Assembly: GCF_000336915.1 (NCBI RefSeq)
Contig: NZ_AOMD01000027.1
Coordinates: 7,206 to 46,488 of the forward strand
Direction: 5' to 3'
Source of the DNA: Halococcus saccharolyticus DSM 5350
GTDB lineage: Archaea; Halobacteriota; Halobacteria; Halobacteriales; Halococcaceae
DNA length: 39,283 nucleotides
Of this stretch, positions 1 to 39,283 are shown piece by piece (positions within the stretch are counted from its first letter, which is position 1; the number at the start of each line of letters is the position of its first letter). The translations under genes and the position numbers were made by a program. Under the pieces are notes generated by a model that was not told where the DNA came from, did no database searches, and saw only the letters and a program-made list of their open reading frames with translations.

Positions 1-1758
1 GCCGGCTCCAGAGCCGAATACACCCTTTCAGTTTTCGAAGCACTCGAGAAGACGACAGCCAACGACAGCTCGATCGGTTCCGGTGACGCGGTCTCGGGGG
101 CGACCGCCACCGGCTACGTCAAGTGGGGTCGGGACAGCTACGCCCTTTCAAGCGGTGTCAACCGACTAGATATTGACGGCGACGCACGGGTGTTCCTCGA
201 CGGCCAGCCTATCGATCCGAGCCAGTTCTCAGACAGTGTACTCACTATCGATGGTCCCGGATCGATGACTGACTACCGGATCTCGGTGTCTGGTGACCTC
301 GAAAAGACCACTGCGAACGGTGCGTCGGTCAATTCCGACGATCGCGTCTCGGGATCGACCGCCTCGGGGTACGTGGTGGCCGGCCGCGATAGCTACACGT
401 TCTCCGGCAGCATCTCCCGATTCGTCCTCAACGCTCGCGCCCGTGTTGTACTCGATCGCTCCAACGAGACGATCACGATCGACGGAAACGGTCCCGGTAC
501 CACCTACTCCATCCGTGTTAGTGACAGCATAGAGAGTGTTGATACTGAACCACGTGATACCGTTCGCCAGCGTAGTGCCGAGGGATACGTCTCCTCGTAC
601 AGCGACGTGTACCGCTACACCGGCGATCTCGAGTCGGTCGTTGTCGGCGAAACAACTGTTACTGTCAACGGTGCAACTCCTCTGGATCCAGAATCACCGA
701 CTGTGGGCATCTACAGCGGACTCTCCGACGCGGATTTTAGCACCGTCGGCCGAATGGAGCAGTGGCAGGGTACCCCCTACCCTATCCAGAACCTGTTCGT
801 TCCATGGAACGCGGATACAGGGCACATGAACTGGCTGTTCGACCGTATCCTCCCGAAGATATGGAACGCTGGCCGAACGCCGTTGATTACCTGGGAACCG
901 TACACGCCCGGCGCGCGAACCGCATCAGTCGATACCCAATCGCTTGTCGAGCAAAGCGAGTACGACGCCTATCTCGAAAGTCTCGCCAGCACCACACCGG
1001 ACGACATCGAGGTTCGCATCGGGAACGGCGACTACGACGGATACATCGACCGCTGGGCGGGCCGATTACGGAACGCCCTGTCGGAGTCTAGCAGCCGACG
1101 GGCGTATCTTCGGCTCGCCCACGAGATGAACGGTGACTGGTACCCGTGGTCGCCGACGGTCGGCAGCTCTTCAGCGGGAAGCTATATTGATATGTGGCAG
1201 CGAGTCCGCGACCGCTTCGAGCAGCGAGGCCTCGACGAGAACACCGTCGAGTGGATGTGGTGCGTGAACGCCGAGGACATCGGCTCCTACTCCGCCGAAC
1301 AGCTGTATCCCGGCGATGGGTACGTTGACTGGCTGGGCGTCGACGGCTACAACTGGGGAACGAGTCAGAGCTGGTCGAGCTGGGAATCGCCAGAGGGCAT
1401 CTACAGTGGAATGCTTGATCGACTGCGTGATCTCGCGGACAAGCCAGTCTGTGTCGCGGAGTTCGCAAGCAGTTCGAAGACAGCTTCGGGCTACGACCCA
1501 CAACGAAAGGGTAACTGGATACGGAACGCACTCACGTACTTCGACGAGCGCGGCGTCGACATGTGGTGTTGGTTCAACGAAGACAAAGAGACCGACTGGG
1601 CGGTCTTCGACGGCGTTCGGGGGAGCGAAACGGTGACTCACAACGGCGAGCAGGTCAATGCGTACGGGGGCTACCGGAAGACCGTCGGCACGGACGTAAC
1701 CGCCGCGAACGCAACGATGCCGGAATCGCTGGTGGCCAAACGGATCGACGGCGACTAG
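1..1758 (+). CDS. GH26-like endo-glycosidase (beta-mannanase type) with N-terminal repeat modules, 5' partial
   Basis: The frame is open from base 1, so the gene starts outside the window and 585 residues are visible. Residues 1-225 hold three copies of a roughly 75-residue module. Each copy has a hydrophobic strand (TIDGPGS or TIDGNGP type), a Y-x-I/L-x-V strand, an LEKTTAN-like segment, a GYV-x-x-GRDSY segment and an end in V-x-LDG. Residues about 236-510 resemble glycoside hydrolase family 26. HEMNG, with Glu375, fits the acid/base site, and VAEFASS, with Glu487, fits the nucleophile site near the end of the barrel. The likely role is extracellular hydrolysis of a beta-mannan or related polysaccharide, with the repeats as surface or sugar-binding modules; this is inferred. 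An export signal would lie upstream. The same repeat occurs in the exported protein at 14418. The stop codon overlaps that of the convergent epimerase gene. The substrate is uncertain. Confidence 0.78.
   Translation, partial: AGSRAEYTLSVFEALEKTTANDSSIGSGDAVSGATATGYVKWGRDSYALSSGVNRLDIDGDARVFLDGQPIDPSQFSDSVLTIDGPGSMTDYRISVSGDLEKTTANGASVNSDDRVSGSTASGYVVAGRDSYTFSGSISRFVLNARARVVLDRSNETITIDGNGPGTTYSIRVSDSIESVDTEPRDTVRQRSAEGYVSSYSDVYRYTGDLESVVVGETTVTVNGATPLDPESPTVGIYSGLSDADFSTVGRMEQWQGTPYPIQNLFVPWNADTGHMNWLFDRILPKIWNAGRTPLITWEPYTPGARTASVDTQSLVEQSEYDAYLESLASTTPDDIEVRIGNGDYDGYIDRWAGRLRNALSESSSRRAYLRLAHEMNGDWYPWSPTVGSSSAGSYIDMWQRVRDRFEQRGLDENTVEWMWCVNAEDIGSYSAEQLYPGDGYVDWLGVDGYNWGTSQSWSSWESPEGIYSGMLDRLRDLADKPVCVAEFASSSKTASGYDPQRKGNWIRNALTYFDERGVDMWCWFNEDKETDWAVFDGVRGSETVTHNGEQVNAYGGYRKTVGTDVTAANATMPESLVAKRIDGD
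1755..1758. other. Shared CTAG: overlapping convergent stop codons
   Basis: The palindrome CTAG supplies the TAG stop of the hydrolase on the plus strand (1756-1758) and the TAG stop of the epimerase on the minus strand (1757-1755). There is no intergenic space for separate terminators, so the two transcripts must overlap at their 3' ends. Confidence 0.9.
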
Positions 1759-3128
1759 AGATACTCGAAATCCTGCGTTCCACCCTCGAAACCGAGCCGT
1801 TCGTGGGCCCACTCGAACGACCCCTCCGCCTGTCGGTCTCGAAGGAAGTCGACGATCGCCTCGCCAACGTTCTCGCCGTAGATGGCTCGTCCACCGGACA
1901 GTTGGCTCCGTACCGAATCGGTTTCGTACACGTGATCGACCAGCTCGTACATCGCTTCGCCACTCGTCGGTGGCACGAGGAGATTCGTCTGGGCGTCGAA
2001 CACTGTCTCCGGGCGGTCGGTGTTGTATCGCGCCGTGAGACAGAACGTTTCGTCGATGTGGTTCAGTTCCTCCTGCATGCTCCCGGAGTCGGTCAGTTCG
2101 GCGAAACACTGGCCCGAGCGGAGGAATTCGTAGACGTGGGCGTGTTTCTTCCAAAGGCCGGTAAAGAGGAAGTTCTCGTGATCATCGGCGAGAGCGAGGA
2201 GACGGTCACGGAGCCCGTAGTTTTCGAGTGCAGTCTGTGTTGCAGTGAGCTCGACAAAATTGACGTTGTAGCCGGCCTCGACGAGATGGATGACACAGTC
2301 GATGATGGCACGGAAACGATCCGGGAGTAGATTTGCCCGTCGGTGGATGTCGACGCGGATCCAGTTATCACGAGCCTCCAGTATCGGGTACACATCGAAC
2401 ACCGACTCGTCGAGATTTGCGGCGGCCTTCATCTCGATCGCGTCGACCACCGAATTGCCGACCACTGGGATACGATCGACACCGTCGACCTCGTCTGGAT
2501 ACCCCTCGCGGACGAGATGCTCGCGATTCAGTTGTGTTGGCGCGAAATGGTAAATAGAGGCCGCGGAGCCGATGAACGTATCATACTGCTCGGGAAACGG
2601 CTCGGTACGGTTGAGCGACCACTCGCCCTTCCACTGGTCGTCGATGAAAGACGCCGGTTCGGCCCGGTTTTCGAACGAGGGCGACATTCCTCGCAGGCCG
2701 GCTTCGTTGTGTGCTACCCGTTGATTCGTCGCGAACATCCACGCTTGTGGGACGATCCCGGCAGCGAGCGTGTCACCGTGAACAAGCGGTAAGACTGTCG
2801 TGTCAGGGTACTGCTCGTCGAGATAGCTGGCAACCGATTCGATCCGCGTCATCAGCTCCGCAGTCTTCTGTGAGAGCCCGCCACGGATTCCAAGGTCGAC
2901 AGCGACGCTGTCATCAATGTCGTACTCGGCGAGACCGTGGCCGAGGAGATCGTCGTGGTGCTGACCGGTGTGCAACACGAAACACGGGAAACCACGACGG
3001 CGCGCGGCCATAACGACTGGGGCTTGCTTGTAGAAGTCAGGTTTGGTCGCGGTCACGACCGCCAACACGAAGTCACTGGCCGTCATCTGTTTGGCGAGTC
3101 GGTCGTCGTAAACCGTGATGTCGTCCAT
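1755..3128 (-). CDS. UDP-N-acetylglucosamine 2-epimerase family protein (WecB-like)
   Basis: This 457-residue protein matches the non-hydrolysing UDP-GlcNAc 2-epimerase family, which interconverts UDP-GlcNAc and UDP-ManNAc. Family signatures appear in the expected order: ATKPDFYKQAPVV in place of the N-terminal GTRPE-IK-APV motif, TGQHHDDLL, LVHGDTLAAG, HNEAGLRG, DIHRRANL in place of the HRREN motif, and TDSGSMQEEL near the sugar-nucleotide site. It is somewhat longer than the usual 370-400 residues, so a side activity within the family is possible. The product would feed cell-surface glycan or S-layer glycosylation, which suits the convergent glycosidase. An A/T-rich TTACTATC-like box lies 25-32 bases before the ATG, fitting a near-leaderless start. 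A copy of its first 15 codons and promoter lies at 13072-13196. Confidence 0.85.
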   Translation of the reverse strand: MDDITVYDDRLAKQMTASDFVLAVVTATKPDFYKQAPVVMAARRRGFPCFVLHTGQHHDDLLGHGLAEYDIDDSVAVDLGIRGGLSQKTAELMTRIESVASYLDEQYPDTTVLPLVHGDTLAAGIVPQAWMFATNQRVAHNEAGLRGMSPSFENRAEPASFIDDQWKGEWSLNRTEPFPEQYDTFIGSAASIYHFAPTQLNREHLVREGYPDEVDGVDRIPVVGNSVVDAIEMKAAANLDESVFDVYPILEARDNWIRVDIHRRANLLPDRFRAIIDCVIHLVEAGYNVNFVELTATQTALENYGLRDRLLALADDHENFLFTGLWKKHAHVYEFLRSGQCFAELTDSGSMQEELNHIDETFCLTARYNTDRPETVFDAQTNLLVPPTSGEAMYELVDHVYETDSVRSQLSGGRAIYGENVGEAIVDFLRDRQAEGSFEWAHERLGFEGGTQDFEYL

Positions 3129-3208
3129 CTCGATTCATATACGCTCACCGTGAGATAGTAAGTGTTGATATGCAGTATCCGATCGTAGTGCTGGCCACGA
3201 AACGCTCG
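3084..3208. repeat. Left copy of a 125-bp direct repeat (epimerase start and promoter)
   Basis: These 125 bases align without gaps to 13072-13196 at a constant offset of 9,988 bases. By hand I count about 22 mismatches, roughly 82 percent identity. Only two mismatches fall in the 45 coding bases (3084-3128); about 20 fall in the 80 upstream bases. The coding differences are one synonymous change at codon 3 and Tyr7 to Cys. Both copies lie in the same orientation, so they bracket about 9.9 kb. Confidence 0.9.
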
Positions 3209-4338
3209 TCTAGTGGAGATCGTCGCGCCGCTTGACCGGTACGCCAAGCTTGATCGGGATGGTTTGCTTGGCCTCCATCATCATACTCGTATGTGGAAAG
3301 AGTTTCATATGATCAGGAGTCACTCAGCCGTCACCGCGAAACTTGTCGGTTGATGGGCTTTCGGGAGGTCGACGCGCTCCTCCCCTCCCGACTCGCACCC
3401 TTACTTTGTTCGGTCACTCCTTGAAGAAGGGGCATCCGCGTTGTTCCGCATAGGTGAACTCCCGACACGCGAGTCACAGTCGTCTTGACTCGGTGAGCGA
3501 CACGCAGAGAGTGGTTCGTGCATTCTCACCCGTTGATAGTCGTTTCACAATCGGATTTTTCGCCCGCAAGGGAGACGATGTACTACTCGTGAATACGAGT
3601 GTGAACCGGATCACCGCTACCGCGCACGCACAAACGACCCAAGGGATAATCACCGAAACCCGCCGTAGAGGGACTGAGAACCGCCTTGAAGCGTTTTTGG
3701 GGATTTATTCAATCGGTTGATAGTATCGTACGAACGAGACAACTCGAACCGGCCAAAAGTTCACACACGGTTTTCGTCGGGCGGTTTTCTCTCAGTGTGA
3801 AGTTTGCAGGTGATATCGCCGATCGTCCAGCGGTTGTGTGCGTTGACTGACCGATAGTAAGTGATGGCTAAACAGGCTTCTAAGAGCGCAAAATGCTCGC
3901 TAACGGACGTTTCGAATTTGGACACATTGTCCGATGGTCCCTTCTGAAGGGGGCATCCAATGCCCGAACCGGTTTTCACACTCGGTTCGATTCACCCGTA
4001 TCAGTGCTTCTTGCGGGGATTGAGGCCGATTGTGAACTCTGGACTAGTCGCTTAGCGGCCAGTAGAGAAACGCTCGAGCCGTGTCAGCTGGTGAATCCGT
4101 GTGTGAACGCGGAGTGCCAAATGTAGTTCCCAAACATCATATTGATTAGTGCTTCCAACCGAACACTAGAGGCCCACAGACGACGTTCGCCTCAAACCCA
4201 TACTTACAGAACTAGTCTGAGCGGCTGACTACACATTGTTATCTATAGGGATCCATCGTAATTTCCAGAGAAGAATCTCCGACAATCGACAATGGTCACA
4301 GTCACCGACAGGGGAACCATGAGAAGTTCACTGGAACT
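3209..4338. other. 1.1-kb gene-poor, decayed interval
   Basis: No convincing gene is present. The stretch is visibly more A+T-rich than its surroundings, mainly after 4130. A frame on the minus strand around 3476-3420 ends in CREFTYAEQRGCPFFKE and stop, but is closed just upstream; it looks like the tail of a lost gene. A second minus-strand frame (3979-3761, 72 residues) and a plus-strand frame (3454-3720, 88 residues) have no recognisable domain. The words GGGGCATCC at about 3430 and GGGGGCATCC at about 3950 recur in similar contexts. I read this as the eroded remains of inserted DNA; which element it came from cannot be told. Confidence 0.5.
3761..3979 (-). pseudogene. Possible remnant of an unrecognised gene
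   Basis: This is a 72-residue open frame with LEACLAITYYRSVNAHNRW and a Lys/Arg-rich tail. Its composition is less acidic and more A+T-rich than the resident genes. The basic, aromatic C-terminal part would suit a fragment of a transposase or phage-type protein, but no catalytic motif is visible and I do not recognise a family. It may not be coding. Confidence 0.2.
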
Positions 4339-7300
4339 CTATAGTATCTCACGAAGGAATTCGACAGGATAGATGGCAGTCAGGCCGGGTGTCTCGATGC
4401 GAAACTGCTGGGGCGGCGTGTTCTTGCTGTAGGCCTTTTCGATCCGCGGCTCGCCATCGAGTGGATCGTTGAGTACGTCGAGCACGTCATGGCCACCATC
4501 ACGCGTCATGACGACCCAAATCGCTTCTTCAGGATCACACGCAGCCATCTTATCGAAGTCATCGGGGACGGCCGTGTGGATATCGTGATTGATGCGCTCC
4601 GCCTCGACCGTGACGACGATCTCGTCGTTTGCATCGAGACCCGCGAGGTCGAGGCGGCGCTGGTCGTCGACATCGTAGTAGGGGAAAACCTCGACGACGG
4701 TCGATTCGGGATCACGCACGTATTTGGCCTCGAGATACTGCCGGGCAACCTCGACGGCGAAGACATGCTGGCTCGACTCTTCGAGGTCGCCCTGTCCGTG
4801 ACCGTAGTCGACACCCTGGCGGTAGCTCTCTCCGAGTACTTTTCGTCCGGCCACCGTCACGGTGAACAGCCGATGAGGGTGGTCGGTGTCGTGACGCAGG
4901 AGATCGGCATCGAGAAGACCCTCGATCGCCTCGCTCTCGATACCGACGTACTCCTGGAGACGAAGCATACTGTCCCACAGCAGATCGTACTCCAGTTCAG
5001 GGTCATACCGGAGTTGCTGGGCGTTGTACACCACCTGGAGGAAGCAGAGCTGTCGGTCGGACCACTCCGAAGCGCTCCGTTCCTCGGGGGTGAGTTTGAG
5101 GTTGATATCACAGATCGGCACATCGTGACGGCCGACAGCGCTGAGGTCGTGACAGCAGTCGATAGCTCGTTTCATCCCATCGGCACTCGGATCGTATCGG
5201 TTGTCACAGTCGACACACCGGAGGGCGTGAATCGTGGGATCGTATTCGACACACGCGGGCAGGCGCTTCGTGAGTGGGAGCGCGGTGTCTACGCGCGCCA
5301 GTTGGACGTCAGCGGTTTCGTCCGTCGGCTCCGGTTCGACTCCGTCAACCGCTCCAGCTCCAGCCGGAGCAGCAGCGCGTGGTGGTTCGAACGACAGACC
5401 GTATGCCGACCGCGTCCATGCTTGCATGTCGATCCGCGCGTCCTCGAACGCCCATCGCTCCTGATTGGCAAGCGGCTGCTCGCTGGCCGGGTGTCCGGAC
5501 GGAGGTGGGGCGGAACCAACGAGGAACGGTCGTGGTTCAGGCTCGTCGAAGGCAGCCGGGAGCCGCACCAACCACTGGCCGCGTCGCAGCGCTCGTAGCC
5601 GATTGCCAACCGCATCCGGATCCATGTCGTCGGTGGCTAGACGTCGCGCGAGTCGCCGGTCGACCGGAACGTTTCCCGTGACGAACGTCGAGATGTTGTT
5701 GAGGAGTTCGTCGTACGCACGCTCGTCGGCCTGGCGGAGTTGAGCCGGAAACTGCATCGACAGCGTGATCGAACAATCGAAGCCGCGGGACTGGGCAAGT
5801 AAGTCACCGAGGAGATCGGAGACGGCGACGCTCGCCGCCTCTTCAAGGTAGAGGTTCACCAGCGGATGGTCAGCGTCAGCGGAGGCACGTCGGCTACGCC
5901 GCCTAAGGGCGGTCCAGAGGTTCGAGAGCACCACCAGCGTCAGGACGCGCTGGGCTTCCGACCGGAGTTCGCCCATATCGAGGATGACGACGACGTCCTC
6001 GTCGAGCAGCGCCGCGAGATCGAAAACCGGATCACCACCCCCTGAATCCGGATCCGAGGTCGGGTTCACGTTCGAGTCCGGATCCCGATCCCGATCCTGA
6101 TTCGGGTCTAGGTCCAGCTCCGAGATCGAATCGGAATGTGGGTGCGAATGCGAGTTCGAGTCCGGTACGTGGTTGAAGACGCTGGCAAGGCGGCCGTCGA
6201 CGGGGATCTTCTCAAGACGATTAGCGACCCCCTGCATGATCTCGTCGAACGAGCGCTGGTGGTTTGCAACGACGCCACCCAGCATCCGTTCGAGGTCGGG
6301 ATCGCTCACTGCCGGCACGGTCTGGCGTTCGTGCATCCGGCGAGCGGATTCGTGGAGTTGGCGGTGTGAAAACGCATCGCTCCCATGAACAGGATCGAAC
6401 TGTGCCTTGAGGAGGTATCGAATCACGTCCGGCGACCGCACCGCCTGCTCGAAGCGTTCCCGGCCCATGATCTGCATGAGGATCTCGATGTAGTGATCGA
6501 TGACGTCCTCGACGGCGGTCGTTCGAGGGACGCCCGCAGCGAGTTCGTCACGGATATCGAAAAACGAGAACGCGGGGAGGACGCTTCCACAGTCGAAATA
6601 GTACACGTCATCCAGCGACTCGAAGCGAGCGTAGTGCGAGCGGAGATACTCGATCGCCATCCCATCGCCCTTGGGATCGATCAAGAGGTCCGCACCCGAT
6701 GTGGCAGCGTGATTGTCGAGGATCGCCGTGATCACGCTCGTGGATTTTCCCGATCCGGTCTTGCCGAACCATCCCACATGTAAGCGTTGGAGCGACGGGG
6801 GCAGCACGACCAGTTCGTCCGTGGTCACGTCGTCGTGCGTCCGAGCGTCGCCAAGGGTGAGCCCCACACCGCGATACGCGTCAAGCTGTTCGTCAGGCGG
6901 GCGTGGCAGGGCGGTTCGCTCGCCGGGCGTCGCGGCGACCGCCCGCGTGCCGGTCGCGGTCAGTGCCGGCCCACCGAGCACACAGAAGTTCGGTGCTTCC
7001 CGGACGTCGGCCACGATCCCCTGGCTCGTATTCGCCTTCCAAGGAAGGTGTGTCCCGAGGCGTTCGTAATCCGGTGGGTGAAACGTTCGCTCGCTGATCG
7101 CCCGGAACACACGATGGCCGGGTGGGAGGGTTCCCGCATGGAGGTCCTCGTCGGTCCGCACCATGCCGTCGAGTTCGTAGGTAGTGCGTCCGACGGCGCT
7201 GAACACCGTGGCGAGGTCTTCAGCCGCACGCGTGGCGGCATCAGGATTCTCGGGAGTCAGCGCGGCCGCACGGACGTTGAGATCGAACGATCGACGGGTT

Positions 7301-8238
7301 TGCTTCGCATCGAGTTCGTCGAGCCGCGTGCGTTCGCTTCGAATGGGGGTTGTTTCGTCGGGTGCGTGTGCTGTGTGATCCGTGTGTTCGTCGGCGGCCT
7401 GTGGAACGATCGCCTCCAGCAGCGCGTCGCCGATACGCGCCCCACGGGTGTCGTGACCCTGTTCCAACCGATGGTGGCGAACCGTGGCGGCGGCGGTCCA
7501 GTCGGGTTTGGGTCGCATGAGCACCTGATAGACCATCGCGACGGACGTGTCGGCCATCGTCTCGACGACTGCCGTGAGAGGGACGTGATCCCCGCTAGTA
7601 GAGTGAAACCGGTTAAAGGGTGTCAGCTGTGTCTGCCAGTCGTTGCGACGCTCAGCGACACCGTGATACTCGACACCGGCAACGAAGCATTCCTCGTCGG
7701 CTGTCGCCGTTATATCGACTGCGCCTGTCCCATCAGTGAACCCGCCCGTGCCAGCTAGCCCTCGCTCGCCGCCCGCTCTCACTTCGGAGGTCGCTTTCGC
7801 CTCGCCGAACGGCTGCTCGTCCGCAGGCTCTCGGTGCTCGTCCGCAAGCTCCCGCACCGCGGGGCCACAAGCGCATGTGAGGTCAAGCGTCGTCCGATCG
7901 AATTCGTAGGTGTCGGGAAAGAGACTCCGCAGCGCGCGTTCGAGCCCGTCGGGATCGTGCTCGGTATCGAGCCCGAAGTAGTACTCGATCGTGGGGACGT
8001 CGGCGGGCGAAATGAGGAGGCACTCGATCGTCGGTGGGGTTGGCGACCTCCCAGTGAGGTGCTGCACCCACGAGCCCGTGGTCTGCGTCGATCCCATTCG
8101 ATGCAGGCGTTCGAATGGACTCTGGATCGACTCGGTCGATAGTGGATCGTCGCTCGGTCGAACGGCGATGTACGATCGGGACCCGGGTCGATCGCCGTCA
8201 TGCCCACCGTCTGCGGGTTCGTCTTCGGCTCCCGCCAT
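4339..8238 (-). CDS. Large HerA/VirD4-type P-loop ATPase with zinc-finger and nuclease-like C-terminal regions
   Basis: The product has 1,299 residues if started at the ATG at 8238. That start is preferred over one at 8382 because a CTAAAG box lies 25-30 bases upstream, fitting a leaderless haloarchaeal transcript. The N-terminal half has no named domain. Walker A is GKTGSGKS at 492-499, followed by LLIDPKGDG, as in the DNA-pumping ATPases of the HerA/TraD/VirD4 group. Walker B is VVVILDMGE around Asp754, then LYLEEAASV and SMQFPAQLRQ, which resemble the sensor motifs of that group. A 45-residue Asp/Ser/Asn/Pro linker sits at about 692-736. CVDC and a later CCH near 1006-1030 look like a zinc finger. 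Near the C-terminus Asp1197, Glu1212 and Glu1214 are spaced as in PD-(D/E)XK nucleases. The protein probably translocates or processes DNA, in conjugation, mobility or defence. No relaxase, integrase or pilus gene is visible nearby. Confidence 0.8.
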   Translation of the reverse strand: MAGAEDEPADGGHDGDRPGSRSYIAVRPSDDPLSTESIQSPFERLHRMGSTQTTGSWVQHLTGRSPTPPTIECLLISPADVPTIEYYFGLDTEHDPDGLERALRSLFPDTYEFDRTTLDLTCACGPAVRELADEHREPADEQPFGEAKATSEVRAGGERGLAGTGGFTDGTGAVDITATADEECFVAGVEYHGVAERRNDWQTQLTPFNRFHSTSGDHVPLTAVVETMADTSVAMVYQVLMRPKPDWTAAATVRHHRLEQGHDTRGARIGDALLEAIVPQAADEHTDHTAHAPDETTPIRSERTRLDELDAKQTRRSFDLNVRAAALTPENPDAATRAAEDLATVFSAVGRTTYELDGMVRTDEDLHAGTLPPGHRVFRAISERTFHPPDYERLGTHLPWKANTSQGIVADVREAPNFCVLGGPALTATGTRAVAATPGERTALPRPPDEQLDAYRGVGLTLGDARTHDDVTTDELVVLPPSLQRLHVGWFGKTGSGKSTSVITAILDNHAATSGADLLIDPKGDGMAIEYLRSHYARFESLDDVYYFDCGSVLPAFSFFDIRDELAAGVPRTTAVEDVIDHYIEILMQIMGRERFEQAVRSPDVIRYLLKAQFDPVHGSDAFSHRQLHESARRMHERQTVPAVSDPDLERMLGGVVANHQRSFDEIMQGVANRLEKIPVDGRLASVFNHVPDSNSHSHPHSDSISELDLDPNQDRDRDPDSNVNPTSDPDSGGGDPVFDLAALLDEDVVVILDMGELRSEAQRVLTLVVLSNLWTALRRRSRRASADADHPLVNLYLEEAASVAVSDLLGDLLAQSRGFDCSITLSMQFPAQLRQADERAYDELLNNISTFVTGNVPVDRRLARRLATDDMDPDAVGNRLRALRRGQWLVRLPAAFDEPEPRPFLVGSAPPPSGHPASEQPLANQERWAFEDARIDMQAWTRSAYGLSFEPPRAAAPAGAGAVDGVEPEPTDETADVQLARVDTALPLTKRLPACVEYDPTIHALRCVDCDNRYDPSADGMKRAIDCCHDLSAVGRHDVPICDINLKLTPEERSASEWSDRQLCFLQVVYNAQQLRYDPELEYDLLWDSMLRLQEYVGIESEAIEGLLDADLLRHDTDHPHRLFTVTVAGRKVLGESYRQGVDYGHGQGDLEESSQHVFAVEVARQYLEAKYVRDPESTVVEVFPYYDVDDQRRLDLAGLDANDEIVVTVEAERINHDIHTAVPDDFDKMAACDPEEAIWVVMTRDGGHDVLDVLNDPLDGEPRIEKAYSKNTPPQQFRIETPGLTAIYPVEFLREIL
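6031..6163 (-). repeat. Low-complexity Asp/Ser/Pro linker in the ATPase
   Basis: The DNA is an imperfect run of GATCCG/GATTCG-type hexamers that encodes a hydrophilic tract dominated by Asp, Ser, Asn, Pro and early His. It lies between Walker A and Walker B, next to VFNHVP and before the Walker B strand. Such tracts expand and contract by slippage, so length variation between strains is plausible. Confidence 0.75.
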
Positions 8239-8262
8239 CGTAGAAAGAGGCTCGACGGTGAG

Positions 8263-8268
8263 CTTTAG
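8263..8268 (-). promoter_or_regulatory. Candidate TATA box of the ATPase gene
   Basis: On the minus strand CTAAAG is centred about 27 bases before the ATG at 8238, the usual distance for a haloarchaeal transcript starting at or next to the start codon. It lies in the 210-base gap between this gene and the divergent thiamine-diphosphate enzyme gene. Confidence 0.45.
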
Positions 8269-8448
8269 TCTTCTTACAACACCCCTGGGTCCCCCAGTGA
8301 GGATGGAGCCTCGGGAGATGTGCCTCTGGATTCCCAAGCGGAACGTTCTGGCAAACCGACCGCGATCAGATGCACCCGACAACGGCCCAACGGTTTTCTC
8401 GATCGGGGGTTTCGAGGTGGGTATGCGACGTCATCAGTGGGGTGGTCG

Positions 8449-10095
8449 ATGATGCGAACGACCGATGCCTTGGTCGCACTACTCGAGCGCACGGGTATCG
8501 AGACGGTCTTTGGCTTCCCCTGTGAGCAGATGGATCCGTACTACGCGAGTATTGGGAGTTCGTCACTGCGGCACGTGCTCGGTCGTAGCGAAGCGAGCGC
8601 CGCGTTGATGGCCGATGGCTACGCGCGTGCGTCGGGGCGCGCTACTGTTGTCGACGGTGTTAGCGGCCCCGGCGCAGCCTACATCGGAGTTGGACTGGCC
8701 GAGGCTTCCGGTGCGTCCTCGCCGGTTGTCGCGCTAACGGGTGGAAACGAGCGCGACACACGCGGAAACGGCGTGATTCAGGACGGCGACAACGAAGCGA
8801 TTCTCGACCCCTTCACGACGGCCACCTTTGACGCCGAAACACCGAACCGGGCCGTCGAAGCTCTCGAACACGCACTCAGGGAATCGACAGCTGGTGTCCC
8901 CTCTCCAACCCACGTGAACCTCCCAGAGGACGTATTGCGGGAGGAAACCGACCGCACACCCCGAGAGGACATCGATGCGGCCTATCCTACCTCGCGTCCG
9001 CCAGCCGATCACGACGACGTTCGTGCGGTCGCCGAACTGCTCGATGAGGCCGAACGCCCAGTCGTCGTCGCCGGGGAAGGCGTCGTCCGCGCTGACGCGA
9101 CGGCGGAGCTCGCCGAGTTCGCGGAGAGCGCAGACGTTCCGGTGGTCACATCGATGAACGGAAAGGGAGCGGTCGTCGAAACGGAGCCGTATGCGCTGGG
9201 AGTCGTCGGACGGTGGGGTTTCTGTCAGGTAGCTAACGACGCGCTCGCGAACGCCGATCTCGTCTTTGGCTTTGGAACTCGATTCGGCGAGCTAACGAGC
9301 GTTGGCTGGTCGCTGGTGCCCGAGGACGTACCGCTCGTCCACGTCGATCGTGATCCCGCGTGGCTCGGACGCAACTACGAGCCAGCGGTCGCGCTCCGTG
9401 CTGATCTCAAACCCACGCTTGCGGCGCTCGCCGATCGCGCCAATGAAGTCGACGATCGGGCAGCTCGCATCGAATCACTCGCCGCCGACCGAGCCGACTG
9501 GCGTAAGGGGTTCGCTGACGATCTCACGAGCGACGACACGCCGGTCAAACCCCAGCGCGTCGTCGGTGAATTGAACGAGCGACTCCCTTCGGAGTCGGTG
9601 CTCGTGAGCGCAACGAGTTTCCCCGGCTTCTTCTCGGGAGCCTTCTACGAAACCGAGCGGACGGGGACAAGCTATCTTCAGGCACGCGGCAGCGACGGCA
9701 TCAACGTCGCGCTGCCACAGGCGCTTGGCGTTCAGGCAGCACTCCCCGAGACACCGGTCGTTGTGATTTCGGGTGACGGCGGTATCGGCTATCACATCGC
9801 CGATCTGGAGACCGCTGTTCGTGAGGAGCTTCCCGTTACTGTCATCGTCACGAACAACGATTCGCTCGGCTCCTCGAAGATGAGCCAAGCGGGCAGCTAC
9901 AATGTCGATGTTTCGACCGACTTCTCTCCCGAGGTCGATTACGCGCAGGTAGCACGGGGGTTCGGCTGTGACGGCGAGCGGATCGAGGCACCCGAGCGCG
10001 TCGGTCCCGCTATCGCCGAAGCACTCGACAGCGGTCGACCCACGCTGCTCGATATCGCCGTCGATCCGTTCGCCGCGCCGCCACTGCTGGTGTAG
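8449..10095 (+). CDS. Thiamine diphosphate-dependent enzyme, acetolactate synthase (IlvB)-like
   Basis: The protein has 548 residues from the double ATG at 8449; the open frame reaches back to 8320 but that part overlaps the divergent promoter zone. The three-domain plan of the IlvB/benzoylformate decarboxylase family is clear. The N-terminal pyrimidine-binding domain has VFGFPCEQMDP and a Glu in GRSEASAALMADGYARASGR at the position of the catalytic glutamate. The central domain has PVVVAGEGVV. The C-terminal diphosphate site is ISGDGGIGYHIADLETA followed by TNNDSLG at about 440-475. It is probably a 2-oxoacid carboligase or decarboxylase, but it lacks enough hallmark residues for me to name it acetolactate synthase. 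It has no small subunit nearby and faces the dehydrogenase/permease operon tail-to-tail, so involvement in branched-chain synthesis is doubtful. Confidence 0.85.
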   Translation: MMRTTDALVALLERTGIETVFGFPCEQMDPYYASIGSSSLRHVLGRSEASAALMADGYARASGRATVVDGVSGPGAAYIGVGLAEASGASSPVVALTGGNERDTRGNGVIQDGDNEAILDPFTTATFDAETPNRAVEALEHALRESTAGVPSPTHVNLPEDVLREETDRTPREDIDAAYPTSRPPADHDDVRAVAELLDEAERPVVVAGEGVVRADATAELAEFAESADVPVVTSMNGKGAVVETEPYALGVVGRWGFCQVANDALANADLVFGFGTRFGELTSVGWSLVPEDVPLVHVDRDPAWLGRNYEPAVALRADLKPTLAALADRANEVDDRAARIESLAADRADWRKGFADDLTSDDTPVKPQRVVGELNERLPSESVLVSATSFPGFFSGAFYETERTGTSYLQARGSDGINVALPQALGVQAALPETPVVVISGDGGIGYHIADLETAVREELPVTVIVTNNDSLGSSKMSQAGSYNVDVSTDFSPEVDYAQVARGFGCDGERIEAPERVGPAIAEALDSGRPTLLDIAVDPFAAPPLLV

Positions 10096-10178
10096 CGAAA
10101 GTTCGGGTAGACTCCCTCGCCCCGCTCGTGCTGACCTGCTCGCCGAGAAAGGGGGCTTAGCGCCCTGCACCGCACAGG

Positions 10179-11282
10179 CTAAAACACCGGATCGAAAATC
10201 TCGGCACCGGTCTCCGCGTATCGATGTTCGAGTGACTCTCTGAGCGTATCGGTTCCGAGCATCGATTCGATATCGAACGGTCCGATCGACCCGCCGGAGC
10301 CGCGTTTGAGAACGTCATCGATCGTCGAGGGCTCGCCTACACCATCGTTGACGAGACGATGAGCTTCGTTGACCAGTGCCGCGACGATAGGGGTGACGTC
10401 GTGTGGTTCGTCCACCTCGGGAACAAGGCAGGTGCCGTCTTCCCACTCGAAGAATCCCTGCCCGGTTTTCATGCCGAGAGAGTCCGCTTCGACCATCGTC
10501 TCCATGCGGTTCCGGATTGTCGTCGGTGGAGCGTAGCGGTCGCCGTAGGCCCCAGCGAGATTGTCGACGGTCGCAAGATGGACATCGATGCCGATGAGAT
10601 CGATGAATTCGAGGGGTCCTCGTTCGAAGCCCACAGCTGTTGCGCCGCGGTCTATCGTCGCCGCCTCGGTTCGACAGAGTTCCCACGTCCCCGCAGACTT
10701 GATGCTCGCCGAGAGCCGCGAGAGGCAGTTAGCACGGTGTTCCGTCTTGAGTCGTATCGGCTTGTGGCCGATCCTCGTTGCGACCTCATGTGCGGTGTCG
10801 AGGGCGGTGTCGGTCGCGTGGTCGCCCGCGATCTCGACGATATCCCGCTCGATTGCGGGATTCGCGAAGTGAAACAGTACCACACGCTCGGGATGGTCGG
10901 CTCCGACAGCGATGTCGCTCGGTGTAAGCGAGGACGTGTTCGTAGCGATGATCGCCTCGGTATCGAGGACTGCTTCGAGGTCGTCCACGAGGCTGCGCTT
11001 CAGGTCGAGCCGCTCGGGAACCGCTTCGACGACGAACTCACAATCGGCCAGCGCAGCGAGATCACTCGCGTAGTCGAGAGTGGCGAGTGGTTCGTCCGCC
11101 GTCTCGATGTGACTCGCCGCGATCGTCTCCCGCAGCGAGTTACGGTGATAGTTGCGAGCCGATTCGAGTGCATCGGCGTCGATATCGACGAGTGTGACCG
11201 GGAAGCCCCCGTTGCTGAGCAGTCCCGCGATATCGCGGCCCATCAGCCCTGCGCCGACCACGCCGGTGGAGGCCGGTTGCAT
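10179..11282 (-). CDS. 3-hydroxyacyl-CoA dehydrogenase family protein
   Basis: The protein has 367 residues from ATG 11282. An NAD-binding Rossmann motif GAGLMGRDIA sits at the N-terminus, with VTLVDID for the adenosine ribose. ATNTSSLTPSDIA and LFHFANPA match the active-site region of the family (HFFNPV in classic members), and RIGHKPI precedes the C-terminal helical domain. That domain has RGPLEFIDLIGID and KTGQGFFEWEDG, which match the second 3HCDH motif. It would oxidise a 3-hydroxyacyl-CoA to 3-oxoacyl-CoA in fatty-acid or amino-acid catabolism. The start codon lies four bases after the stop of the permease, so the two are co-transcribed and the substrate of one may be related to the other. 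An upstream in-frame start at 11327 would overlap the permease and is less likely. Confidence 0.88.
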   Translation of the reverse strand: MQPASTGVVGAGLMGRDIAGLLSNGGFPVTLVDIDADALESARNYHRNSLRETIAASHIETADEPLATLDYASDLAALADCEFVVEAVPERLDLKRSLVDDLEAVLDTEAIIATNTSSLTPSDIAVGADHPERVVLFHFANPAIERDIVEIAGDHATDTALDTAHEVATRIGHKPIRLKTEHRANCLSRLSASIKSAGTWELCRTEAATIDRGATAVGFERGPLEFIDLIGIDVHLATVDNLAGAYGDRYAPPTTIRNRMETMVEADSLGMKTGQGFFEWEDGTCLVPEVDEPHDVTPIVAALVNEAHRLVNDGVGEPSTIDDVLKRGSGGSIGPFDIESMLGTDTLRESLEHRYAETGAEIFDPVF

Positions 11283-11286
11283 GGTA

Positions 11287-12606
11287 TCACCACTCCGTCG
11301 GGGTGCGCTTGACCGTTTGGTTTCCAAGCCGTGTGCGAACGAGGTAATAACACCCGCCGACCACCAGTGCGGTGAGCCAGATGGCGAATATCGTTGGCGA
11401 CTGTGAGGCGACTAACACGAGCAAGACGAGATTCAAAACCACGGCAAGTACGCCAACAGCACCGATGGTTCGTGGCGTGAGCGGGACCGCCGAGGAACCG
11501 ACCAGTTCGTGGTTGCGCACGACAGCGATGGCCGCAAGCATCACCGGGATAACGAGGAAGACGCCGCCGAAACTGAGCAGCGAGCCCAGGTTCGCAATTG
11601 GTAACGGCGAGAGCAGCATTGCGACCGAAAGTCCATAGATAAGGGTCAATCCCCAGTGTGGCGTCCCGAAGCGTTCGTTTCTCACGGTCAGCAACGCCGG
11701 AAACAGCCCGTCGGCGGCGAGCACTTCGAGGTACTTCGGCGTAATGATGAACACGGCGTTCATGCTCGTCGCGATCGCGAACAACGCGCCGCCAAGAACG
11801 AACACCGACTGGAGCGTCCCCGGCAGGAAGCGTTCGGCCGGCACTGTGAGTGCTGCGTTGGCCATCGCGTCCGCACCGACTGCACCAACGGCGACGACAC
11901 CGACGCCAACGTAGAGCACCAACACGAGCGGGATGCTCAGTGCAAATGACTGAGGGATGGCGATCGTCGCTTCTCGGATATCGCCACCGATGTCGACGAC
12001 GAAGTTCGCACCGAGGCAGACGAAATAGAGGATTCCCGCTGCCGTGACGACGCCGACCGCGCCGCTTGGAAACAGGGGCGTTAGGTTCGCCGTCTCGACC
12101 GCCGGCACGCCGAAAACGACAAACATGCCGAGAGACCCGACCAGAATCACGAACATGCCGACCTGTGCCACTGCGGCCGGACGAATTCCGAGGAGATTGA
12201 GGACGAAAAACGCCGTGAGAAGCACGAATCCGACCGTGGTCGGTGCGACCGGAGTCAGTGAGGCGACGTACTGGCCCGCCGTGAGCGCATACAGGGGAAG
12301 CCCACCGCCGAGCATGCTGATACCAAGTCCCCACGCAGCCAGAAAGGCCAGCGGAACCGAAACAAACCGTGCTGGATAGCGATAATTACCCCCCGTTGTC
12401 GGAAAGAGCGAGCCAAGCATCGCCGTTGGAATCAGCCCAAGAATGGCGATTGCCAGCGCGATACCGAACGCGACCACGACGCCAGCACCTGCAATGCCAA
12501 CGGCCACGCCGGTCAGACTGAACAGCGCTCCGCCAACGATGAGACCGACTTCAATGGCGACGGCCTGTAGCAGCGTTACACCACCACCCTTGGTAGCACC
12601 CGGCAT
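11287..12606 (-). CDS. APC-superfamily amino acid permease
   Basis: The protein has 439 residues and about 12 hydrophobic segments. Its N-terminal LLQAVAIEVGLIVGGALFSLTG resembles the Gly-rich first transmembrane helix of amino acid/polyamine/organocation transporters, followed by FPTTGGNYRYPARF, which matches the family's PxxGGxYxY region. It would import an amino acid or a related organic compound across the cytoplasmic membrane. It is the first gene of a two-gene operon with the acyl-CoA dehydrogenase-family gene, the gap being four bases. The substrate cannot be told from sequence. The start is the ATG that follows a short A/T-containing leader near 12630. Confidence 0.88.
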   Translation of the reverse strand: MPGATKGGGVTLLQAVAIEVGLIVGGALFSLTGVAVGIAGAGVVVAFGIALAIAILGLIPTAMLGSLFPTTGGNYRYPARFVSVPLAFLAAWGLGISMLGGGLPLYALTAGQYVASLTPVAPTTVGFVLLTAFFVLNLLGIRPAAVAQVGMFVILVGSLGMFVVFGVPAVETANLTPLFPSGAVGVVTAAGILYFVCLGANFVVDIGGDIREATIAIPQSFALSIPLVLVLYVGVGVVAVGAVGADAMANAALTVPAERFLPGTLQSVFVLGGALFAIATSMNAVFIITPKYLEVLAADGLFPALLTVRNERFGTPHWGLTLIYGLSVAMLLSPLPIANLGSLLSFGGVFLVIPVMLAAIAVVRNHELVGSSAVPLTPRTIGAVGVLAVVLNLVLLVLVASQSPTIFAIWLTALVVGGCYYLVRTRLGNQTVKRTPTEW

Positions 12607-13071
12607 ACGAGAGGGACGAAGAGTCGTGGCTTAAAGCTTGATACGCGACATGTGGGCTCACGACGATCCGTTCATGGCTCGCCCGCTCGCCGCGTGCCGC
12701 CCTCCGCAGCGCTCGGCACCGACCATTCTGGGCTTGCGCCTCGTGAGCTCCCTCCGACTCCGTCGTCGGTCGCCACACTCGGCGTTCCGGGCATCTGGTT
12801 TGCCGCCAGCACCAAGCGCGCTTTCGGTTGCGTCGCCCGTGCTCGCTCCCCTGGGTCGCTGTGCCGGGCGACGGACGCGAAACCGGCTTGTGTGCTGGCC
12901 GCTCGCTCCGGGTGGGTCGGCGCGCGGACTTGATCGCGGGGGTTCTGAGGGCGCACTCCGCTCGCGCCTCCTTCACAGAGGTGCGACCTCCCCGCTCGAA
13001 CCCGTCGTGACTGCTCGTCGGCTCGTGTGCAGGACCAATCGCGACGAGACGGTCGGCGGTGATTTTTTCTC
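12607..13071. other. GC-rich noncoding stretch without a supported gene
   Basis: Several frames are open through this stretch, but they are rich in Arg, Ser, Pro and Ala, lack the acidic bias of real haloarchaeal proteins and show no domain. CGCTCGC- and CTCGCTCCG-type words recur. It lies between the permease start and the truncated epimerase copy, where a second epimerase gene would have stood. I see degenerate DNA, not a gene. Confidence 0.55.
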
Positions 13072-13116
13072 CATCTGTTTGGCGAGTCGGTCGTCGCAAA
13101 CCGTGATATCGTCCAT
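13072..13116 (-). pseudogene. Truncated copy of the epimerase gene (first 15 codons)
   Basis: Read from ATG 13116 on the minus strand, the frame gives MDDITVCDDRLAKQM, identical to the epimerase start at 3128 apart from Tyr7 to Cys. After codon 15 all similarity stops. The bases upstream (13117-13196) carry the matching promoter region at lower identity. It is either the 5' stub of a destroyed paralogue or a duplicated boundary left by insertion of the DNA between the two copies. Confidence 0.8.
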
Positions 13117-13196
13117 CTTGGTTCAGGTGCGCTCGCCGTGAGATGGTGAGTGTTGATATGGGATATCCGACCATGATATCAGCCACAAAACGCTCG
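13072..13196. repeat. Right copy of the 125-bp direct repeat
   Basis: It pairs without gaps with 3084-3208. The TATA-like segment differs from the left copy: AGATAGTAAG has become AGATGGTGAG on the plus strand, which weakens the A/T box and suggests this promoter is no longer kept. Confidence 0.88.
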
Positions 13197-13331
13197 CTCG
13201 TTGCGGATCGACGGAGTTTTCCACCAACTCTCAATATGATTTGTATGGTCGCACAGACGATGGATCGTGTTCCGCGAGAGTAACACAGATCATCGCGTCT
13301 TCTCAGGCATCTCTGATGGAGGTCACAGATA

Positions 13332-14147
13332 ATGTCTATAGAAGAATTCGTTAGCAGGGACTTTGATGGTATCGCACTCAAACCCACGGAGATCAATCTC
13401 AACCAAGTGAGCGTTGGGAAGGTAGAAACCGTGGTAGTGGATTACGAAGGCCGCGAGCACGTTCCCGACTCGACGCTCCTCAAGAGATTCGCCGGAGAAA
13501 CCACGGTACGCGTCACTACACCGATCCGTGCCGACGGGTTCGACCCATTCGGAGACAACCGGGTCACCGAACAACTACCTCAGAGCGTCGATCGGGTAAT
13601 CGTCGCCGGGAACCCAGCATACCTCACGGATGACGAACGGCGGCGTGCCATTGGACCACGCCTCGGGGCGGCTCGCGAGGACGCGCCGACGGCATGGGTC
13701 GGGACCGAAGGCGTCGAACGGCTCGCGCTAGCGGCGGGTGGTACACAGTTCGAACTCCTCGCACCAACGACCGCTCGCGAGGTACGTGCACTCCGTGCAG
13801 CGGGACTCGAGGGATCGATAGCCGTCTATGCACCGGTCGTCGCTACGGACGACGAACAAATACTCCTCAACACACTGGGCGAGTACGTCGCTCGTCGTGG
13901 ATCAGTCGCTACAGCGCTCGAAAACGCCCATCCAGAAAGCCCACCCCGCACGACCGCGACTGATGGCGTGGCGACCGACGCCACGGCAAGCGGACAGGTT
14001 CGGTCGATACTGCTGGATGCAATCGAAGAATTCGCGCTCGTTGGCCGGCCCGAACAGGTCGATGAGCGCATCAGCGACCTCCGCGCTGTCGGTGTTGATA
14101 CCGTCATCGGCTACCCGGCACGAGGGGCTGGCTGGCTTTGGCACTGA
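13332..14147 (+). CDS. Conserved haloarchaeal protein, luciferase-like monooxygenase type
   Basis: The product has 271 acidic residues. It lacks a signal peptide and membrane segments, so it should be cytoplasmic. Segments such as VVVDYEGREHVPD, VRVTTPIRADGFDP, AYLTDDERRRAIGPRLG and AVYAPVVATDDE suggest alternating strands and helices of a barrel-like fold. The C-terminal ALVGRPEQVDERISDLRAVGVDTVIGYP strongly resembles the end of F420- or flavin-dependent luciferase-like monooxygenases, where VGTPEEV-like and GVDEV-like motifs recur. No substrate or cofactor residue can be assigned. It may be an uncharacterised family that only resembles luciferases at the C-terminus. It stands alone, with a 135-base upstream gap holding A/T-rich DNA. 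Confidence 0.65.
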   Translation: MSIEEFVSRDFDGIALKPTEINLNQVSVGKVETVVVDYEGREHVPDSTLLKRFAGETTVRVTTPIRADGFDPFGDNRVTEQLPQSVDRVIVAGNPAYLTDDERRRAIGPRLGAAREDAPTAWVGTEGVERLALAAGGTQFELLAPTTAREVRALRAAGLEGSIAVYAPVVATDDEQILLNTLGEYVARRGSVATALENAHPESPPRTTATDGVATDATASGQVRSILLDAIEEFALVGRPEQVDERISDLRAVGVDTVIGYPARGAGWLWH

Positions 14148-14417
14148 CCGATCGTCGCTGGTATTCAACAGGTCCGTCATTCTGGATAGGCAAAGTCAGA
14201 TGCCGTAAACCTCGAAGTATAAGTGTAGCCCGACGACGAACGATCGCTTACGTTAGAAGTGAACTTGTGACAAGCGTTGTGAGCTACCTCGTCCTACTCA
14301 GACTACTGATCTCGTGCGACAGCCACTCCACAAAGCTATCATACGACAGAGGTATCCACAAGACTTATTATATGTCATTCCCAGAAAACATATTACAAAA
14401 CCTCTAAGATATCTGTG
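14148..14417. other. 270-base intergenic region
   Basis: It is more A+T-rich than the flanking genes towards its right end, where the promoter of the exported repeat protein lies. Nothing else is recognisable. Confidence 0.5.
14363..14374 (+). promoter_or_regulatory. A/T-rich TATA-type box before the exported repeat protein
   Basis: ACTTATTATATG stands out as the strongest A/T box in the region. It lies about 45-55 bases before the start codon, which implies a short leader. The DNA between box and start is also A/T-rich. Confidence 0.5.
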
Positions 14418-15395
14418 ATGTCGATGACTTCCAATCGAACGGCCCACGAAACGGAGACGAGTTCTTCAAGCAACGACCGTGATACTCATCAGTCAGTAGA
14501 TGTAACACGGCGCCGATTCATCGCGACGAGCGCGGCCGGGGTGGCTGGCCTTGGAGCGCTTGGGAGTGCGGGGAGTGCGGCAGCCGCCTCGGGCGAACAT
14601 ACGCTCGTTATCGAAGGATTCGACTCACAGACCTCCTACTCGTTCACGGTCGGAAACAATCTCGAAAAGAGCACAGCCGAAGGCGCGACCATCGATGACA
14701 ATGACGAAATCATCGACCAAAGCGCACACGGGCAAGTCTGGGAAGGGAAAGATGCCTACACGTTCGACGGCCCGCTGTATTCGTTTGACTTCGATCGCTC
14801 GGGAGAGATCAACGTCACTCTAGATGGGGAACCGGCACGTGTCGGGAATCGACCGGACCACACGCTGCTCATCGAGGGATTCGGACCAGTAACTTCGTAT
14901 TCGTTCTCGACCAGCGGACGGGCCAAACACAGCGACGCCTACAATGCGACTGTCAACAAAGCCGAGAAAATCAACGACTACGGTGTCACCGGGGCAGTCC
15001 AAAACGGGAAGGATGCCTTCACGTACGACGGTGAGTTGCTGTCATTCGACTTCGACCGAGATGGCGAAGTTCGAGTCACGATCGATGGCAAAGCTGCCCA
15101 CGTCGGTCAACGTCCGGATAGAACCATCACGGTCGTTGCCAAGGGCAGATATGCGGAATACAGGGTTGGATTCGATGGTTCCATTCGAGAAGTCATAGAC
15201 GCTGAGAGCGGCCAGGACGGCATCAATGAGGACAAGTTTGAAGGACTCCCCGATGAGGATGGAGACCAGACGTTTGACGGCGCCGTCAGTGCGACTGGCT
15301 ATGACAAATTCACCATCGATGGAGACGTAACTCACACCGTATATCACAACGACAACGCCCCCGCCATTTACTCCAACCACCGTCAAGTCGTGTGA
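14418..15395 (+). CDS. Tat-exported surface protein made of three repeat modules
   Basis: The protein has 325 residues from the first ATG; GTG at 14415 or ATG at 14424 are alternatives. A Ser/Thr-rich N-terminus leads to a twin-arginine signal, TRRRFIATSAAG at 30-41, a hydrophobic stretch and an AAAAS cleavage region near 57. Then come two 87-residue repeats (61-147 and 148-234), each beginning HTLxIEGF and holding TSYSF, a GKDAxTxDG segment and SFDFDRxGE followed by V-T-x-DG. A third, divergent copy starts at about 235 and holds an acidic insertion. The module is the one seen N-terminal to the GH26-like domain at 1-700. The family function is unknown to me; a cell-surface adhesion, matrix or sugar-binding role is inferred from export and from sharing the module with a glycosidase. 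Confidence 0.82.
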   Translation: MSMTSNRTAHETETSSSSNDRDTHQSVDVTRRRFIATSAAGVAGLGALGSAGSAAAASGEHTLVIEGFDSQTSYSFTVGNNLEKSTAEGATIDDNDEIIDQSAHGQVWEGKDAYTFDGPLYSFDFDRSGEINVTLDGEPARVGNRPDHTLLIEGFGPVTSYSFSTSGRAKHSDAYNATVNKAEKINDYGVTGAVQNGKDAFTYDGELLSFDFDRDGEVRVTIDGKAAHVGQRPDRTITVVAKGRYAEYRVGFDGSIREVIDAESGQDGINEDKFEGLPDEDGDQTFDGAVSATGYDKFTIDGDVTHTVYHNDNAPAIYSNHRQVV

Positions 15396-15480
15396 CTAAG
15401 CGACGACCGAGTGACGAGATACACACGAACTCGACTGAGAGATTCGGCGATATAACTGAACGCAGGAATTCAATGGTGTA

Positions 15481-15807
15481 TCAGATGGACTCCGGTTCCC
15501 AGTCGGTTTCTTCCCCGGGCGCAGGAGGAGACCGATCGGAGTACCCTTTTCGCCCAATCGCTCTGTCATCGACCATGTTCAGTACTGCCTGTCGAGCATC
15601 CTCAGCCGAGTCGAACTCCTCTTCTTGAAGCGGTTCGAAGAGATTTTCCAGCGTCTGCGTCCCGTCTGGTAGTTTCACCTCGTAGTCACCGTAGTCCTCA
15701 ATGAGATCGGTGCTTGTCGCTGGATAGCTATGATTGTCGATTCGGTTGGCCAACGATCCGAACTCTACCCCCTGCTCCCGCGTCTTGTCGGTATCTCTCT
15801 CCCCCAT
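15481..15807 (-). CDS. Small DUF5789-like haloarchaeal protein
   Basis: The product has 108 acidic residues. YPATSTDLIEDYGDYEVKLP, an LENLFEPL helix, an EFDSAEDARQAVLNMVDD helix and IGRKGYSDRSPPAPGEE make a compact pattern found in many haloarchaeal small proteins of the DUF5789 type. A shorter relative lies at 19760. Its role is unknown; it has no signal, membrane segment or cysteine pair. It is flanked by the exported repeat protein and the adenine deaminase remnant and is not obviously in an operon. Confidence 0.75.
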   Translation of the reverse strand: MGERDTDKTREQGVEFGSLANRIDNHSYPATSTDLIEDYGDYEVKLPDGTQTLENLFEPLQEEEFDSAEDARQAVLNMVDDRAIGRKGYSDRSPPAPGEETDWEPESI

Positions 15808-15932
15808 TGGAGGAGTATTTCCGCTTCTTCACAAAAGATAGTTATGTCTAGTTTCATTTCGAGAACTGATCGATTTGCTTATTGAATTGCGACCTACGAC
15901 GATGAACCCGATATTGAGTGGTGAGTTGAGGG

Positions 15933-16271
15933 TCACTCGGTATCCAGGACAACATCGACGATCGACCCAGCACGGACGTCCACAAATCCACGATCCGTGA
16001 GGCGGAGTTCGGGAATCACCTCCAGCGTCAGATTGTCGAGTTCCATCACGCCGTCGGAGAGCGTGAGTCCGAGGTCGCGGGCAGCATCGTCGGCCATGAC
16101 AAGTATTCTCGCGATTTCTACAGAGGATTTCGACGAGAGCAGCCCTGGGATCGGGAGCTCGAGCGTCGTGATTCCCGCGGTATCGTTCTCGGCGTCTTCG
16201 AGGCGTGGATCGTACACGCCGAGGCCACCGTCGATCGTCCGGAGATGATTCGCGAGGCGAGCCATCGCCAT
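15933..16271 (-). pseudogene. Adenine deaminase C-terminal remnant
   Basis: The 112-residue frame corresponds to the last fifth of an adenine deaminase, the amidohydrolase that converts adenine to hypoxanthine. TLELPIPGLLSS matches the LPLPIAGLMS motif of that domain, and LTLEVIPELRLTDRGFVDV matches the near-terminal LPVIPELKLTDxGLVDV motif. The metal-binding catalytic barrel, which should precede it by some 450 residues, is absent. The frame begins where another truncated gene starts on the opposite strand. It could still be expressed from its internal ATG, but enzyme activity is impossible. Confidence 0.75.
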
Positions 16272-16433
16272 ATGGGACGACCACTCCTCGACGGATCAGC
16301 CCAGGCGGTTTTCGGGGATCACGAGACACTTGCCGAGACTGACGTTGCTCCATCGGCGGTTACACGTATCGCCGATCGCCTGGATATCCCAGAAACGGTT
16401 TTGACGGTCGAGGAACTGTTCACACATATTTGA
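16245..16433 (+). pseudogene. 3' remnant of an unrecognised gene
   Basis: The 62-residue frame reads like the end of a folded protein: HRHMGRPLLDGSAQAVFGDHETLAE, then DVAPSAVTRIADRLDIPETVLTVEELF. The regular alternation and acidic bias indicate former coding, but I cannot name the family. Its 5' part is missing, and its beginning overlaps the first codons of the adenine deaminase remnant on the other strand. The two tails therefore point away from a common breakpoint near 16245-16271. Confidence 0.5.
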
Positions 16434-16686
16434 ATACACATCCCTGTGAACGCGGAGAAGTCCCGATTTGGGGGTAGTAACAACCTCCCTACCCTACCGC
16501 TCGGGGCTTAAGCGTGGAGTAGTTCACCACCAGTATCATATATTATCAAGAGCCTGCAGCGAAACTACGAGTGTGTGTCTGTGAGCCCAGTCGTGATCTG
16601 GCTACCGCGTACCCGAATACGGCACCAACGATCAGCCGTCGAACCGACCAACGGGGTTTAGCCCGCCCCGCACGGAGTGGCGTTGA
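16434..16686. other. Intergenic region with a possible IS right-end scar
   Basis: CTGTGAACGCGGAGAAGTCCCG at about 16452-16473 resembles the DNA that follows tnpB in haloarchaeal IS200/IS605 elements, as I remember it. The word TGTGAACGCGGAG also occurs near 4100. No transposase remains. The right end carries the promoter of the HAD phosphatase gene. Confidence 0.3.
16656..16661 (+). promoter_or_regulatory. Candidate TATA box of the HAD phosphatase gene
   Basis: GTTTAG lies 26-31 bases before ATG 16687 in otherwise G+C-rich DNA. That is the expected spacing for a leaderless haloarchaeal transcript. Confidence 0.5.
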
Positions 16687-17484
16687 ATGGCCACTCGTGG
16701 CGTGATCATCGATCTCGACGGCACGGTCTATCGTGGCAACACCCGCCTTGCCGGTGCTCGCGAAGGGATCGCAACGCTTCATGATTCCAGCTGTGACGTC
16801 TGTTTCGTCTCGAACAACCCAGCGAAATCCCCTACGGAGTTTGCCGCGCGACTCACCGAAATGGATGTGCCAGCCGACGCCGAAGCCGTCGTCTCGGCGG
16901 CCAGCGTCACCGCAACGACGCTCGAACGAACGCATTCCGACGCCGACCTGTTCGTGATCGGGTCGCCCGGACTCCGATCGATCCTCGAAAATAGGGACTT
17001 TGCGCTGACCGACGATCCGGCGGCGTGTGACGTGCTCGTGGCCTCGTACGACCGAGGCTTCGAGTACGACGACATGACCGACGGACTGCGCGCAATCGAG
17101 GCCGGCGCGGCGTTCGTGGGCACCGACCCCGATCGGACGATCCCGACCGCGGACGGCCGCGCGGTGCCGGGTTCGGGCGCGATCATCAACGCCATCACGG
17201 GCGTCGTTGACCGCGAACCCGACTGGATCGCGGGCAAACCCGCCGAACGGATGGCCGAGACGGCGCTCACCCGACTCGATTGCGCGCCCGAGGAGTGTCT
17301 CGTGATCGGCGACCGCCTCGACACCGACATCGCGATGGGCGAGCGTCACGGGATGACGACGGTGCTCGTCCTGACCGGCGTGACCGATCGAGCAACGCTC
17401 GCCACGAGCGACATCGAACCAGATCACGTGATCGACGGGCTCGGCGACATCGGGGTGGTGCTCGACACGATCGACGCCGACTGA
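16687..17484 (+). CDS. HAD-superfamily phosphatase, NagD-like (subfamily IIA)
   Basis: The protein has 265 residues, the normal length for the family. Motif I is DLDGTVYRG near residues 9-17, with the nucleophile and acid/base aspartates. Motif II is VSNNPAKSP around 43. The lysine of motif III lies in AGKPAERM, and motif IV is VIGDRLDTDIAMG, giving the metal-binding aspartates. The cap sits between motifs II and III, as in NagD, AraL and 4-nitrophenyl-phosphatase relatives. Family members dephosphorylate small sugar phosphates, nucleotides or phosphoglycolate, so the substrate remains open. It is followed 72 bases later by the MTH865-like gene on the same strand. Confidence 0.88.
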   Translation: MATRGVIIDLDGTVYRGNTRLAGAREGIATLHDSSCDVCFVSNNPAKSPTEFAARLTEMDVPADAEAVVSAASVTATTLERTHSDADLFVIGSPGLRSILENRDFALTDDPAACDVLVASYDRGFEYDDMTDGLRAIEAGAAFVGTDPDRTIPTADGRAVPGSGAIINAITGVVDREPDWIAGKPAERMAETALTRLDCAPEECLVIGDRLDTDIAMGERHGMTTVLVLTGVTDRATLATSDIEPDHVIDGLGDIGVVLDTIDAD

Positions 17485-17556
17485 CCCGACAATTCCGGAA
17501 AACGGGTCCGAGGTTCCCGAACGTTTTTGGTGTCAGTCGGTGAAGACGAGGGCGCT

Positions 17557-17808
17557 ATGGCAGACGAAGACGAACTCCGCTCCCAGATGATGAACGCGTT
17601 CGAAGAGGCCGACTACCCGATCTCGAGCCCGATGGATCTCGTGCCGGCGCTCCCGAACGGCCCCTCCACCAAGTTCGAGTCCGGCGACTTCTCGATGACC
17701 GCGATGGAGCTCAACACCAAACTCGACGGGGGGAACTTCCCCTATGAGAGCCCCGACGCGTTCGTCGACGACATCATCGACCAGCTCAAATCTCAGGACG
17801 AACTCTAA
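17557..17808 (+). CDS. MTH865-like small protein
   Basis: The product has 83 residues and starts at ATG 17557; an A/T patch GTTTTTGG lies 30-38 bases upstream. The pattern of an N-terminal helix (LRSQMMNAFEEA), YPISSPMDLVPALP, an SMTAMEL segment and a closing FVDDIIDQL helix matches the MTH865 family, whose archetype is a structurally solved archaeal protein of unknown function. It lacks cysteines and membrane segments. Its only clue to function is conservation; it may be co-transcribed with the upstream HAD phosphatase. Confidence 0.8.
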   Translation: MADEDELRSQMMNAFEEADYPISSPMDLVPALPNGPSTKFESGDFSMTAMELNTKLDGGNFPYESPDAFVDDIIDQLKSQDEL

Positions 17809-17850
17809 GCGCAGGCGTTCTCCCCGTCTCAAATTCCGCGAAGCTTGGAG

Positions 17851-17856
17851 TTAACC
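17851..17856 (+). promoter_or_regulatory. Candidate TATA box of the 49-residue membrane protein
   Basis: TTAACC begins 28 bases before ATG 17879. Its spacing supports independent expression of this very short gene. Confidence 0.4.
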
Positions 17857-17878
17857 CGGCCGCCATCGAAGGCCCACT

Positions 17879-18028
17879 ATGGCTGGCCTGGTGGCGGCGT
17901 TCGAGACGATCGTGGAGGTGTTGTTTCGAACGTTCGGGCCGTTCGTCATCCCCGCGACCGTCTTCGTCGTCGGTCTCGTCGGCTACGCCGTGCTCTTCCT
18001 GTTCAATCGATGGGTCGCCGGTCAGTGA
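17879..18028 (+). CDS. Single-pass membrane miniprotein, 49 residues
   Basis: ATG 17879 opens a frame that ends at TGA 18026-18028. Residues 1-18 form an amphipathic segment (VAAFETIVEVLFRTFG). Residues about 20-43 are strongly hydrophobic with the order expected of one membrane helix, followed by NRWVAGQ, so the C-terminus carries the only positive charge near the membrane. The well-placed TTAACC box and the typical haloarchaeal codon choice support expression. Small one-helix proteins of this kind are common in haloarchaea; no function can be assigned. Confidence 0.6.
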   Translation: MAGLVAAFETIVEVLFRTFGPFVIPATVFVVGLVGYAVLFLFNRWVAGQ

Positions 18029-18111
18029 GCCACCCATCGACGCTCGCCGGACGCACCGGTACCGGACGACACCAGCCCAACAGCTAAGCAGTAGCGCACC
18101 GCTCGTGTGCT

Positions 18112-18696
18112 ATGGTCGAGCCCATGCGCGAGTTCGAGACACCCGATGTCGAGGAGCTTCCAACCGATCTCCAAGAGCGCATCACGGCCGAAAGCGAGGA
18201 CGCGGGCTTCACGCCGAACGTCTTCCGGGCGTTCGGGTATCGGCCCTCCCATTTCCGAGCCTTCTTCGCCTACCACGACGCGCTGGTCGAGCACACCGCT
18301 TTGGAGCGCGAGGAAATCGAGATGATCGTGGTCGCGGTCAGCGGTGCGAACGACTGCTATTACTGCATCGTCGCCCACGGTGCACTGCTCCGGATCTACG
18401 CCGACGATCCGCTGCTCGCCGATCAGCTCGCCGCCAACCACCGCGCCGCGGACCTCAACGAGGCCCATCGCACGATGCTCGACATCGCGGTGAAGCTCAC
18501 CGAATCCCCTGGTACTGTCGACTCGAGCGACGTCGACCGGCTCCGCGAAGTGGGCTTTTCCGAGAAAGCGGCGTGGGACATCGCCAGTGTGACCGCCTTC
18601 TTCAACCTCTCGAACCGGATGTCGACGTTCGCCGACATCCGGCCGAACGAGGAGTTCCACACGCTCGGCCGGAGTGACCCCGAGACGAACGAGTGA
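18112..18696 (+). CDS. AhpD-like peroxidase-related protein
   Basis: The protein has 194 residues and belongs to the alkylhydroperoxidase D/carboxymuconolactone decarboxylase fold. The signature is ANDCYYCIVAHG, giving Cys82, Cys85 and His89, the CxxC-x3-H redox centre of this fold. The upstream stretch NVFRAFGYRPSHFRAFFAYHDAL and downstream LDIAVKLTESPGTV-x-x-DVDRLREVGFSEKAAWDIASVTAFFN match the uncharacterised peroxidase-related family. It would reduce hydroperoxides with a thiol partner; the FAD protein at 23290 with its own CxxC is a distant candidate partner only. M5 is an alternative start. Expression is probably independent. Confidence 0.85.
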   Translation: MVEPMREFETPDVEELPTDLQERITAESEDAGFTPNVFRAFGYRPSHFRAFFAYHDALVEHTALEREEIEMIVVAVSGANDCYYCIVAHGALLRIYADDPLLADQLAANHRAADLNEAHRTMLDIAVKLTESPGTVDSSDVDRLREVGFSEKAAWDIASVTAFFNLSNRMSTFADIRPNEEFHTLGRSDPETNE

Positions 18697-18793
18697 ATCG
18701 GGCTGCGGCCGACCGAATCGCTCCCGCTCGCAGCACCGCCCGACACGCTTCGCAAACGGGAAGGCGGACGCCCCCGCCGATCGAACATATGGT

Positions 18794-19684
18794 ATGATCG
18801 GTGGTTTCGGTGGCCCGGGAGTCGTCTTTGCTGTGCTTGCGGCGTTCGTCTGGGGTGGCTACCTGTTCGTCATCAAATCGTACTTCGCTGGCTACCCCGC
18901 CTCGGTGATCCTCGTCGGAATCAACGTTGCGGCGTTCTGCTGGTATCTTCCAGTTGCCGTTCTGACGACTCCGTCGAACGCACCGCTACTGCCCGGATCG
19001 CTGGAGCCGACCGCGTGGCTGTTCATGCTCGGTGTCATCGGGGTCACCGCGCTCGCGACTGGCGCGATGTTTCGTGCGCTCGCCGTCGGCGACGTCTCCT
19101 ACGTCGCTCCGGTGAGCAAGATCGTGCCCGTCTTCGTCCTGCCACTCGAAATCGTGCTCCTCGACGAACACCTCTCGACCGTTCAGATCGCGGGTGTCGT
19201 GATAGCGACGTTCGCGGTCTACCTCATGAACTACCGCGGCGGTGGGTTGCTCGTGCCGCTCCGGAAGACGGTGACGTACCGACCGGCGCAGTTCGCCCTG
19301 CTGAGTGCGGCGCTGTTCGGGATCGTCGACGTGTCTCGCCGGGTCGTCCTCCAGGAGTTCACGATCCCACCGCGGGTGTGGGTGCTCGGACTGTTCGGAG
19401 GAATGGCCCTCCTCGTGGCCCCTGTCGCGATACGATCCTGGCCGGAGGGCACGCGGCGTGACGCTCCGAAGTTCGTCGCAACGGCGCTGTTCGCCGTCGT
19501 CGGCGAGCATCTCACCGCCCTCGCGTTCGATGTCGCCCCGGCGAGCATCGCCTCACCGATCATCAACACTCAGGCGGTAGTGGCGGTTCTTCTGGGGGGT
19601 GTCGTGCTCCACGAGGAACGTCTCCGCTCTCGGCTTGGTGCTGCCATGATCGCCGTCACCGGCGTGGCGCTGATCGCCGCGTAA
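18794..19684 (+). CDS. DMT/EamA-family transporter
   Basis: The start is ATG 18794; the longer frame from 18674 overlaps the peroxidase gene and is not hydrophobic. The 296 residues contain about ten membrane helices in two homologous halves. Helix 1 holds VFAVLAAFVWGGYLFVIKS, typical of EamA repeats, helix 4 ends in PVSKIVPVFVLPLEIVLLDEHLS, and the second half repeats it as SPIINTQAVVAVLLGGVVLHEERL. That E-(H/R)-L motif after each half is the family hallmark. Members export metabolites, amino acids or drugs. The substrate is unknown and the gene stands alone. Confidence 0.88.
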   Translation: MIGGFGGPGVVFAVLAAFVWGGYLFVIKSYFAGYPASVILVGINVAAFCWYLPVAVLTTPSNAPLLPGSLEPTAWLFMLGVIGVTALATGAMFRALAVGDVSYVAPVSKIVPVFVLPLEIVLLDEHLSTVQIAGVVIATFAVYLMNYRGGGLLVPLRKTVTYRPAQFALLSAALFGIVDVSRRVVLQEFTIPPRVWVLGLFGGMALLVAPVAIRSWPEGTRRDAPKFVATALFAVVGEHLTALAFDVAPASIASPIINTQAVVAVLLGGVVLHEERLRSRLGAAMIAVTGVALIAA

Positions 19685-19731
19685 CCTATCGTTCCACGGA
19701 TACTCACCGACCATGGTGGCTCACCGCACGG

Positions 19732-19736
19732 TTAAG
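19732..19736 (+). promoter_or_regulatory. Candidate TATA box before the DUF5789-like gene
   Basis: TTAAG sits 24-28 bases before ATG 19760. It is followed by the inverted repeat at 19744-19758, which would then lie in the initiation region. Confidence 0.4.
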
Positions 19737-19743
19737 CCGATGG

Positions 19744-19758
19744 CCACCGTATCGGTGG
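19744..19758. repeat. Perfect 6+6 inverted repeat touching a start codon
   Basis: CCACCG-TAT-CGGTGG ends one base before ATG 19760. It lies between the presumed TATA box and the start codon, where a repressor or a leader hairpin could block initiation. Confidence 0.5.
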
Positions 19759-19759
19759 T

Positions 19760-20014
19760 ATGCAAGAGGTGAAACTCGGACGGATCGCACCTGTTCTCGC
19801 TGAGTTGGAGTATCCGATATCACGTGAGGCCGTCGTCGACCAACTGGGTGAAACGACCGTCCTCCTGGCGGATGGCAAGGTGAACTTCGGCGACCTCATC
19901 GACGAAGCGAACGAGGAAACGTTCGACTCTCACGACAGCCTTCTCCTCGAAACGATGAACCTGCTCCCGCGTCACGCGGTCGGCGAGCCGTACCAATCCG
20001 AAGGCGAGGGCTGA
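19760..20014 (+). CDS. Small DUF5789-like haloarchaeal protein
   Basis: The product has 84 acidic residues. VLAELEYPISREAVVDQLG, a strand LLADGKVNFGDLI, an EETFDSHDSLLLETMNLLP helix and VGEPYQSEGEG mirror the layout of the protein at 15481-15807, in shortened form. It has no signal or membrane helix. Expression should be from its own promoter, and the inverted repeat at its start suggests regulation. Its function is unknown. Confidence 0.7.
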   Translation: MQEVKLGRIAPVLAELEYPISREAVVDQLGETTVLLADGKVNFGDLIDEANEETFDSHDSLLLETMNLLPRHAVGEPYQSEGEG

Positions 20015-20141
20015 GCGGCGATCGAACGCCCTCGTCAACGGCCCGCACGTAGCCGGATGGTGTGTGCGAGGACGACACTCGGAGGTTCCGTCACGCGTCG
20101 AACGGCGGAAGGGACTTTGCCGCGCCGAGTCTTCGACTGAT

Positions 20142-20738
20142 ATGCGCGGCCTCGACGACACCGACCGCGAGATTCTCGATCTTCTCACCGACGACGCCCG
20201 TCGACCCTACCGTGAGATCGCCGACCGGGTCGATCTCTCGCCGCCGGCGGTGTCCGACCGGGTCGACCGGCTCCGCGAGCTCGGCGTCATCCGCGGGTTC
20301 ACGCTCGATCTGAATCGATCACTGCTCGACGCCGGACGCCACGTCCTCGTCGAGCTACGTGTTCGGCCCGCGACGCTTGAGGATGTTCGATCAGCCATCG
20401 AGGTCGCGACGCCAGTTGAACACGTCTTCACCACCGCCGACGCCCGAATCGTCTTCGACGCCACACTCGACGGGCGTGACGTCCGCGACCTCCTCGCCGA
20501 GACGATCGACCTCGACGCAGTGCAGGAGTACGATGTCCGGCCGCTGTCGAGCACGTCGTGGACGCCCCAGATCGGCGACGCGGCGTTCGCGCCCGAATGC
20601 GTCGAATGTGACAACACCGTCGACGAGGAAGGGACGACAGCGCGACTCGACGGTGAGCTGTATCACTTCTGCTGTCCGTCGTGTGAGTCGCAGTTCACCG
20701 AGCGGTACGAGACGCTCCGTGAGGGCGCGGCAGATTGA
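20142..20738 (+). CDS. Lrp/AsnC-type regulator with C-terminal TRASH metal-binding domain
   Basis: Started at ATG 20142, the protein has 198 residues; the frame reaches back to 20064 without a plausible start signal. Residues 1-50 form an AsnC helix-turn-helix, LDDTDREILDLLTDDARRPYREIADRVDLSPPAVSDRVDRL, seen with IRGFTLDLN after the wing. Residues 65-135 form a ligand-binding-like domain. Residues about 150-190 form a TRASH motif, CVEC with a later FCCPSCESQF, a fold that binds copper or similar metals. In Halobacterium and Sulfolobus regulators of this design control copper efflux genes. The copper-storage-like gene 260 bases downstream is the likeliest target, and the halocyanin is a further candidate. 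Confidence 0.88.
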   Translation: MRGLDDTDREILDLLTDDARRPYREIADRVDLSPPAVSDRVDRLRELGVIRGFTLDLNRSLLDAGRHVLVELRVRPATLEDVRSAIEVATPVEHVFTTADARIVFDATLDGRDVRDLLAETIDLDAVQEYDVRPLSSTSWTPQIGDAAFAPECVECDNTVDEEGTTARLDGELYHFCCPSCESQFTERYETLREGAAD

Positions 20739-20984
20739 GACAACGGGCGACATCTTCACGACGTCACGCACAGCAGAGGGCTATCGGAGACGTCGGCGAC
20801 GGACAGCCAGCCGATCCCGGCAATCTTCCGGATGGACGATATCCGTTCAACGGGCGTTGTGCGCTGTGTCGGCGGCTTTCGAAACCAAACCGGCCGACGG
20901 ATGTGGTTCAGTACGGTCGCTTCGAGATTCGTCGTCCGATTGGCTTCGGTTCGTGAGCCACAACGGACGAAAGGTTCACCCTCC

Positions 20985-20990
20985 AAGGAG
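20985..20990 (+). promoter_or_regulatory. Shine-Dalgarno site before the Cys-rich protein gene
   Basis: AAGGAG lies eight bases before ATG 20999. Most genes here look leaderless, so this transcript should carry a real leader, with its promoter further upstream in the 260-base gap after the regulator. Confidence 0.55.
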
Positions 20991-20998
20991 AAACCGTA

Positions 20999-21343
20999 AT
21001 GGCGCTGCAAGAGATCGACCACCTCGACGACGACGCACGTGACTGTCTCGACAACTGCCTCGAAGCCGCGCAGGTCTGTGAGTGGTGTGCCGACGAGTGT
21101 GCGAGCCACGGTGAAGAGATGGCCGAGTGTATCAGACTCTGCCGGGATGTCGCGGATATCGCATCGCTCCACGCACGGCTGATGGCACGCGATTCGGCGT
21201 ACAGCGAGGATCTCGCCGCAACCTGTGCAGAGGTCTGTGAGGCCTGTGCCGACGAGTGCGAGGGCCACGATCACGACCACTGCCAGGCCTGTGTGGACAT
21301 CCTTCGCGACTGTGTCGAGTCCTGCCGCCGGATGGCGTCCTAA
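20999..21343 (+). CDS. Cys-rich four-helix-bundle copper-binding protein (Csp/DUF326-like)
   Basis: The product has 114 residues and 15 cysteines spaced along predicted helices, as in DCLDNC, VCEWCADEC, ECIRLC, TCAEVCEACADEC, HCQACVDILRDCVESC. That i, i+3/i+4 spacing points all thiols to the inside of a four-helix bundle, as in copper storage proteins that hold many Cu(I) ions. No signal peptide is present, so storage would be cytosolic. The AsnC-TRASH regulator just upstream on the same strand and the halocyanin downstream support a copper role. Binding of another soft metal is possible. Confidence 0.85.
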   Translation: MALQEIDHLDDDARDCLDNCLEAAQVCEWCADECASHGEEMAECIRLCRDVADIASLHARLMARDSAYSEDLAATCAEVCEACADECEGHDHDHCQACVDILRDCVESCRRMAS

Positions 21344-21373
21344 GGCTCGGATCGTCGTCCGATCGGGTGATCC

Positions 21374-22321
21374 TCACTGGGTCGGATCGGGTTCGTACTC
21401 CGGGCCGACGGCCATCGAGAGCGCACCCGGCCGGACCTGGAGGTCGAGTTCGTGGTGGGTGCTGATCTCGCCGTCGAGGCTGAAGTCGATCGAGCGGTCG
21501 CGGCCCACGATCTGGAGGCGTCGGGCGAAGAGTCGATCGACGTGTTCGGTGTCTCGGCCGAGGAGCTGCTGGGCGATCGCCTCCGTAACGCGATCGCTCT
21601 GTGGCATTTCCTCGATCACGGTGACGTCGAACAGTCCGTCCTCGACGTTCGCCTGGCCGATCCGATTCGTGAACCGCCGGGAGTTGCCGACGAGCACACA
21701 GAGTGCCTCGCCCGACCACGACCACGTCTCGCCGTCGGCGACCGCGTCAATGGTGAGATCGAGTGGGTCGAATGTCGCCGCCTGCTGGACGCCCGTGATA
21801 ACGAACGCGAGCGGGCCGAACCGTTCCTTGACGTCGGACGTGGTCGCAGCGCTCGCATCGGCGGTCAGCCCCGCGACGCAGGACTTCACGAATGGCTCAT
21901 CGTCGGCAAGTCCGAGGTCGAGCGCACGGACCTCACCTTCATCGAGCATCGCAAATCCGTGTTCGATCCCCTCGATCCCGAGATCGGTCGCCACGATGTT
22001 CGCCGTGCCAGCGGGGAGCACGCCGAGCCGAACGTCGTCGAGCGCTTCAGCCGCCACGAGCCCCTCGATCACCTCCTTCAGGGTGCCGTCGCCACCGCAC
22101 GCACCGAGCACGCTAACCCCGTCCGCTGCGGCCTCGCGAGCGAGATCGGCCGCATGTCCTGCCTCGGCCGTCTCGCGCACGGAGTAGCCGCGCTCGTCGG
22201 CGAGACGACGGACGGTCGAGAGGTGATCGCTCGACCCACTCTCTGGGTTCACGATCACGCGCTTTTCGGCGTCGTCGGCCGTCGCTCCGCCATCGGTTTG
22301 AACGGTGGTCGGGGGTCTCAT
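21374..22321 (-). CDS. Diacylglycerol/lipid kinase family protein (YegS/DgkB-like)
   Basis: Started at ATG 22321, the protein has 315 residues, usual for the family; the frame extends to 23053 only as an antisense of the halocyanin gene. VIVNPESGS at 23-31 and GACGGDGTLKEVIEGL with GGDGT at 76-80 form the nucleotide-binding motif of the diacylglycerol kinase catalytic domain, followed by LGVLPAGTANIVATDLGI. The C-terminal half has LCVLVGNSRRF and a final SLDGE segment, as in YegS. It phosphorylates a lipid diacylglycerol-like substrate, here perhaps an archaeal ether lipid or an unrelated sphingoid-like lipid, with ATP at the membrane face. The A/T box ATTTATTTT at 22354-22362 precedes it. 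Confidence 0.88.
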   Translation of the reverse strand: MRPPTTVQTDGGATADDAEKRVIVNPESGSSDHLSTVRRLADERGYSVRETAEAGHAADLAREAAADGVSVLGACGGDGTLKEVIEGLVAAEALDDVRLGVLPAGTANIVATDLGIEGIEHGFAMLDEGEVRALDLGLADDEPFVKSCVAGLTADASAATTSDVKERFGPLAFVITGVQQAATFDPLDLTIDAVADGETWSWSGEALCVLVGNSRRFTNRIGQANVEDGLFDVTVIEEMPQSDRVTEAIAQQLLGRDTEHVDRLFARRLQIVGRDRSIDFSLDGEISTHHELDLQVRPGALSMAVGPEYEPDPTQ

Positions 22322-22353
22322 CGTGCTGTCCGACGTTCGTTCGGTGGTCGGGG

Positions 22354-22362
22354 AAAATAAAT
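22354..22362 (-). promoter_or_regulatory. TATA-type box of the lipid kinase gene
   Basis: ATTTATTTT on the minus strand, in G+C-rich surroundings, lies 33-41 bases before ATG 22321. A short leader of some 8-10 bases is implied. Confidence 0.5.
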
Positions 22363-22513
22363 GACGGGACTGCCGCTGAAGCGTCCCGGCCGCCGCGACG
22401 TGTTCGGTTTTCGACGGTGCGTCTCGTCCGGTGTACTGGTTTCGAGCGGCTATCGAGGAGCGACGACGGAATCGGCGGTCTTTTGGGTCGAACGGACGAA
22501 CACGAAACGACTG

Positions 22514-23218
22514 ATGACGCCCGACACCGACGCCCTCGACAGACGAACCGTCCTCCGCGGCGCGGCCGGCGTGCTGGCCGCGGGAGCACTCGCTGGCTGT
22601 TCCGGCGGCTCCGGCGACGGCGAGTCGAACGGCTCCGGAGGTTCGGGAACCGAAAGCGAGGCAGCCACCGACGGAGATACGGCGACTGAAACCACGGAAA
22701 CCGAAGGGGAAGCCGCGTCCGAATCGACCGACAACGAGTCGACAGGCAACGCTTCCACCGCGAACGAAACCGCCGGAGCGAACGCCACCACGGCAACGAA
22801 CGGGACAACGGGGACGAACAACACGTCTGCGACGAACGGCACGGCGGGGACGAGCGTCGGGACGGGAGCCGTCGACGAGTATCTTGCCGAGGCAAAAGGA
22901 TACGACGGCTCGATAGCCGACGAGACCGGCTCGGATGGGATCGAGATCTCTGTCGGTGCCGGCGAGAACGGATTCGCGTTCGGCCCGGCGGCAGTCCGCG
23001 TCTCGCCCGGCACCACGATCACGTGGACGTGGACCGGCGAAGGAGGGACACACAACGTCGTCTCCGAGGACGACGGCCCGCTCAACAGTGGGCAGCCGGA
23101 GATGGGTGAGGACGTGACCTACGAGGAAACGCTCGACTCACCGGGAGTGTATCCCTACTACTGTAACCCACACCGCTCGCTCGGTATGAAGGGCGCAGTC
23201 GTTGTCGCGAGCGAGTAG
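22514..23218 (+). CDS. Halocyanin, membrane-anchored blue copper protein
   Basis: ATG 22514 places the twin-arginine signal correctly: DRRTVLRGAAG, a hydrophobic stretch and the lipobox LAGC with Cys29 as lipid anchor. Residues 30-120 form a long Ser/Thr/Gly/Glu/Asn-rich linker with many possible N-glycosylation sites. The plastocyanin-like domain occupies about 128-234. Copper ligands are visible as His180 in GGTHNVV and the trio Cys217, His220, Met225 in YYCNPHRSLGM. The protein shuttles electrons on the outer face of the membrane between a respiratory complex and an oxidase or reductase. The copper regulator and storage protein upstream suggest copper-dependent control. The longer frame from 22361 would hide the signal and is rejected. 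Confidence 0.92.
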   Translation: MTPDTDALDRRTVLRGAAGVLAAGALAGCSGGSGDGESNGSGGSGTESEAATDGDTATETTETEGEAASESTDNESTGNASTANETAGANATTATNGTTGTNNTSATNGTAGTSVGTGAVDEYLAEAKGYDGSIADETGSDGIEISVGAGENGFAFGPAAVRVSPGTTITWTWTGEGGTHNVVSEDDGPLNSGQPEMGEDVTYEETLDSPGVYPYYCNPHRSLGMKGAVVVASE

Positions 23219-23289
23219 TACCCGTCGAGCGTCGCAGCACCGACTGCGATCCGGCCTGTTATGGGGCTCGCGACCCTATTATTTCACAT

Positions 23290-24312
23290 ATGGACGACGA
23301 GAACGACTTCGATGTCGCGGTGGTCGGCGGTGGACCGGCCGGCCTCACGACCGCCCTCTACACCACCCGGCTGGGCCACGACACCGTGGTCGTCAACCGC
23401 GGCGGCGGGCGTGCCGCGATGATGCGTGACACCCACAACGTCATCGGCGTCACCGAGGACGTGAGCGGCAACGAACTCCTCCAGGCTGCGATCGACCAGA
23501 TCCAGGATTACGGCGCGGAGTACCGTCGCGGCTCGGTGACGAACGTCGAGGCGACCGACGGTCCGCGTCGGTTCCGAGTCGAGACGGGCGACGACGAGAT
23601 TGCGGTCGATCGCGTAGTGCTCGCCACCGGCTTTTCCGATGCGACTCCCGATCCCCCGCTACCCCGCACCGGCCGCGGTCTCCACTACTGTCTCCACTGT
23701 GATGCGTACATGTTCGTCGACGAGTCGGTATACGTGATGGGCCACGGCGAGTCGGCCGCCCACGTCGCGATGATCATGCTCAACTTCACCGACGAGGTCG
23801 ATCTCCTGCTCAGAGGCCACGAACCCGAGTGGTCCGACGAGACCGACCGCCAGCTTCGTGCGCACCCGGTCGAGATCGTCGACAGCGAGATCGAGAGCAA
23901 GTTTTCGGACGAAGACGATCCGGAATGGCTCGGCGGGTTCGAGTTCGAGGACGGGACGCGGCGGGAGTACAAAGGCGGGTTCGCGATGTACGGCTCGCAG
24001 TACAACAACGGCCTCGCGGCTGATCTCGGCTGCGATCTCACCGACGACGGCACGGTAGCGGTCGACGACCACGGTCGGACCTCGATCGAGGGGGTCTTCG
24101 CGGTCGGCGACCTCACACCGGGCCACAACCAGATCCCGGTGGCGATGGGCCAAGGGGCGAAAGCCGGCATCGCCATCCACTACGACCTCCGTCGGTTCCC
24201 GATGAGCCCTGAGGAGATCGAAGCTGCCGGCGGCGTCGACGACGAGGACGTCCCAGCGGTGTCGGCCGACCTGCGATCGAGTTCTGCCTCACACGCCGCC
24301 AGCGACGACTGA
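23290..24312 (+). CDS. FAD-dependent NAD(P)-disulfide oxidoreductase, thioredoxin reductase-like
   Basis: The protein has 340 residues. VAVVGGGPAGLTTALYTTRLG at 9-29 is the FAD-binding Rossmann motif, and LATGFSD follows the usual strand. YCLHCDAY holds the redox pair Cys134 and Cys137, where thioredoxin reductases have CATCDG. VYVMGHGESAAHVAMIM gives the second, pyridine-nucleotide-binding motif, altered from GxGxxA to GHGESA. TSIEGVFAVGDLTPGHNQIPVAMGQGAKAG is the C-terminal FAD-binding ATG box. It should transfer electrons to a disulfide partner, but the loss of the standard CATC sequence leaves the partner open. It lies 71 bases after the halocyanin gene on the same strand. Confidence 0.87.
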   Translation: MDDENDFDVAVVGGGPAGLTTALYTTRLGHDTVVVNRGGGRAAMMRDTHNVIGVTEDVSGNELLQAAIDQIQDYGAEYRRGSVTNVEATDGPRRFRVETGDDEIAVDRVVLATGFSDATPDPPLPRTGRGLHYCLHCDAYMFVDESVYVMGHGESAAHVAMIMLNFTDEVDLLLRGHEPEWSDETDRQLRAHPVEIVDSEIESKFSDEDDPEWLGGFEFEDGTRREYKGGFAMYGSQYNNGLAADLGCDLTDDGTVAVDDHGRTSIEGVFAVGDLTPGHNQIPVAMGQGAKAGIAIHYDLRRFPMSPEEIEAAGGVDDEDVPAVSADLRSSSASHAASDD

Positions 24313-24469
24313 TCGCCACGGTAGGCCGAATCGTTGGGACGAATCGACACCGCGGGTGGTATGTGGACGGGGGCAGTAGTAAGAATATGCAGGCCGAGTG
24401 CGACGGCGATCGGAGCCCGAGCCGACGAGCGCGCGACGAACGGATCGAGGGGCGCGAGGAGCGGTCGCG

Positions 24470-25462
24470 ATGAAACGGATTCAGCTCGGTAACGCCGTGT
24501 TCGAAGGGCTGAACAACAGCTACGTGCTCGGAACAGAGCCGGACGCGAAGACGACGTTGATCGATACGGGCGTCGCCACGCCGGACGTCCGCGAGCAGTT
24601 GGCCGAAGGACTCACCGAACACGATCTCGCCTTTGCGGATGTCGACGAAGTGCTCCTTACTCACTGGCACGAGGACCACGTCGGGCTCGCGGGGACGATC
24701 CAGGATGCCGGCGGCGCGACGGTCCGCGTTCACGCCGACGACGCGCCGTTGGTCGAACAGGACGAAGAGGCGTGGTCGGCGATGAACGAGCGCCAGCGTG
24801 ACCTTCTCGACGAATGGGGGCTGCCCGACGCGCCGCGCGAGGAACTCCTCGATTTCCTCGACAGCCACGGGGAACTGACCGGTCCCGCGCCGACCGTCGA
24901 GCCGTTCACCGACGGCGCACGGTTCGAGACGGCTGCGGGTACGCTCGAAGGGATTCATCTCCCAGGACACGCCGCCGGTCTCTCGGGGTTCGCCCTCGAC
25001 GGCGATCAGGGTCGAGAACTGTTCAGCGGCGACGCACTGCTCCCACACTACACGCCGAACGTCGGCGGGGCGGACGTGCGCGTCGAGGGGCCGCTCGCGC
25101 GCTATCTCACGACGCTCGAACGGATCGTCGACGGCGAGTTCGATCGTGCACATCCGGGCCACCGCGACCCGATCGAGGACCCCGCGGGCCGCGCACGCGA
25201 GATCGCCGCTCACCACCGCGAGCGAACGGGACGAGTCGTCGACGTGCTAGCTGAGACGGGACCAACCGACGCGTGGACGGTGAGCGCACGCCTGTTCGGC
25301 GATCTCTCGAGTATCCACATCCTCCACGGGCCAGGCGAGGCGTACGCCCACCTCGATCATCTCGCCGCGGACGGCGTCGTCGAGCGGACGGGTCGAGAGT
25401 ACCGACTCGTGGAATCCGATCCGGATCTCGACGCGCTGTTCCCGTCGATCGCCACCGCGTGA
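24470..25462 (+). CDS. Metallo-beta-lactamase-fold hydrolase
   Basis: Started at ATG 24470, the product has 330 residues. THWHEDHVG supplies His65, His67, Asp69 and His70 of the di-metal site. IHLPGHAAGLSGF gives the next metal-binding His, LFSGDALLPH the bridging Asp and AHPGHRDPI the last His, all in the order of the family. The segment after about 250 (GRVVDVLAETGPTDAWTVSARLFGD, YAHLDHLAADGVVER) resembles the winged-helix-like C-terminal domain found in the LACTB2/RNase group. It could hydrolyse a thioester, lactone or nucleic acid. An ATG 72 bases further upstream in frame is less likely. The neighbours give no operon clue. Confidence 0.87.
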   Translation: MKRIQLGNAVFEGLNNSYVLGTEPDAKTTLIDTGVATPDVREQLAEGLTEHDLAFADVDEVLLTHWHEDHVGLAGTIQDAGGATVRVHADDAPLVEQDEEAWSAMNERQRDLLDEWGLPDAPREELLDFLDSHGELTGPAPTVEPFTDGARFETAAGTLEGIHLPGHAAGLSGFALDGDQGRELFSGDALLPHYTPNVGGADVRVEGPLARYLTTLERIVDGEFDRAHPGHRDPIEDPAGRAREIAAHHRERTGRVVDVLAETGPTDAWTVSARLFGDLSSIHILHGPGEAYAHLDHLAADGVVERTGREYRLVESDPDLDALFPSIATA

Positions 25463-25546
25463 GCCGCTGACTCGGAGCGAGTTGTAGGGTAGCACTGTTT
25501 CTCAGAGTTTTCCACATCACAGATTATCGACTCGTTGAAACCAGCG

Positions 25547-25573
25547 TGCAAGATAGATCCTCTCTATCTCGCA
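25547..25573. terminator. Hairpin between convergent genes, also one copy of a dispersed motif
   Basis: TGCAAGATAGA, a five-base loop TCCTC and TCTATCTCGCA form an 11-bp stem with one mismatch. It sits between the ends of the beta-lactamase-fold gene (plus) and the HTH_10 gene (minus), where a two-way stop would be useful. It lacks a T-run, so a terminator role is unproven. It also matches the motif copies at 26544 and 29360. Confidence 0.45.
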
Positions 25574-25601
25574 TCTGGACTTGGTCGCTATCTCTCGGCC
25601 C

Positions 25602-26276
25602 TTATTGATTCACAGGGTCAGATTCTTCGTCCTCGTCGACAGTCAGTGCGCTCGTGACGAGACTCTTGGTTGCTCGGCGCATCCGCTCGGAGAGGGCCTG
25701 ATGGGAGATACCAAGCTGATCGGCGAGCTCTTGAGCGTTCACTTCTCGCGGGACGTCGTAGTAGCCTTCCTCAACAGCTGTAGTGAGTGTGTCGTACTGG
25801 TGGTTGGTGAGATTGTATTGGGCCTCCTCGAGATCATCAAGCCCGTAGATCTGCGTTACATCAAGCGTAAATCCACTCTCCTGAGCGTATTTGTTGGTCG
25901 CCGAAAGCCCGCTTCGCTCGGGGAAGAACACGCGGAGATGCCACTCGCCGTCGGTCGCGGTGGCCTCTTGGACGGTTGCACCCTGTCCCTGGACCATATA
26001 ACCGATGATCTGAGCGGTATCGCCCCACACCATTCGGTAAAAGCGTTCACCCTCGACTTCGGCAAGTAACTCGATCTCTTCAACGCTCGGATCGGCTTCG
26101 AGTACCTCGGTCAATTCGTCGAACTCCCCGTATGTCGCCCTGACGAACGGTACAACATGGGTCGTTTCGTGGGCGACCACGCGATCGATTTCAAACACCA
26201 TGTCCGGCCGGCGTTCGAGCGTCTCGCAGAGCGCGAACTCATTTGTCGGGATGCTGAACTCGGCGATCGTCGACAT
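25602..26276 (-). CDS. HTH_10 (bacterio-opsin activator type) transcription regulator
   Basis: The product has 224 residues from ATG 26276; the open frame reaches 26621 but its added part is Ser/His/Pro-rich and not haloarchaeal-looking. The N-terminal half (FALCETLERRPDMVFEIDRVVAHET to RVFFPERSGLSATNKYA) matches the sensing domain of bacterio-opsin activator relatives. The C-terminal 60 residues hold LTTAVEEGYYDVPREVNAQELADQLGISHQALSERMRRATKSLV, seen as the standard HTH_10 domain. These proteins regulate one or a few genes in response to oxygen, light or metabolites. Its target is unknown; nothing adjacent in divergent orientation is an obvious candidate except the cold-shock gene further upstream on the same strand. 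Confidence 0.85.
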   Translation of the reverse strand: MSTIAEFSIPTNEFALCETLERRPDMVFEIDRVVAHETTHVVPFVRATYGEFDELTEVLEADPSVEEIELLAEVEGERFYRMVWGDTAQIIGYMVQGQGATVQEATATDGEWHLRVFFPERSGLSATNKYAQESGFTLDVTQIYGLDDLEEAQYNLTNHQYDTLTTAVEEGYYDVPREVNAQELADQLGISHQALSERMRRATKSLVTSALTVDEDEESDPVNQ

Positions 26277-26705
26277 GAATTGGAGTGTGGAGGCTTGCAG
26301 ATGAAGGTGTTGACTCGGAGACGGGCTATAATCTGTTTCGGGACGACTGCACACAGTTGCAGCTTCAGAAATTCGCGATCCTGGTCCTGCTGATCGAATA
26401 GCCGGGTACCTCGATTTCGATGTGCAACAATGAGGGGCTTTCTCGCCAATTTCACCCTGAAATCCGACTGATAACCGTGAATTAAGCGGATTCTGGCAAG
26501 TGGACAGTGAGTCGTCCGAGCAGACCACTGTTGGCAAATCGATGTGCAAGATATGCGCTCTGTATCCAGCACGCCACTCTTGTCCGTCGTCCCGACTATC
26601 GGTGTCGTCTTGGACGCTCAATCGATCACACGCCGGAAACGCTCATAGCCTACGCTTACCGGTCTGTTGGCACTGAAAATTCGAACCGTTGGTTGTCGCT
26701 CTGGC
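26277..26705. other. 430-base intergenic region with one dispersed motif copy
   Basis: No credible gene. It contains the motif GTGCAAGATA at 26544-26553 followed by a CTGTATCCAGCA segment, which also occurs (inverted) at 29360. The left part carries the regulator's promoter. Confidence 0.5.
26544..26572 (+). repeat. Dispersed motif copy GTGCAAGATA-N6-CTGTATCCAGCA
   Basis: It shares the 10-base core and 9-10 of the next 12 ordered bases with the copies at 25546 (plus) and 29369-29340 (minus). Copies lie only in gaps between genes. Confidence 0.5.
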
Positions 26706-26921
26706 TTACAGTCGGGTGAGGTTGCTCGCTCGCGGCCCCTTCTGAGACTGTTCGATTTCGAACTCTACATCGGTGTCTTCTTCGAGATCCGGACCGCCGA
26801 TGTCTTCCATGTGATAGAACACGTCCTCGTCGTCATCGAGGTCCGTTTCCTCGTCATCGTCGACTTTGATAAAGCCGTAGCCGCCCTGATCGTTGAAGAA
26901 ATCAACCGTACCTTTCGTCAT
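26706..26921 (-). CDS. Cold-shock-domain protein (CspA-like)
   Basis: The product has 71 residues and a single cold-shock domain. GTVDFFNDQGGYGFIKVDDD holds the RNP1 motif (GYGFI), and DVFYHMEDI corresponds to RNP2 (VFVH in bacteria, with Tyr-His here). The end QKGPRASNLTRL matches the usual closing GPQAANV segment. A run of Asp/Glu (DDDEETDLDDDED) expands the loop between the two RNA-binding strands, a halophilic adaptation. It binds single-stranded RNA or DNA and acts as an RNA chaperone. It is transcribed alone. Confidence 0.92.
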   Translation of the reverse strand: MTKGTVDFFNDQGGYGFIKVDDDEETDLDDDEDVFYHMEDIGGPDLEEDTDVEFEIEQSQKGPRASNLTRL

Positions 26922-27099
26922 TACTCTTGGTCATGGGCTTCCGTCGGGGATAACGCTTCCGAGGGTAGTGATACCGTGACTCCGGTTGTACGCCTGTGGA
27001 ACGGTCGGTCACACGTACCGTTGGCTCGGCGTTCAGCAGTCAAGTCGGATTCGGGGGCAAGTACTTCCGGTGCGGTCACGGAGTGTATCATGCATCGCC

Positions 27100-27369
27100 A
27101 TGAAACCATGCCACAACTGCCAGACGGTCATCGACGAGTATCTCCTGGATAAACAGCTCGAGCCCCTGCGCGAGCTCACGGTTGACGACTTCAACGTCTG
27201 CGCGGACTGCGCGACCGTCGTCGCGGATGCATGCGTGAAGTGCGGTGGCGGGGTGTACGTTCCCCGCAACCAATCCGTTACCCCGGACTACTGCCCGGCG
27301 TGTCGGTCCGACCTCATAGATCGCACCGGTCACGACCCTGGCTGGACGCGTGATCACGTTCCCACCTGA
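27100..27369 (+). CDS. Small four-CxxC zinc-ribbon protein
   Basis: The product has 89 residues from ATG 27100, which directly precedes the first zinc ligand pair. CHNC, CADC, CVKC and CPAC give four CxxC pairs, enough for two treble-clef or ribbon zinc sites. The remainder is acidic. No catalytic motif exists, so it may act as a protein- or nucleic-acid-binding adaptor. In-frame sequence further upstream (from 26986) is unlike a haloarchaeal protein and is left out. Confidence 0.75.
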   Translation: MKPCHNCQTVIDEYLLDKQLEPLRELTVDDFNVCADCATVVADACVKCGGGVYVPRNQSVTPDYCPACRSDLIDRTGHDPGWTRDHVPT

Positions 27370-27567
27370 ACGGCGCTCGCTCTCGAACACTATTTTCGTC
27401 GCTCCGAGAAACGATAGGATTCAGCCGATTTGACCCTTCCATCCGGCCGAAATAGTTTTGGCAAGCTACTTGCGCGAGCAGGGTGTAATATCTACCATGT
27501 GCTTTTTCACATCCATGGGGGTCCGGTTCGCTCTCCCCGCACGAATGGCCTTCAGGCCCGGTGCGGC

Positions 27568-28035
27568 GTGAATCCGAGCCGCGTCGACACCATCGTCGAC
27601 CTGACTTACGGGCTGTTGATCGCAGTCTCAGTCGTACTAATCGTTGTCGCGGGGAACGCCATCGGACTGGCGTTCGGGTTTGGAGTGCTCGTCTCCTACG
27701 TTCTACACGTCGTCTGGAAGATGGCCCGGTTCGATCCAAACTGGATGACGACGGCGGTCAAGGAAACCGTCGAGGAGACCGTCGACGAGACGGTTGGGGA
27801 AACCGTCGAAAAGACTGTCGACGAAACAGTGGAGAAGACGGTTGGGGAAACCGTTGAGAAGACCGTCGACGAAACAGTCGAGGAGAAGGTTGGGGAAACC
27901 GTCGAAGAGACCGTAGAGAAGACGGTCGAAGAGACGGTTGACGAGACAGTCGAAGAGACCGTAGAGAAGACCTTGGAAGAACAGATGGCAGCAGAGAGCG
28001 CAGACGACGAAGACGCCGAGACCGAGGATCGATGA
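27568..28035 (+). CDS. Membrane protein with a tetrapeptide-repeat (ETVE) coiled-coil tail
   Basis: GTG 27568 is preferred as start; the frame extends back to 27430 but that part lacks coding bias. The 155 residues begin with two membrane segments (TYGLLIAVSVVLIVVAGNA and GLAFGFGVLVSYVLHVVW), then FDPNWMTTAVK. The tail has 18 uninterrupted four-residue units of the form (E/K)TV(E/D/G), followed by an acidic end. A strict four-residue period is unlike a heptad coiled coil; it should form a helix with Val near one face. Its stop overlaps the transporter start as ATGA, so the two are translationally coupled. A structural or regulatory subunit of the transporter is inferred. Confidence 0.75.
   Translation: MNPSRVDTIVDLTYGLLIAVSVVLIVVAGNAIGLAFGFGVLVSYVLHVVWKMARFDPNWMTTAVKETVEETVDETVGETVEKTVDETVEKTVGETVEKTVDETVEEKVGETVEETVEKTVEETVDETVEETVEKTLEEQMAAESADDEDAETEDR
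27763..27978 (+). repeat. 18 tandem 12-bp units encoding (E/K)TV(E/D/G)
   Basis: The 216 bases are divided into 18 imperfect units such as GAAACCGTCGAG, GAGACGGTTGGG and AAGACCGTCGAC. Third positions vary widely while the protein pattern is kept, so the protein repeat is under selection, and recombination or slippage could still alter the unit number. Confidence 0.9.
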
Positions 28036-29210
28036 TCAGTGCACTCTTCGTTGTCGGCGTCCTCGTCGCGATGTTCGTCGCCTACAACATCGGTGGGTCG
28101 ACCACAGGACCAGCGTTCGGGCCGGCCGTCGGTGCTGACGCTATCTCCAAGCCCGTTGCCGCGGGACTAATGGGCTTGTTTTTCTTCATCGGTGCCTGGA
28201 CACTTGGCCGGAACGTCGTGACGAAACTCGGTACTGAATTGGTCGTCGACACTGGCATCTTCACTCTCGAATCTTCCATCGCAGTGTTGTTTTTCATTGG
28301 GATCGCACTACTGGTCGGGAACGTCTTTGGCGTGCCGGCCTCAACCTCGATGACCGCCGTGGGTGCTATCGCCGGTCTTGGGCTGGCCGGTGGCGTGCTA
28401 GATCTCGCCGTGATGGGGCAGATCGTCATCTGGTGGGTCGTCTCGCCCATCATCGGTTTCTGGGTCTCTCTGGTCATCGGTCGGTACTTCTACGCACGAC
28501 TGAACGAGATGGTCGCGATGGAGCGCAGTACGGGGCCGCTGTTCGACGTCGACCGGTCCGGTTCCGTCCCCATCCCACGGCTCCACCGGACGACCAACCG
28601 CCGGGAGCTAATCGGGACGGTCACCGTCGTCGCGATCGGCTGTCTGATGGCCTTTTCCTCGGGTACCTCGAACATCGCCAACGCTGTCGCACCGTTAGTC
28701 GGCAGCGGTGAACTGGCGATGAACCCGGCCATTATCTTCGGTGGGATCGCCGTTACCATCGGAGCGTTCACCATCGCCCGCCGAACCTTAGAGACGATGG
28801 GCAGCGACATCACGGAGTTACCCTTGACTGCGGCTATCGTCGTCGCGTCGGTCTCCTCGACGCTAGTCGTCTTCCTCTCAGCGCTTGGCATCCCCGCGAG
28901 CTTCGTCATCATTGCGACGATGTCCATCGTCGGGTTAGGCTGGGGCCGGGCGACCCGGCCGATGACCGCTCCCGAAGTCATTGCCGGGGACGGGGGGCCT
29001 CCGGTCACGGTCAACGCACTGGCGGCCGATGAGGAAGGCGAGACGCTTCCGCCCATTGGCGCGGAGGACGCAGCGGACATCCCCAGCCCGGGGGCACTGT
29101 TCAACCCCGTGACGACCGCTCGGGTCGTTCTGATGCAAAACGTCGTGCCGGCTATCGCGACGGCTGGTGCCTATATTACGTTCCGATTCGTCCCGATATT
29201 CGGGATCTGA
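28032..29210 (+). CDS. PiT-family inorganic phosphate (anion) transporter
   Basis: The product has 392 residues in about ten membrane helices. The two halves carry the internally repeated PiT signature: VAYNIGGSTTGPAFGPAVGADAISK at the N-terminus (the GAND-ANAFGT position) and FSSGTSNIANAVAPLVGSGEL in the second half. PASTSMTAVGAIAGLG and GIPASFVIIATMSIVGLGWGR are further family features. A hydrophilic loop between the last two helices is acidic. It takes up phosphate, or another oxyanion, driven by a cation gradient. It overlaps the upstream repeat-tail gene by four bases. The altered first signature, with GGST where GAND is usual, leaves the exact substrate uncertain. Confidence 0.85.
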   Translation: MISALFVVGVLVAMFVAYNIGGSTTGPAFGPAVGADAISKPVAAGLMGLFFFIGAWTLGRNVVTKLGTELVVDTGIFTLESSIAVLFFIGIALLVGNVFGVPASTSMTAVGAIAGLGLAGGVLDLAVMGQIVIWWVVSPIIGFWVSLVIGRYFYARLNEMVAMERSTGPLFDVDRSGSVPIPRLHRTTNRRELIGTVTVVAIGCLMAFSSGTSNIANAVAPLVGSGELAMNPAIIFGGIAVTIGAFTIARRTLETMGSDITELPLTAAIVVASVSSTLVVFLSALGIPASFVIIATMSIVGLGWGRATRPMTAPEVIAGDGGPPVTVNALAADEEGETLPPIGAEDAADIPSPGALFNPVTTARVVLMQNVVPAIATAGAYITFRFVPIFGI

Positions 29211-29339
29211 GCCAGCTTGGCCTCGTCATCGCAGAATCTGAGTGACAGATGGCGAGCGGCAGCCTCACCCCTCTGGGATGAATGCCTGAGCCGTCACACG
29301 CATAAGCCGAACGTCGTCGGTATTGGCCTCCAGCACCAG

Positions 29340-29369
29340 TCTGCTGAATGCAGCCTCTCTATCTTGCAC
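29340..29369 (-). repeat. Dispersed motif copy on the minus strand
   Basis: On the minus strand GTGCAAGATA is followed after six bases by CTGCATTCAGCA, closely matching the copy at 26544. It lies in the 210-base gap between the transporter and the Nmad3-like gene. The rest of that gap shows nothing recognisable. Confidence 0.5.
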
Positions 29370-29422
29370 GGCATTTCTGACAGCCCTCGGAGAGTAAGCG
29401 AACCAATGTATGGGTTTGACTG

Positions 29423-30148
29423 CTAATCCCCATCGAAACAGTCCTCAAAGCGGTCGTTTCGACGTATAGCAAGCAGCTCCGCGGTCGCTTCCGCGTCGAA
29501 GCGGAGCGGTCGCCGCCACCACGGCCCCTTTCCGGAATCGTCCGATAGCTCGGTGACGATCCGGTTCGCGTCGGTGCCAGCCGCGCGCCCGCTCAACGGG
29601 AGCGCCGTCTCGTACAGCGCCGAGCCGTCGGGATCGCCGGCGAGCAACACCGCAGCGTCGAACGTCTCGCGCTTGACGTGAGCGTTCGAGGCGAAGCGGT
29701 CGCGTTCGGCGGGCGTAAGGTCGGGATACTCCGCGCCGGTCACGGGATCGCGCGCGAGTTCGAACTGTCCGATGAGATACGCACCCCACTCTGGAGCCTG
29801 CCACGACGCCGGTTCGCCCGCGGTCGTGAGCGTCGCGTAGAAGAAGACGTAATCGCCCGCCGCGAGATCGGCGAGTGGTCGGGCCTTCACCCCGTGTGGA
29901 TCACCGTAGCTGTACCGGTCGCCGTAGGGGTACTCCGGGAACTCGGGGTCGAGATGCACGGGAGTGTCGAGCACGTCCGTCGGGAGGTCGGTAGCGAGAT
30001 CGAGATCCGCGTAGGTCGGCACCGGTTCATCGGTCGGTTCAGTTTCGGGGATCGGCACGTACTCGAACGCGCCGTCAGTCCTGATCGGCCCGCGAACGCC
30101 CGGAGTATTGGTGTTGGCACCGACGTTGATCGCCACGGCCCGACTCAT
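29423..30148 (-). CDS. Nmad3-type putative nucleotide modification protein
   Basis: ATG 30148 gives 241 residues and starts the conserved region directly: SRAVAINVGANTNTPGVRGPI, followed by a DGAFEYVPIPE segment. PLADLAAGDYVFFYATL, APEWGAYLIGQF and a late ALPLSGRAAGTDANRIVTEL complete a pattern that I recognise as haloarchaeal members of nucleotide modification associated domain 3. The domain was predicted from context to act with DNA base modification systems, partly by binding modified bases; direct biochemical proof is unknown to me. No methylase, glycosyltransferase or restriction gene is adjacent, so a housekeeping variant is more likely here. Confidence 0.7.
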   Translation of the reverse strand: MSRAVAINVGANTNTPGVRGPIRTDGAFEYVPIPETEPTDEPVPTYADLDLATDLPTDVLDTPVHLDPEFPEYPYGDRYSYGDPHGVKARPLADLAAGDYVFFYATLTTAGEPASWQAPEWGAYLIGQFELARDPVTGAEYPDLTPAERDRFASNAHVKRETFDAAVLLAGDPDGSALYETALPLSGRAAGTDANRIVTELSDDSGKGPWWRRPLRFDAEATAELLAIRRNDRFEDCFDGD

Positions 30149-30400
30149 GGCGTGCTCACTCGTTCCGGGAACAAAAACTTCGCTTTCGCCGGTCATCGTG
30201 GCTACTGGTGTCCGCTTCATCGAGCGATTCCGACGATCGAGAGATCGTGCCAGCGGCGAGGTGAGAGGGGTTTCAAGGGCTGGACAGTTTCTCTCGAAGT
30301 CAGTGACCGTTTCGGCACCGGTACGGTGAACTATTTATTCGCACGGAGAGTTCATGGGATTTCTTTATGACGGCTCCCTGTTTTGAATGGAGTGTTACGT

Positions 30401-30784
30401 ATGACAGGTCGCTCGTCTCCAGCCGCTGGCCACGTATCGGTGGGGAACGGTACGGAGCCACCGTCGGTCGAGTCGGAGCCGATCACGGCGGCCCGGCAGC
30501 GAGTCGCGCTCGACGAACTCCGGAAGTTCGCGTATCCGGTCGAGCTTCGGACGCTCGCGGCGTACGTCGTGGCCGCACGCGAGAACGTTCCCGTCGACAC
30601 GGTCGGCGACGAAGTACGCGAGCGGACTGCCATCCGCCTCCACCATATCGATATCCCCGTGCTGATCGACGCCAGACTCGTCGACTACGACCCCGAAAGT
30701 CGGATGGCGGTCCGTCTCGACGCCCACGCGGACGATCGATACACGGGTGTCGAGAGCGACTCGCGTCGGTACGATGTCGCCTGA
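30401..30784 (+). CDS. Small DUF7344-like winged-helix protein
   Basis: The product has 127 residues from ATG 30401. The core is R-x-x-ALDELRKFAYPVELRTLAAYVVA, then ERTAIRLHHIDIPVLIDARLVDYDP and a short strand MAVRLD. This helix-helix-LxHxxLPxLxxxxLVxYD pattern is the compact winged helix of many haloarchaeal regulators (DUF7344 type). A disordered Ser/Pro-rich N-terminus precedes it. It should bind DNA and regulate a nearby gene, perhaps the reductase 95 bases downstream, on the other side of which lies a relative. Confidence 0.7.
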   Translation: MTGRSSPAAGHVSVGNGTEPPSVESEPITAARQRVALDELRKFAYPVELRTLAAYVVAARENVPVDTVGDEVRERTAIRLHHIDIPVLIDARLVDYDPESRMAVRLDAHADDRYTGVESDSRRYDVA

Positions 30785-30879
30785 CCGGAGACGAGTCGCT
30801 CGAACACTCGTTTCGAGCACGCGAGTGTGCACCCGATCGAACCACGCCCGCTAAGTGGCCCCGAAACCAAGACGCGCGT

Positions 30880-31932
30880 ATGCACTACCGCGAACTCGGC
30901 GATTCCGGCGTCGAGGTGAGCGAGGTGGGCTTCGGCGCGTGGACCGTCGGCACCGACTGGTGGGGTGATCGGAGCGAACAGGAAGGAATCGAGATGCTCC
31001 AGCACGCGTTCGATCGGGGCGTCACCTTCTTCGACACCGGCGACGTGTACGGCCACGGCCGTTCGGAAGAACTGGTCGGCGAAGCGCTCGCCGACGTTCG
31101 CGACGAGGTCGCCATCGCCACCAAAGTCGGCTACGATTTCTACAACAACCCGCAGGCGGGCCACGGTGAACTGCCGAAGGAGATGGATGCGGAGTACCTC
31201 CACACCGCAGTCGAGCGGAGTCTGGAGCGCCTCGACACCGAGTACGTCGATCTCCTCCAGCTCCACAACGCGAACGTCGACGAGGTAGACGAGGACCTGC
31301 TCGAAGCGCTCGACGAACTCCGCGAATCCGGGAAAGTCGAGGCGATCGGCTGGGCGCTCGGCCCCTCGATCGGGTGGCTCGCGGAGGGCGACGCCGCGAT
31401 CGAGAACGAGTTCGACGCGATCCAGGTCGTTTTCAACCTGTTCGAGCAGGTCCCCGGCCAGCACTTCATCGAGACGATCGACGACCTCGACGCCGACACG
31501 AGTCTGATCCCCCGCGTGCCACACTCCTCGGGCCTGCTGAACGAGCAGGTCACGCCCGAAACCGAACTCGGCGAGGGCGATCATCGGGGGTTCCGACCCG
31601 ACGAGTGGTACGACACCGGCTGGGAGAAAGTCGACAAACTGCGATTCCTCGAACGCGATGGAGAACGTACGATGGGGCAGGCCACGATCCAGTGGCTGCT
31701 CGCCCACGACGCGGTCGCCTCGGTAACGCCGACCTTTCGTACTGCCGCCGACATCGACGAGTGGGCCGCGGCCCCCGAGACACCACCGCTGTCGGACGAG
31801 GAGGGAGAGCGCGTCGCCGACCTCTACGAGCGAGATTTCGATATCGAGCGCGACGACGGGATGGCAGGCTTTCGATCCTCGGTCGAGGGAATCGACCTCA
31901 ACGCGGTTGGCGCGAAGTACGCCGGCGACTGA
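30880..31932 (+). CDS. Aldo/keto reductase
   Basis: The product has 350 residues from ATG 30880; the open frame extends back to 30367 but overlaps the small regulator gene. The catalytic tetrad of the family is visible: Asp52 and Tyr57 in FFDTGDVYG, Lys82 in ATKVGYD and His129 in LLQLHN. GDSGVEVSEVGFGAWTVG is the N-terminal signature, and MGQATIQWLLAHDAVASVTPTFRT is the C-terminal NADP-binding stretch. It resembles the oxidoreductases grouped with YajO/Tas rather than the steroid reductases. The substrate is an aldehyde, ketone or sugar not deducible here. Its stop is immediately followed by the convergent regulator gene. Confidence 0.9.
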   Translation: MHYRELGDSGVEVSEVGFGAWTVGTDWWGDRSEQEGIEMLQHAFDRGVTFFDTGDVYGHGRSEELVGEALADVRDEVAIATKVGYDFYNNPQAGHGELPKEMDAEYLHTAVERSLERLDTEYVDLLQLHNANVDEVDEDLLEALDELRESGKVEAIGWALGPSIGWLAEGDAAIENEFDAIQVVFNLFEQVPGQHFIETIDDLDADTSLIPRVPHSSGLLNEQVTPETELGEGDHRGFRPDEWYDTGWEKVDKLRFLERDGERTMGQATIQWLLAHDAVASVTPTFRTAADIDEWAAAPETPPLSDEEGERVADLYERDFDIERDDGMAGFRSSVEGIDLNAVGAKYAGD

Positions 31933-31933
31933 G

Positions 31934-32302
31934 CTACCGATCGTTCTCGGCGACGTGTGCCAGTAGCCCCTCGACGAGCGGTGAGGCGATGTAGCGGACC
32001 GTACTCCGGGCGCTGTCGTACTCGACGAGACCCCAATCGTCGAGTTTCGGGAGTTCGACGTCGGCGATCGACGTGCGGACGTGTCGGCGGGTCGCTGCGG
32101 AGGGTGCTTCCTGGGAGGTGACGTGATCGACGAGCGTCTCGATGGCCATGGTGTCGCCGCTGTGTTCGCGAAGCGCGGTGACGACGGTGCGCCGGCGCGG
32201 ATCGGCGAGTGCGGCGAACGCGTCGTCGGGCGTCACCGATGGCGTCGTGTCGAAGTCGGTGCCGGAGCGACCGTCGGTCGAGTCGAGCGGCACATCGGAC
32301 AT
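31934..32302 (-). CDS. Small DUF7344-like winged-helix protein
   Basis: The product has 122 residues. DDAFAALADPRRRTVVTALREHSGDTMAIETLVDHV is a typical haloarchaeal opening for this winged-helix type, with RHVRTSIADVELPKLDDWGLVEYD, seen as the HxxLPxLxxxGLVxYD motif, and a short wing TVRYIASPLVEGLL. It lies one base after the convergent aldo/keto reductase gene. With the protein at 30401 it brackets the reductase, which may be their shared target. The N-terminus is disordered and acidic. Confidence 0.78.
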   Translation of the reverse strand: MSDVPLDSTDGRSGTDFDTTPSVTPDDAFAALADPRRRTVVTALREHSGDTMAIETLVDHVTSQEAPSAATRRHVRTSIADVELPKLDDWGLVEYDSARSTVRYIASPLVEGLLAHVAENDR

Positions 32303-32659
32303 GACGGGTGAACGGTGGTCGTCGACAGGGATGAACGGCCGAGACCGTTTGGCGTCGTTGTCGCCCCTTCCGTCCGTTTTCGATCATAAACAGTGCAAAC
32401 GGCGTTCGGTGCGGCGGCGGTGCGGACACGGTTGCGGCGCGGCCGACGGTGCGGCTGCGGAGGCGGTGCGATCCTGGTGGATGAAGGGCAAGCGACCGTA
32501 GGAAGCGAGGGCTTCGGCGGTGCTGTACAGTAGCGGTTGCGGAGAGTGCCAGCAGTTCTACCGCGAGCGAACGGAGTGAGCGAGCGGGAGTTTTTGATGA
32601 AGCTTTTTGCAAGGGGTTGAGCGAGTCGAAGGCGAGCGAACCCCCCGCAGTAAAACGGT
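32303..32659. other. 357-base intergenic region with G-rich tract and a haloarchaeal REP-like element
   Basis: Between about 32410 and 32470 the plus strand repeats GTGCGG/TGCGGCG words. At about 32560-32640 runs CGAGCGAACGGAGTGAGCG followed by AGCGGGAGTTTTTGATG and AAGCTTTTTGCAAGGGG, then more CGAGCGAA words. I know this GAGCG-plus-TTTTT arrangement from intergenic DNA of many haloarchaea, where its role is not settled. It is next to the 3' end of pitA, so it may help stop transcription from the left. Confidence 0.45.
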
Positions 32660-34198
32660 TCAGGTGAGGAAAACGTGGCGCGGCCGGTCCGCGAGCACGT
32701 CCTGACCCCACGAGACGGTGTCGGCGAACGCGTCGCTTCGGAAGAACTCCATCGCGTCTTCGCGCGAGCGCCACTGGCTGGCGATGAACATATCGTTTTC
32801 GTCCGCACGGTTGACGAGGAGATCGGTTTCGTGGTGGCCGTCCATGTCGGCGAGGAGGTCGCCAACGGTGGCGAACTTCTCGACGAACTCCTCACGGTGT
32901 TCTGGCTTCGTGGTGTAGAACATCCCCATCGTGCCGAAGCCCGCTTCTTCGCCCTCCAGCTCACCGACTTCCGCGCGCGAGACGACGCCCGGGAGATCGG
33001 CGAGGAAGCCACCGGCGGTCTCGGCGGCGCTCGCGGTGTCCCAGATGCTCACGACTGCCGCGTTGCCACCGTCCGTGCTCGCGGTTTCACCGCTCGCATC
33101 CGAGGCGCTTCGCGCCTCGCTATTCGTATAGACCGCGGTCTTGACGTGAGTGTCGTAGTGTTCGAAGTTCCCGCGGAGGCCGTCGACATCGTCGGCGAGG
33201 GTTGCGGGCTCGGCCTCGGAGTAGAGCACCATCGCGTGGACATCCTCGCCGTGAGGTTGGCCGGCGTAGATGTCCTCGTCGGCGAGTGCCTCCCGAATGT
33301 CCTGCTCGCTCTCGTCATCGTGATCGTCGTCGGAACGACCACCGTGATGGCCTTCGTCGTGGTGGCGTTCGCCGTGTGCGCTCGCGTCGCCGTGATGATG
33401 GCTGGTGTCCTCGCCCGTGGGAACTGGCTCGCCGGCGAGGAGCGCGCCGAGGTCCTCCGGGGGGAACCGCCGACCGAAACGGAACCGGCCGAACTCGGCG
33501 TAGCGCGAACTCGACGGATCGAACCGCATCTCGTAGAGGAGTTTCTTGATCTGTGCGGGGTCGTCCGCGAAGAGAGTAACGCCCCACTCATAATCGTCGA
33601 ACCCGACGCTGCCGGTGATGATCTGGGTGACGTCGCCGGCGTAGTCGCGGCCGATGTCGCCGTGGCCGCTCATGAGGTCGCTCCGCTCGTCGAAAGGGAG
33701 ATCGTACCAGTTGTCCTCGGGCCCACGGCGCTTGTCCATCGGGTAGAAGGAGACGTGCTCCATGTCGGGGATGTCGGGCTTCAACCGGGATTCGATGTAG
33801 CGCGCCATCCCGGTGTCCTCGACCTCCTCGCCTTCGAAGTAGTCCTGGGACATGTAGCCCGAGACCTCCGTGACCGAGAGGTAGGAGTCGGTCTGTTCGG
33901 TGAAATCGGCGAGCGCCGTGGCCTCGAACCGTCGTTCGGCGGTATCGAGGTGGGCCATCGACGGCCGGAGGTGGAGCACGAGGAGATCGGCGTCGTGGCC
34001 GAGCACGCTGAACGTCGCCGACCCGCCCGCGTCGGCGTCCGCGACGGCCTCGTGGGCCGTGAGGTAGTCGATCCCCTCCTCGATCGCGCGCTGGCGCTCA
34101 CGGTCGGGGGCCGCGCGCCACGCGTCCCAGTCCACCGTCCGAAAGTCGTGGAGCACGTACCACCCTTCCTCGGTCCGCGGTGGCTCTCGTCGGTCCAT
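32660..34198 (-). CDS. pitA: PitA: coproheme decarboxylase (HemQ/Cld)-Abm fusion
   Basis: The start ATG 34198 gives 512 residues; the longer frame from 34309 runs into the divergent gene. Residues 10-250 form a chlorite dismutase-family domain with the hallmarks of coproheme decarboxylase: FYPMDKRRGPEDNWYDLP with catalytic Tyr152, and MSGHGDIGRDYAGD with proximal heme ligand His179. Then ITGSVGFDDYEWGVTLFADD and a RYAEFGRFRFG end match the family. A His/Asp-rich linker (about 258-300) follows. Residues about 318-512 form an antibiotic-biosynthesis-monooxygenase (Abm) domain with its typical repeats. This fusion is PitA of haloarchaea. It should complete heme from coproheme, the Abm part perhaps acting in heme handling. 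The His-rich linker makes PitA bind nickel resin. Confidence 0.93.
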   Translation of the reverse strand: MDRREPPRTEEGWYVLHDFRTVDWDAWRAAPDRERQRAIEEGIDYLTAHEAVADADAGGSATFSVLGHDADLLVLHLRPSMAHLDTAERRFEATALADFTEQTDSYLSVTEVSGYMSQDYFEGEEVEDTGMARYIESRLKPDIPDMEHVSFYPMDKRRGPEDNWYDLPFDERSDLMSGHGDIGRDYAGDVTQIITGSVGFDDYEWGVTLFADDPAQIKKLLYEMRFDPSSSRYAEFGRFRFGRRFPPEDLGALLAGEPVPTGEDTSHHHGDASAHGERHHDEGHHGGRSDDDHDDESEQDIREALADEDIYAGQPHGEDVHAMVLYSEAEPATLADDVDGLRGNFEHYDTHVKTAVYTNSEARSASDASGETASTDGGNAAVVSIWDTASAAETAGGFLADLPGVVSRAEVGELEGEEAGFGTMGMFYTTKPEHREEFVEKFATVGDLLADMDGHHETDLLVNRADENDMFIASQWRSREDAMEFFRSDAFADTVSWGQDVLADRPRHVFLT

Positions 34199-34299
34199 GT
34201 CGCAACTACGGGCCGAACGACAAGGGCGTTTGTGTTTCGACGCCGGCACGGGCAGTCCCAACCGTTTAGCGCCCGTGGGTATCCACGGACAGTAGTGCG

Positions 34300-35145
34300 A
34301 TGAGTGCAAACGAGGACGGCCCCACCGGCGCGACGCTCTCCTATCGCAAGATCCTCGAGCGCGAGATGGAGAACGCCCTGAAAGAGATGGACCGGCCCGC
34401 GGTCGGGACGTTCATCTCGGGCTTTTCGGCCGGGCTCAACCTGAGCTTCGGGGCGCTGTTCATGGCGATGGTGCTGACCTTCGCGGGCGGGTTCGACTCG
34501 ACACTCACCAAACAGGTCACGCTCGCCGGTGTCTCCTCGATCGCGTTTCTGTTCGTCGTCATCGGTCAGACCGAACTCTTTACTGCTCACTCCACGATGG
34601 CTGTCCTCCCGGTGCTCGACGGCCGAGCGTCGCTTCGTGATCTCGGACAGATCTGGAGCGTAACCTACGTCTCGAACCTGCTCGGCTGTGCGGCGTTCGT
34701 CGCACTCATCGCGGCGATCGGCGAACCGATGGGGATCGCCGAGCCGAGCGCGTTCGGCTCGCTCGCGGGCGCGCTCGTCGGTCTTCCGTGGTGGACGATC
34801 ACCCTGTCGGGAGTCGTCGCGGGGTGGTTGATGGGGATGGCGACGTGGCTCTCGGCCGCCAGTCGCGACACCGTCGGCCGAATCGTCTTCGTGTTGCTCA
34901 CGACCGCTGCCATCGGGTTCGGGCCGTTCCACCACGCGATCCTCGGCACGACGGAAGTACTCTCGGCGATCGTCCTCGATGCGGGCGTCGCGCCGGGCGC
35001 GTTCGTCCCGTTCATCGTCTTCACGACCATCGGCAACGTGCTCGGCGGGACGGTCTTCGTCGCACTCCTCAACTACGGCCACATCGCTCTCGCGGGCGAG
35101 GAGAAAGACGTGGACTTCCAAGCGAACGGTATCGAGGATTCCTGA
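34300..35145 (+). CDS. Formate/nitrite transporter family protein
   Basis: The product has 281 residues with six membrane helices. Members of the FNT family form pentameric channels for formate, nitrite or hydrosulfide. FISGFSAGLNLSFGALFMAMVL, IGQTELFTAHSTMAVLPVLDG (the T/ELFT-N region before helix 3) and AIGFGPFHHAILGTTEVLSAI are characteristic. FGPFHHAILG carries the central pore histidine region. It is divergent from pitA with a 101-base gap, which has GTTTAG about 35 bases before its ATG. The hydrophilic N-terminus (1-30) is cytoplasmic. The anion specificity is unknown. Confidence 0.87.
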   Translation: MSANEDGPTGATLSYRKILEREMENALKEMDRPAVGTFISGFSAGLNLSFGALFMAMVLTFAGGFDSTLTKQVTLAGVSSIAFLFVVIGQTELFTAHSTMAVLPVLDGRASLRDLGQIWSVTYVSNLLGCAAFVALIAAIGEPMGIAEPSAFGSLAGALVGLPWWTITLSGVVAGWLMGMATWLSAASRDTVGRIVFVLLTTAAIGFGPFHHAILGTTEVLSAIVLDAGVAPGAFVPFIVFTTIGNVLGGTVFVALLNYGHIALAGEEKDVDFQANGIEDS

Positions 35146-35182
35146 CTCCGGTGACTGCACCCGTACGCGCCGATGTACTGCA

Positions 35183-35707
35183 TCAGTCGGAGCGCGATCG
35201 ACCGATGGCGAAAACGCCGCGCCTATCGAGTGCCGCGTCGGTCAGCAGGAGTAATCGCTGTACTCCGAGGAGAACGGCCACGGCAGCGACGATCAGGACG
35301 CCTTCGAGAGGACTCGATAGCAGTCCGAGCGCGACGATCAGCGTCGTCGCACACGCCGGCGGGTGACGGACGCCGAGATGGATCATCCCCATCACGGTGA
35401 GTACGATGGCCCCGACGCCGCTGGCAGCGAGTCGGAGACCGGGGAGCGAGAGTGGCGCGATCTCGCTCGTCACGACGATACCGCCGGCGAAGAGGTGGTA
35501 GGTAGCGAGGCCGGTGACGACGCCGATCGCGTGGCTCACGACCACTCGCCGGGTGTCGCTCGCCTCGCTCTCGGGGAAGGTGGCGAGAACGAACGCCGAG
35601 GGGCCGAGGCTCGGAAACAGCGCCGGCAGGCCCGTTGCCCACGCGAGCACACCGATGACGGCGATGAGCAGCCCCGTATGGAGGCCCGTGGCGAGCCGAT
35701 CGTCCAT
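35183..35707 (-). CDS. HPP-family membrane protein
   Basis: The product has 174 residues with four hydrophobic helices. The HPP motif is present as RHPPACATTLIVALGLL before the last helix. LFPSLGPSAFVLATFPESE matches the first conserved loop of the family, which in bacteria often reads PSxGAtavLlFa. HPP proteins of cyanobacteria act as nitrite transporters in the chloroplast/inner membrane; in archaea the function is unproven. A CTAAAAC box at 35731 lies 24-30 bases before ATG 35707 in the right orientation. It converges with the FNT gene, which also suits nitrite handling, though this link is only circumstantial. Confidence 0.85.
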   Translation of the reverse strand: MDDRLATGLHTGLLIAVIGVLAWATGLPALFPSLGPSAFVLATFPESEASDTRRVVVSHAIGVVTGLATYHLFAGGIVVTSEIAPLSLPGLRLAASGVGAIVLTVMGMIHLGVRHPPACATTLIVALGLLSSPLEGVLIVAAVAVLLGVQRLLLLTDAALDRRGVFAIGRSRSD

Positions 35708-35730
35708 CGTCGGCGGTTCGGTGGCCGGGC

Positions 35731-35737
35731 CTAAAAC
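35731..35737 (-). promoter_or_regulatory. Candidate TATA box of the HPP gene
   Basis: GTTTTAG on the minus strand lies 24-30 bases before ATG 35707, consistent with a leaderless transcript. Confidence 0.5.
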
Positions 35738-35801
35738 GCCGCTGAAGCCCGATCGACGGCGGTCGACTGCGGATCGTTCTCGGAAACGGCCGACACGCGA
35801 A

Positions 35802-36221
35802 TCAGGGGACGACGGTCACCGGGACGGACGAGTCCTGCACGACCGTCCCTGCGACGCTTCCCAGCAGGACGCGCGAGACGCCGGAACGCCCGCGGCTTCC
35901 CATGACGATCGCGTCGATGTCGTGGTCGTCGGCGTACGCGGTGATGGCGTCGGCAGGCCGACCCTCGACGACCGCCGTATCGAGCGTCGCGTCGTACTCC
36001 GCCGCCAGTTCGTCGGCTGCCGCGAACAGCTCCTCGGCGGCCGTTTCGGCGGTGTCGGCGGCCGTTTCACTGTCGCCGGATCGCTCACCATAGCCCGCTC
36101 CCGTCGGGTCGATGACGTTCAGTACAGTGACGTCGGCCTCGGGAAAGATCGTGAGTGCGTGTTCGAGTCCGGGCCAGGAGTGTGTCGAGTCGGTCAACGG
36201 GACGAGCAATCGTCGGCCCAT
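35802..36221 (-). CDS. Universal stress protein (UspA-like)
   Basis: ATG 36221 gives 139 residues, the standard length of a single-domain Usp, and starts directly on the first strand RRLLVPLTDSTHSW. VTVLNVIDP, the helical DTAETAAEELFAAADELAAEY region and the ATP-binding motif GSRGRSGVSRVLLGSVAGTVV, with G-x2-G-x9-G(S), follow in order and end in PVTVV. It binds ATP and is induced by stress in related organisms. CTTATG on the minus strand at 36245-36250 is a well-placed promoter box. It is not in an operon with the protease gene upstream, which ends 50 bases away. Confidence 0.9.
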   Translation of the reverse strand: MGRRLLVPLTDSTHSWPGLEHALTIFPEADVTVLNVIDPTGAGYGERSGDSETAADTAETAAEELFAAADELAAEYDATLDTAVVEGRPADAITAYADDHDIDAIVMGSRGRSGVSRVLLGSVAGTVVQDSSVPVTVVP

Positions 36222-36244
36222 GATCGGATCAGTCGGCGGTCGGG

Positions 36245-36250
36245 CATAAG
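36245..36250 (-). promoter_or_regulatory. Candidate TATA box of the universal stress protein gene
   Basis: CTTATG on the minus strand lies 24-29 bases before ATG 36221 and downstream of the protease stop codon. Confidence 0.45.
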
Positions 36251-36272
36251 CCTGCGGCAGCACGTTTCGGTC

Positions 36273-38054
36273 TCAGCCAGCCAACACCGTCGGCCCGAAG
36301 ATCATCACGACGAGTGCGCCGATCATCGTGAGCGTCACCGCCGTCGTCACTGCGCCGGCGAGCGCCTGCCGACTGCCGATCGGGAGCCGGGAAACCACCG
36401 CTTCGGTGCTCGCCCGGAAGATGTGGCCGCCGTCGAGCGGGAACGAGGGGATACAGTTGAACAGCCCGAGGTTGACGTTGATCCAGCCGGTCCAGAACAG
36501 CACGTTCGCGAGGGTGAACACGCTCCCGCCGAGGAACGACAGCGGTCCCGTGATGGTGAAGTAGTTCCTGACTGGGCCGACGAAGCCTGCAAAGCTGACG
36601 AGCCCGCTGCTCCCCGGAACCGCGCCCGCGAACGGCAGTGAGATCACGGCGAGGAACTGTGCGACCAGCGAGCCGCCCAGGCCACCGGCTCCACCTGCTC
36701 CGTCTCCACCGCCACCGCCGAGCAGGCCGAGATACTGCGAGGCGGGATACGACTGAATGCCGAAGTCGTCGACCACGATCCCAGTCGTGCCGGGTGAGAT
36801 TCTGACGCCGAGGAATCCGTTACCGGTATCGGGGTTCTCGTTCAATTGTACCGAGTAGTTGCCGCGGTCGTCGTTCACGACCGCCTCGACACGCACCCTC
36901 TCGTTCGGTTCGGTCCCATCGAGCACGTCGCTCAACGCCGACCGGTTCGGCGTGCGCTCGCCGGCAATACGGGTGACGACAACCGACTCACCCGCAAGGC
37001 CGTCGCTCGCGTTCGCGAGTGGACCGCCGGGCGTGACGGTCGCGGCCGCGCCGACGGGCATCGTCACGGTTCCGTTGTCGGTCGAAAGCTGTGCCGTCGA
37101 TCGGTTTTCGAGCGCTGCGTGGAAGGCGTTCTCGGTGCCGACGGCGGTCCCGTTGACCGCCTCGATCGACGTTCCGGTGGCGAGCGGTCCGTCCACGACC
37201 GCGCTGGTGACGACGACCGACCGCTGTACCGTGGTAGTGTTGCCGTCCTGTAGCGAGACCGCGACTGTGCGGTTCGCGTCCGCGAGCGCGGCGTCGAACT
37301 CGCTCGCGTTCGCCACCTGCTGCCCGTCGATGTGGGTGATGACGTCGCCACGATCGATACCGGCGTCGGCGGCGGGAGTGCCGTTGAGCGCCCCGCCGAC
37401 GGGAACGCCGGGTGCGGCCGCGATCGAGCCGACCACCGGGCCGAAGAGGAGGGCGAACGCGATTACCGTGATCGCGAAGTTGTTGGTGACGCCCGCAGCG
37501 AACATCCGGGTGCGGTCTCCGCGGTCGGCGCGCGCCTGACTCTCTTCGTCGGGTTCGACGAACGCGCCCATCGGGATCACCGCGAGCAGCGCGAGTCCCA
37601 TCGATTCGATGTCGATGTCTTCGACCCGACAGAGCAGGCCGTGGCCACCCTCGTGAACCACCAGACCGACGAGAAGGCCGAACACGATCTCGGGCGCGAC
37701 CGAGAGCGGCAAGAACTGGTTGACGCCAGGGATCACGAGCGCGTCCTGTGGCTGCCTGATTACCGTGGATTCGGGCTGGTTGAAGATCCTGACGGCGCTG
37801 AAGAGCACCGCGAGGAAGGAGCCAGCCATCACCACCAGCGCGATCCCGACGCCGACGTTGGCCCACGCCCGCCAGAACCGCTTCGGTCCCGCGAGCCAGT
37901 CGAGAAACTCCTTTCCGCGCTGGGTGTGGATCGTCGTGATCGGCCCCGACACCCGAACCGAACTCGGCAGGACGCCCCACGACTGGAGCGCCGTCGCAAC
38001 GAGTGTATAGAGGAGAAGCCCCGAAAGCACCCACACCAGCGTGCTAACCATCAT
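36273..38054 (-). CDS. Site-2 protease family intramembrane metalloprotease with PDZ region
   Basis: The product has 593 residues; a second ATG follows the first directly. HEGGH at 134-138, in a membrane helix, is the HExxH zinc site, and the third ligand lies in NCIPSFPLDGGHI at about 538. Between them, after MFAAGVTNNFAITVIAFALLFG, a PDZ-like domain is recognisable (PADAGIDRGDVITHIDGQQV). A long Thr/Asn/Val-rich outer region with a second PDZ-like part (VEAVNGTAVGTENAF) and a Gly-rich linker (GGGGGDGAGGAGGLGG) separates it from the C-terminal helices. Such proteases cut membrane-bound anti-sigma-like regulators in bacteria; targets in archaea are largely unknown. It stands apart from lysS by 80 bases. 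Confidence 0.9.
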   Translation of the reverse strand: MMVSTLVWVLSGLLLYTLVATALQSWGVLPSSVRVSGPITTIHTQRGKEFLDWLAGPKRFWRAWANVGVGIALVVMAGSFLAVLFSAVRIFNQPESTVIRQPQDALVIPGVNQFLPLSVAPEIVFGLLVGLVVHEGGHGLLCRVEDIDIESMGLALLAVIPMGAFVEPDEESQARADRGDRTRMFAAGVTNNFAITVIAFALLFGPVVGSIAAAPGVPVGGALNGTPAADAGIDRGDVITHIDGQQVANASEFDAALADANRTVAVSLQDGNTTTVQRSVVVTSAVVDGPLATGTSIEAVNGTAVGTENAFHAALENRSTAQLSTDNGTVTMPVGAAATVTPGGPLANASDGLAGESVVVTRIAGERTPNRSALSDVLDGTEPNERVRVEAVVNDDRGNYSVQLNENPDTGNGFLGVRISPGTTGIVVDDFGIQSYPASQYLGLLGGGGGDGAGGAGGLGGSLVAQFLAVISLPFAGAVPGSSGLVSFAGFVGPVRNYFTITGPLSFLGGSVFTLANVLFWTGWINVNLGLFNCIPSFPLDGGHIFRASTEAVVSRLPIGSRQALAGAVTTAVTLTMIGALVVMIFGPTVLAG

Positions 38055-38134
38055 CCGTTCGGACGGCCCTCGCGGCCATGAGGGTTTGGTTTGCCCGCGT
38101 CCTCCTCACCCCACACCGCAGCGCCGAAACGAGG

Positions 38135-39262
38135 CTACGCCTCACGCCGGAGGCGACGAACCACGAACGCGCGGTCGAGATCGGCGAGGAAGGTGCCGAG
38201 CTGTGGCCCCTGATCGGTGTCGAAGAAGAGCCGGTAACCCGCGGCGAACAGGTTTCCGGGATCGAGATCGTGTCGCCGCGCAGTCTCGAAGATCTCGCTC
38301 TGGATCGCCTCACCAGCGTGGCCCGCTTCGACGAAGTCGGCGAGGTCATCGAGCGCGGCCTCGGTGGCAGCGTCGAACTCCGTGGCGGGGAGGTCGGCTG
38401 CGAGGCGGTAGTTGTAGGCGTTGTCGACGCGCTCGGCCCACGTACGGGCGCGGTTGACTCGTGCGAGCGCGTCCATGACGACTTCTTCGGAGGCGTCCGT
38501 GGGAATGTGATCCTCACGGCGCGCCATCTTCTCGCGGAGATCGGAATCGTCGGTCATCCCCAACACGGCAGCGAAGGTGTAGGGAAGCCGGAGCCGTGGA
38601 GTCTCGCTGTCGCCGATGACCGTCGGGTAGGCGGCTTCGACCGTCGCCATCGATCGGGCTTCAGTGTCCAAATCCTCGGAGTACGCTCGCTCGAAGCGAT
38701 CAAATTCGTCGACGAGCTGATCGACCCGCTCGACCGAGAAATCCCGTGCCGTACTCGGATCCTTTGTGAAGAAGTACCGGAGCACTTCAGGTTCGATCAG
38801 TTCGAGCACGTCCTGGACCATGATGACGTGTCCGGCCGACGACGAGAACGGCTGGCCATCGAGCGTGAACCACTCGTAGGCCATCGGGACTGGTGGGATA
38901 TCGCCGAGGACATTGCGGGTAATGTCGGCCCCGCTCGGCCACGAGCCTTCGGCGTGGTCCTTCCCGAACGGTTCGAAGTCCACGTCGAGCACTTGCCACT
39001 GGGCGGGCCACTCGAAGCGCCACGGGAGTTTACCCTCGCGGAGGGTCGCAGTTCCCTCGTGGCCGCAGCCCTCGATCGTCTGATCGCCCGCCTCCATGTC
39101 AGTGCAGACGTACTCGACGGTGCCCGCATCGAGGTCGATGTTCGTGACGGCGTCGGTTTCGACCACGTGGCCGCAGTTCGCACAGATCGGCCGGAACGGG
39201 ACATAGGTATCATCGACCTTGTCCTGATACTTTGCGAGCACCCGCCGCGCCTCGGCACGGTG
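38135..39262 (-). CDS. lysS: Lysyl-tRNA synthetase, class I (archaeal type), 3' part
   Basis: The visible 375 codons are the C-terminal two thirds of class I LysRS, which attaches lysine to tRNA-Lys. Visible features are the zinc site CANC followed by C and C near the cut end, WRFEWPAQWQVLDVDFEPFGKDH of the Rossmann core, and GQPFSSSAGHVI, which replaces the KMSKS loop. The helical anticodon-binding region follows from YFFTKDP to the end. The N-terminal HIGH-like part is beyond the window. The reading frame seems to continue into the last 21 bases, giving an apparent start MYKRQ, but this is adapter sequence. The true gene start is outside. Confidence 0.92.
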   Translation of the reverse strand, partial: HRAEARRVLAKYQDKVDDTYVPFRPICANCGHVVETDAVTNIDLDAGTVEYVCTDMEAGDQTIEGCGHEGTATLREGKLPWRFEWPAQWQVLDVDFEPFGKDHAEGSWPSGADITRNVLGDIPPVPMAYEWFTLDGQPFSSSAGHVIMVQDVLELIEPEVLRYFFTKDPSTARDFSVERVDQLVDEFDRFERAYSEDLDTEARSMATVEAAYPTVIGDSETPRLRLPYTFAAVLGMTDDSDLREKMARREDHIPTDASEEVVMDALARVNRARTWAERVDNAYNYRLAADLPATEFDAATEAALDDLADFVEAGHAGEAIQSEIFETARRHDLDPGNLFAAGYRLFFDTDQGPQLGTFLADLDRAFVVRRLRREA

Positions 39263-39283
39263 CTGTCTCTTATACACATCTCT
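39263..39283. other. Tn5/Nextera mosaic-end adapter, not genomic
   Basis: CTGTCTCTTATACACATCT (39263-39281) is the exact 19-base mosaic end used in tagmentation libraries. On the minus strand it yields the known false protein starts MYKRQ and, in another frame, MCIRDS. The last two bases CT are probably adapter too. Confidence 0.97.

What the first reader, a model, noticed from the sequence alone, without database searches (positions are those of the whole stretch)
4339..8238. Orphan HerA/VirD4-like ATPase with zinc finger and nuclease-like tail
Seen: Walker A at 492-499, Walker B near Asp754, Cys pairs near 1006-1030, and an Asp1197...Glu1212-x-Glu1214 arrangement like the PD-(D/E)XK active site. 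Known: HerA-type ATPases pump DNA in conjugation and end resection and often pair with nucleases (HerA-NurA), including in anti-phage systems such as HerA-DUF4297/Sir2. Here motor and putative nuclease would be in one chain, without a relaxase, integrase or pilus gene nearby. A one-gene DNA-processing or defence system is possible.
Basis: partly seen in the sequence, partly recalled or inferred. Interest (0 to 1): 0.65.

Follow-up and report, generated by a model that had tools for sequence, protein, structure and literature searches.

The report
Archaeal conjugation motor with nuclease tail
This gene encodes the DNA pump (coupling protein) of a widespread salt-loving-archaeal gene-transfer element; in this genome it sits stranded without its partner genes, and it carries a built-in nuclease-like tail that could be the DNA-cutting enzyme (relaxase) nobody has yet found in archaeal conjugation.

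Summary
In detail: window 4339-8238 (-) encodes 1299 aa with an FtsK/HerA/VirD4-type motor and a tail that AlphaFold2 models confidently (pLDDT 93.6) as a Cys knuckle, a winged helix and a PD-(D/E)XK core with D1197 and E1212-x-E1214 in the expected strands. The reading 'orphan one-gene system' is not supported by the family. Distant members (24/24) sit directly behind VirB4 on haloarchaeal plasmids. Close members look solo, but in 44 of 47 genomes VirB4 lies on the same contig (22 of 27 large contigs within 60 kb; 1.3 expected), and all 20 such VirB4 operons read lack their own VirD4. VirB4 and the solo protein co-diverge (Mantel r 0.70). So the gene is a relocated VirD4 coupling protein of integrated conjugative elements. 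In its own genome (a Halococcus, inferred) the partner genes are gone, yet dN/dS against a sister copy is 0.16. The tail has the domain order of MOBC relaxases (winged helix, H, D, ExE, K), and a second haloarchaeal VirD4 family ends similarly; profile comparison did not prove homology. Archaeal conjugation has no known relaxase, so a coupling protein-nuclease fusion is a testable candidate.

The parts
4339..8238 (-). whole gene, 1299 aa VirD4-like coupling protein with nuclease-like tail
6919..8181 (-). N-terminal alpha/beta region (residues 20-440), no transmembrane helix
   Evidence: AF2; hydropathy
5449..6921 (-). RecA-like FtsK/HerA/VirD4-type motor with helical insertion (residues 440-930)
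6742..6765 (-). Walker A GKTGSGKS, residues 492-499
   Evidence: invariant in 73 homologues
5977..5979 (-).
5836..5859 (-). more likely Walker B: segment with E799/E800 (residues 794-801)
   Evidence: assignment by analogy, inferred
6034..6171 (-). low-complexity acidic insertion, residues 690-735, absent in most relatives
   Evidence: low pLDDT
5110..5217 (-). Cys knuckle C1008, C1011, C1028, (C1029, C1043); only in the split branch
4828..5091 (-). winged helix, residues 1050-1137
   Evidence: MarR-type, Z 7-8
4468..4779 (-). PD-(D/E)XK core, residues 1154-1257
4648..4650 (-). D1197, on strand beta2
4597..4605 (-). E1212-A-E1214, end of strand beta3
4549..4551 (-). K1230, in the following helix (71/73)

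Best explanation
The protein is the VirD4-type coupling protein of a class of haloarchaeal integrative conjugative elements in which the virD4 gene has been moved away from the virB4 operon. Its motor would take transfer DNA to, and pump it into, a minimal VirB4/VirB6-type channel. Its C-terminal winged helix plus PD-(D/E)XK domain would bind and cut the element's DNA (probably nick it at an origin of transfer), so that recognition, cutting and pumping are in one chain. Shown: family membership, linkage and complementarity with VirB4, co-divergence, predicted fold, conservation of the active-site residues. Inferred: that it couples DNA to the channel; that the tail is catalytically active; that it nicks at oriT. 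In the window's own genome the rest of the element is missing, so this copy is a stranded coupling protein, still under purifying selection, that may serve elements passing through the cell. Likelihoods: coupling protein 0.88; PD-(D/E)XK fold 0.85; active nuclease in transfer 0.5; transfer-initiating nickase 0.3.
For: Distant branch: all 24 loci lie immediately behind VirB4, in an operon that also holds TrbL/VirB6-like (PF19590) and primase-like genes. Close branch: VirB4 on the same contig in 44/47 genomes, median 26 kb; 22/27 large contigs within 60 kb against 1.26 expected. In 20/20 such elements the VirB4 operon has no VirD4 of its own. VirB4 and solo-protein distances correlate, r 0.70, 0/5000 permutations; VirB4s of some split elements nest among canonical ones, so one VirD4 type replaced the other. 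Full-length homology of both branches, 30-33% identity. Motor fold: TrwB Z 24, VirB4 Z 26, HerA Z 24. Tail: pLDDT 93.6, alpha-beta-beta-beta-alpha-beta with D and ExE in the canonical strands; PD-(D/E)XK structures at Z about 7. D/E/E invariant in 73/73 across both branches. dN/dS 0.16 overall, 0.065 motor, 0.11 tail against the G323 copy. A divergent second haloarchaeal VirD4 family (own genome, C29) also ends in winged helix-H-PD-ExE-K, conserved in 22 sequences. None of the 144 plasmids with a homologue is typed as mobilizable; no Rep-Arvir (DUF7845) gene within 60 kb of 20 split elements; PF03432 relaxase in 1 of 21 genomes, on another contig.
Against: In the window's genome no VirB4 of this kind exists; the only relative is a divergent one on another contig that has its own VirD4. 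The motor fold scores tie between DndH, VirB4, TrwB and HerA, so fold alone does not say coupling protein. No transmembrane helix. Profile comparison with MOBC relaxase TraX is not significant and PF13814 does not match (haloarchaeal PF13814 hits are sub-threshold). Absence of other relaxases was tested for only a few families. No biochemical data.
Confidence: 0.6

Rival explanations
1. Coupling protein, but the tail is not a nickase at oriT: motor and nuclease act like HerA-NurA in one chain, resecting double-stranded DNA to make single strands for transfer, or the tail cuts competing or incoming DNA.
For: A HerA-NurA-like route to ssDNA has been proposed for archaeal DNA exchange (PMC9905601). 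PD-(D/E)XK is also the fold class of many exonucleases, and the best structural matches include CRISPR ancillary nucleases and repair enzymes.
Against: The winged helix directly before the nuclease suggests sequence-specific binding, as in MOBC relaxases; nothing here tests polarity or specificity.
Confidence: 0.3
2. A one-gene or element-borne anti-phage system of the HerA-nuclease type.
For: PADLOC mad8 profile E 3e-6 and weak HerA hits on the motor; DndH C-domain is the top structural match by a small margin, and HerA-DUF4297/Sir2 complexes score Z 20-22.
Against: Best-conserved context is VirB4, with complementarity and co-divergence; no recurrent defence genes; the same tail is present in the branch inside conjugation operons.
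Confidence: 0.06
3. In this genome the gene is a decaying remnant without function.
For: All partner genes are absent from its 100-kb contig, and only a divergent VirB4 exists in the genome. A sister genome holds a truncated 719-aa relative. Chromosomal synteny breaks at window position about 8350-8380.
Against: Full-length open frame, all active-site residues intact, dN/dS 0.16 against the 95%-identical copy in a sister species.
Confidence: 0.25

Closest known systems
VirD4/TraG/TrwB-type T4SS coupling proteins
   Same: FtsK/HerA-superfamily motor; weak PF10412/PF12696 and NF045973 matches; TrwB Z 24 over 375 residues; tied to VirB4
   Different: no transmembrane domain, large N-terminal region, C-terminal zinc knuckle, winged helix and PD-(D/E)XK domain; gene moved away from virB4
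MOBC relaxases (TraX of pAD1, PF13814 Replic_Relax)
   Same: winged helix then a PD-(D/E)XK-type domain; same order H, D, ExE, K, with 16 residues from the second E to K in both
   Different: no significant sequence or profile match; here fused to the coupling motor, whereas TraX is a separate protein next to its coupling protein
Haloarchaeal integrated elements with VirB4 and TraG/VirD4 (fusexin IMEs, PMC9259645)
   Same: same kind of element with VirB4 and VirD4-like genes
   Different: the passages read here do not describe a nuclease tail or the split arrangement
HerA-NurA and HerA-DUF4297/Sir2
   Same: motor fold and motor-plus-nuclease logic
   Different: separate genes, repair or defence context; here one chain and conjugation context

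Membership tests
VirD4-type T4SS coupling protein | RecA-like motor with Walker A/B of the FtsK-HerA superfamily | tested here: met
VirD4-type T4SS coupling protein | encoded on the same element as VirB4 | tested here: met
   met for the family; not met for the copy in the window's own genome
VirD4-type T4SS coupling protein | only VirD4 of its element | tested here: met
   0 of 20 VirB4 regions of split-type elements hold another VirD4 homologue
VirD4-type T4SS coupling protein | all-alpha domain in the motor | tested here: inconclusive
   model shows a helical insertion between Walker A and B; TrwB aligns over 375 residues but HerA scores tie
VirD4-type T4SS coupling protein | N-terminal transmembrane domain (not universal; a TM-less class is listed in PMC7431656) | tested here: not met
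   no hydrophobic segment, best 19-residue mean 1.4 inside the motor
VirD4-type T4SS coupling protein | required for DNA transfer | not testable with these tools
   needs conjugation assays
PD-(D/E)XK nuclease superfamily | alpha-beta-beta-beta-alpha-beta core with D on beta2 and (D/E)xK/E on beta3 | tested here: met
   AF2 pLDDT 93.6; PD-(D/E)XK structures among best matches at Z about 7, not significant alone
PD-(D/E)XK nuclease superfamily | nuclease activity | not testable with these tools
   needs biochemistry
MOBC relaxase (PF13814) | sequence or profile match to the family | tested here: not met
   no PF13814 match; hhalign to TraX family probability 2-6%, winged helix only
MOBC relaxase (PF13814) | winged helix plus PD-(D/E)XK with D, ExE, K | tested here: met
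   (motif order, not proof of descent)
HerA-nuclease defence system | recurrent defence context or paired nuclease gene | tested here: not met

The most novel reading that the evidence does not exclude
Haloarchaeal conjugative elements carry their relaxase fused to the coupling protein: a winged helix plus PD-(D/E)XK tail on VirD4 nicks the origin of transfer and hands the strand straight to its own motor. Two divergent VirD4 families have such tails, which would explain why no relaxase has been found in archaeal conjugation.
Probability: 0.3. Interest if true: 0.9.

Novelty: new variant of a known kind. Interest (0 to 1): 0.66.

Why it matters
Reviews state that no relaxase is known for archaeal conjugative elements (PMC12857230, PMC9905601; already noted in PMC3158045). 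A coupling protein with a conserved nuclease tail, present in most of the Halobacteria sampled (252 of 391 genomes hold a homologue), names a candidate gene and exact residues to mutate. It also means that haloarchaeal ICEs are easily missed or mis-scored, because virD4 is not next to virB4.

Tried and rejected
Defence reading: rejected on context. Phage origin: no match in 50,697 phage records. Direct homology to MOBC/TraX: hhalign on whole tail, nuclease only, and against a second VirD4 family all non-significant; not claimed. PDB sequence search with the tail profile: nothing. PHROGs: nothing. Viral structure library: only weak hits, among them several PD-(D/E)XK or restriction enzymes. The 800-bp iterated non-coding element downstream as an oriT of the family: not found at other loci. 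Common repeats upstream of the OB-fold neighbour as oriT: no shared motif seen. Rep-Arvir as the element's relaxase: none within 60 kb.

Full report
What is there. The minus-strand gene at 4339-8238 encodes 1299 residues. The window is part of contig C27 (100 kb) of a 3.45-Mb haloarchaeal draft genome; the genus is probably Halococcus, because a same-genus genome, G235, has a 5098-base contig matching the Halococcus thailandensis contig (inference). Walker A 492-499, D1197, E1212 and E1214 are invariant in 73 full-length homologues, and K1230 in 71. E799/E800 fits Walker B better than D754. The Cys knuckle is universal in the close branch (49/49) and absent from the other (0/24).

Family. A homologue occurs in 252 of 391 sampled Halobacteria genomes and on 144 plasmids, none in phages. 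It has two branches with full-length similarity. The distant one (30-33% identity) is the protein encoded directly behind VirB4 on plasmids such as pNRC200 and pSTJ002. A scan of one genome per species gave 80 named loci. In 24 of 24 distant-branch loci VirB4 lies 2-3.4 kb upstream on the same strand (centre to centre), in an operon that also holds a TrbL/VirB6-like protein (PF19590) and a primase-like protein. In the close branch only 4 of 56 have VirB4 within about 12 kb.

The 'solo' genes are not solo. A VirB4 profile was searched in 54 genomes holding close-branch genes. For 47 genomes whose positions could be paired, VirB4 is on the same contig in 44, median distance 26 kb. On the 27 contigs larger than 1 Mb, 22 lie within 60 kb, where random placement would give 1.26 (coordinates entered by hand, and for G349 a second gene copy was used). 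I read 14-15 kb around VirB4 in 20 of these elements: none has a VirD4 homologue beside VirB4. In the Halarchaeum plasmid the solo gene is 12 kb from a VirB4 operon that likewise lacks VirD4. VirB4 and solo-protein distances correlate across 21 elements (r 0.70, 0 of 5000 permutations). Some split-type VirB4 proteins nest among canonical ones, although their VirD4 proteins are only 30% identical, which looks like replacement of one VirD4 type by the other on a common VirB4 base. The simplest reading is that the gene is the element's coupling protein, moved to another place.

This copy. In the window's genome no other transfer gene of this type was found on the contig. The only VirB4 relative is a divergent one on C29 that is followed by its own VirD4-like protein. 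The gene lies between glycan and metabolic genes. A relative keeps the right-hand genes from window position 8382 on, without the ATPase. The sister copy (95% identical protein) gives dN/dS 0.16, motor 0.065, tail 0.11. So it is an orphan here, but not obviously dead; selection may in part predate its isolation.

Structure. Residues 985-1299 fold with pLDDT 93.6 into a small Cys-containing beta element, a MarR-like winged helix and a helix followed by three strands, a helix, a strand and a helix. D1197 is on the second strand, E1212-x-E1214 at the end of the third, K1230 in the next helix, H1158 in the first helix. Structural matches are MarR-type regulators (Z 7-8) and PD-(D/E)XK proteins at Z about 7: Can2-type nucleases 1xmx and 8bao, EcoT38I, PaqCI, AF1548 and 3dnx (their family labels beyond the printed titles are from my own knowledge). 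Such Z values alone would not be proof; topology plus invariant residues make the case. Residues 20-960 (pLDDT 85) contain the motor; VirB4 (Z 26), DndH (27), TrwB (24) and HerA (24) tie, so context decides.

What the tail may do. MOBC relaxases (TraX of pAD1) are PD-(D/E)XK-type relaxases, and no covalent intermediate was seen (PMC12857230). A TraX-like protein of pTEF1 has the same order: winged helix, H, D152, E170-x-E172, and K188 sixteen residues on, as here E1214 to K1230. Profile comparisons were not significant, so membership is not claimed. A second VirD4 family (own genome, C29, about 22 sequences) also ends in a winged-helix-like stretch, H, PD, IEAE and NLxKA. None of the 144 plasmids is typed as mobilizable, no Rep-Arvir gene lies near 20 split elements, and a PF03432 relaxase was found in 1 of 21 genomes, on a different contig. 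Reviews state that archaeal conjugative elements have no known relaxase. A coupling protein that carries the nicking domain is therefore a specific, testable candidate; I put it at 0.3.

Verdict. Observation confirmed; the defence or one-gene reading is unlikely; the thing is a coupling protein of split-type haloarchaeal conjugative elements with an uncharacterised nuclease-like tail. I found no paper in the held library describing this architecture, but most subscription journals are not held.

Noticed in passing
window 3440-4250: About 800-bp non-coding element with some seven copies of a TGTGAAC-type motif in both orientations at conserved spacings, arranged as a large imperfect palindrome centred near 3790; 82% identical to G000:C1:10790-11584 and 75% to a copy 4.3 kb from a truncated homologue in G323. 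Possible origin or regulatory region.
   Followed up: partly
G000 contig C29, L069:1222-9158: A second T4SS-like pair in the same genome: VirB4-like 1217 aa and VirD4-like 1428 aa; the latter family has its own conserved winged helix-H-PD-ExE-K tail.
   Followed up: partly
window 3084-3208 and 13072-13196: 125-bp direct repeat, 82% identical, the first copy covering the start of a UDP-GlcNAc 2-epimerase gene; the two copies bracket about 10 kb that contain the ATPase gene.
   Followed up: no
L045:7658-9817 (G323 contig C2): Truncated 719-aa homologue of the ATPase (motor part and tail) just behind a gene with a weak RNA ligase match.
   Followed up: no
split-type loci, e.g. L076, L078, L084: An OB-fold protein of about 290 aa (PF21473/PF01336, weak) is divergent to and 3-10 kb upstream of the solo gene in 24 of 55 loci, often with a 0.4-1.9 kb non-coding gap; also found in canonical elements.
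   Followed up: partly
L055, L086, L100, L114: In several split-type elements the solo gene is followed by GlmS/GlmU-like sugar-nucleotide genes (labels from sequence starts; inference), perhaps an edge of the element.
   Followed up: no
split-type VirB4 operons, e.g. L184:12280-12738: The small first gene of the operon has a weak TrbC/VirB2 pilin match (E 0.014), a candidate archaeal conjugative pilin.
   Followed up: no
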